The notes below the pieces were generated by a model that did not search any database, had not been told where the DNA came from, and worked only from the letters and a program-made list of their open reading frames with translations. This document shows positions 1 to 64,000 of a stretch of DNA of 64,000 nt, one piece after another; within the stretch, counting starts at the first letter, position 1, and each line of letters starts with the position of its first letter. The stretch covers positions 30,110 through 94,109 of the forward strand of contig JANQQP010000006.1 of assembly GCA_028285005.1 (NCBI GenBank), written 5' to 3'. Source of the DNA: Dehalococcoidia bacterium (GTDB taxonomy: Bacteria > Chloroflexota > Dehalococcoidia > Lucifugimonadales > Lucifugimonadaceae). The position numbers and the translations under genes were made by a program.

Positions 1-547
1 CGATATGCGCCGCATGTTGGAGGCAGGGGCCGACAAGGTGGGCGTCAACTCGGCAGCGATTCGCGATCCGGAGTTGATCAGCCGGTGCTCGAAGGAGTTC
101 GGGGCTCAGTGCGTGGTCCTGGCTATCGATGCCAAGAGGGTCGATGATCCGGCAATGTTGACACTCGAAGGCGAAGAGCCGCGGATCGCCGAGGCTCCCT
201 GGCAGGTGTTCACGCACGGTGGAAGGCGGCCAACGGCTGTCGATCCCGTGAAGTGGGCCAAGCTGGGTGAGCAGTTGGGTGCCGGTGAGATCCTGCTGAC
301 GAGCATGGACGCTGACGGCCAGAAGACCGGCTATGACCTGGAGCTTACTTCCGCCGTTTCGGAGAACGTGGGAATCCCGGTGATCGCGAGCGGTGGCGCC
401 GGTGAGCTGGACCATTTTTATGATGCAATCGCCACCGGTCAGGCAGACGCTGTACTGGCGGCGAGCCTGTTCCACTATGGCGAGATGCGTGTGAATGAAG
501 TGAAATCGTACCTGGCCGAGCGCCAGGTTCCAGTGAGAGGTGCTTAG
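1..547 (+). CDS. hisF: Imidazole glycerol phosphate synthase cyclase subunit HisF (5' end cut by window)
   Basis: HisF is the cyclase half of imidazole glycerol phosphate synthase. It uses ammonia from HisH to close the imidazole ring in histidine synthesis and releases AICAR. About 180 C-terminal residues are visible. The reading frame is open to the window edge, so the ATG at base 5 is internal, and roughly 70 N-terminal residues of the usual ~250 are missing, including the first catalytic Asp. The visible barrel strands carry [11 protein letters not shown], the SMDADG loop with the second catalytic Asp, and the phosphate-binding [10 protein letters not shown] and [11 protein letters not shown] segments. 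The HAD gene starts two bases after the stop and hisIE follows, so this is the 3' part of a histidine operon. HisH is not in the window. Confidence 0.96.
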
Positions 548-549
548 GG

Positions 550-1293
550 TTGGCTACCTTGAATTCGTCGCCTGAAACCGCCCCGAAAGCGGTTGCGTTC
601 GATTGCTACAGAACGCTTTTCAGCAACGACCACGATGACTGGCGCGTAATGTTCGGCAAGATCATCAAAGAGCAGGGCTTGCCGTTCGATCAGAATGAGC
701 TGTGGGACAAGTGGCGAAAGTACGAGTTGCAGTTCAGGGCAAACCGAACTGTGCTTGAAGACACGTCACAGAGCCCGCCTTTTATGAGCTACGAGCAGGC
801 GTGGAGCGGCTGCTTTGCGCAGGTTTTCGAAGATGAGGGAGTTGAGGCCGACGCGGCTCTGGCGGGACTTCGCTGCGTTGAGCACCTGAGCAGGCGGCCG
901 GTTTTCCAGGACACTATTCCTGCATTGCAGGCGCTTATCGGCAAGGTGAAGGTCGGTGTGTTCTCGAACGCTGACGACAACTCGCTACGACCATTGTTGA
1001 AGTCGACCGGCATACGGTTCGATGCGGTGGCGAGCTCCGAGTCGACGAAGGTCTACAAGCCCGCGCCGGAGGCATTCCAGGCGATACTGGGGATGCTTGG
1101 CACCGAGCCGGAGCAGACCTGGTACGTTGGCGATCACCTTTACGATGATGTCGAGGGCGGCAACGGCATGGGACTGACTACGGTGTGGATCAATCGCACG
1201 GGAGCCAGGGTTGGTCCAGACGACGCCGTCCCATCCATCGAGATCAATGACCTGCGCGAGCTGCCGCAGATAATCTCGTCTATCGGCAAGTAA
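550..1293 (+). CDS. HAD-superfamily hydrolase (haloacid dehalogenase type II-like) inside the his cluster
   Basis: A 247-residue HAD-like hydrolase. Motif I is FDCYRTLFS with the nucleophile Asp at about residue 18. Motif II is VFSNADD, motif III has the Lys in TKVYKPAPEAF, and motif IV is WYVGDHLYDDVEGG. All core residues are therefore present. The residue two after the nucleophile is Tyr (DxYxT), as in L-2-haloacid dehalogenases, whereas HAD phosphatases usually have Asp there. The start is TTG two bases after hisF, with GAGAGG about 9 bases upstream, so it is translated with the his genes. The position suggests a histidine-related role such as the missing histidinol-phosphatase step, but the DxYxT motif argues against simple phosphatase chemistry. 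Substrate unknown. Confidence 0.85.
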   Translation: MATLNSSPETAPKAVAFDCYRTLFSNDHDDWRVMFGKIIKEQGLPFDQNELWDKWRKYELQFRANRTVLEDTSQSPPFMSYEQAWSGCFAQVFEDEGVEADAALAGLRCVEHLSRRPVFQDTIPALQALIGKVKVGVFSNADDNSLRPLLKSTGIRFDAVASSESTKVYKPAPEAFQAILGMLGTEPEQTWYVGDHLYDDVEGGNGMGLTTVWINRTGARVGPDDAVPSIEINDLRELPQIISSIGK

Positions 1294-1338
1294 CGTTCCC
1301 TGACCGAGGTCCAACGCCCGGACGGAAGAGACGGAGTC

Positions 1339-1962
1339 ATGGCTGATCTATCCGGCCTCAACTTTGACGAAAAGGGCCTTATCCCGGCGATTGTCCAGGA
1401 TTCGAGGACTCGCGCCGTCCTGATGGTTGCGTACATGAATCGCGAGGCGTTGGAGAAGACCATCGCCGGTCCTGACGTGTGGTTCTTCAGCCGTAGTCGG
1501 AACGAGCTCTGGCACAAGGGTGCAACCTCGGGCAACTACCTGAAGGTAAGAGAGGTGCGAGCGGACTGCGACGGCGATGCGCTCCTGGTGCTGGCAGACC
1601 CACTTGGTCCTGCATGCCACACCGGTAACGAAACCTGCTTCTTCGAAGAGCCGCTTGCCAGCAAGGGCGAGATTCCGGCAAACGCCGAGGTTCTTGACGA
1701 GCTGTACAAGATCATCGAACAGCGGAAGCGCGAGAAACCTGAAGGCTCTTACACGACGAAGCTCTTCGAGGACGGTGCTCCGCGGATCGCGCAGAAGGTT
1801 GTGGAAGAGGCAGGTGAGGTTGTGATCGCAGCCGTTGCGCAGGACGGTGGCAACACCACCGAGGAGGTTGCGGACCTCCTGTATCACACGCTCGTGCTGC
1901 TGGCGGCGATAGATGTCGACCCTGCAGATGTTTGGGCGGAGCTAGCCAAGCGCAGGAAGTAG
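1339..1962 (+). CDS. hisIE: Bifunctional phosphoribosyl-AMP cyclohydrolase / phosphoribosyl-ATP pyrophosphatase HisIE
   Basis: This fused enzyme carries out steps two and three of histidine synthesis. The C-terminal domain hydrolyses PR-ATP to PR-AMP, and the N-terminal domain opens the adenine ring to give ProFAR. The HisI part (about residues 1-115) has the metal and zinc ligands in [10 protein letters not shown] and [10 protein letters not shown]. The HisE part (about 120-207) has the [10 protein letters not shown] and EEVADLLYH helices with the acidic metal-binding residues. The length of 207 is normal for the fusion. It lies 45 bases after the HAD gene on the same strand and closes the visible his run. 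The next gene is convergent. Confidence 0.96.
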
Positions 1963-1970
1963 CCGGGACC

Positions 1971-2981
1971 TCAGTCCCCTTCCGCCGGTCCCGGAGGCTC
2001 CGCTGCTGGCACCGTCGCGCCCGCAGGCTTGTACTCAACGCCATCCAGTTCGAGAGCATAGCTCATGGCGTCGATCGCCACCTCGATCATCGAGTCGTCC
2101 GGTGGCCGGGTCGTTAACTCCTGAAGCCAAAGGTTGGGTGCGCCGAGCAGCCTTACCCAGAACTGCGTTGGATGCGTGCCTGCGTACCTGATCAGCTCGT
2201 AGCTGATCGCGCCGATGACTGGAATCAACACTATCCGGGAGCCGAGGAGCAGCCACCAGGGATCGCGCGGTATCAAGATGAACAGCAGGATGGAGACGAC
2301 AACAACCGTCATCAAGAACGATGTACCGCATCGAGGGTGAGCCTCGGGGAAGCGCCTGACCGATTCCACGGTCAGAGGTTCATTGGCTTCGTGTGCGGCG
2401 ACGGCCATATGCTCGGCGCCGTGGTAACCAAATACCCGACGAATGTCCTCCATCCTGCCGATGAGCCAGATGTAGGCCACGAATATCGCAAGGCGGACCG
2501 CGCCCTCGACCACATTTGCGGTGAATTCGTTGGCTCCGGCATTCTCTACGAGCCAGGAAATGCCGAGCGGTGCGAGGAAGAAGATGCCTATCCCTGCGAC
2601 CAGTGAGAGGAAGAGCATGATGGCCATGCTGCCCTTCCCAAACTCCTCCGGCTCGCCAGTCTTCTCGTCAGGCGGCGCGGCCTCGGCCGCTGAGATGGAA
2701 AGTGCCTTCATGCCGACGGTGAGAGTCTCAGCGAGGACGACCACACCGCGTATCCATGGGATACGACGCGCTCGGACCTTGCTCCAGCCGGACAGGTCGA
2801 TCTCTCTTCGGACAATGCTCTTGTCTTCGCGGCGTATGGCGATTGCGGCATGGTTTCTGCCGCGAATCATGACGCCCTCGACCACCGCCTGCCCGCCGTA
2901 GAGGACAGGGCGTTCCGATTGCGGTTGTTCCGTGGATGTGGTCATGAGGTGCTTAAACTCAGGTGGCCGTTGCTCAGCCAT
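1971..2981 (-). CDS. DUF1385 integral membrane protein (YqhQ-like)
   Basis: A 336-residue membrane protein of the DUF1385 family. The family signature YGGQAVVEGVMIRG lies near residue 28. A HGAEHMAVAAHE segment near the middle, followed by HPRCGTSFLM, contains conserved His, Glu and Cys residues that look like a metal site. Hydrophobic segments near residues 122-145, 158-178, 225-243 and 245-262 suggest four membrane spans. The biochemical function of the family is not established. The gene follows rpmE on the same strand, a neighbourhood common for this family in several phyla, but a hairpin between them (3071-3090) may separate the transcripts. The ATG at 2981 is used; an ATG at 2945 is equally possible because neither has a clear ribosome-binding site. 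Confidence 0.88.
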   Translation of the reverse strand: MAEQRPPEFKHLMTTSTEQPQSERPVLYGGQAVVEGVMIRGRNHAAIAIRREDKSIVRREIDLSGWSKVRARRIPWIRGVVVLAETLTVGMKALSISAAEAAPPDEKTGEPEEFGKGSMAIMLFLSLVAGIGIFFLAPLGISWLVENAGANEFTANVVEGAVRLAIFVAYIWLIGRMEDIRRVFGYHGAEHMAVAAHEANEPLTVESVRRFPEAHPRCGTSFLMTVVVVSILLFILIPRDPWWLLLGSRIVLIPVIGAISYELIRYAGTHPTQFWVRLLGAPNLWLQELTTRPPDDSMIEVAIDAMSYALELDGVEYKPAGATVPAAEPPGPAEGD

Positions 2982-3070
2982 TCTGGCAGAGCCGGTTCAT
3001 GATTGCCCGGCGATCAAGTTCCAGGTGAACTGGTTCCTTCGGGCAGTACCGCATTCTCCATCAAACAATA

Positions 3071-3090
3071 CGCCCGGCCAAAGCCGGGCG
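3071..3090 (-). terminator. Rho-independent terminator after rpmE
   Basis: A perfect 8-bp GC-rich stem (CGCCCGGC / GCCGGGCG) with a 4-base loop. It is followed on the minus strand by TATTGTTTG. It lies 34 bases beyond the rpmE stop and so ends the L21-L27-L31 transcript, at least partly, before the DUF1385 gene. Confidence 0.8.
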
Positions 3091-3124
3091 ATTCTGAACT
3101 AAATTAAGCCGCTGATGAAGCAGC

Positions 3125-3346
3125 CTATTCGTTTTCGGTCTGCTGTCCCAGGTTGAACCTGCGGCGCAGGCGCTCGACCCGACCTTCGGTGTCAACAATA
3201 CGCTGCTCACCAGTCCAGAAAGGATGGCACTGGCTGCATACCTCGACCACCAGGCTCTCTTTGGTCGAGCCAGTCTCCCACTCGTGGCCGCACGCGCATC
3301 TGACATGAGCTCTCGGGTAGTAGGTTGGGTGGATGTCTGTCTGCAC
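3125..3346 (-). CDS. rpmE: Large ribosomal subunit protein bL31
   Basis: Ribosomal protein L31, 73 residues, a component of the 50S central protuberance. It has the zinc-binding four-Cys pattern of the C+ type: CACG near residue 17 and CSQC near residue 38, followed by HPFWTG. It is therefore the zinc-containing paralogue rather than the zinc-free form induced in starvation. The start codon is GTG, since no ATG is available upstream of the conserved DIHP segment. It follows rpmA by 21 bases and belongs to the ribosomal protein transcript starting at rplU. Confidence 0.95.
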
Positions 3347-3367
3347 TGTCTCTTCTCTAATCGAAAT

Positions 3368-3625
3368 CTAGGACGCCGCGTCCACGTTAACTCGACGTCG
3401 GGCGTTGTAGGAGTAGTCGAAGCGGACGGTCCCGTCGATCAGTGCGTACAGAGTGTGGTCCTTGCCGACGCCAACGTTCTGACCCGGCGTGAACCGCGTC
3501 CCTCGTTGGCGGACGATGATCGCACCAGCTGGCACAGTCTCACCGCCGAACGCCTTCACACCGAGACGCTTGCCAGCGCTGTCTCGACCGTTTCTTGAGG
3601 TGCCGCCGCCCTTTTTGTGTGCCAT
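3368..3625 (-). CDS. rpmA: Large ribosomal subunit protein bL27
   Basis: L27, 85 residues, sits near the peptidyl transferase centre of the 50S subunit. The N-terminus [16 protein letters not shown] is the classical mature form, with no N-terminal extension of the kind cleaved by Prp in Firmicutes. The [15 protein letters not shown] core is complete. It lies 40 bases after rplU in the usual L21-L27 order. Confidence 0.97.
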
Positions 3626-3665
3626 CTCTCGCTCTTTTCAGTCTCGGCAATCAGTCGAACCGTCG

Positions 3666-3989
3666 CTAATTCGCGCTGATGCCTGTGATCTTGACCGAAG
3701 TCAGCTTCTGCCTGTGACCGGTCTTGACATGCTGCCGGGTCTTGTTCTTGTAGCGGAAGCTAACGACCTTCTTGGCCTTGTCCTGCGAGGCGATCTCGCC
3801 GGTGACCTCAGCGCCCTCAACGGCCGGCTTGCCAACCTCGACCTTGCCGCCGAGGCTCGTCAGTAGCACTCGGTCGAAAGTAATGGCGTCTCCGGGCTCA
3901 CCGATCAGTTTCTCAACCTGAACAGTGTCACCTTCGCGCACTCTGTACTGCTTGCCGCCGGTGTTGATAATTGCGTAATCGTCGGTCAT
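3666..3989 (-). CDS. rplU: Large ribosomal subunit protein bL21
   Basis: L21, 107 residues, binds 23S rRNA. The start [21 protein letters not shown] and the C-terminal [15 protein letters not shown] segment are typical, and the length is normal. It is the first gene of the minus-strand ribosomal protein group, and a good sigma-70 type promoter lies just upstream (4021-4050). Confidence 0.97.
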
Positions 3990-4020
3990 TCACGTATCTC
4001 TTTCGGGTGTCAACCTTCAT

Positions 4021-4050
4021 ATTGTAGAGACGGCATCACCGGTGGGTCAA
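4021..4050 (-). promoter_or_regulatory. Sigma-70 type promoter for rplU
   Basis: On the minus strand, TTGACC, an 18-base spacer and TACAAT lie upstream of the rplU ATG. This is close to the TTGACA/TATAAT consensus. Predicted transcription would start about 20-25 bases before the start codon region. Confidence 0.65.
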
Positions 4051-4204
4051 CGAAAATCTACCTGTGTGACCCATAATCTGTGCTCCTTGCCCTCACCAAT
4101 GAGTGGAATGCGAAGCGTTGGGCTCGACACGCGGCTGAGTCATGGATGCGGTCGCCGTAGGCAAGAGACCTGAGAGATCGACCGATCTGAATTGAGGTGG
4201 CCTG

Positions 4205-5452
4205 ATGGCTGGAGACGATATGCAGATGCTAGAAGCCACGGTGGCCTGTGTGAACGCGGCTATTGCGGAACTCGGCATCAGGGACGACATGCGGGACGTG
4301 ATCATCGAGCCATGGCGCGAACTAACGGCGGGGCTGCCGATTCGCATGGACGACGGCTCGGTGAAGGTGTTCCAGGGCTACAGGTCTCAGCACAACGCAA
4401 CACGCGGGCCATTCAAGGGCGGGATTCGATTTCATCCCGCTGCCGACCTTGCCCACACCAGGGCGCTGGCGATGCTGATGACGTTTAAGTCGGCCCTGGT
4501 GAACATCCCGTTTGGCGGAGCAAAGGGAGGAATCCAGGTCGATCCTCGGAAACTCTCAGAGCGGGAGTTGATCTCACTGACAAGGCGCTACACCCGCAGC
4601 ATCAATCACATTCTTGGTGTGAGTCGGGACATTCCGGCTCCAGACCTTGGAACCAACTCCCAGACGATGGCCTGGATCATGGATGAGTACAGCGCAATCC
4701 ACGGCTACACGCCAGGAATCGTGACTGGAAAGCCGGTGGAGCTTGGCGGCTCCGAGGGCCGAAACGAATCACCCGGCCGCGGCGCTGCGATAGTCGGGAG
4801 GCTGGCGGCCAGAGACCTCGGCATCGGTGACAGTCCGACCGTAGTCGTCCAGGGCTACGGGCAAGTCGGCTCGTCTGCCGCGCGCAAGTTCGTTGAAGAC
4901 GGTGCGAAGGTGGTGGCGGTGAGCGACATTAGCGGCGGACTGTACAACAAGAACGGACTCGACATCGCAACGCTCGATGCTTTCCTGGCCGACGGTGGAG
5001 CCATGGCCGATTTTCACGACGGAGAGCGGGTCACCAATGAGGAATTGCTGGAACTGGAAGCAGATGTCCTGGTTCCGGCGGCGATCGAGGGCGTGATCAC
5101 AAGTGAGAACGCAGGCGACATCAAGGCGAAACTGGTAGTTGAGGGAGCGAACCAGCCGACGACTCCTGGAGCGGACGAGATCCTTGCGGACCGGGGCATC
5201 AAGGTGCTGCCGGACATCCTCGCGAACGCTGGCGGCGTCGTGGTGTCCTACTTCGAGTGGGCGCAGAACATCCAGCAGTTCAGGTGGGGGCTCGAGCGGG
5301 TGAACAATGAGCTGGAGCAGACGATGACCGCCGGGTACAACGCCGTGCATGAGCATTCACAGTCCCACGGTGTCACGTACCGTTCATCTGCGTACAGCAT
5401 CGCTGTCGAGAGGCTTATGCGGGCGATTGAGCTACGTGGCTTCCTGAAGTAG
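4205..5452 (+). CDS. gdhA: Glutamate dehydrogenase (Glu/Leu/Phe/Val family)
   Basis: A cytoplasmic enzyme for the reversible oxidative deamination of glutamate to 2-oxoglutarate and ammonia, linking carbon and nitrogen metabolism. At 415 residues it is typical of the NAD-type hexameric enzymes. The substrate domain has GPFKGGIRFHP and the catalytic-Lys segment PFGGAKGGI. PAPDLGTNSQTMAWIMDEY follows, and the Rossmann fold has VVVQGYGQVGS. The GAGGTGGCCTG upstream of the ATG is a good ribosome-binding site. The gene is transcribed divergently from rplU. Cofactor preference cannot be decided reliably by eye. Confidence 0.94.
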   Translation: MAGDDMQMLEATVACVNAAIAELGIRDDMRDVIIEPWRELTAGLPIRMDDGSVKVFQGYRSQHNATRGPFKGGIRFHPAADLAHTRALAMLMTFKSALVNIPFGGAKGGIQVDPRKLSERELISLTRRYTRSINHILGVSRDIPAPDLGTNSQTMAWIMDEYSAIHGYTPGIVTGKPVELGGSEGRNESPGRGAAIVGRLAARDLGIGDSPTVVVQGYGQVGSSAARKFVEDGAKVVAVSDISGGLYNKNGLDIATLDAFLADGGAMADFHDGERVTNEELLELEADVLVPAAIEGVITSENAGDIKAKLVVEGANQPTTPGADEILADRGIKVLPDILANAGGVVVSYFEWAQNIQQFRWGLERVNNELEQTMTAGYNAVHEHSQSHGVTYRSSAYSIAVERLMRAIELRGFLK

Positions 5453-5469
5453 ACGCAACGTCGTAAGCA

Positions 5470-6855
5470 CTACACAGGAACAATGAAGCCTGACTTTCTT
5501 GCGCGTTCCAGCTCAGCGGTCTCCTCGGGGTTGGTGGACGAATTCTGGGCGACCGAGCCGTCGCCAGATCGCAGCAAGCGAGCAAGCTGCGGAACCTCTT
5601 CGAATCTAGCGAGATAGTCATGGTAGATGCCGCGTTCGGAAACGTAGCACCACGGCGCCAGCTTCCAACCCAAAGGCCCGGCCGGTGATTCCGGCTGTCG
5701 GTGGTCACTGCGGTTCGGGAGCGGACCGGTGATCGCTTCCACGTAGTTCGCACGCATCATCCCGAGATCAAATCGGTCAGCAACGGCCGAGGCATTCGCT
5801 GCTGAGTCACCGGCATAGCGAACAAGCTGCACTACTGCCTCGACCGCGGCACGGATGTCACCGTAATCGTGGTGCAGAATCCCATCGATGCCTTCCTGCT
5901 CTCGGAATGCACCAACTCTTGAACAGACGGCTGGTGTTCCGGCCACCACCGATTCCAGCGGGACCAACCCAAACGCCTCCACAAAGCTGCCCGGGCACAG
6001 AGTCACGTCACCGGCGGCCAGGTAACCAGGCATCCGCTTGAGCGGCATCCACTGGTGCAACTCCAGCAACGACTCAGCTCTCGCCTCCCTCGCGAATTCT
6101 GAGATCGATGCGGCTTCAAGATTGGCATCGTCAGCGGAGTCTGCGCCCGCCAGGCCGGGAACGAGTAGTCGGACGTTTCGGTCAGGCAGTTCAGCCTGCA
6201 CTCCGGCAGCGATGGCGATCGACTCCTCAATGCCTTTTTCGCGGTGCAGGCGGTGTGGGTGCAGCAGTATGAGATCGCTGTCTCCACGCGGGCCCACGCC
6301 TGACGGCAACGCTGGTTCGACCGGCCACGGCTGCGCCGCGATGCCGTTAGAAACTACCCGAAGTTCACCTACGTTTGAGACCGATCCAGCAGAGGCAGCG
6401 ATGCAATCTCGCATGTATACAGATGGCACGATCGTTCGGTCCGCCGGCAACGTGAACGCGGAAAGCAGAGCCTCTTCGTAAACGAAGTCATGCAGTGACC
6501 GGACGATCGGCAAATCGCCTAGAGCACCGCGCATGTAGATGGCGTCAGCATGAAGATATACGCGGTCGGCCCATTCAGCGGCATCGCGAATCGACTCCCA
6601 GACCGATGCCAGCCGGTGCGGAGCCGTCTGATACGGGACAGGGAATGAGCCACGCAACTCAAGACTTGGTTCCACCGCAGCACCGTGCGAGGTGCGGAAG
6701 CTGTCGACTCCATCTTCAATGGGGCTCAGCGCCCGCACTTCGTGGCCACTCTCCGCCAGGGCGTCCAGCACTTCCATGAGAATGCGCTGCGAGCCGCCCA
6801 TCACGTTGTCAGGGCGTAGAGGTGCGACGGACAGAGCAAGGATCCGCATCGTCAC
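5470..6855 (-). CDS. Glycosyltransferase family 4 (GT-B fold)
   Basis: A 461-residue GT4-type glycosyltransferase. The N-terminal domain opens with RILALSVAPLRPDNVMGGSQR, the usual GGxx loop for acceptor/donor contact. The C-terminal domain has LILLHPHRLHREKGIEE and the donor-binding LCPGSFVEAFGLVPLESVVAGTPAV, the EX7E-like element typical of GT4. About 75 residues after the end of the normal fold (from roughly residue 385) form an extension with PWCYVSERGIYHDYLARFEEVPQL and a charged tail. Acceptor and sugar are unknown. It is separated by 6 bases from the flavin reductase gene upstream, so both are probably on one transcript, although no functional link is obvious. Confidence 0.88.
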   Translation of the reverse strand: MTMRILALSVAPLRPDNVMGGSQRILMEVLDALAESGHEVRALSPIEDGVDSFRTSHGAAVEPSLELRGSFPVPYQTAPHRLASVWESIRDAAEWADRVYLHADAIYMRGALGDLPIVRSLHDFVYEEALLSAFTLPADRTIVPSVYMRDCIAASAGSVSNVGELRVVSNGIAAQPWPVEPALPSGVGPRGDSDLILLHPHRLHREKGIEESIAIAAGVQAELPDRNVRLLVPGLAGADSADDANLEAASISEFAREARAESLLELHQWMPLKRMPGYLAAGDVTLCPGSFVEAFGLVPLESVVAGTPAVCSRVGAFREQEGIDGILHHDYGDIRAAVEAVVQLVRYAGDSAANASAVADRFDLGMMRANYVEAITGPLPNRSDHRQPESPAGPLGWKLAPWCYVSERGIYHDYLARFEEVPQLARLLRSGDGSVAQNSSTNPEETAELERARKSGFIVPV

Positions 6856-6861
6856 AACAGC

Positions 6862-7353
6862 CTAATCAGCGGAGAAGTGGCCGAAGCGTCCCTGGAACCA
6901 CATCATCGGCTTGCCTTCACCGATGCTGACGCATTCGACCTCGGCGACGAACAGTGTGTGGTCTCCTGCTTCGTGCTCGGACACCACTCGACAGTCCATC
7001 GCAGCTAACGCCCCACCGATCACTCTCGATTCGCCTAACTCAACGAACGGTATCGCAGAGTCGGAACTCCGCTGCTCAGGCGGCTTCGTGTAGTGCTCTG
7101 CGATTGCCGTCTGCTCCTCATTCAAGATGCTGATCGCGAATCGCCGGTTGGCCTTAATCAGGGGGAATGAGTTGCGGTTGTGGCCGATGCAGGCGAGGGC
7201 CAGCGGAGGAGTGAGCGAAACCGAGACGACGCCGTTGGCGGTCATGCCATGGACTTTCCCGTCCGGCTCAGCGGTGGTCACCACCGTCACGCCAGTGCCG
7301 AAGTTCGACCAGGCCTGACGAAATCTCTCCGGTGTGACCGTTTCTGCGGTCAA
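6862..7353 (-). CDS. Flavin reductase-domain protein (HpaC/FMN reductase-like)
   Basis: A 163-residue flavin-binding split-barrel protein. FGTGVTVVTT, HGMTANGVVSVSLTPPLALACIG and NRRFAISILNEEQ are the family hallmarks. TAEVECVSIG-like strands and FQGRFGHF close the domain. Relatives use NAD(P)H to reduce FMN or FAD and supply it to a two-component monooxygenase. The only luciferase-like monooxygenase in the window lies 36 kb away, so a partnership is possible but not shown. It is the first gene of a two-gene minus-strand unit with the GT4 gene. Confidence 0.88.
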   Translation of the reverse strand: MTAETVTPERFRQAWSNFGTGVTVVTTAEPDGKVHGMTANGVVSVSLTPPLALACIGHNRNSFPLIKANRRFAISILNEEQTAIAEHYTKPPEQRSSDSAIPFVELGESRVIGGALAAMDCRVVSEHEAGDHTLFVAEVECVSIGEGKPMMWFQGRFGHFSAD

Positions 7354-7556
7354 GCCAAGCTCCTCGTGTCATTGTTCAAGTGCAATCGGCGTCAGTCGAG
7401 AGATTACACGAACATTTCCCGGGTGCGAGTGCTGCGGTCCGTTGCGTTCGTTCGCGCCGATAGCCAGCGACCTGCGTCGAATTAGATGGAACCAGAGGCG
7501 GATGGCCGGTTTCTCACGATCAGGCCTGAGTGCTGGGTTCCCGAAAGAGGAGATGC

Positions 7557-8801
7557 ATGAGGTTCCGATGGCTACTACTCCTGTCGGTTCTGCTGATTGG
7601 AGCCATAGCCTGCTCGAGTTCGACCGATGGCGAGACTCCTCAGGCATCGCCGACAGCATCAGGCGATGTTGTCACCGGTGGTAGCGCTACTGCCAGGGTT
7701 GTTCTTCTTAGTCCAACGTCAACGCCTGCAAGCGAGTGGGGTTCGGTAGCGCCGATGCATGTCGGACGGACGTCGTACTCAGCGACACTGCTGAACGACG
7801 GGCGCGTCCTTGTTGTTGGCGGTCTGGGAGACGAAGGCGTTCTGCGCTCCACTGAAATCTACGATCCGGAGTCTGACACCTGGACTGTAGCGGCCGACAC
7901 TATTCACCCCCGCCGGGATTCCGTGCTTGTGACGTTATCTGACGGCAGAGTCGTGGTCGCTGGTGGCGTGGACAGCGTCACCGTCTCAACGTCCGAGATT
8001 TTCGACCCTGAGAGCAATCAGTGGACTGAGCTTCCGCCGCTGAACGTTGGACGCGAATCGGCGATGTCGGTGGCACTTGACGACGGTCGCATGCTGGTCT
8101 TCGGCGGAGAGAACACGGTGATTGGCGCAGCCGACGGCGGATTCATGCTGCGCAGTGCGGAGATTTACGACCCGAACCTCAACGAGTGGAAGTTGGTCGA
8201 ACCGATTGCACAGGGGGAGATGACCTGGGAGGGCTGGACGAAGCTGACCGATGGCCGTGTGTTACTGGTTGGAGGTGACTTCGCTCGGCCGAACCGGTTC
8301 GTGCAGATGTTCAATCCGGCTGCCGACTCGTGGAGGCTGCTTGAGGAGCTGGAAACGCCGAATGGCGGGAGCGCCGTGACCCTGTTGCCAGACGGCAACG
8401 TGCTGGTGTCCGGGGGCGGTTTGCGGTGCTGCCTCACGGAGTCTCACGTGCTCGACATCAACACAGAGGAGTGGAGCGTGGAATCCGAGATGCTGGTTCA
8501 GCGCGGTGGCCATATCGGTCTCAACCTGCCGGATGGCCGGACGGTCCTACTCTTCGGGTTGAATCCTGACTTTCCGTTCGATGATCCGTACAGGGGAGGC
8601 GAGATATTCGACCCCGCCAGTGGGCAACGTGAACTGCTTCCGGACTTTCCCGGAATCTTTGACGTCATCAACGCCACAGTGGTCCTCGATGATGGCCGGG
8701 TGTTCCTCGCCGGTGGCCGATTCGCCCAGATCGAAGCCGACGGGACATTCACCGTTGACTATTCGGCCGATGCCTTCTTGCTGAGGCCGCCTGAGAAGTG
8801 A
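7557..8801 (+). CDS. Kelch-repeat beta-propeller lipoprotein
   Basis: A predicted surface lipoprotein. The signal peptide RWLLLLSVLLIGAIAC ends in a lipobox Cys and is followed by a Ser/Thr/Pro-rich linker. The body has about six or seven kelch blades with the repeated pattern DGRVLVVGG...EIYDPESDTWT, enough for one propeller. Propellers of this type usually bind glycans or proteins, or form galactose-oxidase-like folds. I see no oxidase copper ligands, so a binding role is more likely. The ORF is open from 7530, but the ATG at 7557 is preceded by AAGAGGAG and places the signal peptide correctly. It stands alone between divergent and convergent neighbours. Confidence 0.87.
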   Translation: MRFRWLLLLSVLLIGAIACSSSTDGETPQASPTASGDVVTGGSATARVVLLSPTSTPASEWGSVAPMHVGRTSYSATLLNDGRVLVVGGLGDEGVLRSTEIYDPESDTWTVAADTIHPRRDSVLVTLSDGRVVVAGGVDSVTVSTSEIFDPESNQWTELPPLNVGRESAMSVALDDGRMLVFGGENTVIGAADGGFMLRSAEIYDPNLNEWKLVEPIAQGEMTWEGWTKLTDGRVLLVGGDFARPNRFVQMFNPAADSWRLLEELETPNGGSAVTLLPDGNVLVSGGGLRCCLTESHVLDINTEEWSVESEMLVQRGGHIGLNLPDGRTVLLFGLNPDFPFDDPYRGGEIFDPASGQRELLPDFPGIFDVINATVVLDDGRVFLAGGRFAQIEADGTFTVDYSADAFLLRPPEK

Positions 8802-8807
8802 GGAGTT

Positions 8808-9944
8808 TCAGCGAGACGCTCGCCAGGGAATCGGGTCTGGCGGTGCATAGCCTGTGAGCTCGACGTAGCCGGGCTGACTGATCCTCTCACCGCGATACGT
8901 CCCGATCTGCGTCACCTTCCCTTCCCAGTAGATCGCAGCATCAGGCACGCCTTCGGTTACTTCCTGGTCAGCGACAACCGGCGTGACCTCGACATCGAGG
9001 CTGAGCCCCTCAATAATCACTCGCCATTTTGATGGGTATTCGCCACCTGTGGTGGGACTTAACCAGGTATCCAGCACTTCGATCTGAATGCCGTCCTCTT
9101 CGGTCAACGATCGAGTCCGTCCGGTTCCGTTGCTCCATGTGCCAAACACGGCATCGGTGGAACCGTCAGGGTTACGGGTCTCGGTGACCATCAAAGTCTC
9201 GCCATTTCCGAGCTGCAGGCCCATCCACTGCCATCCGCCTGGTGCGCCCAACGCAAAGAAGTCACCCCACTGGTGATCGAACCAGCCAGTTCCCTCAACC
9301 GAGTATTCCTGGCCGCCCACAGTGACCGTGCCAGCAGCAGGCATATCCGGCCATGAGTAGTAGTAGCTCCAGCCGGTGGGAGCGGCGAACCAGCCGGTAC
9401 CGGCGTGGAGGATCGGCATCCTTGTAGCGGGAAGGCCAAGGCGCAGGTCCAATCCTGTGCCGTCGTCCATCGTTGCTCGGATTTCGTGTGAGTCGTCATC
9501 GATTTCGAGCGTCCAATCGTTGATCTGGAGTCCGAAGATTTCTGCCGATGCGGTCTCTGCGTCTCCTGCAAACAGCCGTGTGTCGAGTCTGTGGTCACCA
9601 GCATCGACATCGGTGATGGTGAAGTGCGACGCGTATGCCGACTCTCCGTCGTCATCGATGGTCTGGAAGATCACGAAGTGGAACCCGAACTCTTTCTCGG
9701 CGTCCGATTCAGATCGTGTGCTCAGGTGGCCGTTGTAGTACCACCACTCCAGCCGGTCCTCGTGGCTCCGCTCATCCGCGGGTATCGATATCGTTCGGGG
9801 TGCGGGGGTCGGTTCGGCAGGCGACGGAGTGGGAATGGGTCTTGCATCGAAGCTAGCGGTACAAGCGGCCAGTAGAACAGCTGCAAGCGCGGTCGCCAAT
9901 CCAAAGAACCGGTGCCTTCGGCTGTAGAACTGACTAGCCGTCAT
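8808..9944 (-). CDS. AttH/CrtC-like lipocalin-domain lipoprotein
   Basis: A 378-residue exported lipoprotein with signal FGLATALAAVLLAAC. The mature part begins with a Pro/Thr-rich linker and then DRLEWWYYNGHL, the signature of the AttH/hydroxyneurosporene synthase (CrtC) lipocalin-like family. Two lipocalin-type halves follow, with GTGWFDHQWGDFF near the middle. Relatives include carotenoid 1,2-hydratases and AttH proteins, which are usually encoded next to LolE/FtsX-type ABC permeases. No carotenoid genes are near, so hydratase activity is not supported. The start overlaps the end of the MMPL transporter gene by 11 bases, which implies translational coupling and a shared job in lipid or hydrophobic-compound handling outside the membrane. 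Confidence 0.83.
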   Translation of the reverse strand: MTASQFYSRRHRFFGLATALAAVLLAACTASFDARPIPTPSPAEPTPAPRTISIPADERSHEDRLEWWYYNGHLSTRSESDAEKEFGFHFVIFQTIDDDGESAYASHFTITDVDAGDHRLDTRLFAGDAETASAEIFGLQINDWTLEIDDDSHEIRATMDDGTGLDLRLGLPATRMPILHAGTGWFAAPTGWSYYYSWPDMPAAGTVTVGGQEYSVEGTGWFDHQWGDFFALGAPGGWQWMGLQLGNGETLMVTETRNPDGSTDAVFGTWSNGTGRTRSLTEEDGIQIEVLDTWLSPTTGGEYPSKWRVIIEGLSLDVEVTPVVADQEVTEGVPDAAIYWEGKVTQIGTYRGERISQPGYVELTGYAPPDPIPWRASR

Positions 9945-12147
9945 GGCGCACCTCAGGCAACAGACGGTCCAGCCAGCGGGGCAGATACCAGTTCCACTCG
10001 CCGAACAACCGCATCAACGCAGGGGCGACCAGAGCACGCACCAGTGTGACGTCGATGAAGATGGCGATGGCAAGACCAAGACCTATCGCCTTGACGACGA
10101 CGACGTCCGCCAGGACGAAACTGGCGGCGACGACGATCAGAATGGCCGCTGCGCCAGTGATGATCAGTCCGCTCTTCTCCAGTCCTTCGACCACCGCGCC
10201 CGCGTTGTCTCCCGACTTTCTGTACGCCTCCTGAACGCGTGACAGCAGGAATATCTCGTAGTCCATGCTGAGTCCGAAGATGATGGCAAACAGCAGAATC
10301 GGCGTGGTCGCTTCGATCACACCCAGCGGCTCGAAATTGAGGAGACCTGAGAAGTTGCCGTCCTGGAAGACAAATACCAGCGCTCCGTAGGCGGCGAAGA
10401 TGCTCAGGACATTCAGGATGACAGCCTTGAGCGGCAACAGCACGGACCTGAACAGGAGCATGAGCGAGACGTAAGTGATGACGAGCACGACAGCGATGAC
10501 CAGCGGGAAGCGGGAGTAGAGCGTATCGACAATGTCCACGAGGTCGGCTGTGCCACCGTCGACATGAATCTCTTGCCCTGGCGGAGGTTCGAACGCTCGG
10601 ATGTAGTTGACCATTTCGGTAGCCTCGGGCGAGAACGGGTGCAGATCGCTCTCAACAACGAACAGAGCTGCGCCCGGACGGAGCGTGTCCCTCACGAGAC
10701 CTGACACTGTGTTGTCTGCGATCGACTCGGGGCGTTCGTAAAGCAGCCTGTAGCGATCGACGTCCCAGTCGGCACCAAGGTTGACGATGCTGACCACATC
10801 GCCTGCATTCGGCACCGTCTCCAGTGCTCGGCCGAACGCGTATAGCGACGCGAGGTTCTGTTCTTCAAACGGGTCGCCTTCAAACAGAACCACCACCGGG
10901 ATGAACGTGCTGAGCGCGAAGTCGAAGTCCTCGCGCAGGATATCGAAGCCCTGTCTGGATTCGAGAGAGTCGGGCAGAATCGTGGCATCGACCGTCCCGA
11001 GCCGCAGGTCCTTCGCCGGCCACACCAGTGCAATCAATACTGCGCTGGTAGGAATCAGCACTAGCAGCGGCCTCCGCATGACTGTTCGCGTGAGTGGGCG
11101 CCAGAAAGAACGTCCAGTCGTAGATCGTCTCGCCGGACCGATTCTGAACCGGTTGACGTTGTGTCCCATCACCCCGAGCACGGCCGGCAGCAGTGTCAGC
11201 GCAGCGGCAAGTGCGGCGACTATCACGATCACTGCGCCCATTCCAACCGACCGCAGCACCATAGTCTCGAACAGCAAAAGGCTGGTAAGGCCCACGAGGC
11301 TTGTCAGGGCGGAGAAGAAGATAGCGCGGCCTGCGAGTGTCTGCGCGGCGGCAATCGAGTCTTCGACGCTCGAGCCTTTCTTGAGTTCTTCCCTGAAACG
11401 GCTCGTGTAGAACAGCGAGTAGTCGATGCCAATTCCAATGCCGAGCAGTGTGACGATGTTGAGTGCGAAGACCGAGACGTCGACTTCACGCGAGATGAAG
11501 AAGACGACTGCGAGTGCAATGGCGACGCCTGCTCCTCCGACCGCAGCCGGAGTGATGGCTGCGATGAGCGTGCCGAAGACAATGAGTAGCGTCAGTGTGG
11601 CGAGCGGAAACGCGACTGTTTCGCCACGGCGTAAGTCGTTCTCACTAGCAAGGCTGAGATCCCTGTAGAGAGCCGGGCCGCCGCTCGTTCTCAGCGTGAG
11701 TGGAGATGTGTCGATGGATGAGAACGCGACATCAAGGAAGTCGACTGCGTCTTCGAGAGGTAGATCAAGACCGATGGTCACGTGGGCAATGTTGCCGTCG
11801 GCCGAAACGCGGCCGGGCTCGTCCGTGTGAGTCCGCACGCTCAGGACCTCTGGCATCTCGCGAAGGTCGGCCACTGAGCGGTTTACGGCGTCGATGAACT
11901 CCTCGTCGAATGCGTTGAGCTGCGGGTGCTCAAAGACCATCTCGACCGTGATGGTCGATATCTCGAGTCGCTCCCTGAGTACTGTGCGGGCGACAACAGA
12001 TGGAAGTTCTTCGGTTGTGAAGCCACCGGGCTTGAGGTTGTTCGGTGCCTGCGGAGCGAATGGCAGCGCGAGGAGGACGATGACGACCCAGATCGCGATG
12101 ACGAGATATCTGCGTCGGTATATCTGACGGCCGAGGAGTTCAAGCAT
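9934..12147 (-). CDS. MMPL/RND-family transporter
   Basis: A 737-residue MMPL-type exporter with twelve predicted spans in two halves. An N-terminal span is followed by an extracytoplasmic domain (about 30-175), five or six spans (about 175-345), a second large loop and C-terminal spans. The conserved GIGIDYSLFYTSRFREE and FGLSMDYEIFLLSRVQEAY motifs in spans 4 and 10 carry the Asp-Tyr pairs typical of proton-driven MMPL proteins. The family exports lipids, hopanoids or drugs. The next gene, overlapping by 11 bases, encodes a lipocalin-like lipoprotein that could accept or chaperone the cargo. Cargo unknown. Confidence 0.92.
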   Translation of the reverse strand: MLELLGRQIYRRRYLVIAIWVVIVLLALPFAPQAPNNLKPGGFTTEELPSVVARTVLRERLEISTITVEMVFEHPQLNAFDEEFIDAVNRSVADLREMPEVLSVRTHTDEPGRVSADGNIAHVTIGLDLPLEDAVDFLDVAFSSIDTSPLTLRTSGGPALYRDLSLASENDLRRGETVAFPLATLTLLIVFGTLIAAITPAAVGGAGVAIALAVVFFISREVDVSVFALNIVTLLGIGIGIDYSLFYTSRFREELKKGSSVEDSIAAAQTLAGRAIFFSALTSLVGLTSLLLFETMVLRSVGMGAVIVIVAALAAALTLLPAVLGVMGHNVNRFRIGPARRSTTGRSFWRPLTRTVMRRPLLVLIPTSAVLIALVWPAKDLRLGTVDATILPDSLESRQGFDILREDFDFALSTFIPVVVLFEGDPFEEQNLASLYAFGRALETVPNAGDVVSIVNLGADWDVDRYRLLYERPESIADNTVSGLVRDTLRPGAALFVVESDLHPFSPEATEMVNYIRAFEPPPGQEIHVDGGTADLVDIVDTLYSRFPLVIAVVLVITYVSLMLLFRSVLLPLKAVILNVLSIFAAYGALVFVFQDGNFSGLLNFEPLGVIEATTPILLFAIIFGLSMDYEIFLLSRVQEAYRKSGDNAGAVVEGLEKSGLIITGAAAILIVVAASFVLADVVVVKAIGLGLAIAIFIDVTLVRALVAPALMRLFGEWNWYLPRWLDRLLPEVRHDG

Positions 12148-12190
12148 CAGGAGCTGGCGCCGAAATTAGGGGACAGATCTGGCCAAATAA

Positions 12191-12240
12191 GAAGACCGGC
12201 CCACGAAAAGCATACGTCGATGCGGTGTGGGCCGGTCTTC
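12191..12240 (-). terminator. Likely terminator between gyrA and the MMPL gene
   Basis: Perfect 14-bp inverted repeat GAAGACCGGCCCAC / GTGGGCCGGTCTTC with a 22-base loop, 30 bases beyond the gyrA stop. The minus-strand continuation TTATTTGG is only a weak U tract, so termination may be partial or factor-aided. Confidence 0.6.
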
Positions 12241-12270
12241 TGTGTTGAGCAATGTGCCGGTCGGCCTGCG

Positions 12271-14895
12271 TTACTCCTCGCTGGACTCTGCCGGTTCAGC
12301 TTCAGGAGATTCTTCGCCTTCGGCATCTTCCTCGACAGACGCAACCGTCTCAGAACCGTTTTCGTGGCCGTTACCGTTGCCATTTCCGTTCTGAAGAGTG
12401 GCCGGGTCGATCTCCTTAGCCGCCTGCCGACGCTGGTCGAGCACTCGGATGGCGCTGATGTTATCGCCGGACTCAGGCAGGACGATCTTCACGCCCTGAG
12501 CATTGCGGCCGGTGAGCCTGATCTCGCCGATATTGGTCCGCAGCACCTGCGCTTTCTCCGTCAGCAGGAACAGTTTGCCTTCGGAGTCTGTCCTGATCTC
12601 CTCGTTGACCACCGCCGCTGCCGCAACCTTGCCGGTCTTCGTGGTCACCTTGAGTGTGATCAGACCTTTGCCTCCGCGCTTCTGCGGACGGTAGTTGCGG
12701 AGCAGTGAAAGCTTGCCGTAGCCCTTGCGGCCGACGATGAGCAGGTAACCCTCGTCGTCGACTACGTCGAGCGCCACGATCTCATCGCGCCTCTCGAGGG
12801 TCATGCCTTTGACGCCACCGGCGTTGCGCTGGCGGGATGGCACGCCACCTTCTCCTTCGGACGGGAAGCGGATGGACAGGCCTTCTTTGCTGACGAGCAC
12901 GAGGTCTCGGTCCGCAGTCGCAAGGCATGCGCCGATGAGTTCGTCTCCAGGCTTGAGCTTGAAGGCGTTCAAGCCGGAACGGTTGATGTTGCGCAACAAA
13001 GGCAGGTGCATTCGCTTGATCTGGCCCTTGCGCGTGGCCATGACTAGGTAGGTGTCTTCCAGAAGGCTGGAGACACAGATCACTGCCTGTACCGCCTCTC
13101 TTGGCTCAATGTTGAACCCGAGGTTTTGCACAGGCGTACCGCGGCTGGTGCGCGACTGGTCGGCAGGTAGTTCGAATACCCGAGACGAAAACACGCGGCC
13201 GCGTGTCGTAAAGAAGAGAAGCGTGTCGTGGGTGTCGGCCACCTGCATGTGTGGCGTGACATCCTCTTCCTTCGACATCCGCTGGCCCTTGACGCCTTTG
13301 CCGCCTCGGTGCTGAGCGCGGTAGGTGTCGAGGTTGACTCGCTTGATGTAGCCGCTGTTGGACAGCGTGATGACGACATCGCGGTGAGGCTCCATGTCCT
13401 CTCGCCGCCATTCGCCGAGCTCCTGCTCGTGAACTTCCGTGCGTCGGTCCTGGCCGTACTTCCGCTTCATCTCGCGGGTCTCGGAGCGGACGACGCCCCG
13501 AACCTTTTCGGGGTTGCCGAGAAGCTCTTCCAACTCCTGGATCGTCTTGAGCAACTCGTTGTATTCGTTCTCGATCTTCTCGCGTTCGAGGGCAGCCAGC
13601 CTGCGCAGCTGCATATCGAGGATGGCCTGCGCCTGGATCTCGGAGAGGTCGAACTCCGTCATCAGGTTCGTGCGGGCATTCTCGACGTCGGACGAACCGC
13701 GGATGATCTCTATGACGCGATCGAGGTTCTCTATTGCAGTGCGGAGACCTTCAAGAACATGAACTCGGGCTCGTGCCTTGCGCAGGTCGAACTCTGCTCG
13801 GCGTCGGATCACCTCTTCCCGGAACTCAATGTAGTGGCGTAGAGCCGCCTTGAGCGTCAGGACTCGTGGTGTCCCTGCAACCAGGCCGATCATGTTGACT
13901 GAGAACGAGGACCGGAGAGGTGTGTGCTTATACAGGTTGTTGAGAATGACCGCCTGAGCTGCCCCGCGGCGAAGCTCCAGGACAACACGCATGCCTTTGC
14001 GGTCCGACTCATCGCGGACCTCTGACACACCCTCAAGCTTTCGCTGCTTGATTAGCTCAGCAACTCGGGCCACGAGATTCGCCTTGTTGACCTGGTACGG
14101 GATCTCGGTGAAGACAAGGCGCTGCCGCTCCGTGCGCGGCACTTCTTCGATCTCGTGCTTGGCCTGCATCATCACCCGGCCACGGCCGGTGGCGTAGGCG
14201 TCACGAATCCCTTCCTGCCCCCAGATCTCGGCTCCTGTCGGGAAGTCGGGACCCTTCACGAACTGCATCAGGTCGTCGACAGTTGCGTTCGGGTGAGCTA
14301 CAAGGTGAATGATTGCGTCACATAGCTCAGTCAGGTTGTGCGGTGGAATGTTGGTCGCCATGCCAACAGCAATGCCGGCGGCGCCGTTCAACAAAAGGTT
14401 CGGCAGGCGCGCGGGCAAGACGGTCGGTTCTTTGAGTGACTGGTCGAAGTTGTCAGACCAATCAACCGTCTCGCGGTCGATGTCGCCAAGTACGAACTCG
14501 GTGACCGGCGACAAACGGCATTCGGTGTAGCGCATCGCCGCAGGCGGATCACCGTCGACAGATCCGTAGTTGCCCTGCCCGTCCACAAGCGGATAGCGCA
14601 TGCTGAACGTCTGCGCCATGCGCACCTGCGCTTCGTAGACGGGGCTGTCGCCGTGCGGGTGGTACTTACCCAGCACTTCACCCACCAAACGGGCGCTCTT
14701 CTTGTAGGAAGAGGTGGGACGCATGCCCTGGTCGTGCATGGCATACAGAATTCGCCGCTGCACCGGTTTCAGTCCATCGCGAACGTCCGGCAATGCTCGC
14801 TGGACGATGACGGACATCGCGTAGTCCAGGTACGAACTGCGCATCTCGTCTTCGATGCCGATTGGGCGGACTTCACCTATGCCTTCAGTGACCAT
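12271..14895 (-). CDS. gyrA: DNA gyrase subunit A
   Basis: The DNA-breaking subunit of gyrase, 874 residues. The N-terminal domain holds the catalytic Tyr in AAMRYTE. The quinolone region reads [11 protein letters not shown]: Ser is kept at the position of E. coli Ser83 and Glu replaces Asp87. The six-blade C-terminal DNA-wrapping domain starts near residue 500. It contains QHRGGKG at the usual GyrA-box site and a second QKRGGKG later, supporting gyrase rather than topoisomerase IV. An Asn/Gly stretch and a very acidic tail of about 45 residues end the protein. GyrB is not in the window. Assignment is firm. Confidence 0.96.
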
Positions 14896-15120
14896 TCTTA
14901 ACTCCCACTACGAGGGGTCATTCACGGCTTTCGCTGCATTGAATTCAAGACATGAATCTGGCGTCAGTTGTTCTCGATCTGCCCGAACATCTGACGCGTT
15001 AACACGAGGATAGTGTCTGGAGATGCGAAAGCTGAGTACACGTGCAGTTCAATTCTACGCTTTTCCCGCTCGCGCGTACACACGCACGCGTCCGCGCGAG
15101 GCGAGCTGCCTTTGACGTGT

Positions 15121-15729
15121 CTACTGAATGCCCGCAGCACGCTCTACGAGCGCCAGCAAGAGGTTGTCGAAGCCGGACGGCATGGCGTTGATCTGGTGGG
15201 CATTCCACTGGACGCCAATCGTCCAGTTGTTGCCGGGCACTTCGAACGCCGCGATGAAACCGTCTTCCCTGTAGCAGGAAGCCATTAAGTTCGGAGCGAG
15301 CTCCGTTGCTCGAAGACCTTCAGTGTTATCAAAGGAAACGCTAACCCAGCCTGAACCGGTGATGGTGTACGACAGCTTCGCGCCAGGCGATATGAAGACC
15401 GGCATCTTCGCTGCTTCACCAGCGTCGTCGGGAACAGGCACCGCCAAACCACCGCCAAGCGCAACGTTGACCGCGTGCATGCCCCACCCGACGCCGAGCA
15501 CCGGAATGCCCTGCTCCAACGCTACGTCCAGAATGTGCGGCGATTCGCCACGGAACGGTCCGCTGCCTATTGCCAGGAGCGCGCCGGCTGCATGCGGAAA
15601 TTCGTCGTCCGGGTCGACCGCGACAGGAGTTCCCTCTCCGTGCTGAACAGCGAGGAAATAGTCATCTCGGGATTCGCCTTCCGGAGAAAGAACGGCAACG
15701 ATGCCCGGCCCCGTGCTTCCGGCTGTCAT
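15121..15729 (-). CDS. Class I glutamine amidotransferase-like protein lacking the catalytic Cys
   Basis: A 202-residue protein with the fold pattern of a class I glutamine amidotransferase or gamma-glutamyl hydrolase. GALLAIGSGPFRGE corresponds to the oxyanion region and GIPVLGVGWGMHAVNVALGG to the nucleophile elbow, and a C-terminal NNWTIGVQW strand follows. The elbow Cys (normally G-[IV]-C-x-G-x-Q) is Gly at about residue 81. The usual HPE after GVQ[FW] is replaced by NAH. Two of the three triad positions are therefore lost and glutaminase activity is unlikely. It may be a binding or scaffolding protein. It lies 33 bases after the PspAB-like gene in the htpX group. Fold call is by motif, moderately sure; no symbol assigned. 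Confidence 0.68.
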   Translation of the reverse strand: MTAGSTGPGIVAVLSPEGESRDDYFLAVQHGEGTPVAVDPDDEFPHAAGALLAIGSGPFRGESPHILDVALEQGIPVLGVGWGMHAVNVALGGGLAVPVPDDAGEAAKMPVFISPGAKLSYTITGSGWVSVSFDNTEGLRATELAPNLMASCYREDGFIAAFEVPGNNWTIGVQWNAHQINAMPSGFDNLLLALVERAAGIQ

Positions 15730-15762
15730 CGAACTTCGAACCTCAATGAGAGAGACCCAGCT

Positions 15763-16368
15763 TTAGAACGGTATGCCCCAGAGACCCATCCACTCCTCCA
15801 TGTTGCGCTCAATCACCATCCCCTGGCGTCGAGAGCGTGAGGCGAGTGAAACCTCTGTCGGCTTGTCGCGGTCTCCTGTCGATTCTCCGGTCGGCACAAA
15901 AGGGTAGAAGGCTTTGCGGTCGTAGCGGTATATCCAGTAGGTGCGGAGGCCGGAACGGAACGAGTTGTCATCAACCGTGCCCGTGAAGTACAGCTCGAAA
16001 ACGGCCGCAAGCAGAGTGTCCGCCGCGCCGTTGGCGCCCATGGCGTTGCCAACGGTGTATATCGAAGAGACGAGATCTTCGAAGTTCCCGTCCTCCATCA
16101 CGACCCATCGCATGCCATGCTCGTCATCCTGGATCTCGAACGCCGTTTTCGTGGCGCCAGGGCCGGAGTAAAGGACCGGGTCGAGCTCTGACTTGAGATC
16201 GCGAAGGAACGGGATTGACTCATCGTTCCTGAAAATGAGGCCGCCTCGGCGGGATGGGCTGATCTCACCTCGCGCCATGAGCCGCTGCTCTGCGCGAATG
16301 ATGCTGGACATTACCGACCAGTCTGTCTTCCCCTGAGGCCGCCTGCCGAACAATCGGTCCAATACCAC
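15763..16368 (-). CDS. PspA-associated PspAB-like protein
   Basis: A 201-residue soluble protein without signal or spans, beginning VLDRLFGRR and ending MEEWMGLWGIPF. The N-terminal small-domain pattern, the EIQDDEHGMRWVVMEDGNFEDLVSSIYTV segment and the position directly after htpX match the PspAB family. In actinobacteria and other Gram-positive-type phyla that family is encoded with htpX and with PspA. The molecular role is not established beyond a proposed part in envelope stress. It is 15 bases from htpX and surely co-transcribed. PspA and PspAA are not in the window. Identification rests on memory of the family and on context, so it is not certain. Confidence 0.6.
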   Translation of the reverse strand: MVLDRLFGRRPQGKTDWSVMSSIIRAEQRLMARGEISPSRRGGLIFRNDESIPFLRDLKSELDPVLYSGPGATKTAFEIQDDEHGMRWVVMEDGNFEDLVSSIYTVGNAMGANGAADTLLAAVFELYFTGTVDDNSFRSGLRTYWIYRYDRKAFYPFVPTGESTGDRDKPTEVSLASRSRRQGMVIERNMEEWMGLWGIPF

Positions 16369-16383
16369 TAAACTTCTGCCTCT

Positions 16384-17295
16384 CTACCTCATGCCGAACG
16401 ACATTCGGCGCTCAAGCTCTTTCAACCGGCGAATGCGCTCTGCCACCGGCGGGTGTGTTGAAAACAGGCTGCCACCACCACCGGACTTCAGTGCGACAGG
16501 GATGAACAGGAATGCGCTTGCAGTCTGCAACTTTCGCAGGTCTTGCTCGGGAATCCTAGCCATCTGGCCGCTGATCTTCTCTAGCGCCGATGCCAGTGCT
16601 CCGGGATCTCCTGAGATTTCTGCTCCGCTGTGGTCCGCGCCAAACTCCCTGTAGCGGGTCAGCGCAAGCACAAGGAGCTGACCGACAAAGTACACGACTA
16701 TTGTTGCTAGATACACGAGGGCGATGTTGCCTCCGCCTTCTCTGCGGCCACCTCCCATAAACATCCCGAAGAACAGGAAGGTCATCATGAAGCTGGTCAG
16801 CGTGACCAGGAAGTTTCCGATGGCCAGTACGCGCATATCCCGGTTTCTGACGTGGGCAAGCTCGTGAGCCAGCACAGCGTCCAACTCGCGTTCCGACAGG
16901 CGCTCTCTTATGCCAGTTGTGACGGCCACAAGAGAGTTTTCCGGATTTCGCCCGGTGGCGAACGCGTTCGGAGTTCGCGAATCGATGACGGCCACCTTCG
17001 GCATCGGCATGCCGGCACGGTCCGCCAGTCGCTTGATGGAGCGATGTAACTCGGGCTCTTCTTGAGCCGTTACAAGTTTTGCCCCGGACGCCCACAGGAT
17101 CATTCGGTCCGACGAGAAGTACTGAAAGAGTGCGAACCCACCGACGATCACGGCGATGAAGACGATGGGAACCGACAGTCCCCAGAGGACTATTGCAAAC
17201 AGCGCGTACAGGACCCCCAGCATGAACATCGTGAAGTACATGCGGGAGACAAGGCCCGGGTCGCGTTTGAACTTACGCATACCTAGACTGGTCAT
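16384..17295 (-). CDS. htpX: Membrane-bound zinc metalloprotease HtpX
   Basis: An M48B protease that degrades damaged membrane proteins, active at the cytoplasmic face. Two N-terminal spans (about residues 22-65 of the long ORF) precede LAHELAHVRNRD, the HExxH zinc site, with the third ligand in the later REFGADHSGAE. Two further hydrophobic segments (about 162-182 and 195-215) follow. The ORF track starts at a TTG (17307) that lies inside the ribosome-binding site. The ATG at 17295, with GGAGG five bases upstream, is the better start and gives 303 residues. A structured terminator-like leader ends exactly at this ribosome-binding site. First gene of the htpX-pspAB-amidotransferase-like unit. 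Confidence 0.94.
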   Translation of the reverse strand: MTSLGMRKFKRDPGLVSRMYFTMFMLGVLYALFAIVLWGLSVPIVFIAVIVGGFALFQYFSSDRMILWASGAKLVTAQEEPELHRSIKRLADRAGMPMPKVAVIDSRTPNAFATGRNPENSLVAVTTGIRERLSERELDAVLAHELAHVRNRDMRVLAIGNFLVTLTSFMMTFLFFGMFMGGGRREGGGNIALVYLATIVVYFVGQLLVLALTRYREFGADHSGAEISGDPGALASALEKISGQMARIPEQDLRKLQTASAFLFIPVALKSGGGGSLFSTHPPVAERIRRLKELERRMSFGMR

Positions 17296-17305
17296 CAGTT
17301 CCTCC

Positions 17306-17384
17306 AAAAAACGGGAAGATCAAAACAGTTCCAGAAACCTCGGCCTAACCGGGTCTCCAAAGTTCACTGTTGAATGATCTTCCC
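17306..17384 (-). promoter_or_regulatory. Structured leader / attenuator-like hairpin before htpX
   Basis: On the minus strand GGGAAGATCA pairs perfectly with TGATCTTCCC 52 bases later. Inside it AACAGT pairs with ACTGTT, and inside that GAGACC/GGTTTC and CGG/CCG can pair, giving one long interrupted hairpin. It is followed by G and six T residues (17306-17311), and the last T abuts GGAGG, the htpX ribosome-binding site. The layout is that of an intrinsic terminator or attenuator placed in the leader. The promoter at 17394-17422 would start RNA just before the stem. Pairing was done by eye. Confidence 0.6.
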
Positions 17385-17393
17385 CGTAATAGA

Positions 17394-17422
17394 ATTCTAG
17401 CGACAGTGCATTGCTGGCACAA
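17394..17422 (-). promoter_or_regulatory. Sigma-70 type promoter for htpX
   Basis: Minus strand TTGTGC, 17-base spacer, TAGAAT. The predicted start point is a few bases before the GGGGAAGATC arm of the leader hairpin, so the whole leader would be transcribed. Confidence 0.55.
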
Positions 17423-17494
17423 TCGCCGAGCGATAACCACTGTCGTGCTCCCCTGTTCTGTACTACGCAGTGGAGCAACTGGAGGATTGAGGAC

Positions 17495-18445
17495 TTGACT
17501 GTTCAGCGGACTCTGCCGAACTCTACGGTGCCGGACGATGTCATTCTCCAGGCGGCTGAAGAGCTGGCCGTTCGCGCAACTCTCGAAGCCGGTCGATTTA
17601 TCACCGAGCGTTTCGGCGGGCCGATGGAAGTCATGCAGAAGGCCGATCGCGAAGGCGTCGACATCGTCACAGACGTGGACAAGGCGTCCCAGAAGCTGAT
17701 TGTCGAAATGATCGAGGAGCGTTTTCCCGATCACCAGATTCTCGGCGAGGAAGACCCTCCGGACGAAGAACCGCCTGCTGCCGACTTCATATGGGCGATC
17801 GACCCGATCGACGGCACCAAGAATTTTGTCAACGGTTCCACGATTCACGCCGTTTCGGTTGGACTGCTCCACCGCGGTGTCTCAGTTGCCGGAGCGATTT
17901 GGACGCCGTGGCCGAGCGAAAAAGGATTCGCCCAGGTGCACGCCCGTGCGGGCCACGGAACATGGCTAGACGGTGAGCGCATCGAGCTTAAAGCGAGCAA
18001 GAACGGCGGAGTACCGGAGGCCGGACGACTGGCGGCCGTGCCGGGCGGACTGCGCAGCGCGTTCGATGTGAAGAGGCCGTTGCAAGGGAACCTGGGCGAG
18101 CTCCGAATGACCGGTAGCACTTGCTACGAGCTGATGATGGCGGCGACCGGTTCCATGCAGTATTCGCTTAACGGCTACTCGAGCGTTTGGGACTATGCGG
18201 CCGGGCTCATCATCGTGCGCGAAGCCGGTGGAATCTCCCTGGCGCCTGGGCCCGAAGGATGGAGCGAGATGTCCGGCTGGAGCGGACTTTTCACCGCAGA
18301 TGTCGAAACCTCGAAGCGGTTGCGGTCGTGGAAAGGTGCAGTCTTGTCAGGCGAACCTGAGATCGCTCGCTTCGTTGCATCCAACCTCGCGATTAGAAAA
18401 CCGGGGCTTTTCAAGAGGGCCTGGAAATCAGTTTCCGGCAAGTGA
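17495..18445 (+). CDS. Inositol monophosphatase-family phosphatase
   Basis: A magnesium-dependent phosphatase of the inositol monophosphatase superfamily. The metal-binding motif GEEDPP is followed by WAIDPIDGTKNFVNG, and the second signature WDYAAGLIIVREAGG lies near the C-terminus, so the active site is complete. Relatives act on inositol phosphates, histidinol phosphate (HisN), fructose-1,6-bisphosphate or PAP. The sequence alone does not decide, though DPIDGTKNF is shared with HisN-type enzymes, which would fit a genome with a his operon. The track ORF opens at 17411. The TTG at 17495 has GGAGG nine bases upstream and gives 316 residues, so it is preferred. It is divergent from htpX. Confidence 0.88.
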   Translation: MTVQRTLPNSTVPDDVILQAAEELAVRATLEAGRFITERFGGPMEVMQKADREGVDIVTDVDKASQKLIVEMIEERFPDHQILGEEDPPDEEPPAADFIWAIDPIDGTKNFVNGSTIHAVSVGLLHRGVSVAGAIWTPWPSEKGFAQVHARAGHGTWLDGERIELKASKNGGVPEAGRLAAVPGGLRSAFDVKRPLQGNLGELRMTGSTCYELMMAATGSMQYSLNGYSSVWDYAAGLIIVREAGGISLAPGPEGWSEMSGWSGLFTADVETSKRLRSWKGAVLSGEPEIARFVASNLAIRKPGLFKRAWKSVSGK

Positions 18446-18575
18446 ATCGGCCGCCGGCCGATTACTGTCTCGAACCGCAGTTTCCTGATATAAACTGCGC
18501 TGCGCTTCACTCACGGCCTCAATAGAAATCGTGTATCCCGCCGCGGCCAGTGACCGCTGCTCCGGACCAACCGAT

Positions 18576-19652
18576 ATGACCTCTCCATCACATCCCGTTC
18601 CAAAGCATCGCGCATCCAGAAAAGTCCTCACCGTCCAGGGGCCGATCGAGTCGGCGATGGTCGGCTTAACGCTCGCGCATGAGCATCTCCTGATCGACTT
18701 CACAGCGGTGCTGACCAAACCATCGGAAGCATCGCAACGCGGCAGGATGCATGAGCCCGTAACCCTCGAGAATCTCGGGTGGGTGAGACACAACTGGACG
18801 AGCAGCATCGACAACCTGAGGCTGTTCGATGAGCAGACAGCAGTAGATGAAGCGTCCGAGTTCTTCCAGGCAGGCGGCTCGACGATCGTCGATGTGACGT
18901 CGGTCGGCGTAGGACGTGACCCGCAGGCTTTGTTGCGAATATCGCGGCGCACGGGCCTGAACGTTGTGATGGGATCGGGTTTCTACATCGACAGCACTCA
19001 TTCCGATTGGCTACGTGCAGCGTCTGTGGACGAGATCGCTAGTCAGATCATCAATGACGTTGATGAAGGCGTCGATGGCACCGGGATTCGAGCCGGGATC
19101 ATCGGCGAGATCGGCTGTTCGTGGCCGTGGACCGATAGCGAACGAAAGGTCCTGGAAGCTGCTGTCGTAGCCCAACGAGAGACAGGCGCGCCCCTCCTGA
19201 TCCATCCTGGCCGAGATGAGAAGGCTCCGTTGGAACTGCTTTCTGCTGTCGATGGTTGGGGAGGCGACTTTCGCAGGACGGTGCTTAGTCACATCGAGCG
19301 CACTATCTACGATCGGGGGATCCTCGATGAAGTGGCCGCAACCGGGGTCTACCTGAACTTCGACCTGTTCGGCCACGACGAGTCACACTACCCTCTGGCG
19401 CCTGACACCTATATGCCCGCCGACCATGAACGCATCGAGCAGATTGAGCACCTGATTGCGGATGGCCGGAGCAGCCAGATTCTGCTGGCTCACGATGTGT
19501 GCTCCAAGCACAGGCTGAAGCGCTATGGCGGCCACGGCTATGACCATATTCCGTCTCGGATCGTGCCGAGGATGCGAGCTCGTGGCATGCACGAGGAAGA
19601 TGTCCGAATGGTGATGGTCGATAACCCCACCCGCATGCTCACCTTCAACTAG
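18576..19652 (+). CDS. Phosphotriesterase-family metal-dependent hydrolase
   Basis: An amidohydrolase-superfamily protein of the phosphotriesterase type, about 358 residues from the ATG at 18576 (an upstream GTG at 18531 is possible). The metal ligands are visible: LAHEHLLIDF (HxH), GIIGEIGCSW where Glu takes the place of the bridging carboxylated Lys, LIHPGRDE, VLSHIERT and a late Asp in LAHDVC. The RYGGHGYDHI segment is typical of the family, whose members are mostly lactonases or promiscuous esterases. The natural substrate is unknown. It lies about 130 bases after the phosphatase gene on the same strand. Confidence 0.88.
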   Translation: MTSPSHPVPKHRASRKVLTVQGPIESAMVGLTLAHEHLLIDFTAVLTKPSEASQRGRMHEPVTLENLGWVRHNWTSSIDNLRLFDEQTAVDEASEFFQAGGSTIVDVTSVGVGRDPQALLRISRRTGLNVVMGSGFYIDSTHSDWLRAASVDEIASQIINDVDEGVDGTGIRAGIIGEIGCSWPWTDSERKVLEAAVVAQRETGAPLLIHPGRDEKAPLELLSAVDGWGGDFRRTVLSHIERTIYDRGILDEVAATGVYLNFDLFGHDESHYPLAPDTYMPADHERIEQIEHLIADGRSSQILLAHDVCSKHRLKRYGGHGYDHIPSRIVPRMRARGMHEEDVRMVMVDNPTRMLTFN

Positions 19653-19769
19653 AAGCTCGATTTTCTCTCTTTGGCCGATGGAAGTCGAAATCCCGTTGCG
19701 AGATTCCGGCGTAGCGAGATGATGGTGTCTTTCCGAATCTGGCAGCTCTACAGGGCAACTCCTTAACCG

Positions 19770-20702
19770 ATGCGACTTCAAGTAGGCCGACCGAGATCGA
19801 TGTATCTCATGTTGTTGGCGATTCCGCTGCTGCTGGGCCTTGCTTGCTCGAGCGGCTCGTCTGACAACGGATCCGGTGCACTGGCCACGGCCGCACGAGG
19901 CGCCGACGAAACACTGTCAATTCTGCTGATGGCACGCGACGTGGAAGTCGGTGAAGCAAGATTGCCTGTTGTCGTCTTGCTGTCCGACGAAAACAGGACC
20001 CGGCTAGATGACCGACTGGACGACCTGGAGTTCGCTTACCGCCACGCCGACGACGAACAGTTCTCTGCTCTTTCAGGAGTCGTCTGGCGGCCATGGCCAG
20101 TCCGCGGGGGCGCGTACACGGGCACGCCCGCATTCGACCGTCCCGGTGTATGGGAGGTGCAGGTGACCCTGACCGAGAACGGCGAAAGCCGGGTCGGAAG
20201 CACATTCCTTCAGGTGAACCAGGACTCCTCAGCGCCGAGCGTGGGCGACGAGGCGCCGCTGACGGTGTCGAAGACGGCAAGCACTGTTGATGAAGTTCGG
20301 CAGATCTCCAGCGCTTTCAATCCTGACCCGCGCTTCTACAGCCTGAGTCTCGACCAAGCTCTGACGAACGGCAGGCCGACCGTCGTGCTCTTCTCCACAC
20401 CCGCTTTCTGCGTGACGCAGACCTGCGGACCGCAGTTGGACACTCTTGGAGAACTGATGGAGGAGCACGGCGAACGAGTCGACTTCATTCACGTGGAGAT
20501 CTTCGACAACATCCGCGAGATGCTCGACACCGGCGACAGCACAATTGGTGAGGTTGCACAACCCGTGGAAGACTGGTCGCTCATCACGGAGCCCTGGACA
20601 TTCTTCGTCGATTCACAGGGCGTGATCACTTCCCGGTTTGAGCAGTTCACGACGCTGGATGAGCTGTCCGAAGCGGCGGACCTGCTGCTTGCCGCAAGCT
20701 AG
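19770..20702 (+). CDS. Lipoprotein with C-terminal thioredoxin-like domain
   Basis: A 310-residue exported lipoprotein. The signal MLLAIPLLLGLAC ends in a lipobox and a Ser/Gly linker follows. Residues about 45-155 form a beta-rich domain with EVQVTLTENGESRVGSTFLQV, resembling an Ig-like fold. The C-terminal 120 residues look like thioredoxin: PTVVLFSTPAFCVTQTCGPQLDTL, then PWTFFVDSQGVITSRFEQF. The two Cys are spaced CxxxxC, not CxxC, so the domain may be a thiol-linked or metal-binding variant (SCO-like) rather than a normal disulfide reductase. The ATG at 19800 is an alternative start. No operon partner is evident. Confidence 0.75.
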   Translation: MRLQVGRPRSMYLMLLAIPLLLGLACSSGSSDNGSGALATAARGADETLSILLMARDVEVGEARLPVVVLLSDENRTRLDDRLDDLEFAYRHADDEQFSALSGVVWRPWPVRGGAYTGTPAFDRPGVWEVQVTLTENGESRVGSTFLQVNQDSSAPSVGDEAPLTVSKTASTVDEVRQISSAFNPDPRFYSLSLDQALTNGRPTVVLFSTPAFCVTQTCGPQLDTLGELMEEHGERVDFIHVEIFDNIREMLDTGDSTIGEVAQPVEDWSLITEPWTFFVDSQGVITSRFEQFTTLDELSEAADLLLAAS

Positions 20703-20802
20703 CGAGCGAGTATTCGTCATCTCCTGCACCATTCCTTGACGATTGGCGTGACAGGAAACGGATAGACTGTCGCCGACTACAGATCACTGTGGACTTCCCT
20801 GA

Positions 20803-21744
20803 ATGGATACGCTTCTCCGCGCGGAAAAACTGACCAAGCACTACGGACCGGTCGTCGCACTTGAGTCTGCGCAGTTCGACGTGGTGGAAGGCGTGACAGG
20901 CCTTCTTGGATCGAACGGCGCCGGCAAGAGTACGGCTATCAAGCTGTTCCTGGGGCTAATCTCTCCAACCTCCGGCTCGATGCAGGTGCTCGGTGTAGAA
21001 AGCTCCGAATCTCTCGAAGTTCGGTCACGGCTCGGCTATATGCCTGAACACGATTGCCTGCCTAACAACGTAACGGCGGCAGAGTTCCTCACGCACATGG
21101 CGCAGGTAAGTGGACTCCCGCCTTCGCAGGCCCGTTCGAGAGCTGCCGATACGTTGAGGCACGTAGGTCTTTTCGAGGAGAGGTATCGGCCCATCGGCGG
21201 GTACTCGACCGGTATGAAGCAACGCGTCAAACTGGCGCAGGCGTTGGTTCACGACCCAGCATTGATCCTGCTTGATGAGCCGACAGCCGGTCTCGACCCG
21301 GGCGGCAGAGAAGAGATGCTCGATCTTGTGCGCAAGACGCATGCAGAGTTCGGCATCAGTCTGATGCTCTCATCGCATCTGATGGGCGATGTCGAGCGCA
21401 CCTGCGACAGGATCGTGGTGCTTGAAGACGGCCGCGTGGTTCAGCAGGGTGAAGTGACTGGCTTCACCGAAGAGTTGGAGACGATATTCATTGAGGTCGA
21501 GGAGCGTCGGGCTGAACTGCTCGAGGCACTGAAGAGACTCGGTGTGGAGGCCTCGGACGAGGATGGCGCGGTGATCGTGCCGGAGGCAGGAACGGACACC
21601 TATGAGCTGATTTCGAAGGCACTGGTAGAAGCACAGGCTCCTCTGCGCAGACTCGGCCCCAGGCGACATGCTCTGTCCGAGATCTTCGAAGACACGAACG
21701 GCTTGTCAGCTCCGCCATTTGCCGCAGCAGGTGACCCGGAATGA
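20803..21744 (+). CDS. ABC transporter ATP-binding protein (first of operon)
   Basis: A 313-residue ABC-2 type ATPase. Walker A is GSNGAGKST, the signature is YSTGMKQRVKLAQAL, Walker B is LILLDEPTAGLDP and the H-loop is SSHLMGDVE. About 90 residues after the nucleotide-binding domain form a regulatory tail seen in exporters of this type. It overlaps the next gene by four bases (ATGA), and four genes in a row (20803-24365) form a double exporter of unknown cargo. Energises export, probably through the permease at 21741. Confidence 0.93.
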   Translation: MDTLLRAEKLTKHYGPVVALESAQFDVVEGVTGLLGSNGAGKSTAIKLFLGLISPTSGSMQVLGVESSESLEVRSRLGYMPEHDCLPNNVTAAEFLTHMAQVSGLPPSQARSRAADTLRHVGLFEERYRPIGGYSTGMKQRVKLAQALVHDPALILLDEPTAGLDPGGREEMLDLVRKTHAEFGISLMLSSHLMGDVERTCDRIVVLEDGRVVQQGEVTGFTEELETIFIEVEERRAELLEALKRLGVEASDEDGAVIVPEAGTDTYELISKALVEAQAPLRRLGPRRHALSEIFEDTNGLSAPPFAAAGDPE

Positions 21745-22682
21745 CCTCATTTCCCGGGGCACAACCTGAGTCTGGCACGTCCGCACGCGAAGGCAGAGTA
21801 TTCGACCTTGGCTATCGGACCTACGAAGGACCGCGAGAAGGCCGGAACCGGGCACGGCTGGCTGTCTACATCGACGGTCTACGCATCGCTCTCGGTCTTG
21901 GACGAGGCGGAAGGGCGAAGATCCTGCCGTGGCTGTTCGTTGCGGTAGCGATCGGCATCGGACTCATATTTGCGCTCATCGCAGGCGCCGTCGACCGTGT
22001 AGCCGGGGCTGGAGCTGCCGAAGCGGCCGATCTTCCCAGCCATGCCGACTACTACACCGGAGCAGGGGTTCTGCTCTTCCTGTTCGCGGCGGTCGTGGGG
22101 CCAGAGCTACTTTGCCCGGACCGGCACAACGGCGTAATCAACCTCTATCTGGTCCGGCCAATCACATCGGTCGATTACGTGGCTGCCCGTTTCCTGGCAT
22201 TCCTCACGGTCATGCTCGTCGTAGCGTGGTTGCCGCAGATCGTGCTGCTGGCGGGCCTCGCGTTCGGTGCTCCACAGCCCGGCGACTACCTCACAGACAA
22301 CTGGACTGACATACCGAAGTTCCTGGGCGCCGGGGCGGCGCTGGCTGTCTATACGACCAGCATGGGCCTCGCCGTTGCCGCTTTCACTACGAGACGTGGA
22401 TACGCGTCAGTCGGTCTAGTCGGCCTGTTCATCATCACGCAGTTCGCGGCCGGGATCATTGGGGAGGAAGTCGAGGGTGCAACGGGTGAATGGCTCTCGC
22501 TCATTAGCCTCTCCGACATTCCGATGCATATCAACGAGTTGATTTTCGAAACCGACGATAGCCTCGGTGGCGGCTTTGCGGCCGGGAATCTGCCTACTGG
22601 CGTGCGAATCGGCGCATTCTTCGCCTTCACAGCAGCGCCAATCCTGGTCCTCTGGTACAGGTACCGGAGCCTGACGGTATGA
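21741..22682 (+). CDS. ABC-2 type transporter permease (first)
   Basis: A 313-residue permease. The N-terminal FDLGYRTYEGPREGRN motif is common in ABC-2 permeases of Gram-positive-type phyla. About six hydrophobic spans follow, with the conserved GPELLCPDRHNGVINLYLVRPI loop, which contacts the ATPase. It overlaps both flanking ATPase genes by four bases, so it is tightly coupled in translation. Cargo unknown. Confidence 0.9.
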   Translation: MTSFPGAQPESGTSAREGRVFDLGYRTYEGPREGRNRARLAVYIDGLRIALGLGRGGRAKILPWLFVAVAIGIGLIFALIAGAVDRVAGAGAAEAADLPSHADYYTGAGVLLFLFAAVVGPELLCPDRHNGVINLYLVRPITSVDYVAARFLAFLTVMLVVAWLPQIVLLAGLAFGAPQPGDYLTDNWTDIPKFLGAGAALAVYTTSMGLAVAAFTTRRGYASVGLVGLFIITQFAAGIIGEEVEGATGEWLSLISLSDIPMHINELIFETDDSLGGGFAAGNLPTGVRIGAFFAFTAAPILVLWYRYRSLTV

Positions 22683-23635
22683 CCATGACTCAATCATCAG
22701 AAACGTCTACATCAAGCGGCGTTGAGCCGGTGATCAAAGTGGATGGCGTTTCCCGCTGGTTCGGAAATGTTGTCTCGGTGAGTGATGTCTCATTCGAGGT
22801 ATATCCCGGGATCACAGGCCTGCTCGGTCCCAACGGAGCAGGCAAAACCACTCTGTTAAGGATGATCACGGGATTGGCGTCTCCATCTGAGGGCACAGTT
22901 CTGACGTTCGGCGAGCCGGTGCGTGACAACCCTGAGCTCTACCGTCGGATCGGCGTCATGTCGGAGCATGAGGCTGTCTACAACTTCCTGACCGGCCGGG
23001 AGTTCGTCGAGTTTGCTGCTCGGATCCGGGGAGTCGCGGATGTCAGGAACGCAGCGGCCGAGGCGATCGAGAACGTTGGACTGGGTTTCGCTGCGGACCG
23101 GAAGATGACCGGATACTCCCGCGGCATGAAGCAGCGGATGAGACTGGCTGCCACGATCGTTCACGACCCTGAGTTGCTGATACTGGATGAGCCGCTGAAC
23201 GGCGCTGACCCTCGACAGCGCGTGCATTTCCAGAACCTTCTCAGGGGACTGGCAGATCAGGGGCGAACCATCTTCGTGTCGTCGCACATCCTTGAAGAGG
23301 TAGAAGCGCTCGCCGACCGGGTGTTACTCATCGTCAACGGCAAGCTCGCTGCGTCAGGCGACTATCGCTCGATCAGGGCGGCGCTTAACGAACGCCCGTA
23401 TCACGTCAGAATCGTGTGCAGCGACCCGAGAACGCTGGCCTCTGGTCTTGTGAAGTTGGATGAGGTTGATGCGGTCAACATCGACCCTGATGGCGCATTG
23501 ATCGCTCAGAGTCGGAATGTCCTTGCGCTGCAGATGGCGTTGCCGAAGCTTTCACTCGAATCGAATGTCCGGCTACTACGAGTGGAGCCATTGGACGACT
23601 CGCTTGAAAGCGTATTCAGCTACCTGGTGGGCTAG
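22679..23635 (+). CDS. ABC transporter ATP-binding protein (second)
   Basis: A 318-residue ATPase. Walker A is GPNGAGKTT, the signature YSRGMKQRMRLAATI, Walker B LLILDEPLNGADP and the switch His SSHILEEVE. It is similar in length and layout to the first ATPase of the operon but clearly diverged, so the two either heterodimerise or serve separate permeases. A 13-base gap separates it from the last permease gene. Confidence 0.93.
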   Translation: MTMTQSSETSTSSGVEPVIKVDGVSRWFGNVVSVSDVSFEVYPGITGLLGPNGAGKTTLLRMITGLASPSEGTVLTFGEPVRDNPELYRRIGVMSEHEAVYNFLTGREFVEFAARIRGVADVRNAAAEAIENVGLGFAADRKMTGYSRGMKQRMRLAATIVHDPELLILDEPLNGADPRQRVHFQNLLRGLADQGRTIFVSSHILEEVEALADRVLLIVNGKLAASGDYRSIRAALNERPYHVRIVCSDPRTLASGLVKLDEVDAVNIDPDGALIAQSRNVLALQMALPKLSLESNVRLLRVEPLDDSLESVFSYLVG

Positions 23636-23648
23636 TGAGAACTAATCA

Positions 23649-24365
23649 GTGAATCCTCTCTATGTCATATCGCTTCGGCAACTGACAGGTCGGCCTCGAC
23701 TCATCATCATCGGCCTGCTCGCAGTTGTACCGGTGCTGATGGGTGTCGCCGTAAGCCTCAACGATGGCCAGAGTTCGGATGACCTGGACGAGACCCTGAT
23801 CGCCCTTCTCTTTGGGGCCGCTGTGCTGCCGATCATCGCGCTAACAGTTTCGACGGCGGCTTTAGGCAACGATCTGGAGGACCGGACGCTTAGCAATCTG
23901 ACGCTCACCCCGATAGCGAGATGGGGAATCATCCTTCCGAAGCTGGCCGCGGCAGTGACGATTGCTGCGCCGCCGGTGCTGATCAGCGCAGTCGTCAGCG
24001 TATCGCTGGCGTACGACGGCGATTCACAGGCCATTGCCAGTGTCGTAATTGGGATGGTGCTCGCGATACTAGCCTACTCAGCGGTCTTCCTCTGGCTCGG
24101 ACTGGCGACTGGCAGGGCGCTCGGCTACGGCCTGATGTACATCTTCCTCTGGGAGTTCTTGTTTACCGGATTCGTATCCGGAGTGCGGTTCTTGAGCATT
24201 CGCGCTTACATGATTGGCGTAATCAGAGGAGTGGACGATGAGAGGTTCGCAGAGGACGCGAACCAGGTGATTAGTCTGCCTGTCTCGCTGATAGTGCTGG
24301 CAGCGATCATAGTCATCTTCACCGCTCTTGCCATCAGACGGCTCCGCACCATGGACGTGCCCTGA
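23649..24365 (+). CDS. ABC-2 type transporter permease (second)
   Basis: A 238-residue permease with six predicted spans. The cytoplasmic loop GNDLEDRTLSNLTLTPIARW matches the coupling region of ABC-2 permeases. It starts with GTG 13 bases after the second ATPase gene and ends the operon. The N-terminal YVISLRQL lacks the long extension of the first permease, so the two are not simple duplicates. Confidence 0.88.
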   Translation: MNPLYVISLRQLTGRPRLIIIGLLAVVPVLMGVAVSLNDGQSSDDLDETLIALLFGAAVLPIIALTVSTAALGNDLEDRTLSNLTLTPIARWGIILPKLAAAVTIAAPPVLISAVVSVSLAYDGDSQAIASVVIGMVLAILAYSAVFLWLGLATGRALGYGLMYIFLWEFLFTGFVSGVRFLSIRAYMIGVIRGVDDERFAEDANQVISLPVSLIVLAAIIVIFTALAIRRLRTMDVP

Positions 24366-24558
24366 TCACAAGGGCCCCGGTGGTCGCGAACCGGTCGCGG
24401 TTCAAGTTCGTTGGCTTCTCACTGTGGATGCTACCTATTCGTTACTGTTGCGTTCCCAGTGTGTTCAAGTTGTACTCAGTGCACACTTGCTCAGTGGGGG
24501 AGCGAATGTCCAGTGCTGCGCGTGCGGACTGCTGGCGTACGTAGAGAGGTCTCAGATC

Positions 24559-25053
24559 ATGGCCGACAACCAGTCAACAATTGCTGAACGCCAACTCGTC
24601 GTATTTGACCTGAACGAGGAAGCCTACGGCGTAGATATCGGCGCCGTTCGGGAAATCATCCGGATGCAGGAAATCACCCGTGTTCCGCGAGCACCGCAGT
24701 TCATCGAAGGTGTCATCAACCTTCGGGGCAAGGTGATCCCTGTTGTGGATCTCCGAACAAGGTTTTCTATGCCCACTGCCGAGAGGACAGACGAGCACCG
24801 AATCGTCGTCGTCGACGTGGTCGGCCAGGACATCGGCATGGTCGTGGACGCCGTGACCGAGGTGAGCCGGGTGTCCGAGGCTTCTATCGAGCCTCCGTCG
24901 ACCGTCATTACGACAGATGACTCCGACTACCTGACGGGTATCGTCAAGACCGACGAGAAGCTAATCATCCTTCTCGATATCGCCAAGGTGATCTCTGCTG
25001 ATGAAGCGGGCCGAGTCGCCGAGCTGGCAGATTCGGTCGAGGCAGCTGCTTAG
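24559..25053 (+). CDS. CheW-like coupling protein
   Basis: A 164-residue single-domain CheW. RQLVVFDLNEEAYGVDIGAVREI, VPRAPQFIEGVINLRGKVIPVVDL and the DSDYLTGIVKTDEKLIILLDI segment are complete. In chemotaxis arrays CheW links receptors to the CheA kinase. No CheA, receptor or flagellar gene is nearby, so the partner is unknown. The track ORF opens at 24328 inside the permease gene; the ATG at 24559 with AGAGG nine bases upstream is the true start. A strong hairpin follows at 25075-25109. Confidence 0.9.
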   Translation: MADNQSTIAERQLVVFDLNEEAYGVDIGAVREIIRMQEITRVPRAPQFIEGVINLRGKVIPVVDLRTRFSMPTAERTDEHRIVVVDVVGQDIGMVVDAVTEVSRVSEASIEPPSTVITTDDSDYLTGIVKTDEKLIILLDIAKVISADEAGRVAELADSVEAAA

Positions 25054-25074
25054 GCGGATTCTCAAGTTAGACAC

Positions 25075-25109
25075 ATAGGCCCGGGCACTTTCACAGTGCC
25101 CGGGCCTAT
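25075..25109. terminator. Bidirectional terminator between cheW and the ABM-domain gene
   Basis: Perfect 15-bp inverted repeat ATAGGCCCGGGCACT / AGTGCCCGGGCCTAT with a 5-base loop, placed between convergent genes. T-rich sequence (TGATTTCT) follows on the plus strand, with a weaker tract on the other side. Confidence 0.85.
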
Positions 25110-25132
25110 TGATTTCTAGCGGTCTGGTGTTT

Positions 25133-25843
25133 CTACCAGGCAGGCTTGCCTGAACTCCAGCTCCAGTTGTCCGGTGGCCAGATGTTCCGCCCTACTCGAC
25201 GGCCAGTGCTGGCGTCACGCCGTGGCTCGTCGTACCAGTCTTTAACTGTGGCCTGCCATTTCTGGATATGCGGAGTGCCGCGGTGGTAGTCGAACGCGGC
25301 CGGGTTGGCGTACACCTCGTACAGGTACAGCTCAGCCGGGTCGTTGATGTTCTGGTAAACGTCAAACCTCAGGCATCCGGGCTCCTCGTGCGTGGAGCCG
25401 ATACCGTCGAGCGCTACCGCCTCTATGAAGCGGTTGACATGCTCTTGCTGGACATACTGTGGCGCCGAAATCACGTGCAGAGAGCTATTCGAGAAGTAGG
25501 CGTCACCAACTGCGCCTTCAGCCCGCATCGAATCCCAGCTGGCGTCGCCTCGAGGGTAGACAGGTCGGCAGAACGACACTTCCACTTCGCCATCGAACAT
25601 GTCCTTGACCTGTGCGTCCCACTCTTTGAAGTGCGGATAGGTCTTGTGGGCCTCGAAAGCAGCTTCGTCGTTGTAGACCTCGGTAAACCCGAAGAGCGTG
25701 GGGTCGTCGGCATCCTGGATGATGTCGAACCTGCGGCATCCCGGCTCGTTTCGAACAGAGCCTTCGGCATCTCCGATCGACGCCTGAATGAAGTCGTCTA
25801 TCCTGTCTTCCTTCACCTTGATGCGCACCATCAGGATGTACAT
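25133..25843 (-). CDS. Double ABM-domain protein (antibiotic biosynthesis monooxygenase-like)
   Basis: About 236 residues holding two copies of the small ferredoxin-like ABM fold. Copy one (about 1-95) has MYILMVRIKVKED, NEPGCRRFDIIQD and FGFTEVYNDEAAFEAH. Copy two (about 110-215) has the matching EPGCLRFDVYQN and LYLYEVYANPAAFDYH. Single-domain relatives act as dimers in quinol or aldehyde oxidation (YgiN/LsrG-like), so the tandem form would make an internal pseudo-dimer. The track ORF begins at 25948, but the ATG at 25843 with GGAG seven bases upstream starts exactly at the domain. Substrate unknown. Confidence 0.85.
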   Translation of the reverse strand: MYILMVRIKVKEDRIDDFIQASIGDAEGSVRNEPGCRRFDIIQDADDPTLFGFTEVYNDEAAFEAHKTYPHFKEWDAQVKDMFDGEVEVSFCRPVYPRGDASWDSMRAEGAVGDAYFSNSSLHVISAPQYVQQEHVNRFIEAVALDGIGSTHEEPGCLRFDVYQNINDPAELYLYEVYANPAAFDYHRGTPHIQKWQATVKDWYDEPRRDASTGRRVGRNIWPPDNWSWSSGKPAW

Positions 25844-25979
25844 TGGCAATCTCCAGTTGAAAAGGGGTCCGTCCCGGTCGGTTGAGAAGCTGCCGACACC
25901 GGCGGCGGCAGTATACAGGCCTATTGCTTTTGGGCGCATGTTGACCAAGTGTTGAGGAGCCTGGAGCCGTGCGATCCGA

Positions 25980-27005
25980 ATGAGAAGAGACGCGCAGAAA
26001 GATCAACTTAGCGCTGTACTTACGGGCATGGTCGGGTTGATAGAGATCGAGCGGATACGGACCGATATCGAACGTCTATGTAAGGCACCGCGTCACTCTG
26101 GCACAGACAGCGAGTCTCATAAAAGAGCGGCGGAGTATGTGGCTGAGCAGCTAGGCGCCGCTGGCTGTGAGGTGGAGAGGCAGGAGTTCACTATCCCGGC
26201 CGAGCCCGATCCGAGGCCGGGCCTCAATGTCGTAGCGACGCTTCCCAAGTCGCGTTCGAGCGGTGATTCACCGGCGGTGGCGAAACCGTCCGTGCTAGTC
26301 GGCGCGCACTACGACACGGTACCGGGCTCGCCGGGAGCGGACGACAACGCAAGTGGTGTGGCGGTGATGCTGGAGTGCTCACGTGTGCTGGCGAAGATCG
26401 ACCGCAATCGTCCCGTGATATTTGCTGCGTTCGACGCCGAGGAGAGGCAGCCAGAGGTCGGGTTGCACGGGTCTGAGGCCTACGTGCGCAGCCTGAAGGC
26501 GTCAGACAGCGGCCCGACGGTATCTGAGGCTTACATCCTTGAGATGGTCGGCTACTCGGCTCCTGAGGGCGCTCAGCAGGTGCCACAGGGCCTTCAGCTT
26601 GTGTTCCCTAGGGCTTTCGACCAGCTTGCCGCCGCACAGTTCGCCGGGGATTCAGTCGTCGTCGTTTCGGACTGGCGGAGTCGTAGGATTTCACGGGCGC
26701 TGGAGGAGGCCAGTCGTTCAATCGGTGGCACCCCAATATTGCCCGTTGAGGTTCCAAGGTGGATGCCGGTGCCTCACAACTTGAAGCGTTCCGACCATGC
26801 CCCGTTCTGGGAGGCAAAGGTCCCGGCTGTGATGATCGGCGATACGGCGAACTTCAGGAACCCGAACTATCACACTCCGACTGACACGCCGGACACACTC
26901 GACTACAGCTTCATCGAAAGCGTCGCCAGAACGGTGATAGCGACGGTCGCCAGAGCGGCGGTCACGACTACACCGGTCCGCAAGCCCCGGGTCCGGTTGC
27001 GCTAG
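25980..27005 (+). CDS. M28-family zinc aminopeptidase/hydrolase
   Basis: A 341-residue M28-type peptidase. GAHYDTVPGSPGADDNASG gives the first metal His and the bridging Asp. FAAFDAEERQPEVGLHGSEAYV holds the catalytic Glu pair, YILEMVGYS a ligand Asp replacement region, and LKRSDHAPFW the last His. No signal peptide is visible, so it is cytoplasmic or exported by other means. The ATG at 25980 is taken from the track; the ATG at 26028 lies just before the conserved domain and may be the real start. The stop overlaps the stop of the convergent gene by four bases. Confidence 0.88.
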   Translation: MRRDAQKDQLSAVLTGMVGLIEIERIRTDIERLCKAPRHSGTDSESHKRAAEYVAEQLGAAGCEVERQEFTIPAEPDPRPGLNVVATLPKSRSSGDSPAVAKPSVLVGAHYDTVPGSPGADDNASGVAVMLECSRVLAKIDRNRPVIFAAFDAEERQPEVGLHGSEAYVRSLKASDSGPTVSEAYILEMVGYSAPEGAQQVPQGLQLVFPRAFDQLAAAQFAGDSVVVVSDWRSRRISRALEEASRSIGGTPILPVEVPRWMPVPHNLKRSDHAPFWEAKVPAVMIGDTANFRNPNYHTPTDTPDTLDYSFIESVARTVIATVARAAVTTTPVRKPRVRLR

Positions 27006-29059
27006 GCCGCCTCGTCAGGCTTGGAGACACCTGGCTGCCGGGTTGGAGCATCCTCGCCGAACTCGTCATCACTCGACGGACTGTCGGCTACGTCTGTCTG
27101 GCTGTCCGGTTCTGGACCACGTGGGAAGCTCCGACTGAAGGGCGAACTCCCACCTGGGCCTCCAAGCGACTCTGGAAGCAGATGCCTGTACTTCGGGTAG
27201 AAGAAGCCGACGGCAAACAGCACGATGCCTGCGACGGCCCATGGCACGGCTGACATCGCCAGACCGGATATCCACGCGCTGCCTACTCTCTCAGCCATGT
27301 TCCGGAACTCGTCTCCGTACACGAGCGCTGAAAGTGCAGGGAAGTCGGCCCGCGTCTCGAGACTGAGCGCATCCTCGGGAACCTCGAAGTTCCTGTACGA
27401 GGTGGTTGAGGCCCAGCCGATCTGTATCGATGCGAAGAAGATAACTGCCACGATGGCCACCGGCGCGCCCGCCCACTTAGCCCGCCCCGTCCAGTTACGT
27501 CCACCTATCAGGACAACGATTGCAAGCAGGAGTATCGCCGGCAGGAAGATGATCCATCGGAATGTCCAGCCAAGGCTGATGTAGTCGCGGATCTCGTCGA
27601 ACCGGGTGAGTTGGGCGGCATCCATCCGGTCGGTAATCTCGGTCTCGTCGAAGACTATGCCCGCACGCACGATGTCCAGGAACTCTTCGGCATCAGCTAT
27701 CGACTGCGGGTCGTCACCACCTGCGAGCTGGTTGATGATGTCCTGCTCAGTGAATCCAACGCCATTGATGACCTGGTCCCGAAGGTTGTCCAGTGTGTCG
27801 AGGGAGTCTGCCCCGAGCTGGGCACGAAGGTCTGCGTCTGAGTAGGTGATCTCATCGGGAACGTTCGTCAGCACGAAGTTGCTGATCTCGTTGGAGATCA
27901 CCGGGCGCATGACATTCACGACTTCCGATGAGTTCTCGGGCAGACATGTCGGGAACTGTCCGGCGAGAGCGCTGTTCAGCGCCTGTGTCGCCTGTACAGG
28001 GGTCTGACAGACCGGAGTTGCTGCCACCTGCTCATCGAGCTTGCGTATCGCCAGGTCGTCGAGTTCAGTGGCAGCGTCTGCTTTGCGCTCTTCAAGCTCA
28101 AGCGTGTATTCGAGGTTGTCAGTCGCTCCCACGAGCCAGGCCACGACCGCATCAATGATTCCGTCACCCTGTGCTCGCACCCAATCGGCCGGCGCGACGA
28201 TCTCGACCGCCTCTTGAACATCCGACTCCGTGATTGCGATTCCAAAGGCCAGAACCGTGCTGTCCGCCACAAGAGAAGCGACTAGCGGGTCCACGACCTG
28301 CTCGAAGACCAGGGTGACCAGGGTGTCTTCGTCGTTCAGCTTGTCCTTCAGGACCTGGCCTGCGACAGGCACTCGGTCTCGGAAGGTGATGACAACGTTG
28401 AGTTCGTCCTGAGTGCCGGCGAAATACGGCGCAGTCTGGTCCACGACCGAGAACAGGTTCGTCTCGATCCATTCTGGTGGCAGTATCCGCCTGGCAGCGT
28501 CTTCGGCCTCGTCAGGAGTGAGACTAATGCCGAACGCCTCGTTTGTGATGGAGTCGCTCAGATCGCGAACTGTAGGGACGAGAATGGTGGATACGACCAG
28601 TTCGCCCAGTCCAATGCGTTCGGACGCCACTCGTACGGCTTCAGGCACTGAATCGATGCGGTCCGAGGTCTCAAGGTCGAGCTCAAAACTATCGCTGCGG
28701 CCAGATGCATAAGGGATGATGCCGCCCAAGGCCTCTTCGACCTTGCGTTGCACATACTCACGCGGGAGTACGGTCTCAATGAACGCCTTTAGAGACGTCT
28801 GAGCACGCGCCGGGTCATCAAAGGCGAGAGTCTGAGCACCATCCAGCCCAGTTTCGATCGTGATACCCCGCGCCGTGATGTCGGCGAGCGCAGAATCAAT
28901 AACCCGGTCGTAGGCGAAATCGTAGAGGTCGGCCCGGTTGATCACACCTGCGATCTCGTCCGGGTCACCGGCCGTGTTTACGACGCGGCTGACCAGCAAC
29001 GCCACAATGAACAGGACGGCGAACACAAGAGCGAACAGGACAGCAAATGCTGGGCGCAA
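27002..29059 (-). CDS. Large membrane protein with three internal repeats, function unknown
   Basis: A 685-residue protein that I do not recognise. One N-terminal span (about 4-27) acts as a signal anchor. A long extracytoplasmic region (about 30-495) follows, then three C-terminal spans (about 500-520, 530-550, 605-625) and a polar, acidic Pro/Ser-rich cytoplasmic tail. The outer region shows three imperfect copies of about 90 residues. Each has a proline-aromatic element (LPREYV, LPPEWI, APADWV) followed some 20 residues later by a YxxG or WLVG turn with Ser/Gln/Asn-Asp (YASGRSD, YFAGTQD, WLVGATD) and a charged beta strand. It could be an adhesion, sensory or channel-like surface protein. 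The stop overlaps the peptidase gene by four bases. Confidence 0.75.
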   Translation of the reverse strand: MRPAFAVLFALVFAVLFIVALLVSRVVNTAGDPDEIAGVINRADLYDFAYDRVIDSALADITARGITIETGLDGAQTLAFDDPARAQTSLKAFIETVLPREYVQRKVEEALGGIIPYASGRSDSFELDLETSDRIDSVPEAVRVASERIGLGELVVSTILVPTVRDLSDSITNEAFGISLTPDEAEDAARRILPPEWIETNLFSVVDQTAPYFAGTQDELNVVITFRDRVPVAGQVLKDKLNDEDTLVTLVFEQVVDPLVASLVADSTVLAFGIAITESDVQEAVEIVAPADWVRAQGDGIIDAVVAWLVGATDNLEYTLELEERKADAATELDDLAIRKLDEQVAATPVCQTPVQATQALNSALAGQFPTCLPENSSEVVNVMRPVISNEISNFVLTNVPDEITYSDADLRAQLGADSLDTLDNLRDQVINGVGFTEQDIINQLAGGDDPQSIADAEEFLDIVRAGIVFDETEITDRMDAAQLTRFDEIRDYISLGWTFRWIIFLPAILLLAIVVLIGGRNWTGRAKWAGAPVAIVAVIFFASIQIGWASTTSYRNFEVPEDALSLETRADFPALSALVYGDEFRNMAERVGSAWISGLAMSAVPWAVAGIVLFAVGFFYPKYRHLLPESLGGPGGSSPFSRSFPRGPEPDSQTDVADSPSSDDEFGEDAPTRQPGVSKPDEAA

Positions 29060-29264
29060 CAGACTGCTCCGGCAGCGTACCTACCTACACGTTCTTCGAA
29101 GTGTGAAGCAGGCGTTGTACTGAAGCGTTACGGGAATGTCGAACCGAATACGGTGGGAACGACAGTTCCAGCGGCTGTTTTGCGCTGAGTTGTAGCTAAC
29201 TTTGTCCTAAGTTCGTCTGAACCACCAGCATCGTGCCGATTGGCCCAGATTGAACGTCAACCGC

Positions 29265-30788
29265 TTAGTCGGCGCTCACAGGAGTCGGCCCATCTTCTGG
29301 CTGCCTGTTCTCAGGGTTCGGTTGCGGCTTTTCGGCAGCCGGTTGGGTCACCAGTGCCGCTGCAAACGCTGCAACAACGAAGCCTGCGAGAACGAAGAAC
29401 GCGATGCGCCAGCCGTCGATAAACGCCTCACCCGCCGGACCATCCGCGCTGTCGGCCAGTTTGCTCAGTTCGACCTCTACTCCACGAGCTGCCATCACTC
29501 CGGCGATGATCGCGGTCGTGACGGCCTGACCAGTCACACTGCCCACATTCCGGACGAGGTTCAGGAAGGCGCTGACCGAACCGTAGTCCTTCCGGTCGAT
29601 GACGCTGAGGGTCGCGTTCATGTTTGGCGCCATCCACGTGCCCATGCCCAGACCGTTGATGAACAGCACCGGCATGATGACCCAGATCGGTGTGTCGATG
29701 GTGAAGAATGCGAGCCCAATGCCGGTCACGAACAGCGTCCCGATGCCGATGAAGGTAAATACTCGAAAGCCGTAGCGGTCTGATAGCCGCCCGCTCATGA
29801 AACCGGCAATACCCATACCAAGCGCGCCGACAAACATGGTCAGACCGGCACTCAACTGGCTGATCCCGAGGAAGCTCTGCACGAAGACCGGCATCAGGAA
29901 GAACGTTGCGGAAGACCCGATAAACCCTAGAAAACGTGTGAGAGTAGAAAAGGCGAACGTCGAGTTCTGGAAGAACCTCAGGTTCATGATCGGGCTGCTG
30001 AACTTCAGCTCCCACCAGATGAGCGTTGCGAACAGGACGACCGTCAGCACAGCACCGCCGATGATCTGAAACGATCCCCAGTCAAAGCCGAACGGATTGC
30101 TCACCGTCACGATCAGCAGGGATAGCGCAGCAGCAGAGAGAATCGCTCCCGGCCAGTCGTAAGGTTTGCGAGTCGTCTGCCTCGTCGAACCGATTCGGTC
30201 GTCGTCGAGGACACGTATGGCAAAGAAAATGGCGAGTGTGGTTGGTACGGCGAGGAAGATGAATAGCGAGCGCCAACCGAAGAATTCGAGCATTGGCCCG
30301 GCGACGATGGGACCCGCGGTGGCGCCGAGAGCCACGGCAGTCGTCAGCATTCCCAGGCCCTTACCACGCTCGTTCGATGGAAACACGGCGGTGATGATCG
30401 CCATCACGACGGCCTGCCCCATCGCGCCACCGATGGCCATTACGACTCTCGCGCCGATCAACACGCCTAACGATGGAGCGGCTGCCGCCAGCACCGATCC
30501 AGCGACAAACAGGATCATGCCAATTATGTGAAACCGCTTGCGTCCTGTGAGGTCGGCAACTCGTCCCAGTGGCAGCATCACCGCGCTGACGGTCAACGAG
30601 CTGGCGATAGCAACCCAGGTGACGGCGCGGAGGGTTACCTCGAACTCATCTGCGATGGTGGAGAGCGCGAGAAAGGTGATGGAGAAGTCCATCACCATCA
30701 CAAATAGCGCCAGGCCAACCGTCCAGAACGCTTTCCACTTATAGTTGTCCGGCACGGCTTCGGCCTGAGTTGTGGCTTGAGACGTCAA
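29265..30788 (-). CDS. MFS transporter, DHA2 (EmrB/QacA-like) family
   Basis: A 507-residue major facilitator protein with about 14 spans. The start FWTVGLALFVMVMDFSITFLALSTIADEF, the loop motif GRVADLTGRKRFHIIG (motif A) and the later GRLSDRYGFR repeat support the DHA2 drug:proton antiporter group. Substrate unknown. The start codon is TTG with GAAAG upstream, since no in-frame ATG precedes the first span. A short palindrome, GGGTTC-A-GAACCC, lies 20 bases upstream and may be an operator. No regulator gene is adjacent. Confidence 0.9.
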   Translation of the reverse strand: MTSQATTQAEAVPDNYKWKAFWTVGLALFVMVMDFSITFLALSTIADEFEVTLRAVTWVAIASSLTVSAVMLPLGRVADLTGRKRFHIIGMILFVAGSVLAAAAPSLGVLIGARVVMAIGGAMGQAVVMAIITAVFPSNERGKGLGMLTTAVALGATAGPIVAGPMLEFFGWRSLFIFLAVPTTLAIFFAIRVLDDDRIGSTRQTTRKPYDWPGAILSAAALSLLIVTVSNPFGFDWGSFQIIGGAVLTVVLFATLIWWELKFSSPIMNLRFFQNSTFAFSTLTRFLGFIGSSATFFLMPVFVQSFLGISQLSAGLTMFVGALGMGIAGFMSGRLSDRYGFRVFTFIGIGTLFVTGIGLAFFTIDTPIWVIMPVLFINGLGMGTWMAPNMNATLSVIDRKDYGSVSAFLNLVRNVGSVTGQAVTTAIIAGVMAARGVEVELSKLADSADGPAGEAFIDGWRIAFFVLAGFVVAAFAAALVTQPAAEKPQPNPENRQPEDGPTPVSAD

Positions 30789-30807
30789 TTAGCGGCTTTC
30801 AAGGGTA

Positions 30808-30820
30808 GGGTTCAGAACCC
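30808..30820. promoter_or_regulatory. Palindrome between divergent MFS and dehydrogenase genes
   Basis: Perfect GGGTTC-A-GAACCC inverted repeat, 20 bases before the MFS start codon in a divergent intergenic region. Possible operator for an unlinked regulator. Short enough to be chance. Confidence 0.3.
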
Positions 30821-30951
30821 GGAAGGTTAGATGAACGGCCCGCGATTATAGTTTCGGATTCGGCGATTAAGTGTCCATGGCCGTGATGATTCGCCCCTGA
30901 AAATATGCCAATTAATCGGTGGATGCGGAAATTAGCCCCAGATAGGAACGT

Positions 30952-31950
30952 TTGTTGTCTCTCAAGGTCCTGATACACACGCCAGCAGCCGGTTTCAGTC
31001 CAAACGAGTGGTTTCCGGTCACAAGTGAAGTCGAGTGGCTCGTCGAGACTTACCGCGACAACAAGCCTTCGGTCGAATCGATAGCTAAGGCAGATGTGTT
31101 GGTCGGAACCGATTTCACGGCAGAGATGGGGTCGGCAGCGAAGTCACTGAAGGCGATTCTCGTTCCTGCGGCTGGAGTTGACCGTATTGAGCCAGAAGCG
31201 GTTCCGGACGGCTGTGTCGTCGCAAATGCGTATGCGCATGAAGCGCCGATCGCAGAGTGGGTGATGGCCTGCGCTGTTGCTCTCGATCACGAACTGCTCA
31301 AGTCCGAGCGCACCTTTCGGGCGGGCTCCTGGGAGATGTGGCCCGGGCGCCATGGTTCGTACCGGGAGTTGATGGGACGCACATTCGGCGTCGTTGGACT
31401 CGGCGCGATCGGCAAACGAGTGGCGAAGCTCGCCCAGGCCTACGAGATGGATGTGTTGGCCGCTGGCCGGCGTGCAGAGCAGAAAGCGGAAGCCGAGGCA
31501 GCTGGGATCAGCTACGAACACGCGCAGGCAGGTCTCGAACGGGTGATGTCGGAGTCGGACTTCATAGTGGTCTCGACTCCACTGAATGCCGATACCACCG
31601 GACTGATCGGAGAGAAAGAGCTGGCGTTCATGAAGCCCTCCGCTTACATCATCAATCCCGCCCGAGGTCACATTGTCGATGAAGCGGCTCTGTTCTCAGT
31701 ACTGAAAAACGGCCAGATCGCCGGAGCCGCCATCGACACCTGGTACGAGTATCCGGTTTCAACCGAAGACGCTCCTCGACCCGCAAGTCATCCCTTCTGG
31801 GAGTTAGAGAATGTCATCATGACGCCGCATCACTCAGGAGCCACAGAGGGGACGCGGACAAGGCGAGCGAAAGTGGTGGCTGAGAATATTGACCGGCTAA
31901 ACAGCGGTGAGCCGCTGATCAACGTCGTGGCTGAGCTCTCAGGTCTCTAG
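30952..31950 (+). CDS. D-2-hydroxyacid dehydrogenase (NAD-binding)
   Basis: A 332-residue D-isomer-specific 2-hydroxyacid dehydrogenase. The dinucleotide site is FGVVGLGAIGKRVAKLAQ with a basic AAGRRAEQ following, which fits NADP as much as NAD. The catalytic Arg is expected in FIVVSTPLNADTTG..INPARG, the Glu in the following segment and the His in MTPHHSGATEG. Members reduce or oxidise glyoxylate, hydroxypyruvate, phosphoglycerate or longer keto acids. The substrate cannot be told. It starts at TTG; no better codon exists near the conserved N-terminus. It converges with rlmB, with four bases between stops. Confidence 0.9.
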   Translation: MLSLKVLIHTPAAGFSPNEWFPVTSEVEWLVETYRDNKPSVESIAKADVLVGTDFTAEMGSAAKSLKAILVPAAGVDRIEPEAVPDGCVVANAYAHEAPIAEWVMACAVALDHELLKSERTFRAGSWEMWPGRHGSYRELMGRTFGVVGLGAIGKRVAKLAQAYEMDVLAAGRRAEQKAEAEAAGISYEHAQAGLERVMSESDFIVVSTPLNADTTGLIGEKELAFMKPSAYIINPARGHIVDEAALFSVLKNGQIAGAAIDTWYEYPVSTEDAPRPASHPFWELENVIMTPHHSGATEGTRTRRAKVVAENIDRLNSGEPLINVVAELSGL

Positions 31951-31954
31951 AGGA

Positions 31955-32737
31955 TCAAGACGATGCCGCGCCCTTAGTCGTACGCTGCCTGACCGCCTCG
32001 TAAAGAACGACTCCGGCGCTCACAGACGCGTTTAGCGAGGCGACTTCACCGAACATCGGGATGGAGACCAAGGTCTCGCATTCCTTTCGCACTTGCGGAG
32101 ATATGCCCTGGCCCTCTGACCCGACCACAACGGCAGTGGGCGCGGTCAAATCGATCTCGGTGTGAAGAAACTCGGCTTCGGCATCCAGTCCGACCAGCCT
32201 CAGGCCAAGTTGTTTCAGGTACTTCGCTGTCCTGCCGAGATTGGGCTCCCTGGCCACCAGCACATGCTCCAGCGCACCGGCCGATGCCCTGATAGCACCG
32301 GGGCTAACGCTCGCCGAACGTCTTTCGGGGATGATCACACCATGAGCACCCGCTGCATTGGCAGTACGAGCGATGGCACCGAAATTGTGCGGGTCCTGAA
32401 TCCCGTCGAGCACAACAAGTAACGGCGCTTCGTCCCGATCAGCCGCAAGGTGCAGCATGTCTTCGATGCTGGAGTAGCGAGGGTCGGCCACGATGGCTAT
32501 CACGCCCTGGTGTTTGGCCGTGTGTGAGATGCGATCAAGCTCTCTCTTCGGTACGGCGTCGACAGCGATGGCCTGCTGATCGGCAAGTACAACGACTTCG
32601 CTCAGTTGAGGACCAAACTCGATTTCATCAGCCATTAGAATGCGGTCGATCTCGCGTCCAGCCCGGAGGGCCTCAAGCACTGCACGCCGTCCCTCGACCG
32701 TATTGGCATGGATCTTTCTGGCCCGGGCTCTAGACAC
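31955..32737 (-). CDS. rlmB: 23S rRNA (guanosine-2'-O-)-methyltransferase RlmB, TrmH/SPOUT family
   Basis: A SpoU-type methyltransferase, about 260 residues, that uses SAM to methylate the 2'-OH of a guanosine in 23S rRNA (or a tRNA site in some relatives). The N-terminal substrate-binding domain has NTVEGRRAVLEAL. The SPOUT knot has LDGIQDPHNFGAIARTANAAG (motif 1), VVVGSEGQGIS (motif 2) and PMFGEVASLNASVSAGVVLYE (motif 3). The track ORF starts 45 bases earlier, inside the aldo-keto reductase gene. The GTG at 32737 overlaps that gene by only a few bases and has AAGGG about ten bases upstream, so it is preferred. Confidence 0.91.
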   Translation of the reverse strand: MSRARARKIHANTVEGRRAVLEALRAGREIDRILMADEIEFGPQLSEVVVLADQQAIAVDAVPKRELDRISHTAKHQGVIAIVADPRYSSIEDMLHLAADRDEAPLLVVLDGIQDPHNFGAIARTANAAGAHGVIIPERRSASVSPGAIRASAGALEHVLVAREPNLGRTAKYLKQLGLRLVGLDAEAEFLHTEIDLTAPTAVVVGSEGQGISPQVRKECETLVSIPMFGEVASLNASVSAGVVLYEAVRQRTTKGAASS

Positions 32738-33653
32738 CAGGGGATAACCCTTCGATCTGCGTCTCGATCTCGACCATGTCATCGTCAGTGAGCGCCCATC
32801 GCCCGGCCTCGGCGTTCTCGACGGCCTGCTCAGGCGTCTTGGCTCCGCATATAGCCGAAGTCACCGCAGGATTGGCGAGAGTCCAGGCGATCGCAAGCTG
32901 TGCCATCGTGAATCCGTGGTCCTGGGCGAATGGAGTGAGGCGCTTGCATATCTCCTCGCCAGCCGAACGCACTTCGGCTGTGAGGGACGGATGGCTGGAC
33001 CGCGTGTCATTGGCACTGAAGCTGTGCGATGCAGCGTATTTGCCGGTCAGCAGGCCTCGCCCGATGGGCGAATAAACCATGACGCCGATTCCGTTCTCCA
33101 GGCAAAACGGCAGTGGATCGGTCTCTGCGCGGCGAAACAGCATGGAGTAGTGCGGCTGAGAAGACAGAATGGTCCCGTGCTGCATGGCCTCGCCAGTGGC
33201 TTCCGCTCCGAAGTTTGAGACTCCGAGGTGCCTGACCTTGCCTTCGTCCTGCAGCTTAACCAGCTCGTCCATGGTGTCCTCAATAGGCCACTGCGGCTTC
33301 GGGCTGTGAATCTGGTAGAGGTCGAGGTGATCGGTACCGAGCTGAGCAAGGCTGTTTTCGATGGCGGCGCGGATATGTTCTCGAGAGTGATCACCGGACA
33401 GTTTCGACGCGAGAAAGATGTCGTTGCGCTTTCCTGCGAGGGCCTTGCCAAGCACAGATTCACTGGTCCGGTACATCTCGGCGGTGTCGATGAACGTCAG
33501 TCCTGCGTCGAGCGCAGCATGAACTGTCCTGATACCCAGCTGCTCGTCTACCGGCCCCATGCCTCCACCAAGAGGCCACGCGCCGAAACAGATGACTGGC
33601 ACTTGTGGGCCGTCAGCGCCCAGGATTCGCGTTGGCAGTGGGCTGTTCGTCAT
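32730..33653 (-). CDS. Aldo/keto reductase
   Basis: A 307-residue NADPH-dependent aldo/keto reductase. The catalytic tetrad is visible as Asp in GLTFIDTAEMY, Tyr in the same segment, Lys in IFLASKLSGDHS and His in LYQIHSPKP. The cofactor region is SAICGAKTPEQAVENAEA. The C-terminus is short, as in the AKR11/14-like bacterial groups. The substrate, probably an aldehyde or small ketone, is unknown. It overlaps the start of rlmB and is probably on the same transcript. Confidence 0.91.
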   Translation of the reverse strand: MTNSPLPTRILGADGPQVPVICFGAWPLGGGMGPVDEQLGIRTVHAALDAGLTFIDTAEMYRTSESVLGKALAGKRNDIFLASKLSGDHSREHIRAAIENSLAQLGTDHLDLYQIHSPKPQWPIEDTMDELVKLQDEGKVRHLGVSNFGAEATGEAMQHGTILSSQPHYSMLFRRAETDPLPFCLENGIGVMVYSPIGRGLLTGKYAASHSFSANDTRSSHPSLTAEVRSAGEEICKRLTPFAQDHGFTMAQLAIAWTLANPAVTSAICGAKTPEQAVENAEAGRWALTDDDMVEIETQIEGLSPGV

Positions 33654-33738
33654 GGATGCACACTCTGAAATTGGTGGGTTACGGAAAGCGTCAAGTGTAC
33701 TCGTGGTGATCAGACCCTGAATCGAGTTCGAGTTGATT

Positions 33739-33753
33739 ATGCAGGGACTGCAT
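33739..33753. promoter_or_regulatory. Palindrome upstream of the histidine kinase gene
   Basis: Perfect ATGCAG-GGA-CTGCAT inverted repeat in the 228-base divergent gap between the aldo/keto reductase and kinase genes, about 130 bases before the kinase start. Possible operator; low weight because it is short. Confidence 0.25.
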
Positions 33754-33881
33754 GTATCGCCTAGTCAGCTACGGGTTGCCGACAGTTATTCGGAGCTTGC
33801 AATTCCCGATACTTGAACTGGAAGAGCTATTAACAGCCCTATCAATATCGCTCGTTCGAGCGTTCGCTGAGCGCTATCGGT

Positions 33882-36482
33882 TTGTCATCGAAAACAGGCG
33901 TTGAAGACAGGATCACCTCGAAAGGTGGCTCCGTACTAAAACGGAACTCCGCTGTCGAGCCGCGAGGGGTTGTCGGCAAGATCGCTTCCAAGACCACAAG
34001 CTCTCAATTTCGCCGCCAGGCCATTTCCGTCGCACCTGGCATCATCGCGCTAATTGTCACTGCGTTCACGGAGTTCACACCCATCAACCCGGGTGCCAGG
34101 GCCTTTCTCGTGTGGACGCCGTTTGAGCTTACCTTTTCGGGCTCTCTAGTCGTCCTGGGCATGGCGTGGATTAACCGCCAGCAGATGAAGGCGGCGCATC
34201 GAGCCCTGGACGAGAGTAATCGGGCCGAACAGAACCGCAGAGCAATTGCAGCGATCGGCATAGCAGCAAGCTGGGACCTTGATCTCGACCGGCTATATCA
34301 ACGGGTTTCGCAGGACCTGACCTCGATAATCGAGTTCGACCGGCTCACCATCACCAGCGCGTTGCCTACCGGCCGGATGCGCGTTGAGTATGTCCAGGGT
34401 GCTACCGGCGAAGGCTATCCGGCCGGCGCTGTTCTTCCCGAAACACCAGATCAACCTGATGGGCTGTCGGCCGAGTTTGTTGAGAACTACGGCTCGCAGA
34501 TCACCGCAGCTATTCCGGCCTGCAATGGCACGTTGACGATTCGGAGTCGCCGGAAAGAGCTGTACGGTCTGGCTGAGTTAGACCTCTTGAGGCAGGTAGT
34601 CGCTCAGATTTCGCCCGGCGTAGCGAACGCGATCATGTTCCAAGCGACAGAACGCCAGGTGCGCGAACGTACCGTGTTGGCGGAAATCGGACTTGCGGCG
34701 ACTTCGGGTAATAGTCCCAGAGCGATCATTGAAGCCGTCGATGCGTCTCTCAATCAACTGATCGACTACGACCACCTCGGTCTGATCCTGGCTGGCGAGC
34801 AGGATAAGTCGGAGCATCACGGCGTTGTTGAGTACTGGTCTCAGAAGGGTCTCTCCGGTTGGAATGCAGGCGACCAGATCTCATTTGATCCCAGTTCAGC
34901 CACTCAGGGCTCGGTTGTGCAGAGCAAGGGTTCTGAGTTCGCGCTCGCTGGGCAGGCAGACGCCGTCGCGGAAGGAGACCACCGCACGTGGCTAAGCGCG
35001 CCGCTGTTCGTCCAGGAGCAGCTTATTGGCGTCCTGGTAGTGAGTTCGCCCGCTCGGGATGCTCTCGGTGAGGACGAATCTGCGCTGCTGCTCAGCGTCT
35101 CGCTGCAGATCGCTCCAGCAATTCAGAACGCGAATCTGACCGCTGCCCTCGAGCGACGTGCGGACGAACGTCGGATCGTCGCCGCGATTGGACTGGCCGC
35201 GAACAGCGAACTAAATCTTGATGCGATCTACAGACGCCTTGACTCAGAACTTGCGAAGGCGTTGCAGTTTGACCGTATGTCCATCAAATACCTTCACCCA
35301 GACACCGGTCAGCAAGAAATCGTATACACGTCGGGAATCGAAGCGGACGGTCTTAAGGTCGGTGATGTGACAGGTATCCAAAGTCACGATCGCGTCAAAA
35401 CCGATTCGTGTGGGGACGACTGGTCTGCTGCCGATCCCTGGATGAAGTCATTCATCGAGCAAACTGGACTGAAGAGCCGGGCGTCGGCTCCGCTTGGTAC
35501 AGCCCCGAACCTGCTGGGCCGTCTGAATATCGCCAGTTTGGAAGAAGGTCGGTACGACGCTCAGGACGTCGAGCTGCTGGAACGCATCGCGATACAGATA
35601 ACTCCGGCAATCAGGAATGCTCGGATGATCGCCGCTGAACGCGACCTACGCGAGACGCTGGACCGGCAGAACAGGGAACTGTATGAGGCAAATAACGCCC
35701 GCAAACAGTTTCTGTCGACCGTATCTCACGAACTGAAGACTCCTCTGACCATCATCGCCGGCTTCGTCGACCTGCTTGCAACTCCCGGTGAGATGGATGA
35801 CGAACAGGAACGGCAGGAGACGCTTGGGATCATCCGACGCAACGCTGAACATCTCGATGTCCTGATAAATGACATCCTGGACATTTCTCGGCTCGACGCA
35901 GGCACGTTCAAGATCAACCCACAACCGTTCTCTATGAGTGAACTGGTCTCTGATCTTGATGCCAGCTTCCAGTCGCTATTGCGCACAAAGGCCCAGACGC
36001 TCGTCGTTGACATCGGCGAAGATGAACTATGGATCAACGCGGACAGGTCGAGGATTGGGCAGGTCATCACGAATCTGCTGAGCAATGCGTCCAAGTATTC
36101 ACCTGAGAAGACTGAGGTGATGCTGAGCTGTCACGTTGATGGACAGAGATTGCGTGTGGCTGTAGCTGACCAGGGCCAGGGTATGACTGAAGAGGAGCAG
36201 AAGGGCCTGTTCACAGCTTTCTTCAGAGCGGACAACGAGACAACCAGGTCCGTTCCAGGCACGGGACTGGGCCTTGTGATAGCCAAATCGATAACCGAGT
36301 TGCATGGCGGTGAGATCCGTCTCAGCAGCGAAGTTGGAAAAGGGACGACGATTGAGTTCTGGCTGCCTGATCTGACGACCAAAGAGGCAGCACTGGCTGA
36401 AACGCCGGAGCAGGAGACCTTTGGCGGCTCCCGCCTGTGGCCAGATGGACCGCCAGAAGACATCGGCCTGGGAGCCGACTAA
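33882..36482 (+). CDS. Membrane-associated sensor histidine kinase with three GAF domains
   Basis: An 866-residue kinase. Two spans near residues 48-65 and 75-96 are followed by a short coil. Three GAF domains lie at about 115-265, 270-420 and 425-590. The first and third share RR-AIAAIGIAASWDLDLD / RRIVAAIGLAANSELNLD, so they look like an internal duplication. After a coiled coil, HisKA has the phospho-acceptor His at about residue 616 in STVSHELKTPLT. HATPase_c has TNLLSNASKYS (N box), VADQGQGMTEEE and GTGLGLVI. All catalytic boxes are intact. The start is TTG. The receiver gene lies 50 bases downstream. Ligand unknown. Confidence 0.92.
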   Translation: MSSKTGVEDRITSKGGSVLKRNSAVEPRGVVGKIASKTTSSQFRRQAISVAPGIIALIVTAFTEFTPINPGARAFLVWTPFELTFSGSLVVLGMAWINRQQMKAAHRALDESNRAEQNRRAIAAIGIAASWDLDLDRLYQRVSQDLTSIIEFDRLTITSALPTGRMRVEYVQGATGEGYPAGAVLPETPDQPDGLSAEFVENYGSQITAAIPACNGTLTIRSRRKELYGLAELDLLRQVVAQISPGVANAIMFQATERQVRERTVLAEIGLAATSGNSPRAIIEAVDASLNQLIDYDHLGLILAGEQDKSEHHGVVEYWSQKGLSGWNAGDQISFDPSSATQGSVVQSKGSEFALAGQADAVAEGDHRTWLSAPLFVQEQLIGVLVVSSPARDALGEDESALLLSVSLQIAPAIQNANLTAALERRADERRIVAAIGLAANSELNLDAIYRRLDSELAKALQFDRMSIKYLHPDTGQQEIVYTSGIEADGLKVGDVTGIQSHDRVKTDSCGDDWSAADPWMKSFIEQTGLKSRASAPLGTAPNLLGRLNIASLEEGRYDAQDVELLERIAIQITPAIRNARMIAAERDLRETLDRQNRELYEANNARKQFLSTVSHELKTPLTIIAGFVDLLATPGEMDDEQERQETLGIIRRNAEHLDVLINDILDISRLDAGTFKINPQPFSMSELVSDLDASFQSLLRTKAQTLVVDIGEDELWINADRSRIGQVITNLLSNASKYSPEKTEVMLSCHVDGQRLRVAVADQGQGMTEEEQKGLFTAFFRADNETTRSVPGTGLGLVIAKSITELHGGEIRLSSEVGKGTTIEFWLPDLTTKEAALAETPEQETFGGSRLWPDGPPEDIGLGAD

Positions 36483-36532
36483 CCAACTTGCCGAGGGCGC
36501 TGATTACGGGCCCATGGCACGGAGAAGTCGAC

Positions 36533-37033
36533 ATGACGAAGATCCTGATAGTGGATGACAGCGCAGACATCCGGCTGCTTCTGAGCCGATCGCTCAAAAG
36601 CCTCGGTTACGAGGTATTCCAGGCGACGGATGGCAGCGAGGTGATGGCCGCAGTCCAGTCCTACGAGCCGGACCTGGTCCTGCTCGATGTCTCGATGCCC
36701 AAAGTCGACGGTTTCACGGCGCTCGGTCAGCTGAAGAATGACCCCCGGACAAAGATGATTCCAGTCATCATGATCACTGCGAAAGGCCACCCCGACGATC
36801 TCGACACGGCTCGCAACCTCGGTGCTCTCGACTACGTAAACAAGCCGTGGAGCAACGGCGAGGTTGAACTCAGGGTCCAGTGGGCTGTCACGGCGCGGCA
36901 GCAGCAACTGGCGGCGCTGGAGCAACGTAAGGCCAAGGCTCAGGCCGCGAGTGAACCCGACCTGGATGAGCTCGAGCGGCAGGCAGCGGAGGAAGAGGAC
37001 AGCTCCTCCGGCCGCGACAGAATGGCCAGCTAG
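36533..37033 (+). CDS. Stand-alone response regulator with charged C-terminal tail
   Basis: A 166-residue CheY-like receiver. ILIVDDSADIRLLL supplies the acidic pair, LVLLDVSMPKVDG the phospho-Asp at about residue 52, IMITAKG the Thr switch and YVNKPWS the Lys. After the receiver comes WSNGEVELRVQWA and about 45 residues of Gln/Glu/Ala-rich coil without any DNA-binding or enzymatic output domain. The track ORF begins at 36437 inside the kinase gene; the ATG at 36533 with GGAG eight bases upstream is the start. It is presumably phosphorylated by the kinase encoded just upstream. Confidence 0.93.
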   Translation: MTKILIVDDSADIRLLLSRSLKSLGYEVFQATDGSEVMAAVQSYEPDLVLLDVSMPKVDGFTALGQLKNDPRTKMIPVIMITAKGHPDDLDTARNLGALDYVNKPWSNGEVELRVQWAVTARQQQLAALEQRKAKAQAASEPDLDELERQAAEEEDSSSGRDRMAS

Positions 37034-37158
37034 CGGCCAGGCTTCATTAGTTCGACGACTAACCAGCTCGACCTTCTCTGCGCGAGATCGACTTCAGACC
37101 CTCACTACCTGGTTCCTCGCGTAAACGGCACCCAAGAAGCGGCTGAAATTCTCATTCG

Positions 37159-37187
37159 TTGACACCCGCCTTCACCGGTGCCAGCAT
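37159..37187 (+). promoter_or_regulatory. Possible promoter of the aldehyde dehydrogenase gene
   Basis: TTGACA followed by 17 bases and CAGCAT. The -35 box is perfect but the -10 box matches only three of six. It lies about 110 bases before the aldehyde dehydrogenase start, in a 267-base gap in which nothing else is recognisable. Confidence 0.35.
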
Positions 37188-37300
37188 TGACCTCCCGATG
37201 CGGAGACGCTGTCGCACTGAGTGACCATCCGGCCGCGTTCGGGACCAATTCTCGTTACACACGCGGCGCGCACAGGCGCCATTGACCAGGGAGCGGCTTA

Positions 37301-38761
37301 ATGGCGACTACCTACCAGAACTTCATAAACGGCAACTGGACCGATGGCCAGACCGGCGAAACTGCGTCCAGCACCAACCCGGCGAATCTCGGCGATGTTG
37401 TCGGTGAATTTCAGAAGTCGAACGCCGCCGACGCAAGCTCGGCAATCGCTGCTGCGCACGCCGCAAAGTCCAGGTGGGGCGAGACATCAGGCGTAGTCCG
37501 CGGGCAGTACCTGATGAAGGCAGCCGGATACCTCGAAGCCAACGCAGAGGAGTTCGCGCAGGCGATCACCCGTGAAGCAGGAAAGGCGATTCTCGAGTCT
37601 CGCGGCGAGGTTGGCCGGGCTATCGCACTGCTCCAGTACTACGGAGTCGACAGTTCGAACCCCGTTGGAACCGTGGTTCCTTCTATCAACCCGAACATAT
37701 TGCTCTACACCAACAGGGTTCCTCTCGGAGTCGTAAGCCTCATCACGCCCTGGAACTTCCCGCTTGCCATCCCGATCTGGAAGATGGCTCCGGCTCTTGC
37801 TTACGGCAACACGATCGTTCTCAAGCCAGCATCGGCCGCACCGATGGTTTCGACGCTGATCGCACGAATGTGGGCAGAAGTCGGGCTGCCTGAGGGTGTC
37901 TTCAACCTTGTTACGGGGTCCGGCGGCGCAGTTGGCAATGAACTGGTGTCGAATCCCGCTGTCGACGCTGTCTCATTCACCGGCTCGACCAAGGTCGGCT
38001 ATGGAATTGCTGTGGAGTCGGCCAAGAACGGGAACCGCTATCAACTGGAGATGGGCGGTAAGAACCCGGTGATTGTGCTGCCCGATGCCGATCTTGAGCA
38101 GGCCGCCGAAATTACTGTCGCTGGTGCCATGAAGTACTCAGGGCAGAAGTGCACTGCTACTTCAAGGGCGATCGTGGTCGGCGGAATCATCGAGGACTTT
38201 ACGAACCTCGTCGTGGACAAGACACGAGCGCTTAAGATCGGCCCTGGCGTTGAGGAGGACTCGATCATCGTGCCTGTGATCGACGAAGCATCGAGGTCGA
38301 ACATCAAGTCGGCGGTTGAGCAGGGCGTGAAGGATGGCGGAAACATCCTTGCGGGCGGCGGAGTGCCATCTCACAACGGTTTTGAGGCCGGCACGTTCGT
38401 CGAGCCGACGGTGATCACGAAGGTTGCGCCGGATGCGTTCGTGGCGTGCGAAGAGATATTCGGTCCGGTGCTGTCGATCATCCCCGCACGTGACTACGAA
38501 GAGGCACTTCAGATCGCTAACGGTGTTGAGTACGGCCTGAGCGCCGGCGTCTTCACCAGGAACCTGAACTCAGCGTTGGACTTCGCAAACCGGATTGAGG
38601 CCGGCATCGTGAAGATCAATGGCGAGACGGCCGGTGTAGAGCCCCAGGTGCCGTTTGGCGGCATGAAGGCTTCTTCAACGGGCAACCGAGAACAGGGGAA
38701 GGCAGCCATCGAGTTCTTCACGCAGATGAAGACGATCTACATGGACCGGTCTGCTACATAG
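37301..38761 (+). CDS. Aldehyde dehydrogenase, alpha-ketoglutaric semialdehyde dehydrogenase-like
   Basis: A 486-residue NAD(P)-dependent aldehyde dehydrogenase. The cofactor site is FTGSTKVGYGIA, the catalytic Glu is in ELEMGGKNPVIV-type LEMGGKNP and the catalytic Cys in SGQKCTATSRAIV. The C-terminal INGETAGVEPQVPFGGMKASSTGNREQG is characteristic of the YcbD/GucD/KGSADH group, which oxidises 2-oxoglutarate semialdehyde in hexuronate, aldarate or hydroxyproline breakdown. No other gene of such a pathway is adjacent, so the substrate is inferred by similarity only. GGGAG eight bases before the ATG supports the start. A strong terminator follows. Confidence 0.88.
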   Translation: MATTYQNFINGNWTDGQTGETASSTNPANLGDVVGEFQKSNAADASSAIAAAHAAKSRWGETSGVVRGQYLMKAAGYLEANAEEFAQAITREAGKAILESRGEVGRAIALLQYYGVDSSNPVGTVVPSINPNILLYTNRVPLGVVSLITPWNFPLAIPIWKMAPALAYGNTIVLKPASAAPMVSTLIARMWAEVGLPEGVFNLVTGSGGAVGNELVSNPAVDAVSFTGSTKVGYGIAVESAKNGNRYQLEMGGKNPVIVLPDADLEQAAEITVAGAMKYSGQKCTATSRAIVVGGIIEDFTNLVVDKTRALKIGPGVEEDSIIVPVIDEASRSNIKSAVEQGVKDGGNILAGGGVPSHNGFEAGTFVEPTVITKVAPDAFVACEEIFGPVLSIIPARDYEEALQIANGVEYGLSAGVFTRNLNSALDFANRIEAGIVKINGETAGVEPQVPFGGMKASSTGNREQGKAAIEFFTQMKTIYMDRSAT

Positions 38762-38787
38762 CGGATCAAACCTTCGCACCCGAACGA

Positions 38788-38817
38788 GAAAGCGCCCGGC
38801 ATGTGCCGGGCGCTTTC
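38788..38817. terminator. Bidirectional terminator after aldehyde dehydrogenase and SDR genes
   Basis: GAAAGCGCCCGGCA / TGCCGGGCGCTTTC, a perfect 14-bp inverted repeat with almost no loop (ATGT when the last pair opens). The A/T-rich ends serve both strands between the convergent genes. Confidence 0.83.
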
Positions 38818-38841
38818 AGTTTGACGAGCAGGAAACCGTCG

Positions 38842-39759
38842 TTAGCTCGTCGCCACCGGAGTCTTAAGCATCCGCGCTGCACCGATACCGGTCAGCAGCT
38901 CACGCTGTCGGACCGCGTAGGGATCTTCGCCCTCAGCAACTGTCGGCGCTGCGAATACCCGTCCGGCAACTGTGCGAAGCGGTCGTTCACCAGCAGGCAT
39001 CTCAGCCAGCGCCGTGATCGTGTCAGCAACAACCTGAGGGTCGTCGGCATCGGGGCCGCTAAGCATCTCGCCCATTCCCTCGCCGAACTTCTGCAGGATG
39101 TCCATGCTCGGCGCGTATCCGGCCATGGCCTCCTTGTCACCTGGCTCGACCATCTTGTTGATGATCGGAGTCGGGAACGCTCCGGGCTCGACGATCGCGA
39201 CATCGATGTTCTGATCGGCCAGCTCGAAGCTGTACGCCTCTGACAGCGCTTCGAGGGCGTGCTTCGAGGCTGCGTAGTGGCCCATGAACGGCATCGAGAT
39301 CTTCCCCGCCGTCGAGGTCACGTTTACGATCAGTCCGCTCTTCTGGCGGCGCATGTGGGGCAGAACGGCTCTGCTCACGCGATGCGGCCCCACGTAGTTC
39401 TGATCAAACTGCTGGATCACCTGCTGCACGGTGAAGCTCTCGGCCGGGCCCATTCCGCCGCCACCTGCGTTGTTGACGACCACGTCGATCCTTCCGGCGT
39501 CGGAGACTATTGCGTGGACCGCTGCGTCGACGGAGGCGTCGTCTGTGACGTCCAGCTCGACGACATGAAGATCGATGTCCTCAGTCTTCGCAAGCTCCAG
39601 AATCTCAGAGGCAGCCCGACTGTTCCTGCCGTCGACGTTTCGCATAGAAGCGAAGACACAGTAGCCTCGGCGGGCCAGTGTCTCAGCCGTCAGTCGTCCA
39701 AATCCCGAACTTGCGCCCGTGACGAGCGCCACTTTCTTGTCTGTGGTTGTTTCAGTCAT
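38842..39759 (-). CDS. Short-chain dehydrogenase/reductase (SDR)
   Basis: A 305-residue classical SDR. TGASSGFGRLTA is the dinucleotide-binding Gly motif, DVTDDASV the adenine contact and VNNAGGGGMG the NAG motif. The catalytic Ser lies in NVTSTAGKISM with the YAASKHALEA active-site pair. The Arg in FASMRN after strand two suggests NADP use. The C-terminus is longer than the basic 250-residue form. Substrate unknown. It lies downstream of the MFS gene on the same strand with a 146-base gap, so co-regulation with the TetR/MFS unit is possible but not shown. Confidence 0.92.
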   Translation of the reverse strand: MTETTTDKKVALVTGASSGFGRLTAETLARRGYCVFASMRNVDGRNSRAASEILELAKTEDIDLHVVELDVTDDASVDAAVHAIVSDAGRIDVVVNNAGGGGMGPAESFTVQQVIQQFDQNYVGPHRVSRAVLPHMRRQKSGLIVNVTSTAGKISMPFMGHYAASKHALEALSEAYSFELADQNIDVAIVEPGAFPTPIINKMVEPGDKEAMAGYAPSMDILQKFGEGMGEMLSGPDADDPQVVADTITALAEMPAGERPLRTVAGRVFAAPTVAEGEDPYAVRQRELLTGIGAARMLKTPVATS

Positions 39760-39905
39760 TCGAATCGATTCCTCAATTAGTTTTGCCAGGCGATTTGGGC
39801 CTGAATCTCTAGAACTCGAGCGGCCTTAATCGGTTGTGAATGCTCCACCTCCGCACAGTTGATTTGGGTAGCCCGGGCCACAGGAGTCCTGCGGCCCGGG
39901 AATCG

Positions 39906-41573
39906 CTAGTCCGCCCTCGCGGGCGAGACCGCCGGTGCGACGGGAACAAACTCGGGGGAGGCATCGCCGATGCCGGAGTCCGGGTCTGCAACCTCAAACT
40001 CCTCCGCCTGCTGCTCCCTGATCTTGTTCGGCAGGACTGTCACGGCAATCACCAGCGCCAGGCCGATGAAGGCAGCCGATGCGATGTAGCCAACGCTCAT
40101 TGCGTCCACGAATGAACGGTTTGCAGCGTCAACCACCGTCGCAGCGACGTCCGCGGGCAAGTTCTGCGCCACCGCACCCACAGCTCCGATGCTGTCTCCG
40201 ACGACTTCTGCCAGACCTTCTGGCACAACGTCACGAACGGCGTCCGTAACTCTCGAGCGGTACACGCCCGTGACGATGCTGCCGATCACTGCGACACCCA
40301 AAGCAAAGCCCAATTCACGTGAGGTGTCATTCATCGCAGAGCCGACACCCGCGTCGTCGACGGGCACCGAAGCCATGATCGAATCGGTAAGCGCGGTCAT
40401 GATCATTCCTGCGCCGAGGCCAAACAGAGCGAGGCCGAGCGCCGGAATGAAGTAACCGCTATCAACTTCCAACTGGGTGAAGACGCCCATGCCGCCCATG
40501 ATGATCAGAGAAGCGATCACCGAGATGGTGCGCGGACCGAGCCGGGCTTCGGTCTTGCTAGCGAACGCTGCGCCGATCATCATCGTGCCGGCGACCGGCA
40601 TGATGGCGAGCCCGGCATAGAGCGCACTTTCGCCCTGGACCAGTTGGAAGTACTGAGTGAGGAAGAAGAAGACGCCGATCATCGCCAGCATCAGCAGCAT
40701 GATGACCAGGAATGAGCCTGTGAAGTCACGCCGCTTGAAGTAGTGCAGCGGAAGCATCGGGTGCGGGCTCCTGATCTGCACCACCGTGAATGCGACTAGC
40801 AGCAAGCTGCCGACGACAAACGAAGCGATGATTGGAGCGGTTGTCCAACCGTCCTCTCCTCCCTGAATGATTCCGTAGACGACGCCGAGAAGTCCGGTCG
40901 TGACCAGCACGGCGCCAGGGATGTCCAGCGGTTGCTTACGGCTGTCGCGGGATTCCGGCACGAACTGCAAGCCCGCTATCGCCAGTGTTACGACGGGAGC
41001 GTGCAGCCAGAAGACCGCGGACCAGTCAATCTGGTCAACGAGGAATCCTCCAGTTGCCGGTCCGACGACGATTCCCAGCGAGCCGACGGCGGTCCATACA
41101 GCGATGGCGCGTGCCCGCTCTCCTCTGGGGAAGACGTCGGTGATGATCGACAGGGTGGCCGGCAGAACAAATGCAGCACCGACGCCCTGCACTCCTCGCA
41201 TGATGATCAGTGTTTCGGAGTTAGCTGCCAGCGCTCCGCCAACGGCTCCAAGGCCGAACACGACCATTCCCGCTGCCAGTGTGCGCTTTCTTCCGTACCT
41301 GTCGCCGATGGTCCCGCCGAGAAGCAGTAGACCTGCCAGCAGTAGTGAGTAGGAGTTGACTACCCACTGCAGAACGGAGTTTGTCGCCTCGAAGTCACGA
41401 GCGATCGCTGGAAGGGCCGTGTTCACCACGGTTCCGTCCAGGAAGATCATGAAGGTCGACAGCGACATAACAGCCAACACCAGGTTCTTCCTGACGTTTC
41501 TGCCGGAGGTGCCGTTGTTTGGTGTATCGATAGTTGTGGTGCTCATTTCCTCTTCCGTGATTGCCAACTCCAC
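39906..41573 (-). CDS. MFS multidrug transporter, DHA2 (EmrB/QacA) family
   Basis: A 555-residue, about 14-span transporter. FMIFLDGTVVNTALPAIARDF is the DHA2 hallmark in span 1. GGTIGDRYGRKRTLA is motif A, and the antiporter-type motif C region follows in span 5 (VGSLGIVVGPATGGFLVDQ). A long loop before the last span (about 460-520) is rich in Val/Ala. It probably exports toxic organic compounds in exchange for protons. The TetR gene lies 135 bases upstream on the same strand, and an operator-like sequence shared with the TetR gene sits 38 bases before the start codon, so the pump is very likely controlled by that regulator. Confidence 0.93.
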   Translation of the reverse strand: MELAITEEEMSTTTIDTPNNGTSGRNVRKNLVLAVMSLSTFMIFLDGTVVNTALPAIARDFEATNSVLQWVVNSYSLLLAGLLLLGGTIGDRYGRKRTLAAGMVVFGLGAVGGALAANSETLIIMRGVQGVGAAFVLPATLSIITDVFPRGERARAIAVWTAVGSLGIVVGPATGGFLVDQIDWSAVFWLHAPVVTLAIAGLQFVPESRDSRKQPLDIPGAVLVTTGLLGVVYGIIQGGEDGWTTAPIIASFVVGSLLLVAFTVVQIRSPHPMLPLHYFKRRDFTGSFLVIMLLMLAMIGVFFFLTQYFQLVQGESALYAGLAIMPVAGTMMIGAAFASKTEARLGPRTISVIASLIIMGGMGVFTQLEVDSGYFIPALGLALFGLGAGMIMTALTDSIMASVPVDDAGVGSAMNDTSRELGFALGVAVIGSIVTGVYRSRVTDAVRDVVPEGLAEVVGDSIGAVGAVAQNLPADVAATVVDAANRSFVDAMSVGYIASAAFIGLALVIAVTVLPNKIREQQAEEFEVADPDSGIGDASPEFVPVAPAVSPARAD

Positions 41574-41610
41574 CTGAGCGGAGTTCCTGACTGACCCGCC
41601 AGCTTAATTA

Positions 41611-41636
41611 AACCGGCCAGCCGCCCTTTTTAAGTT
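41611..41636 (-). promoter_or_regulatory. Operator-like repeat upstream of the MFS gene (copy 1)
   Basis: AACCGGCCAGCCGCCCTTTTTAAGTT, which is nearly identical in sequence and orientation to 42371-42395 before the TetR gene. The core is a CGG-type inverted repeat (CCGG-N4-CCGG in the better copy), typical of TetR-family sites. It lies 38-63 bases before the MFS start codon. Confidence 0.65.
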
Positions 41637-41708
41637 CAAAATTCGTTCTTTACCATCCTGAATCTGTCTAACGATTGGATCGTGAAGGTCCCGGCTAAGC
41701 TGCGCTAG

Positions 41709-42344
41709 CTATTCGGCGTCTTCTCCGCCTGAGTCGCCGCCCGTCCAGAACCCGCCTGTAAACAGCGCCTCGGCCACCTCAACCGCCGCCTCGATGTCAT
41801 GGGTGTCCGGATCCCACGCGAGTTGAGCGGTCGCGCCGATCATGATCGAAGCCATGACGAAGATGACCGCTTCCGGGTCCAGGTCCGGGTTCACATCACC
41901 GGCTTGCTGGCTCTGGCGAATCATCTCTGGCATCGTCTCGCGCCAGGGCTTGAACAGAGCCCGTTGGCTGTTGAGAACCCGCTCGTTCAGCAGTGCCTCT
42001 GCCCAGAGGAACATAGCCACGCGTGTGTCGATGTTTCCTGGTGTGCGAAGGTTCCGCTTCATCCCTTTATCGAGCGTGCGGAGCCACAGCGGCAGGTCCG
42101 GGCGGTTCTCCTTGAGCCCTTCAAAGAGCTGCTCATCCTCTTCGAGAGACTGCTCTCGCAGAGCTTCGATGATGTCCTCTTTGCTCTTGAAGTAGTGGTA
42201 AACCGCTCCGCGCGAAAGGTCCGCTTCCAGCCGGATGTCATCAAGAGAGGTTCCGTGTATGCCTGAGCGCGCAAAGCACTGCACTGCCGCGTCGATGATC
42301 TGCTGACGCCTGGCTTCGAGGTGCTCTTCACTGACCTTTGGCAT
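41709..42344 (-). CDS. TetR/AcrR-family transcriptional regulator
   Basis: A 211-residue repressor. The helix-turn-helix is complete at about residues 15-62: AVQCFARSGIHGTSLDDIRLEADLSRGAVYHYFKSKEDII. The C-terminal ligand domain begins near residue 80. It includes LRTPGNIDTRVAMFLWAEALLNERV and a long polar loop before the last helix, and the protein ends in an acidic tail. It probably binds the two matching operator-like sequences at 42371-42395 (own gene) and 41611-41636 (MFS gene), repressing both until an effector, possibly the pump substrate, binds. It is divergent from the GNAT gene. Confidence 0.93.
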   Translation of the reverse strand: MPKVSEEHLEARRQQIIDAAVQCFARSGIHGTSLDDIRLEADLSRGAVYHYFKSKEDIIEALREQSLEEDEQLFEGLKENRPDLPLWLRTLDKGMKRNLRTPGNIDTRVAMFLWAEALLNERVLNSQRALFKPWRETMPEMIRQSQQAGDVNPDLDPEAVIFVMASIMIGATAQLAWDPDTHDIEAAVEVAEALFTGGFWTGGDSGGEDAE

Positions 42345-42370
42345 AGTCGAACTGACTCCCGAATCAACAA

Positions 42371-42395
42371 AACCGGCTGACCGGCCTTTTTAGTT
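42371..42395 (-). promoter_or_regulatory. Operator-like repeat upstream of the TetR gene (copy 2)
   Basis: AACCGGCTGACCGGCCTTTTTAGTT, containing CCGG-CTGA-CCGG flanked by A/T runs. It matches 41611-41636 in all but about five positions. It lies 27-51 bases before the TetR start codon and also within reach of the divergent GNAT gene. Confidence 0.65.
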
Positions 42396-42487
42396 ACGGG
42401 AAGTATGATGCACGAATTCTCGGAGGGATGCAAGCCGCAATTTTCGGTATTCTGAAGCGACTTCACCAGTATGTCCGGCGGGACTCA

Positions 42488-43042
42488 ATGGAACCTCGAA
42501 AACAACAGCTTGAAATGGTTCGATACGGCAATCAGCCGATGACTGTGCCTCCAGTCGCCCCGGGATACAGCATTCGCCAATACGAGGAGCGAGACCGGGC
42601 CTCTTACTGGATGCTGTTCCGAGAGGTGTTCGAGAAGGAAAGCAGGCTGGATAGGCTGCACACGGCCAGCCTACCGGGCGGTTTTCACGTGATAGTCGAA
42701 GACGCCACTCAGGATGTTGTCGCCACCGCGGCTGCAGCTGAGTTCGAACGTGATGGGCACGAGGAACCGGGAAGCCTTCAATGGGTGATGACAGACCCGC
42801 TTCATCTCGGGCGAGGACTCGGAAGAGTGGTGATCGCCGCCGCGACCGCGACGCTTGTCGACGCCGGCTACAAGCGCGTCTACCTGAGCACCGATGACCC
42901 GCGACTGCCCGCGATCTACCTCTACCTTGAACTTGGCTGGAAGCCTCTACTTCACGCAGCTGACATGAAGGAACGATGGCTGAATGTGTACCGGCAGCTC
43001 AACCGCGAGCCGGGACCAGATGAGTTCGTTGAGGTGAGTTAG
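42488..43042 (+). CDS. GNAT-family N-acetyltransferase
   Basis: A protein of about 184 residues with the GNAT fold. The acetyl-CoA P-loop is seen as HLGRGLGRVVIAAATATLVDAGYKRVYL, a variant of the Q/RxxGxG/A motif. The C-terminal strand YLYLELGWKPLL is typical of motif B. The acceptor substrate is unknown. The track ORF opens at 42428, but the GGAGG there abuts the ATG; 42488 is chosen, and 42512 is also possible. It is divergent from the TetR gene and shares its operator region. Its end overlaps the LLM oxidoreductase stop by four bases. Confidence 0.82.
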   Translation: MEPRKQQLEMVRYGNQPMTVPPVAPGYSIRQYEERDRASYWMLFREVFEKESRLDRLHTASLPGGFHVIVEDATQDVVATAAAAEFERDGHEEPGSLQWVMTDPLHLGRGLGRVVIAAATATLVDAGYKRVYLSTDDPRLPAIYLYLELGWKPLLHAADMKERWLNVYRQLNREPGPDEFVEVS

Positions 43043-44139
43043 CCGACCCTACTGCGCACAAGTGGAATGACGTCTGCTGCGACGCGTTCTGCTTCTTCCA
43101 CGTGCGGGTAGCCAGACAGAATGAACTCGTCGATTCCCAGGTCCCAGTAGCAGACTAACTCGTCCGCAACCTGCGCTGGCGTGCCGACTATAGCGGTGCC
43201 GCAGTTCACCCGCACAGTGGAGATGCCGTTCCAAAGTCTCTCGGTGACCCTGTGCTGGTCTCGAGGCCGCGCCTGAATCGCAGCGCCGACCATGGCCGTG
43301 CCCCGCACCTGCGCAGACCTCTGCTCCTTGACCTGGGTCGCCGCATCGCTAATCAGGTCTTCGGCCGCCTCCCACGCTTCATCCTCGCTGTCTCGGACGA
43401 CCAGATGAGTGCGTAGACCAAACTCTGGAGTCCTGCCCTCTTCTTCGAATGCAGTGGTCGCTCGCTCCATCAGCGCGGCAATGTCCTCAACGGGCTGAAT
43501 CCACATAAGGAGGCAGTCAGCCTGTCGTCCGGCCAGTGACAGTGCATTGGGCGACGCGCCACCGAGATACCAGCGTGGGCCGCCGCCAGCAGGTCCCGGC
43601 GAGACCATGGCACCGTCCAGTTTCACGACTTCACCATCGAACTGAACAGGCTCACCTGGAGATGACCAGAGCTTCTTGCAGGCGCCGATGAACTCGTCGG
43701 CGAACGTGTAACGCTGATCATGACTTGACGTCACGCCGAGCCGTTCGAAGTCTCCCTGGATACCGCCAGGGACGACGTTGATGTCGATGCGCCCGCCCGA
43801 GATGTTGCTGAGCGCTGCGGCCATCTGGGCGAAGAGTCCCGGCGACACGAAACCCGGCCGCACAGCAATCAGGAACCGGATCCGTGAAGTGACAGCAGCC
43901 AGCGCCGTAGCAGTCGTCCAGGTCTCGGCAAGCGGCTGGTTCTCACTGAACAGGCCGTTGGCGAACCTGGTTGGGATGAGCTGCGAGTGAAACCCGGCGC
44001 TCTCCGCAGTCTGGACCACCTGCTTCAAGTAATCGAACGTGGGAGGTCTCTCCGCCTCAAGCGTGCCAATGCGCTGGCCATCTCCGTCTATCGGGATGAA
44101 CCAGTCGAATTTCGGCTCAGGGCGGGATTGGGCGACCAT
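43039..44139 (-). CDS. LLM-class flavin-dependent monooxygenase (alkanesulfonate monooxygenase-like)
   Basis: A 366-residue luciferase-like TIM-barrel monooxygenase. FDWFIPIDGDGQRIGT starts the barrel. FHSQLIPTRFA, TSRIRFLIAVRPGFVSPGLFAQMAAALSNISGGRIDINVVPGG and the later PRWYLGGASPNALSLAGRQAD agree with the SsuD group. SsuD-type enzymes use reduced FMN and oxygen to split C-S bonds of alkanesulfonates, while other members act on nitrogen or ring compounds. The SBP-like gene ends one base before the ATG, so both are translated together. No SsuB/SsuC transporter and no adjacent flavin reductase are present; one reductase is at 6862. Confidence 0.9.
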   Translation of the reverse strand: MVAQSRPEPKFDWFIPIDGDGQRIGTLEAERPPTFDYLKQVVQTAESAGFHSQLIPTRFANGLFSENQPLAETWTTATALAAVTSRIRFLIAVRPGFVSPGLFAQMAAALSNISGGRIDINVVPGGIQGDFERLGVTSSHDQRYTFADEFIGACKKLWSSPGEPVQFDGEVVKLDGAMVSPGPAGGGPRWYLGGASPNALSLAGRQADCLLMWIQPVEDIAALMERATTAFEEEGRTPEFGLRTHLVVRDSEDEAWEAAEDLISDAATQVKEQRSAQVRGTAMVGAAIQARPRDQHRVTERLWNGISTVRVNCGTAIVGTPAQVADELVCYWDLGIDEFILSGYPHVEEAERVAADVIPLVRSRVG

Positions 44140-44140
44140 G

Positions 44141-45109
44141 TCAGCTGCCCGGGGGCGGCACTACAACTTCGCTGTAGTCGTGGCGCTTAGCGACCATGTT
44201 CGAATGAGCGAAGACGTCGAGGGCGCTCTCGTACAGGTCTGGTTCGATCGTGATGTCACCGCTCCAGGTCCCGAGCTTCTGGTAGTAGTCGACCGCCGCT
44301 GCAGTGGCCTCGACCGCAATGTCAGGGAAGAAGCTCTCCTCGGCCTTTGCGACCTCCATCGGATCGGCGGTGTTGACCCAGTTGCGGGAGGCTCGGTAGG
44401 CGTTCGTGAAGCGTTTCGCCGTGTCAGTGTCGAGCCAGTCCCAGCGGCAGACAAGGCTGCTGAAAGCGGTTGGGCCGACCGCTTCACCGACGGATGCAAC
44501 AATGTGGCCCTGACCGAGGTGTTCAAGCTGCTGCGGGAACGCTCCCTGCTCGTGGAAATAGTCGCCTTGTCCGCCTTGCCACTGACCCATCATCTCGTCT
44601 CCGCCAGGCGAGTCGATGTCGTCGAGGTCGCCGAGGTCGACGCCTTGCCTGTGTAGCCCGTAACGAAGCATCGCCTCCGGCTGGCCGCCATGGACATGCA
44701 GGAATTTCTTCCCGTGCAGCTTCGACCAACTGAAGTCTGAGTCGGGTTCTCGGGCTGCGATGATGAAGCCGTCGTAGCGGTTGATCTGTGCAAACTGGGC
44801 GACGATCGGCTTTTCCCCTTTGTCGAGCTGTCCCCAACTCGCGGAAACGGCCGCCTGGCCGACGTCCATACGACCCTCGGCTACCTCGGAACCTGTGGCC
44901 TGCCCGGCGCCGGCCGGCGTGTAAGTACCTTCCAGTCCCTCTTTTTCGAGAAAGCCACCTGCTATACAGGAAATCAGCGGGCTGTAGAACGCCGAGTGGC
45001 GGGAGGCCATCAGGTTGATCTGATCCAAGGTCAGGCTCCAGGTTGTGTTGATGTCGAGTAGTGCGAGTGGAGAACGGGATTGTACCGCGGTGTCATCGAT
45101 CGTCGGCAA
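44141..45109 (-). CDS. NMT1/SsuA-like periplasmic-binding-fold protein without signal peptide
   Basis: A 322-residue type 2 binding-protein fold. LDQINLMASRHSAFYSPLISCIAGGFLEKEGL and GSEVAEGRMDVGQAAVSASW are similar to NMT1/THI5-like and SsuA/TauA solute-binding proteins. The N-terminus has no hydrophobic signal or lipobox, starting TTG-PTIDDTAVQSRSPLALLDINTTW, so the product is probably cytoplasmic. The Cys-rich motif of yeast-type THI5 thiamine-precursor enzymes is absent. It forms a two-gene unit with the luciferase-like monooxygenase one base downstream. It could bind or deliver the substrate of that enzyme, or be an enzyme itself. Confidence 0.77.
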   Translation of the reverse strand: MPTIDDTAVQSRSPLALLDINTTWSLTLDQINLMASRHSAFYSPLISCIAGGFLEKEGLEGTYTPAGAGQATGSEVAEGRMDVGQAAVSASWGQLDKGEKPIVAQFAQINRYDGFIIAAREPDSDFSWSKLHGKKFLHVHGGQPEAMLRYGLHRQGVDLGDLDDIDSPGGDEMMGQWQGGQGDYFHEQGAFPQQLEHLGQGHIVASVGEAVGPTAFSSLVCRWDWLDTDTAKRFTNAYRASRNWVNTADPMEVAKAEESFFPDIAVEATAAAVDYYQKLGTWSGDITIEPDLYESALDVFAHSNMVAKRHDYSEVVVPPPGS

Positions 45110-45292
45110 ACATAAGCGGGCGGGCTGCTGACTCCTCTGATTCTGCGGGTCAGCACAATTTATCCAGTTATATGGTGACTGCTATTCTCCGAGCAGGTAT
45201 CCGTTCGACTTATGGGACGAGCGCTCCCTGTGGAGTAGCTTTATCGCTGCAGCGCTTGCTTCTGTCACCTCCGAATCCGAGACAAATAACAC

Positions 45293-46222
45293 ATGAAATC
45301 TGTGGTTACTGGCGGCGCGGGATTTATCGGCTCACATCTTGTGGATCGGCTCGTTGACGCCGGGGACGACGTCCTGGTCATCGACGATCTGTCTTCCGGC
45401 AAGGAGATCAATGTTCCATCTGGTGCGCGGTTAGAAGAGATGGACATTGGCGACGATCGATTGGGATCGGTTCTGGACTCTTTCGGTCCAGCTCGGGTCT
45501 TTCACGCTGCGGCGCAAATCAGCGTTTCAGTGTCGGCTCGGGAACCCATGACCGATGCGAAGACAAACGTCATCGGAACGCTGAACGTGTTGGAAGCGAT
45601 TCGGAACGCGTCCGGAGAGCAGGCGAAGTTCGTATTCGTCTCGACCGGTGGAGCGATGTACGGAGAGCCTGAGCAGCTGCCCGCGGCTGAAGCACTTCCC
45701 GCATCTCCCGGATCGCCGTACGGGGCATCCAAGCACACGGTCGAGATCTACTTGCCTGTTTACGAACGATTGTTTGGCCTCAACCACACCACGTTGCGAT
45801 TGGCGAACGTCTACGGGCCTCGCCAGGACCCGCACGGCGAGGCCGGAGTGGTAGCCATATTCTCACGAGCGATGCTCGCTGGAAGAGATGTGACGATCTT
45901 TGGCGATGGCAAGGACGAGCGGGACTACGTGTACGTGGGCGACGTCGTAGAAGCTCTTGTGCTGGCCGCTGAGTCCAACGAGGGCGGCCCTTACAACGTC
46001 GGTACTGGGATTGGCACGAATGTGAACGACCTGTTCGGAGTTCTCGCAGAGCTGTGTGACTACGGGCAGCCCGCGATCTACGGACCGCCGCGAGCAGGTG
46101 ACATCGGCAAGATCAGCCTCGATAGCGCGTTGCTCAGTCGGGACATGGGGTGGAGACCCGAAACCGGCCTCGTGGACGGTCTCGCGACCACTGTGTCGTG
46201 GTTCCGGGCCAATCCAGACTGA
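45293..46222 (+). CDS. NAD-dependent epimerase/dehydratase (UDP-glucose 4-epimerase-like)
   Basis: A 309-residue extended SDR. VVTGGAGFIGSHLVDRL binds NAD. VIDDLSSGKEINV is the UDP-sugar epimerase pattern, SVSAREPMTDAKTNVIGTLNVLEA follows, and the catalytic pair is in YGASKHTVE with Ser/Thr in VSTGGAMYGEP. NVYGPRQDPHGEAGVVAIFSRAML and GDGKDERDYVYVGDVV complete the sugar-nucleotide site. It probably interconverts UDP-glucose and UDP-galactose or a similar pair for surface glycans. No other glycan gene is adjacent. It is divergent from the binding-protein gene and convergent with the receiver gene. Confidence 0.91.
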   Translation: MKSVVTGGAGFIGSHLVDRLVDAGDDVLVIDDLSSGKEINVPSGARLEEMDIGDDRLGSVLDSFGPARVFHAAAQISVSVSAREPMTDAKTNVIGTLNVLEAIRNASGEQAKFVFVSTGGAMYGEPEQLPAAEALPASPGSPYGASKHTVEIYLPVYERLFGLNHTTLRLANVYGPRQDPHGEAGVVAIFSRAMLAGRDVTIFGDGKDERDYVYVGDVVEALVLAAESNEGGPYNVGTGIGTNVNDLFGVLAELCDYGQPAIYGPPRAGDIGKISLDSALLSRDMGWRPETGLVDGLATTVSWFRANPD

Positions 46223-46226
46223 ACGT

Positions 46227-46610
46227 TTAGGCAGGCTCGGCAGCCGATAGAGCCCATCTGAGCCGTTCGAGCAGAGTCGCCGCAGACCAGGGCTTCGTCA
46301 CATAGTCGTGCGCACCCATCTTCCTGGCTCTTGCCAGGTCTTCGTCGCCTCGAAGAGCAGATGAGATGATCACCGGTATGTGCTTTGTGTCGTCTTGTTC
46401 CTTTAGCTGCGCGAGAGTGTCCCAGCCATCGATGCCGGGCATCATCAGGTCGAGGATGATGGCATCCGGTTGACTGTCCTCAATCCACTGCATCACGCCA
46501 GATCCGTCGCTGGCTTCGACGACGCCGTATCCGGCTGCCTCCAGCGTCGCTACCAGCAGCATCCGTATCTCGTCAGTGTCATCCACAACCAGTATCGTTT
46601 CCATGTGCAC
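46227..46610 (-). CDS. Stand-alone response regulator (receiver only)
   Basis: A 127-residue CheY-like protein. ETILVVDDTDEIRMLL, the phospho-Asp in AIILDLMMPGIDG (about residue 54), VIISSAL as the switch and DYVTKPWS with the conserved Lys are all present. It ends shortly after the fold with LERLRWALSA, so it has no output domain. It is the last gene of the kinase-receiver-receiver unit, 17 bases after the other receiver. A second Met (MHMET) gives a two-residue uncertainty of start. Confidence 0.94.
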   Translation of the reverse strand: MHMETILVVDDTDEIRMLLVATLEAAGYGVVEASDGSGVMQWIEDSQPDAIILDLMMPGIDGWDTLAQLKEQDDTKHIPVIISSALRGDEDLARARKMGAHDYVTKPWSAATLLERLRWALSAAEPA

Positions 46611-46627
46611 CGCTCAATCCCAGTCCG

Positions 46628-47005
46628 CTACTCACCCCATTTGCTTGCCAACGCCCAGTCGATTCTGGTCGCCAGGTCATGCGCTGACCACGGCTTGGGT
46701 ATGAAGCCGTGTGCACCGAGCTCGTGCGCCATTGCCATATCTTCTCTGTTCTGACTTGCTGTGATGACAATCACAGGTATGTCCTGGTATCCGTCCATGC
46801 CTTTGAGAGTCTCGAGCACCTTGAAGCCGTCCATCTTCGGCATGTGAAGGTCCAGCAGTATCACGTCTGGCCGTTCTTCCTTGACCCAGAACATGAGGTC
46901 GTCGCCATCAGAGGCTTCGATCACAAGATGACCTTGCTGCTGCAGAATGTTTGTGAGCAGCAACCGCATCTCCGGATTGTCGTCAGCCATCAGCACTGTG
47001 GCCAT
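46628..47005 (-). CDS. Stand-alone response regulator (receiver only)
   Basis: A 125-residue receiver, TVLMADDNPEMRLLLTNIL, with the phospho-Asp in VILLDLHMPKMDG, the Thr switch in VIVITASQ and the Lys in FIPKPWSAHDLATRIDWALAS. It is about the same length as the receiver following it and shares the KPWS...R-x-x-W-A end, so the two are recent or functionally constrained paralogues. It lies 40 bases after the histidine kinase gene. Confidence 0.94.
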   Translation of the reverse strand: MATVLMADDNPEMRLLLTNILQQQGHLVIEASDGDDLMFWVKEERPDVILLDLHMPKMDGFKVLETLKGMDGYQDIPVIVITASQNREDMAMAHELGAHGFIPKPWSAHDLATRIDWALASKWGE

Positions 47006-47045
47006 TCATCAGGTCTCCAGGTCGGTAAAGGGAACACTCTGAACC

Positions 47046-49367
47046 CTAGGCCGCGTCCTCACTCTTGCCGCTGCTCGCGCCACTGTTCGAGTCGCTGTCC
47101 GCTGGCGGCACTCCCTGATCATCCTCAGTGATCACTCCCGGCATCCGGACCGTTATGGTCGTGCCCTGCCCCAAATCGGACTCCAGCACCAGGGTCCCAC
47201 CGTGCATTTCGACAATGGACCGGGTTATCACCAGTCCGAGGCCAGTGCCCTTTTCCTTCTGGGCCTCCTCATTCGAGGACCTGAAGAAGGGTGTGAATAG
47301 CTTCTCCTGATCCTCCTTGGTGATTCCCAGGCCCTGGTCCGCGACGACCACTACCAGCTCGTTCTCCTCAATGCGCGATGAGATGACGACTTCAGATTCC
47401 GCCGGCGAGTATTTGCAGGCGTTCGTAACGAGGTTAGTAACCACCTGGCTTAGTCGGGCCCTGTCAGCCCTCACCAATGTGCCCTGGAGATCGAAGTCCC
47501 GGATGAGGACCTGTTCTTTCTCACTGGCAATTGCGTCGAGACCGGCAAGTGTCTCGTTGAGAATCTCTTCCGGATCGGTCGACTCGAGATTGACTGCGAG
47601 GCGGCCTGATTCGATGCGGCTTACGTCAACCAGGTCACTGACAAGTAGATCGAGATGGCGACCATTCCGTTCGACCATTCGGAGTTGCTCCATCTGCTGG
47701 TCGCTGAGGTTGCCATCGATGTTCATACCGAGCAATTCGGCGAAACCGACCATGATTGCCAGAGGGGTCTTGAGCTCGTGACTCACTGCGGAGAGGAATG
47801 TGTTCTTCGCCTCGTTCGCTCTTTGCAGTTCCTTGTTCTGCTGCTCAACTTCCTGCTGGGTTTCTTGCAGATGGGTACGGGCGGCCCTCAGTTGATTGTT
47901 CTGTGACTCGAGCTTGTCAAGCAGACGTTTCTGTTCCGCTTCTACCCGACTTCGGATTATCACGTTCGCAAGGTGAACTCCGGTGCTCTGCAGAAGTTGC
48001 GATGTGTACTCCGGCTCCGGAAGGCGACGAGAGCTTGCGATAGCCATCCAACCGATGGGCTCACCTTCGGTCATAAGCGTGATCATTGCGACCGCCTTGA
48101 AGCCTTCCGATGCGAACAGTGAAAACGGGTAGGCTCCCTCTCCAATCTCGATCGTTTCGAGGTCCCAGTAGCGGACTTCGTCATCCAGGTAGGTAAGGTC
48201 AGGGTCCCATTCGAACGAAGTGCCCTCCTCCATCGCAGCAGCCCGCTGTCCAAATACCTTCTTGACGACCAGGTCGTTCCCGCCCTGCTGCGTCTCCGCA
48301 ACCAGTCCGAGGTCGCAGTTGAGTAACGCCTCAATCTGGGTGCCCGTGACATCGAACATCGTAGAGATCCCCGAACTCATCGAGAGCGCACGGGCCACTT
48401 CGCTTTGAGCCCTCCGAAGCTGGGCCTCACGATTACTTCCATCGAATAGCCAGGCGGCGCGCAGGTGAGGTGCAATCTGCTGAGCCGCGGCGGTTATGAG
48501 GTCCTCAGCGGATTCGTCATAAGCGTTTTCGTTGTAACTGCAGAGAGCTATATAGCCGGTGACGCTGTCCCGGGTCTTGAGAGGAATCCGCAAAACCGAG
48601 CGAAACCCGGCGTCCCGCCACAGTTCAAGCTTTTCGGTTGGCAGAGTGTGCCTGGGCTTCTGGGACCCAGATCGATCCGCGTCGATGTTCTCTTGCCAGG
48701 CATCGTTGATCTCGAACACATTGCCGACTTCGAAGCCGGGAACCTCGACTCCCACAACGTGCTTGATCTCGATCTCGCTGGCGTTCTCATCAATCTCAAC
48801 GAATGAGATGCGGTCAGCCTGTAGCCATTCGGCGACCGCGGATGTGGCGACTCGATACACGTCGGGCGTCGAGTGGGCGTCTGCAAGACTTATGCCGAGT
48901 TTGACCAGCCTCTCTCGGTCCCTGGCAAGCATTTCGCTCTTAGCGGTGTAAGAGTCGCTCAGCTTCACCTGAACGATGAGTTTTCTTCGGAGATCGCTTG
49001 CTCTGCCTGCAACTGCAGCCATCGTCATGAGTGAGATCAGTGCGGCAGGCCGACCCTCAAACGCCAGGTAGGTCCAACCAACTCCCTGTGCCAATACGCT
49101 GAGCACCGCCAGCAACGGGATGAAGCCGGCGGCGATGATTAACCCACCTTTGGCGCCAAGCCACGAGGCGATCACAACGATGGGGATGATCGAAAAGAAC
49201 TGGGCGGCAGCGCCGGGTAACGCTGACATCGGGAAGAACGCAGCAGCATAGACAGCGACAAGTAACGCCGACCACACTACCCTGTTGTTCAGAAACTGGC
49301 GCCGCCGGTGGTTGGAGACGCCTTCGTCGGCAGATTCATCTGGCGCGCCAGCATGCCGCAATGCCAA
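47046..49367 (-). CDS. Membrane sensor histidine kinase with GAF domains
   Basis: A 773-residue kinase. The N-terminal block of about four spans (about 28-115) resembles an integral membrane sensor. Two GAF domains follow (about 150-300 and 315-475), then a Gln/Glu-rich coiled coil (about 480-520). HisKA has the phospho-acceptor His at residue 530 in SAVSHELKTPLAIM, and HATPase_c has TNLVTNACKYS, VADQGLGITKED and GTGLGLVI. Both GAF domains show insertions, and the sensed signal is unknown. The start of the track ORF is used; an alternative near residue 20 would not lose a domain. It is followed by two receivers, its likely phosphate acceptors. Confidence 0.92.
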   Translation of the reverse strand: MALRHAGAPDESADEGVSNHRRRQFLNNRVVWSALLVAVYAAAFFPMSALPGAAAQFFSIIPIVVIASWLGAKGGLIIAAGFIPLLAVLSVLAQGVGWTYLAFEGRPAALISLMTMAAVAGRASDLRRKLIVQVKLSDSYTAKSEMLARDRERLVKLGISLADAHSTPDVYRVATSAVAEWLQADRISFVEIDENASEIEIKHVVGVEVPGFEVGNVFEINDAWQENIDADRSGSQKPRHTLPTEKLELWRDAGFRSVLRIPLKTRDSVTGYIALCSYNENAYDESAEDLITAAAQQIAPHLRAAWLFDGSNREAQLRRAQSEVARALSMSSGISTMFDVTGTQIEALLNCDLGLVAETQQGGNDLVVKKVFGQRAAAMEEGTSFEWDPDLTYLDDEVRYWDLETIEIGEGAYPFSLFASEGFKAVAMITLMTEGEPIGWMAIASSRRLPEPEYTSQLLQSTGVHLANVIIRSRVEAEQKRLLDKLESQNNQLRAARTHLQETQQEVEQQNKELQRANEAKNTFLSAVSHELKTPLAIMVGFAELLGMNIDGNLSDQQMEQLRMVERNGRHLDLLVSDLVDVSRIESGRLAVNLESTDPEEILNETLAGLDAIASEKEQVLIRDFDLQGTLVRADRARLSQVVTNLVTNACKYSPAESEVVISSRIEENELVVVVADQGLGITKEDQEKLFTPFFRSSNEEAQKEKGTGLGLVITRSIVEMHGGTLVLESDLGQGTTITVRMPGVITEDDQGVPPADSDSNSGASSGKSEDAA

Positions 49368-49564
49368 GTGACGGTCCCTCCTGAGAGAGATGCATTGCGG
49401 GGTGCGAAAGCGGCGGGTACAAACACGATACAGCCGCTCAGTTCAACTGACGTAGGTGTATATACGGAATCGTACTGGAACTGGCCGACGCCACCCAGAC
49501 TCAACGAGCTAAGCCAGATCGCTCAGCACGGAGTTCTGCGGGTCTGCGACACGCGCCGGACGTC

Positions 49565-51274
49565 TTGCTCTTGAAGAGACTGCTCTTAATCTCCCCTGGC
49601 TATCTGCTCGCGGCCCTGTTCGTGCTGACGTTTGCGGCATGTAGCAGCAACCAGCAGCCAACGCCGACGGTTCCAGCTACGCCTGTGGTGGCCACGCCGA
49701 CATCAGCACCTGCGACCGCAACGCCCCGGCCAACTGCGACGGCAACCGTGCCACCAACGGGTGGTCTGGTCACTGGCGGCATCGCACGGTTCGCCATTAG
49801 AGAGGCTCCTCCTCACCAGGACGTGCACCAGTCAGTCTCCAACGTCCTGGCGACCTGGGGCGCGGGCAATGCGTACAGCCGTCTTTTCAGGTTCCAGCGC
49901 GGTCCAAACGTCCCGGTCCCTTCTCGGATTCCGGAGTGTGATCTCTGCACCTCATGGAAGCAGACGGGGCCACTCGAGTTCGAGTTCGAGATTCGAGATG
50001 ACGCATTCTGGCCGGAAACATCTCCGATGGCCGGGCGCGGTGTCACTGCGCAGGACATTGTGTTCAGCTACCGCAGGCAGATGACGGAAGACTGGCCAAA
50101 TGCCGATTTGCTTCGCAACTTAGTTGAGATCACTGCTGTCCAAGATGATCTTTTACGGATTCGGCTTGCGTCTACGGATGCAGAGTTCTTCGAGAAACTT
50201 GCGGATGGCCGGTCAGTAGTGGTTGCGCCGGAAGCGGTGGCGATCAACGGAGATCTTATTACCGGACCAACTTTCGGGAGCGGGCCCTGGATTCTTGAAG
50301 AGGTGTCCTCAGAAGGCGCTACGTTCGAGGCGAACCGGAGCTACTACGGCACTGGGCCGCACCTTGATGGACTGACTGTGCAGTTCATTCCACAGGCATC
50401 GACAAGGGCAACCGGTGTCAGAGCGGATATTCTCGATTTCGCTGAGACTACGCCAGATGAGATCGATGCGGCGCTGGAGCGCTTTCCAACGCTTCAAACC
50501 ATCTCCCTGGAAATGCCGGGCACGGGAGTTGAAGTGGCTTTGAACACGGCGCATCCGCTGCTCGGAAGCCTCGAGATGAGACAGGCGATGCTGCTGGCGT
50601 GGGACCTGGAAGAGGCGATGCCAGCAATCTGGGGTGAAAACGCCTTCGCGGCTGTGGGTATGAACGTGCCCGAACCCACCTGGTCCGCCGATTTCGGGTC
50701 CCGATATGGCGCCAAATTCGGTGACCCGGCCGAGGCCCGACGACTGTTTTCAGACGCCGGTCCAATTGCTGAAACTCCTCTGACGATCACGGTCGGCGAA
50801 TTTGGAGAGTCGGTGGCGGAAGACCTCTACATCGCCACTGCCGAATCACTGGCTACGGCATTGGGCGATGCTGGTCTGCAGGTCACGGTTAATCCGGTGA
50901 CCACAAGAGAGTTCGCAGACGACGCGTGGCTACGTGGCGAGTTCGAGATACTCGTCGGCTCGCCACCGCCGATCTCCAGTTTGAGCGGGCAGCTACTCGG
51001 CATCTACCACTCGTCTGGCCCGTGGAATACAACCGGGTTTGCCAACGAAAGCCTGGATGAGTTGATCGAGGCCCAGGCCACCGAGCTCGACCGGAGAAAG
51101 CGAGGTGAACTGCTGCTAGAGATACAGGACGAGATCATGGCGGAGTCGCAACGGTTCTATCCGGCGATCGGCATTGAGAACTGGCTGTGGCGCCCAAGGG
51201 TGCAGGACTTCGTTCCGGACACATCGGGGGCCAGCGGGGATTTCCTGACTAGAATCTGGCTGGGACCTGAGTAA
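49565..51274 (+). CDS. ABC transporter substrate-binding lipoprotein, SBP family 5 (peptide/nickel type)
   Basis: A 569-residue exported binding protein. LLAALFVLTFAAC is a lipobox signal, then a long Thr/Pro/Ala linker (about 25-65) of a kind common on Chloroflexota surface proteins. The SBP_bac_5 fold follows: LEFEFEIRDDAFWPETSPMAGRGVTAQDIVFSYRRQM, FGSGPWILEEVSSEGATFEANRSYYG and a C-terminal NTTGFANESLDELIEAQATE. The family binds oligopeptides, nickel or other small solutes for an ABC importer. No permease or ATPase gene is adjacent, so it must work with an unlinked transporter. The start is a TTG shortly after the divergent kinase gene. Confidence 0.9.
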   Translation: MLLKRLLLISPGYLLAALFVLTFAACSSNQQPTPTVPATPVVATPTSAPATATPRPTATATVPPTGGLVTGGIARFAIREAPPHQDVHQSVSNVLATWGAGNAYSRLFRFQRGPNVPVPSRIPECDLCTSWKQTGPLEFEFEIRDDAFWPETSPMAGRGVTAQDIVFSYRRQMTEDWPNADLLRNLVEITAVQDDLLRIRLASTDAEFFEKLADGRSVVVAPEAVAINGDLITGPTFGSGPWILEEVSSEGATFEANRSYYGTGPHLDGLTVQFIPQASTRATGVRADILDFAETTPDEIDAALERFPTLQTISLEMPGTGVEVALNTAHPLLGSLEMRQAMLLAWDLEEAMPAIWGENAFAAVGMNVPEPTWSADFGSRYGAKFGDPAEARRLFSDAGPIAETPLTITVGEFGESVAEDLYIATAESLATALGDAGLQVTVNPVTTREFADDAWLRGEFEILVGSPPPISSLSGQLLGIYHSSGPWNTTGFANESLDELIEAQATELDRRKRGELLLEIQDEIMAESQRFYPAIGIENWLWRPRVQDFVPDTSGASGDFLTRIWLGPE

Positions 51275-51284
51275 CGGAGTCCCG

Positions 51285-51740
51285 CTAGGCCCGATCTTGC
51301 AGTGCGTCTTCCAGTGCGGTCCACGAGAGGAGGGCGCACTTGATGCGAACGGGAAAGCGCTTCACACCTTCGAGCGCCAGGATATCGCCCAGTTCGTCCT
51401 GCTCCTCTTCGGTGAGCTCATCGCCTCGCATCATCCGTCTGACCAGTGTGACGATCTCCATCGCCTCTTCCGTGCTCTTGCCATCGAGCATTTCGGCGAG
51501 CAGAGATGCTGACGACTGGCTGATCGCGCAGCCCTGGCCGGATACGCTCACACCGTCGACGGAATCACCCTCGATATCGAGTTGTATGTGAACTTCATCT
51601 CCGCAGAACGGGTTGTTCGCCTCAACGTCGATATCCGGCGAGTCAAGCGGGTCCGTGTGACGCGGGTTGCGGTAGTGGTCCAGGATGATGCTCTCGTAGA
51701 GCTCATCGAGGTCCCCAAGGCCTGACGTTCCGCCCATCAT
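51285..51740 (-). CDS. sufU: SufU-type iron-sulfur scaffold / sulfurtransferase
   Basis: A 151-residue SufU/NifU-N-like protein. DELYESIILDHYRNPRH opens the fold. The zinc-ligand Cys residues lie in NNPFCGDEVHI, GQGCAISQSSASLLAEML and RIKCALLSW, and Asp supplies the fourth. SufU accepts sulfur from SufS and passes it to SufB. It overlaps sufS by four bases and ends the operon. Confidence 0.95.
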   Translation of the reverse strand: MMGGTSGLGDLDELYESIILDHYRNPRHTDPLDSPDIDVEANNPFCGDEVHIQLDIEGDSVDGVSVSGQGCAISQSSASLLAEMLDGKSTEEAMEIVTLVRRMMRGDELTEEEQDELGDILALEGVKRFPVRIKCALLSWTALEDALQDRA

Positions 51741-52975
51741 TTGAGGAAGTACTCCTCTGTCTGCTTCAAACCATCGATCAAGAGATCGACTTCGTCCTGC
51801 GTGTTGTAGATGTAGAAGCTGGCCCGGGCCGCGGCAACAACGTCGTAGCTACGGACCAGCGGCATCGCGCAGTGGTGCCCGGTGCGAATCGCTATGCCCA
51901 TCTGGTCCAGTGCAGTTCCCATGTCATGCGGGTGAATGGTGTCGTGCATGAAGGAGATGATGCCACCGCGGTCCTTTGTGTCGGTAGGCCCCATCACGGT
52001 GACTCGCTCCAGTTCCGAGAACCGGCTGAGTGCGTATTCGGTCAAGGCGTGTTCGTGAGCAAGAACATTATCCATGCCGAGGTCCGATAGATAGTCAATC
52101 GCTGCTCCGGTGGCGATGGCATCAGCGATGTTTGGTGTCCCCGCCTCAAACTTGTACGGCAGGTCGTTCCATGATGCATCCTCGTAGCTGACGGTGAGGA
52201 TCATGTCCCCGCCGAACATCCACGGAGGCATCTCCTCGAGCAGCTCCGGTCTGCCGTACAGCACTCCGATACCGGTCGGCCCAAGCATCTTGTGGGCAGA
52301 AAAGCCGAGAAAGTCGCAGTCCAAGTCGCCAACATCGATCGGCATGTGTGGGGCGCTCTGCGCGGCATCCACCAGTATCAACGCGCCGTGGTCATGGGCC
52401 AGTTTTCCGAGCGCTTTGACGTCGTTGACAGTGCCCAACACCGATGACATTTGCACTGCGGCGACCATCTTTGTTTTGCCAGTGATCAACTCTCCGGCGG
52501 CGTCCATGTCGAGGCGACCGTCCTCGGTACGCGGGATGATCTTCAGTTCGGCGCCGGACCGCATAGCCAACTGCTGCCACGGCACGATCCCCGAGTGGTG
52601 CTCCATGGCTGTGACGACGATCTCGTCGCCCGACTTTATGTTGGTATCACCCCATGAGTACGCGACCAGGTTGATCGCCTCCGAGATATTGCGTGTCCAG
52701 ACGATCGATTCCGGCTCGCGTGCGCCGATGAATCTCGCGACTTTCTTGCGAGCTTCCTCGAACGCTTCGGTAGCTTCGATGGACATGGTGTGCACGCCGC
52801 GGTGAACGTTCGCGTTGTAGTGCGTGTAGTAGTGCGTGAGAGCGCCGATGACCTGCTGTGGCTTCTGCGAAGTGGCAGCGTTGTCGAGGTACACGAGCGG
52901 GTTGTCGCCAATCTTGCGTTGCAGGATTGGGAAGTCCGCCCTGATTTTGCTCACATCAAGAGTCATCGAAGTCAT
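51737..52975 (-). CDS. sufS: Cysteine desulfurase SufS
   Basis: A 412-residue PLP-dependent group II cysteine desulfurase that removes sulfur from cysteine for Fe-S assembly. YLDNAATSQKPQQV, the PLP Lys in FLGFSAHKMLGPTGIGVLYG and the catalytic Cys in RTGHHCAMPLV are present. The loop around the Cys is of the short SufS type, which needs SufU. It overlaps sufU and lies 62 bases after the Rieske gene. Confidence 0.96.
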   Translation of the reverse strand: MTSMTLDVSKIRADFPILQRKIGDNPLVYLDNAATSQKPQQVIGALTHYYTHYNANVHRGVHTMSIEATEAFEEARKKVARFIGAREPESIVWTRNISEAINLVAYSWGDTNIKSGDEIVVTAMEHHSGIVPWQQLAMRSGAELKIIPRTEDGRLDMDAAGELITGKTKMVAAVQMSSVLGTVNDVKALGKLAHDHGALILVDAAQSAPHMPIDVGDLDCDFLGFSAHKMLGPTGIGVLYGRPELLEEMPPWMFGGDMILTVSYEDASWNDLPYKFEAGTPNIADAIATGAAIDYLSDLGMDNVLAHEHALTEYALSRFSELERVTVMGPTDTKDRGGIISFMHDTIHPHDMGTALDQMGIAIRTGHHCAMPLVRSYDVVAAARASFYIYNTQDEVDLLIDGLKQTEEYFLK

Positions 52976-53037
52976 CTTCCACGGATTCGCTGAGCGGCCT
53001 GCTGGAACCTAAGCAGGCGTCGGCACGGTGTCCGCGC

Positions 53038-53358
53038 CTACCTCTCGAGTCCCACCTCGATCGTGTCGCCGTTCACGCGCACCGGGTGTGTTGGCACTGG
53101 CACTGTGGCCGGGGCGCCGAGCACCGATCCGTCTGTGACGTTGAATACGGCGCCATGTCGCGGGCAGAAGATCTCGGGGCCTTCGAGGTCGGTCTGGTCG
53201 AAGGATGCGCCGTCATGGGTACAGGCATCCTCAATCGCGTAGAACTCACCATCGACGTTGCAGAGTGCGACTCGGGCGCCCTCGACCTCCGTGATGAACA
53301 CCTCGCCCGGCTCCACATCGGCCCGCGTTGCAACCGCGAAGTACTGTAGTTCTGCCAT
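53038..53358 (-). CDS. Rieske [2Fe-2S] ferredoxin in the suf operon
   Basis: A 106-residue Rieske protein. The cluster ligands are Cys-His in DACTHDG and Cys-His in IFCPRHGAVFNV. The length and the VCPVPTHPV-like tail (VPVPTHPVRVNGDTIEV) match the ferredoxin partner of ring-hydroxylating dioxygenases, a small soluble electron carrier. Inside the suf operon, between sufD and sufS, it may give electrons to cluster assembly. This insertion is also seen in other suf operons of Gram-positive-type phyla, but the role there is not settled. It starts two bases after sufD. Confidence 0.94.
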   Translation of the reverse strand: MAELQYFAVATRADVEPGEVFITEVEGARVALCNVDGEFYAIEDACTHDGASFDQTDLEGPEIFCPRHGAVFNVTDGSVLGAPATVPVPTHPVRVNGDTIEVGLER

Positions 53359-53360
53359 GT

Positions 53361-54692
53361 CTACAAAATCCCTTCTGAGTCCAGTTTCGGAACGATCTGG
53401 TCGAGCTTCTCGTACAGGAATTCCCTCAGGGGTTCTGGCTCAAACTCATCGATGATTTCGGTGGCGAATCCGGTCACCAGCATCTTCGCCGCATCCTGTC
53501 TGTCGATGCCGCGTGACATCAGGTAGAACAGCATGCTGGTGTCGACGTGACCTGCGGTCGCGCCGTGTGCGCACTTCACATCGTCGGCGTAGATCTCGAG
53601 GCTGGGCTTGGTGTCGATTTCCGCGCCATGCGAAAGCAGCAGGTTCAGGTCTTTCTGCTCGGCGACGGTCTTCATCGCACCGGGCTGGACGAGAACCTTG
53701 CCACTGAAGACAGCTCGAGACTTCCCCGCAAGGATGCCTTTATAGAACTGGTGACTGGTGCCGTGCGGCTTGTGGTGCGTTGTGCTTATCTCGTTGTCCT
53801 GGTGGGACTGGCCATTGGTGATGTAGAGGCCGTGCAGAGTCGTTTCTGCGCCCTCTTCAGCCAGATTCGTGTGGACATCGTTACGACCGATAGCTGGGCC
53901 CGTTGCGAACGTTGTCGAGTTGAACACAGCGCCCGCGGGCTGCTCTGAACGAGTCGTCCCAAGGTGTAGAGACTGCTCGTTTTCGAGCTGAACGCGGAAG
54001 TGCTGAAGTTCTGCGCCAGCCCCGAGCGACGCTTCGAAGACAGGCACGGTCAGCTGGGGACCGCTGCTGAGGTTCACGAAGCTCTCGATGACGACCGCTT
54101 TCGAGTTGGAGCCAGCAATGAGCAGAGTGCGCGGATAGATAGCTCTGTGATCGGGGCCATCTGAAACTATGTTCAGTATGTGGACCGGCTGGTCCAGCTC
54201 TGCATCGTCGCCGATCTCAACCAGCAATCCCGATTGGAAGAGAGCGGTGTTCAGGGCGACGAAGGCGTTGTCTTCAACTGTGGCCAACGATCCCAGCACC
54301 GGTTCTATCTTCTGGCGCAGCGAATCGGCCGTTGACGCAAAGTCCGAGATGGAGACGCCGGCGCTTTCAACATTTCGGCTGAGATCCGGGGAGAAGCGGC
54401 CGTCGATGACGACGGCGGAGTGCCAATCGTCGCTCCACGGTGCGATCTTCGACAGTTCGCCAGAAGCGGCCATGGACGCAGCTTCACTCAGATTGAATGC
54501 CTGCGAGTCCAGTCTGCGCAGATCCGTGTATTTCCACAGCTCATTGCCGCGCCGCGTTGTCGGGAAGCCGAGCTTTTCGAACTCTGTCCAGGCCTGGCGT
54601 TGCAGTTCGGACAGCCAATCCGCGCGGTCCTCATGCTTGAGGAAGTCGCGTTCGTAGCTGGCTATGGTGCTGGGTGGGGCTGTTGTAGTCAT
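53361..54692 (-). CDS. sufD: Fe-S cluster assembly protein SufD
   Basis: A 443-residue SufD, partner of SufB in the SufBC2D scaffold. The right-handed beta-helix core and the C-terminal GATAGHVDTSMLFYLMSRGIDRQDA-type segment (CAHGATAGHVD) are typical. The N-terminal FPTTRRGNELWKYTDLRRL supports SufD over SufB. It lies 35 bases after sufC. Confidence 0.94.
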   Translation of the reverse strand: MTTTAPPSTIASYERDFLKHEDRADWLSELQRQAWTEFEKLGFPTTRRGNELWKYTDLRRLDSQAFNLSEAASMAASGELSKIAPWSDDWHSAVVIDGRFSPDLSRNVESAGVSISDFASTADSLRQKIEPVLGSLATVEDNAFVALNTALFQSGLLVEIGDDAELDQPVHILNIVSDGPDHRAIYPRTLLIAGSNSKAVVIESFVNLSSGPQLTVPVFEASLGAGAELQHFRVQLENEQSLHLGTTRSEQPAGAVFNSTTFATGPAIGRNDVHTNLAEEGAETTLHGLYITNGQSHQDNEISTTHHKPHGTSHQFYKGILAGKSRAVFSGKVLVQPGAMKTVAEQKDLNLLLSHGAEIDTKPSLEIYADDVKCAHGATAGHVDTSMLFYLMSRGIDRQDAAKMLVTGFATEIIDEFEPEPLREFLYEKLDQIVPKLDSEGIL

Positions 54693-54727
54693 TGGAAGAT
54701 GTTGTTCACGACTCTGCGATCACTTGA

Positions 54728-55498
54728 TCACGCTGAAGCGGGAGCGTGCTCCTCGAGGAATCGTTTGTAGCCATCTCGCTCGACCTCTTCAGCAAGCTCC
54801 GGACCGCCGGTCTCGACAAGCCGGCCGTCGACGAGAACATGCACAACGTCCGGCTTGATGTGGTGGAGCAACCGGTTGTAGTGAGTCACGAGGATGAACG
54901 AGCGGTCCGGTGACCGGAGCGCATTCACGGCGTCCGAGACAATGCGCATTGCGTCAACATCAAGCCCGGAGTCGGTCTCGTCAAGTACAGCGAGCGTCGG
55001 CTCCAAAATAGCCAGCTGAAGCATCTCGTTGCGCTTCTTCTCACCACCAGAGAAGCCTTCGTTCAGAGAACGCTTCATCAGGTCCGGGTTGATCTTCACC
55101 TCATCGACTTTGGAGTCGAACAGCTTCGAGAAGTCGCGGACGCTCAGCTTCTTTTCACCGTTAGCCTCGTGTTTCGCGTCCAGCGCAGCCTTCAAGAACT
55201 GCCAGGGACGCACTCCGGGGATCTCAGCTGGATACTGGAACGCAAGGAAAAGTCCCTTGTGCGCTCGCTCGTCCGGTGCTGCTTCGAGGATGCTCTCGCC
55301 CTCGAAGACAATGTCACCGGCTGTGACCTCGTAATCGGTCCTGCCGGCCAGGACGTTGGCGAAGGTGCTCTTGCCACTGCCGTTCGGGCCCATGATGGCG
55401 TGGACCTCGCCCGGGTTTACCTTGAGGCTCAATCCCTTGAGGATCTCGCCGTCTTCCATGTCTACAACCTGCGCATGCAGGTCCGTTACTTCAAGCAT
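54728..55498 (-). CDS. sufC: Fe-S cluster assembly ATPase SufC
   Basis: A 256-residue soluble ABC-type ATPase. Walker A is GPNGSGKST, the signature FSGGEKKRNEMLQLA, Walker B LAVLDETDSGLDVDA and the switch His LVTHYNR. It binds SufB and SufD and drives the conformational change that builds a cluster. It lies 50 bases after sufB. Confidence 0.96.
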   Translation of the reverse strand: MLEVTDLHAQVVDMEDGEILKGLSLKVNPGEVHAIMGPNGSGKSTFANVLAGRTDYEVTAGDIVFEGESILEAAPDERAHKGLFLAFQYPAEIPGVRPWQFLKAALDAKHEANGEKKLSVRDFSKLFDSKVDEVKINPDLMKRSLNEGFSGGEKKRNEMLQLAILEPTLAVLDETDSGLDVDAMRIVSDAVNALRSPDRSFILVTHYNRLLHHIKPDVVHVLVDGRLVETGGPELAEEVERDGYKRFLEEHAPASA

Positions 55499-55548
55499 CT
55501 GTGTTCCTGAGTGTCCGTGCGTTTGACTATCGATTGCCAGGCTGCCGG

Positions 55549-57024
55549 CTATCCGACCGCGCCCTCGAGCGAGACCTTGAGCAGCTGGCTGGCTTCCATT
55601 GCGAATTCGAAAGGCAGTTCCCTGATCACGTCCCGGCTCCAGCCCGTAATGATCATGTGGTGCGCCTCTTCTTCCGAGATCCCTCGTTGCATCAGGTAGA
55701 AGAGCTGGTCGTCGCTAACTTTCGACGTTGATGCTTCGTGCTCAAGCTGCGCCGTGGGGTTCTGGACCTCGATGTATGGCACCGTGTGGGCGCCGCATCT
55801 ATCGCCGATTAGCAACGAATCACACTGAGTATGGTTCGTTGAGTTCTCTGCGCCCGGCATGATCTTGACCTGACCGCGGTAAGTATTCTGGCCCTGCCCG
55901 GCTGATATGCCCTTCGAAACGATGGTGCTCTTCGTGTTCTTGCCGATGTGGATCATCTTGGTCCCGGTATCGGCCTGCTGGTGGTTGTTGGTGAGCGCCA
56001 CCGAGTAGAACTCTCCAACCGAGTTGTCTCCACGCAGTATCACGCTCGGGTACTTCCATGTGATAGCGGAACCGGTCTCAACCTGTGTCCAGGAGATCTT
56101 GGAGTTGCGGTCTGCGCGACCGCGCTTCGTCACGAAGTTGTAGACGCCGCCAACACCGTCCTTGGTGCCTGGAAACCAGTTCTGAACCGTTGAGTACTTG
56201 ATCTCGGCGTCGTCTAGCGCAACCAATTCGACTACAGCGGCATGCAACTGACTTGTGCGCCTGATCGGTGCCGTGCAGCCTTCGAGGTAGCTGACGTAGG
56301 CGTCCTTATCGGCGATTATCAGCGTTCTCTCGAACTGGCCTGAGCCTTCCGTGTTGATGCGGAAGTAGGTCATTAGCTCGATGGGGCACTTCACGCCAGG
56401 CGGCACATAGGCGAATGAGCCATCGCTGAATACGGCTGAGTTCAAGGTCGCAAAGAAGTTGTCCGTGTACGGCACGACGCTGCCGAGATACTTCTTGACG
56501 AGTTCCGGGTGGTTCTGCACCGCCTCATTGAATGAGCAGAAGATGATTCCAAGCTCTTCCAGCTTGTCGGCAAACGTGGTAGCCACAGACACACTGTCGA
56601 AGACGGCATCGACTGCAACGCCCGCAAGCTTCTCTCGCTCATGCAGCGGCACACCAAGCTTGTCAAAAGCCTCCAGCAGTTCCGGATCTACCTCGTCCAT
56701 GCTCTTCGGCCCGTCTTCCGGACTCTTCGGAGCCGAGTAGTAGTACATGTCCTGGTAGTCGATGGGCGGATACTCGACTTTGGCCCATTTCGGCTCAGCA
56801 TCCGACTCCTGAAGCGTGAGCCAGTGCCGATAGGCCTTCAGACGCCATTCGAGCAACCATTCCGGCTCATTCTTCTTGGCGGAGATGAATCGGACCGTGT
56901 CTTCACTCAGACCTTTTGGTGCGATCTCCGCATCAACATCGGTCACGAAACCCCATTTGTATTCCATCTCGGACAGGTCGGTGGTCCGTGAGATCGTCTG
57001 GGGAGTTTTGGATGGTGTTGTCAT
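55549..57024 (-). CDS. sufB: Fe-S cluster assembly scaffold SufB
   Basis: A 491-residue SufB, first gene of the operon. [46 protein letters not shown] and the conserved [17 protein letters not shown] and [19 protein letters not shown] segments, including the Cys thought to receive sulfur, are present. A near-consensus promoter and a perfect palindrome lie 42-97 bases upstream of the ATG. The gene order sufB-C-D-Rieske-S-U is complete for cluster assembly on one transcript. Confidence 0.96.
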
Positions 57025-57065
57025 GCGCCTGCGTCGCGGATCAGATTCTGGGACCGCTCAGAGTT

Positions 57066-57090
57066 ATTCCTGACTAATTTAGTCAGGTAT
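57066..57090. promoter_or_regulatory. IscR type 1-like operator of the suf operon
   Basis: ATTCCTGACTAATTTAGTCAGGTAT contains a perfect CCTGACTAA-T-TTAGTCAGG palindrome (57069-57087). By eye it agrees with 24 of 25 positions of the type 1 IscR consensus remembered from E. coli (ATASYYGACTRWWWYAGTCRRSTAT). It lies just downstream of the -10 box, across the expected start point, a repressing position. The probable ligand is an Rrf2-family Fe-S sensor encoded outside the window. Confidence 0.8.
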
Positions 57091-57092
57091 TA

Positions 57093-57121
57093 ATTCTATG
57101 AGTCTCTAGAGGGGGCGTCAA
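57093..57121 (-). promoter_or_regulatory. Sigma-70 type promoter of the suf operon
   Basis: Minus strand TTGACG, a 17-base spacer and TAGAAT, one of the best -35/-10 pairs in the window. The -10 box is followed within 7 bases by the palindromic operator, so bound regulator would block RNA polymerase. Confidence 0.8.
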
Positions 57122-57310
57122 CGAATTTCGTCGGTACGAACAGAAGCTGGTGTCGGTACTTAAGATCACTATTTGATCGGACGATGACGGGAGTTGTCGC
57201 CACAATACAGACTCGCCGTGCGGTCCGGGCCCGTTCTTTCACGCTATGGGCCCGCTTTTCTTGACCGGGGACAGGCTACCAACCGTATCGTCATAGCGAG
57301 AGAAAGCGTC

Positions 57311-57964
57311 GTGCAATCCGACTCCCCAATTGAAGACGACCGCATGCGCAGGAAACTCTCGAAGCGGCTCGTCTCTGCCGGAGTTTCCGAACGCGTCCGT
57401 GCGGCGATGATAAAGGTGCCACGCGACCGATTTGTTCAGCCGGGCATGGGGCGATGGGCATGGAGTGATGAGTCACTTCCAATTGGCGCTGGTCAGACCA
57501 TCTCTCAGCCATCGCTTGTCGGTCGCATGATCGATCTCCTCCGAACTCGTCCAGGGCATCGCGTGCTGGATGTCGGTACCGGTTCGGGCTACCAGGCCGC
57601 GGTTCTGTCGCACCTCGTTCAGCAGGTGATAAGTGTTGAGCGAATACCTGAACTGTGCCGCAAAGCGACCGCGTTGTTGAAAAACCTCGGTTGTGCCAAT
57701 GTGGAGGTGTTCGACGTCGAAGAGGAGCTCGGCTGGCCGGACCTGGCACCGTACGATGCGATCATCGTAGGAGCCGCAGCGCCCGGCGTACCGTCGTCGC
57801 TCGTTCAGCAACTCACCGTTGGCGGGAGGCTTGTCATACCTGTTGGCAACCGCGATGAGCAGCAGATCATCGTGGTTGAGCGCACAGCGTCGGGGTCCAC
57901 CCAGGAACGCCACGACCCGGTGCGATTCGTTCCGTTGATCGGAAAAGGCGCCTGGGATCAATAG
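57311..57964 (+). CDS. pcm: Protein-L-isoaspartate O-methyltransferase
   Basis: A SAM-dependent enzyme that repairs isoaspartyl residues in aged proteins. The order is standard: RDRFVQPG, DESLPIGAGQTISQPSLVGRMIDLL, SAM motif I VLDVGTGSGYQAAVL, IIVGAAAPGVPSSLVQQLTVGGRLVIPVG. About 217 residues from the GTG at 57311 match the usual length. The track ORF opens 117 bases earlier with a TTG, giving an unusual N-terminus, so the later start is preferred; an ATG at 57344 is also possible. It is divergent from sufB. Confidence 0.9.
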   Translation: MQSDSPIEDDRMRRKLSKRLVSAGVSERVRAAMIKVPRDRFVQPGMGRWAWSDESLPIGAGQTISQPSLVGRMIDLLRTRPGHRVLDVGTGSGYQAAVLSHLVQQVISVERIPELCRKATALLKNLGCANVEVFDVEEELGWPDLAPYDAIIVGAAAPGVPSSLVQQLTVGGRLVIPVGNRDEQQIIVVERTASGSTQERHDPVRFVPLIGKGAWDQ

Positions 57965-58096
57965 AGTTCCTATCAAGCGACATTCCGCACCAACTGATCA
58001 TTCGTGGCAAAATTGAGGCGATTGTTCGCATCCGGGCCGTTCGCCAAGCCGATCTCAGTCCCGTGATGTGTGGGACCACTCAGCAACGGACAGACA

Positions 58097-59596
58097 ATGA
58101 CGCAATACGAAGCGGTTATCGGGCTCGAGACCCACGTTCAGCTGAACACCAAGAGCAAGATGTTCAGCGATTCGAGCGCTGCCTACCAGTCGGCTGAGCC
58201 AAACACGATTGTCGATACCGTGAACCTGGCTCTGCCGGGGACTCTGCCGGTTGTGAACGAAAAGGCTGTTGAGGGTGCGATCAAGATCGGCCTCGCGCTC
58301 GGTTGCTCTATCGCCGAGGTGACCAAGTTCGACCGCAAGCAGTACAACTACCCGGACCTGCTGAAGGGCTACCAGATCTCGCAGTACGACAAGCCAATCT
58401 GTTACGAGGGCAAGGTCGAGCTGCCGGGAGAGCCAGGGCGCACTGTTCGAATCAACCGCGTCCACATGGAAGAGGACGTTGCGAAGCTAGTGCACGTTGA
58501 CGGTCTGAACGGGCAGCCAGGATACGCGCTCATGGACGTGAACCGCGCTGGCGTGCCGCTGATGGAGATCGTCACTGAGCCTGACCTCAGAACAGCGGAG
58601 GATGTTGTCGCTTACATCGAGTCTCTTCAGTCAATCATCCGTTACATCGGCGTCGGCACTGCGAACATGGAAGAGGGCTCGTTCAGGTGCGACGCGAACA
58701 TCAGTGTCCGCCCGGTCGGCACAGAAGAGCTTGGCACAAAGGTTGAGGTCAAGAACATGAACCGCGTGTCTGCGGTTGCCCGCGCCGTGAGCTATGAGAT
58801 CGACCGGCAGATCAAGGCTATTGAGAGTGGCGAGCGCATTGTCCAGGAGACTCGGGGCTGGAATGACGGCTCAGACCAGACCGTTGTACAGCGCAGCAAG
58901 GAAGAAGCCAACGACTACCGCTACTTCCCGGAGCCTGACATCCCACCGCTAGCGATCAGTCGGGAGTGGGTGGACGAGATTCGCTCTGCCCTGCCGGAGC
59001 TGCCGGCCGAAAGAAAATCTCGCTTCATGGATGACTTCGGGCTGTCTGAATACGACGCCACTTTGCTGACTTCCGCCAGGTCAACTGCCGAGTACTTCGA
59101 GGAAGTGGTCTCGGCAGGCAACGCATCAGGAAGTGACGACCGAGGCACGCTCGCTAAGGAGGCTGCGAACTGGCTGAACGGCGAGATGGCGCGCCTGATG
59201 AATGCCGAATCCGTGGAAGATGCTTCACAGACAAAGGTCACGCCCGCATCGCTGGCGTCCCTGATCGCAAGCTCAATGAAGCGCGAGATCAATGGAACGA
59301 CCGCCAAGCAGGTGTTTGAAGAGATGTGGCGCGATGGCGGGGACCCGGCGCAGATCATCGAAGACCGCGGACTCGGTATGGTGAGCGATTCGTCATCTCT
59401 CGATCCGGTGGTCGAAAGAGTGATCGCCGACAACCCAAAGGTCGTCGACGACTATATGGGCGGCAAGGAGACGGCGGTCAGGTACCTGATGGGTCAGGTG
59501 ATGAAGGAGACGAAGGGACAGGCCGACCCGCCGCTGGTGCTGGAGATGCTCGGGAACAAGCTGTCAGAGATGAAGGCCGGCGCCGCAAGTGATTAG
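58097..59596 (+). CDS. gatB: Aspartyl/glutamyl-tRNA amidotransferase subunit B
   Basis: GatB, about 499 residues from the ATG at 58097, converts misacylated Glu-tRNA(Gln) or Asp-tRNA(Asn) together with GatA and GatC. YEAVIGLETHVQLNT, YNYPDLLKGYQISQYD, RVHMEEDVAKLVH and ANMEEGSFRCDANIS are the kinase-like core. The C-terminal YqeY-like tail domain (about 385-495) is complete. The genome therefore probably lacks GlnRS or AsnRS. GatA and GatC are not adjacent. The track ORF opens at 58070, nine codons upstream. Confidence 0.96.
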   Translation: MTQYEAVIGLETHVQLNTKSKMFSDSSAAYQSAEPNTIVDTVNLALPGTLPVVNEKAVEGAIKIGLALGCSIAEVTKFDRKQYNYPDLLKGYQISQYDKPICYEGKVELPGEPGRTVRINRVHMEEDVAKLVHVDGLNGQPGYALMDVNRAGVPLMEIVTEPDLRTAEDVVAYIESLQSIIRYIGVGTANMEEGSFRCDANISVRPVGTEELGTKVEVKNMNRVSAVARAVSYEIDRQIKAIESGERIVQETRGWNDGSDQTVVQRSKEEANDYRYFPEPDIPPLAISREWVDEIRSALPELPAERKSRFMDDFGLSEYDATLLTSARSTAEYFEEVVSAGNASGSDDRGTLAKEAANWLNGEMARLMNAESVEDASQTKVTPASLASLIASSMKREINGTTAKQVFEEMWRDGGDPAQIIEDRGLGMVSDSSSLDPVVERVIADNPKVVDDYMGGKETAVRYLMGQVMKETKGQADPPLVLEMLGNKLSEMKAGAASD

Positions 59597-59731
59597 CCCG
59601 GCCGGCCATCGATCATCTGCATAGACGGAGTCGATTTCTCAACCCATTTCGACCTGCAACACGATAAAGTAGTTACTTCTAAGAACAGCCGAGGCCATCC
59701 CGGCCGTTGAGGAATCGCCGCCAGAGTTTTC

Positions 59732-59956
59732 ATGGGCAACACTGCGTTTACCGTCATACTTCTACTTCTCAGCATTGTGCTGGTCGGAGTGCTGCTTCTG
59801 CAGGTCCGCGGCAATGCGGGGCAGGTCTTCGGCCAGGCCGAGAGTACTTTCCGTTCGAGGCGCGGTGTTGAGCGATTGCTTTTCAGGGCGACGATCGTGA
59901 TTGCCACAATATTCGTTGTAGTGGCGATCGTGAACACACGGTTGACGGACGGCTAA
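59732..59956 (+). CDS. secG: Preprotein translocase subunit SecG
   Basis: A 74-residue inner-membrane protein with two hydrophobic spans (about 4-24 and 50-70), joined by the conserved cytoplasmic loop GQVFGQAESTFRSRRG. This is the Gly/Phe-rich SecG loop that inverts during SecA-driven export. The position and small size are typical. It lies 135 bases after gatB. Confidence 0.87.
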   Translation: MGNTAFTVILLLLSIVLVGVLLLQVRGNAGQVFGQAESTFRSRRGVERLLFRATIVIATIFVVVAIVNTRLTDG

Positions 59957-59965
59957 GGCGAGGAC

Positions 59966-61336
59966 TTAGAGCCGCGACCAGGTCGTACCCTCAGGCCCGT
60001 CTGCGATAGCGATTCCAGCCTCTTGCAGCCTGTCCCTTACTGCATCGGCGTCCGCCCAGCGCTTCTCTGAACGAGCTTCCGTTCGCTCCGCGAGCAATCG
60101 TTCGATCTCCTGCTCGCTGATGCCACCTTCGGGAACCTTCTTGTCCGGCTCCTCTAGCGTCAGGCCGAGCACAGACGTCAGCTCCACCAGCAGGTCACGT
60201 GCGTCAATCACGTCATCACCCCTGGCATTTCCGCGGTTGATGGCATGAGCCAGATCGAAGATCGCTCCCAGCCCTCTCGGGGTATTCAAATCATCGTCCA
60301 TGGCTTCGATGAACTGCTGTCGGAATGAAGATGGGTCGATGCGTTCCCCTGTTGAGTCTGACTCGACTTTCGACGCAATCCTCAGCGTCCTCAGCGCTGA
60401 CTCTGCTTGGTCGATGCTGTTTTCGTTGAGCACCGAAGGGCTGCGATAGTGGCTTTGTAGAGCCCACAACCTGATGGCGTCGGCCGAATTCTGCTCAAGC
60501 GCGTCTTCGACATTAACGACGTTGCCGAGTGACTTGCTCATCTCTTCCTGGCCAGCCTTACGAACCATGCCGTTGTGCATCCAGAACTGGACAAACGGTT
60601 CGACTCCCAGGGCGGTCTCCGTCTGGGCCAGTTCGTTCTCGTGGTGCGGGAAGATCAGGTCCAGTCCGCCGCCATGGATGTCGATCTGCTTACCGAGGTG
60701 CTTCAATGCCATCGCCGAGCATTCGATATGCCAGCCGGGGCGTCCCTCACCCCAGGGACTGTGCCATGCAGGCTCGCCTTCTTTCGATGCTTTCCAAAGG
60801 GCGAAGTCAGCCGGATCCTCTTTGGACTCCTCGGTCTCAAAGCGCGTGCCTTCCAGCATCTCGTCAACGGTTCGCCGGCTCAGCTTTCCATAGTCAGGGT
60901 CTGATCGGACACGGAAGTAAACGGAGCCGTCGACTTCGTAGGCTGCGCCCATGTCGATGAGCGTCGAGATCATGCTGATGATCTCCGGCATGTCTTCGGT
61001 TGCACGAGGATGAACGGTCGCTCTCGGGACGTTCAGAGCATCCATCACCTCGAAGAACGCGTCGACGTTTTTGTCAGCGACTTCCTCGGACGAGATGCCG
61101 TCTTCGTTGGCTCGGTTGATGATCTTGTCGTCGACGTCCGTGAAGTTCTGGACACGCCGGACCTTGAAGCCTCGATACTCCATGTACCGGTGCAACACAT
61201 CGAACACGATGCTGCTCAGCGCGTGCCCCATGTGCGGGCGGTCATAGACCGTGACGCCACACACGTACATCAGGACCTCATCGCCTATCGGCTTGAATTC
61301 CTCGCGGGTGCGGGTCATGGAGTTGTACAGGCGCAT
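59966..61336 (-). CDS. cysS: Cysteinyl-tRNA synthetase
   Basis: A class I synthetase of 456 residues. MRLYNSMTRTREEF starts the protein. The HIGH motif is PHMGHALSS, the zinc ligands lie in YVCGVTVYD, HIECSAMALKH and FPHHENELAQTE, and the KMSKS-type loop is EEMSKSLGN. The C-terminal anticodon domain is of the short kind. It lies 32 bases after ispDF and ends the VTT-VTT-ispDF-cysS group. Confidence 0.96.
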   Translation of the reverse strand: MRLYNSMTRTREEFKPIGDEVLMYVCGVTVYDRPHMGHALSSIVFDVLHRYMEYRGFKVRRVQNFTDVDDKIINRANEDGISSEEVADKNVDAFFEVMDALNVPRATVHPRATEDMPEIISMISTLIDMGAAYEVDGSVYFRVRSDPDYGKLSRRTVDEMLEGTRFETEESKEDPADFALWKASKEGEPAWHSPWGEGRPGWHIECSAMALKHLGKQIDIHGGGLDLIFPHHENELAQTETALGVEPFVQFWMHNGMVRKAGQEEMSKSLGNVVNVEDALEQNSADAIRLWALQSHYRSPSVLNENSIDQAESALRTLRIASKVESDSTGERIDPSSFRQQFIEAMDDDLNTPRGLGAIFDLAHAINRGNARGDDVIDARDLLVELTSVLGLTLEEPDKKVPEGGISEQEIERLLAERTEARSEKRWADADAVRDRLQEAGIAIADGPEGTTWSRL

Positions 61337-61368
61337 TCTGGTTCAGTTCGGGGCGCGGTTCGCCGGGT

Positions 61369-62562
61369 CTAGTTCGGGCGGATGATAGTCGCAACAGCCT
61401 GAGCGGCGATCCCTTCGCCATCACCGATAGCCCCAACATGGTCCGTTGAGGTCACCTTGATGTTGACTGAGTTCGGCGCGAGGCCTGTCACTTCGGCTAT
61501 GCAGACCGAGATCGCCTCAACATGTCCTGAGAGGCGCGGCCGCTGAGCGATGATAGTAGCATCGAGATGATCCGGTTCCCAGCCGGTTTCTCGAAGCCTG
61601 GCGAGGGCGCGTTCGAGCAGTCGGGCGCTGTCGATACCTGCCAGCGACGGGTCTGATGAAGGGAAGTTGGATCCCATATCTCCAAGGCCCGCCGCACCAA
61701 GCAGAGCGGATGTGATGGCGTGCAAGAGCACATCGCCGTCCGAGTGGCCTTCAAGGCCTCTCTCGAACGGAACCTCCACGCCGCCCAATCGCAGTGGACC
61801 GCCGTCTACGAGGCGGTGTCCATCGAATCCAACTCCCCATCTGCGGTTGGCTTGATCGGCCGGTTGTCCGTTCCGGCGATCAAAGATCGTTTCGGCGATC
61901 GCGATGTCCTCCGGCGTCGTGATCTTGATGTTGTCGTAACTGCCGGCGAAGACGGTCACGGTGCCGCCGTTCATTTCGACCATCGAAGCATCATCAGTCA
62001 CGTCTTCTGTGACTGCGGCGTGTGCCTTGATCAGAGTTGAGGCTCGAAACACCTGCGGAGTCTGCACTATGCGCAGACGATCACGGGCCGGCGTGTCGGT
62101 GACCACGTGGTCTTCGACCTGCTTCACCGTGTCTTTCAGCGGAACTGCAGTCACAGAAGCTCCGGTCTCACGAGCCGTCTCCAGACCTCGCTCGATCATC
62201 TCTTCGTCTATGAACGGCCGAGCTGCATCGTGCACAACCAGCCATTCGGGCTGCACTCCGGCGGAATGTAAAGCGTCGATCCCGAGCTTGACGGAGTCCT
62301 GACGCCTGCCTCCACCGACAACAGTCGCGGCCACCTTCTCCGGACTGGCTTCGCTAACGGTCCGCTTCCCTTCCGCGAGATTGTCTTCAGAAAAGACTAT
62401 GCAGATCGAGTCGATCAGGTCGCTTTGCTCAAGAACGCGTAGCGAGTGCATGAACAGCGGGATCCCTCGGAGGGCCATCAGCTGTTTGTCGACTTGACCC
62501 ATCCTCGTGCTCGACCCGGCGGCGAGCAGTATGGCAGCGACGGTCGAGGTGCCGTCCGTCAA
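61369..62562 (-). CDS. ispDF: Bifunctional IspD/IspF (MEP cytidylyltransferase / MECDP synthase)
   Basis: A fusion of two steps of the non-mevalonate isoprenoid pathway. IspD (about 1-225 of the shorter form) has AAILLAAGSSTRMG and HDAARPFI. It makes CDP-ME from MEP. IspF (about 235-395) has GVGFDGHRLVDGGPLRLGG with the zinc Asp and His, EGHSDGDVLLHAITSALLGAAGLGDMG, and the conserved KVTSTDHVGAIGDGEGIAA. IspE, which acts between them, is separate and not in the window. The track ORF starts 39 bases earlier, inside the VTT gene. The TTG at 62562, overlapping the upstream TGA as TTGA, starts right at the domain and is preferred. Confidence 0.93.
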   Translation of the reverse strand: MTDGTSTVAAILLAAGSSTRMGQVDKQLMALRGIPLFMHSLRVLEQSDLIDSICIVFSEDNLAEGKRTVSEASPEKVAATVVGGGRRQDSVKLGIDALHSAGVQPEWLVVHDAARPFIDEEMIERGLETARETGASVTAVPLKDTVKQVEDHVVTDTPARDRLRIVQTPQVFRASTLIKAHAAVTEDVTDDASMVEMNGGTVTVFAGSYDNIKITTPEDIAIAETIFDRRNGQPADQANRRWGVGFDGHRLVDGGPLRLGGVEVPFERGLEGHSDGDVLLHAITSALLGAAGLGDMGSNFPSSDPSLAGIDSARLLERALARLRETGWEPDHLDATIIAQRPRLSGHVEAISVCIAEVTGLAPNSVNIKVTSTDHVGAIGDGEGIAAQAVATIIRPN

Positions 62563-63182
62563 TTGATCAGGTCCTCGATCCAGGTGATGCCCCAGAAACA
62601 AGCGTACGCAACACCGGTCGACTTGATGGATTTCGAGACGAGCAAGATAAAGAAGAACTTCCTGACCGGGTAAAGGATGCTGCCGGCTGCGATTCCTACC
62701 ACATCAAAGAGTGGATTCGGGATGATGCTACCGAAAAACAGGATCCAGCCGCCTCGGCGCACAAGAAGCTCTCGAAAGCGCGGATAGAAGCGGTTTCGCT
62801 CGAAAAGGCTTCTTCCACCCATACCGGCGAGATACCCACTGAACTCACCCAGGGCTTCAGCGGAACCAGCTACAACTCCCACGGCAATCGGATTGAGTCC
62901 GACGGCAGGCGAGGCGGCGACACAGACGGCAGCCAGGCCGGGGACAGGCACGAAGATGGATGCGGCGCCGATGAATGCGAAGAACCAGACGCCGGCGAGA
63001 CCGACTCTGTCGATTTCAAACTGACCGGTTGTCCACAAGACGATGCCGGCGGTGACAAACACCACCACAATCGTGAGCGGTACGGCTCGAGTGATCAGGT
63101 CCTGGTGGGCGATCAGCCAGCGCTGGTACGGGCTTAGCTGCGGTGCAGCATCAGACACCAGGATTTCGTCGGGGCGGTCCAT
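62559..63182 (-). CDS. VTT-domain (DedA/SNARE-associated-like) membrane protein, copy 1
   Basis: A 207-residue membrane protein with about five hydrophobic segments. The VTT core is seen as GAASIFVPVPGLAAVCVAASPAVGLNPIAVGVVAGSAEALGEFSGYLAGMGG with the proline-rich re-entrant loop. GGWILFFGSIIPNPLFDVVGIAAGSILYPVRKFF contains the second re-entrant element. DedA-type proteins flip or scramble lipids or support proton-linked transport, but this YqaA-like branch is uncharacterised. It lies 38 bases downstream of a clear paralogue (63221). Confidence 0.86.
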   Translation of the reverse strand: MDRPDEILVSDAAPQLSPYQRWLIAHQDLITRAVPLTIVVVFVTAGIVLWTTGQFEIDRVGLAGVWFFAFIGAASIFVPVPGLAAVCVAASPAVGLNPIAVGVVAGSAEALGEFSGYLAGMGGRSLFERNRFYPRFRELLVRRGGWILFFGSIIPNPLFDVVGIAAGSILYPVRKFFFILLVSKSIKSTGVAYACFWGITWIEDLIN

Positions 63183-63220
63183 CGGAACTCCTGCAGATCG
63201 AGAGCGCTGGAGTTTTTCGC

Positions 63221-63895
63221 CTAGAGGTTAAGCAGGTTCGTGAACCAGTCTATGCCCTGGTGACAGGCAAAGGCGATGCCAATGAACTTAATGATCTTGC
63301 CTAAAAACACCCAAAGTAGAAATCGCCGGACGGGATATCCGAGGGAGCCTGAAGCTATCCCTGCGACGTCGAAGAGTGGTGTGGGAAGCACCGCCAGGAT
63401 GAACAGTGCAAGTGCGCCGCGGCGGATGACGAGTTGGTGGACCCGGTCGTAGTAGCGTGACTTCTGGACAAAGGACTGTCCGCCATAGCCCGCCAGGTAG
63501 CCCGTGAGTTCGCCGATGGTCGAGCCTGTTCCGCCGACGAGTCCCAACGCGATTATGTTCAGTCCGACATCTGGCGCTGCGGCCGCACAAACTGCTGCCA
63601 GACCGGGCACCGGGACAATAACCGACGCAGATCCGATGAGGTTGATGACGAATGCGCCGGTGTAGCCAACACCTTCGGGTTCCAGTCGTCCGCTGATGAA
63701 CAGGGTTAAGCCGGTCACTATCGACCCGACAACGATCGTCCAGATAACGATCTGTATCAACCGCGGGTGACTGTCTAGCCACACGACGACGGCATCCGCG
63801 TTTGGGACGCTGGCCGGGTTCTCAACACCGGTTACCCCGGTTTCCGCGCTCTCGCCGGGGGCTGACTCACTGGTTGCAGCCTGATCTTCAAGCAC
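63221..63895 (-). CDS. VTT-domain (DedA/SNARE-associated-like) membrane protein, copy 2
   Basis: A 224-residue paralogue of the next gene, matching it through GSASVIVPVPGLAAVCAAAAPDVGLNIIALGLVGGTGSTIGELTGYLAGYGG and ALALFILAVLPTPLFDVAGIASGSLGYPVRRFLLW. The N-terminal 35 residues are polar and acidic and differ from copy 1, so the duplication is not recent. It is the first gene of the four-gene minus-strand group. The last 105 bases of the window upstream of it hold no recognisable promoter or gene. Confidence 0.86.
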   Translation of the reverse strand: MLEDQAATSESAPGESAETGVTGVENPASVPNADAVVVWLDSHPRLIQIVIWTIVVGSIVTGLTLFISGRLEPEGVGYTGAFVINLIGSASVIVPVPGLAAVCAAAAPDVGLNIIALGLVGGTGSTIGELTGYLAGYGGQSFVQKSRYYDRVHQLVIRRGALALFILAVLPTPLFDVAGIASGSLGYPVRRFLLWVFLGKIIKFIGIAFACHQGIDWFTNLLNL

Positions 63896-64000
63896 AGAGT
63901 CATCTTAGTGCAATGAGTGTTATCTGAGATACAGGGCATCCTGCCTATTCGCCTGTGCCAGACCGCTGGAGCAGAAAAGAAACTCACTCCAAAACGCGAA

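Follow-up and report, generated by a model that had tools for sequence, protein, structure and literature searches.

In Bacillus subtilis, mRNA downstream of a hairpin, a ribosome-binding site or a bound protein is stabilised when such an element lies at the 5' end or close to it, and a hairpin or ribosome-binding site in this position stabilises mRNA against decay of the RppH/RNase J type (PMC3997798). RppH and RNase E require single-stranded 5' ends; BsRppH requires at least two unpaired nucleotides, and three or more unpaired 5' nucleotides may still permit its action (PMC3997798).

Among the described systems closest to the locus studied here are the stem-loops of Escherichia coli ompA and papA, and the aprE leader of B. 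subtilis. The leader of htpX resembles the ompA and papA stem-loops in its predicted position at the very 5' end of the mRNA and in the open ribosome-binding site downstream, and in that an effect of structure, and not of sequence, is expected. In contrast to these, the htpX leader consists almost entirely of a single long compound hairpin, an effect on mRNA lifetime is here one that we infer, and the genome shows RNase J and not RNase E/G. With the aprE leader it shares a 5' stem-loop followed by a strong Shine-Dalgarno (SD) sequence, in an organism that has RNase J. The two differ in gene and in phylum, and protection by the aprE leader is experimental, whereas protection by the htpX leader is putative.

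The htpX locus and its promoter

The window, a stretch of 64,000 nucleotides, comes from a Chloroflexota metagenome-assembled genome of 3.29 Mb that is 87.7% complete. It carries htpX and, immediately downstream, a gene for PspAB (Table 1), which probably form one operon. The HtpX protein matches NCBIfam NF002669 with 366 bits, against a cut-off of 341. A pairing of PspAB with a membrane metallopeptidase has been described, in association with PspA/PspAA (PMC11237479). The divergent neighbour, imp, lies on the forward strand with a TTG start at about 17495, and encodes an inositol-monophosphatase-family protein. We identified genes for RNase J (555 bits) and RNase III (216 bits) in the genome, both over their cut-offs; RNase E/G was sought and not found, an absence that is not certain given the completeness of the assembly.

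An earlier note on this DNA, made from the letters alone, had proposed a promoter of the form TTGTGC-17-TAGAAT for htpX, and both hexamers are present at this spacing. From them we deduced a transcription start (+1) near A17387, which gives a predicted 5' untranslated leader of about 92 nt to the ATG at 17295. A generic sigma-70 scan (9 of 12 rule) gives this promoter no score; it is nevertheless conserved across the genus. Six species of the genus have a readable htpX start, and TAGAAT is invariant in all of them; of the five sister species that have a readable leader, four carry an identical ATTGTGCC in the -35 region. The mean pairwise identity of the promoter is 78%, against 51% with shuffled partners (five species compared).

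Two further symmetrical elements overlie the promoter. A perfect palindrome, TAGAATTCTA, spans the -10 hexamer (window 17391-17400) and is kept in the sister species G002, G004 and G006, and similar sequences (TAAGATTCTA and TAAGATCTTA) occur in other genera. The idea that TAGAATTCTA is a repressor operator was rejected: it occurs once in the genome, which is roughly what chance gives, and no regulon was therefore inferred. In addition, a perfect 8-bp dyad, CGACAGTG/CACTGTCG (window 17401-17408 and 17438-17445, with arms 29 nt apart), brackets the htpX -35. This dyad folds in the leader of the imp direction, with z-scores of -5.0 to -5.7 that place it second of 138 leaders, and it is not retained in sister species.

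Table 1. Features of the htpX locus, in window coordinates.
Feature	Position	Strand	Basis or remarks
PspAB gene, next downstream of htpX in the same direction	15763..16368	-	Pfam PF22742, E 2.4e-35
htpX, M48 membrane zinc metalloprotease, 303 aa	16384..17295	-	NCBIfam NF002669, Pfam PF01435
Shine-Dalgarno GGAGG, 5 nt before ATG	17301..17305	-	Sequence
U6 tract	17306..17311	-	Sequence; terminator-like, window species only
Outer helix, 3' arm TGATCTTCCC	17313..17322	-	Minimum free energy (MFE) fold and arm complementarity
Inner hairpin inside the outer helix, with 6-bp and 14-bp helices and a 3-nt loop	17324..17371	-	MFE structure
Outer helix, 5' arm GGGAAGATCA	17375..17384	-	Starts at about +4; P(paired) at least 0.94, 5-70 °C
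-10 hexamer TAGAAT of the htpX promoter, 17-nt spacer to TTGTGC	17394..17399	-	Sequence
-35-like hexamer TTGTGC of the htpX promoter	17417..17422	-	Sequence

A stem-loop in the htpX leader

Nearly all of the leader is taken up by one predicted stem-loop, which starts about 3 nt after the predicted +1 in the window species. The 10-nt arms GGGAAGATCA and TGATCTTCCC are 100% complementary and form a perfect 10-bp outer stem around the inner hairpin, confirming the stem with further enclosed pairs that had been described in the earlier note. Folding of positions 17290-17390 gave a strong hairpin of -39 kcal/mol (z -3.9), with none of 200 shuffles as good, and the leader alone reached -38.0 kcal/mol (z -6.1), which none of 500 dinucleotide shuffles matched. 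Against a control set of 138 gene leaders, sampled from 441 kb of the same genome, the htpX leader had the lowest fold z-score (-6.85), ranking first.

The same note had described the stem as followed by six U residues abutting GGAGG. The U6 tract does adjoin GGAGG, but a single G (G17312) separates the outer stem from the U-run. T6 runs are rare in the 441-kb sample, with 13 on both strands, and TTTTTTGGAGG occurs once among its 726 GGAGG motifs.

The leader had been presented as belonging to no recognised riboswitch or leader class, and this was borne out by Rfam searches, which returned no match at the gathering threshold and none at E<=10 for the local stretch. Further copies of the leader were sought in the genome and none was found, indicating a single copy, and a DNA search with the leader across 250 genomes of the order returned only a 22-nt match at chance level. 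Searches of the open-access literature found no htpX leader element.

Conservation within the genus

We compared the window species with the five sister species that have a readable htpX start (G001, G002, G004, G005 and G006). All six possess a helix that begins at about -1 to +6 relative to the predicted start and ends 7-14 nt before the SD, which lies outside the hairpin in every species. The helix is formed by TGAGAGGCTATCG/CGATGGCTTCTTA in G002 (13 bp) and by TTTGGGGC/GCCCCAAA in G001. When 106 leaders were sampled in G002, that of htpX again ranked first. Across the six species the hairpin z-scores range from -0.9 to -6.1, and the weak sister hairpins, compared with shuffles, are those of G005 (z -0.9) and G004 (z -2.0). 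The U-run, in contrast, is missing from each of the five sister species, all of which retain the hairpin.

The letters of the leader are essentially unconserved, with an identity of 52% against 49% with shuffled partners. A MAFFT alignment of the six leaders misaligned the arms, and covariation was therefore tested by pairing arms across species. Arms paired within their own species gave a mean of -18.6 kcal/mol, against -11.7 kcal/mol for cross-species pairs, and the true assignment of arms was the second best of 720 permutations. The advantage of own-arm pairing, and the retention of shape while the letters turn over, indicate that the htpX leader structure is probably under selection. The earlier note had held that a lack of covariation in relatives would tell against a structured leader; the arm-pairing result leaves that leader standing. 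As a negative control we used the imp-direction leader of the same intergenic regions, which was unstructured in the five relatives (z +0.5 to -1.0) and structured in the window.

Possible functions of the leader

The leader structure is real and probably selected, and its function is most likely of a known kind. We favour the reading, to which we give about an even chance, that the htpX-pspAB mRNA carries a protective or insulating 5'-terminal stem-loop of the ompA/aprE type, because of the predicted extreme 5' position of the structure, its conservation in shape only, the open SD, and the presence of RNase J and RNase III. Such a stem-loop would hide the 5' end of the mRNA from pyrophosphohydrolase and from 5'-end-dependent nucleases (here RNase J), and would prevent pairing between the leader and the ribosome-binding site, and the stress-protease mRNA would thereby be long-lived and translatable. 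We infer the start of transcription, an effect on the lifetime of the mRNA and any benefit or physiological role. As expected of a stem-loop that stabilises mRNA, the SD is predicted to be accessible in the window species (unpaired 0.61-0.73), with lower values in some relatives (0.21-0.60), and structure is retained over sequence, as judged from the arm permutations and the leader identity given above. Against protection stand the differing lengths of the predicted unpaired 5' tail (0 to 5 nt across species), the weak hairpins of G005 and G004, and the size of the hairpin, which is bigger than simple protection requires. The protective model also leaves the U6 tract of the window species unexplained; this tract may be an attenuator of recent origin, may act as a U-rich enhancer ahead of the SD, or may have arisen by chance in a fast-changing spacer.

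The main rival to a protective stem-loop is attenuation specific to the window species, which we regard as possible but doubtful. On this reading a share of htpX transcription would end at the hairpin and U6 tract, and read-through would be permitted by a factor able to open the hairpin. Like the attenuators built on intrinsic terminators, the leader of the window species places a strong GC-rich hairpin ahead of the coding region (here the 10-bp stem, then G and U6), and the rarity of T6 runs and of TTTTTTGGAGG counts in favour of attenuation. Unlike them, it has neither an alternative antiterminator nor a leader peptide, and the sister species keep the hairpin and lack the U-run, indicating that the conserved function is something other than termination. 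Nor is there any sign of a competing antiterminator, since the outer arm is predicted to stay paired from 5 to 70 °C (Table 1), without an alternative fold, and the hairpin begins so close to +1 that no room is left for an antiterminator segment upstream. A leader peptide was ruled out, as an open reading frame shared across the species was sought and none was found. The earlier note had called the layout that of an attenuator or thermosensor; the structured leader in this proposal is real and conserved, but the U-run is limited to the window species, the predicted accessibility of the SD is flat and no antiterminator is evident, and the control by polymerase read-through that it had envisaged is thus disfavoured. 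We also searched for terminators at the ends of 313 genes with a simple rule, which gave 16, against 14 in shuffled sequence. Observed usage is in effect no more than shuffled, and this count therefore says little on the function of a hairpin with U-run in this genome; several of the sites listed by the rule are long GC-rich hairpins.

A broader proposal, which we consider rather unlikely, is that an undescribed leader acting through shape only controls the htpX-pspAB envelope-stress operon across the whole family, and that the gain of a U-tract in the window species has turned it into a terminator-based switch worked by a cellular factor.

We think it unlikely, too, that the leader is a site for RNase III or a target of an RNA-binding protein, at which cutting or binding of the double-stranded leader, dependent on shape and independent of sequence, would set the level of the mRNA. 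The duplex is conserved and its letters are not, RNase III is encoded in the genome, and the leaders of pnp and rnc show control of this kind (PMC3997798); the htpX leader shares with them a long double-stranded stretch. However, the known cases are mostly autoregulation by nucleases, whereas the htpX product is a membrane protease with no known feedback, and in the htpX leaders bulges interrupt the helices, whose lengths vary.

That the hairpin is a chance inverted repeat, or the remnant of a mobile element, is improbable. The two weakest of the sister hairpins lie near shuffle level, as such an origin would allow, but the leader occurs as a single copy in its genome and ranks first in the leader sets of two species, and the result of the arm-pairing permutation test also argues against it.

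An RNA thermometer for a heat-responsive protease gene is very improbable. HtpX is a stress protease, and the ROSE and fourU thermometers of heat-shock genes likewise combine a structured leader with a stress gene; in G002, moreover, the accessibility of the SD is predicted to rise modestly, from 0.21 to 0.60 between 5 and 50 °C. In contrast to ROSE and fourU, the htpX SD is not sequestered within the hairpin, and the Rfam search matched neither class. For the window species the predicted accessibility stays within 0.61-0.73 throughout 5-50 °C, with values of 0.72 (5 °C), 0.62 (37 °C) and 0.73 (50 °C). A thermometer was rejected on this temperature series, in which the SD is not paired in the cold and freed by warmth, and the temperature response suggested in the earlier note is likewise unsupported.

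A riboswitch, or another class of ligand-binding leader, would fit a long structured leader with no Rfam match and is scarcely credible here, since conservation would be highest in a ligand pocket, yet the loops and junctions have no conserved letters even within the genus, which speaks against the ligand response that had also been suggested.

The htpX leader provides a clear comparative case, from a group that is largely uncultured, of an mRNA 5' hairpin on which selection apparently acts through shape alone, and it points to a likely post-transcriptional control linked to the membrane-stress protease HtpX and to PspAB. Because sequence turnover between sister species is near-complete, elements of this type would probably escape covariance-model searches such as Rfam; a comparison of arm pairing within and between species can detect them.

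Leaders in other genera of the family

In the sister genus, we identified a different, short hairpin that abuts the SD, in which three pairs are changed on both sides. In the alignment of these leaders 81.5% of cells are paired, against 18-46% when slid, although the L090 row was misaligned by MAFFT, which lowers the support for the structure. Several leaders in other genera of the family show hairpins near the SD, most with z-scores that are not significant. The pair counts of the sister genus, on which this point depends, are suggestive of a family-wide conservation of the htpX leader hairpin.

Three relatives (L098, L100 and L110) gave htpX matches with one in-frame stop each, and have AT-rich upstream regions; the stops are possibly sequencing errors, or the genes pseudogenes. 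The htpX upstream region of L116 (G055), which belongs to another genus of the family, has a long hairpin with near-perfect pairing, AGAATCGTGGCGG..CCGCCCACGATTCT, directly after the -10; its relatives L117-L119 also carry a stretch like CACGATTCTAAG but lack the full stem.
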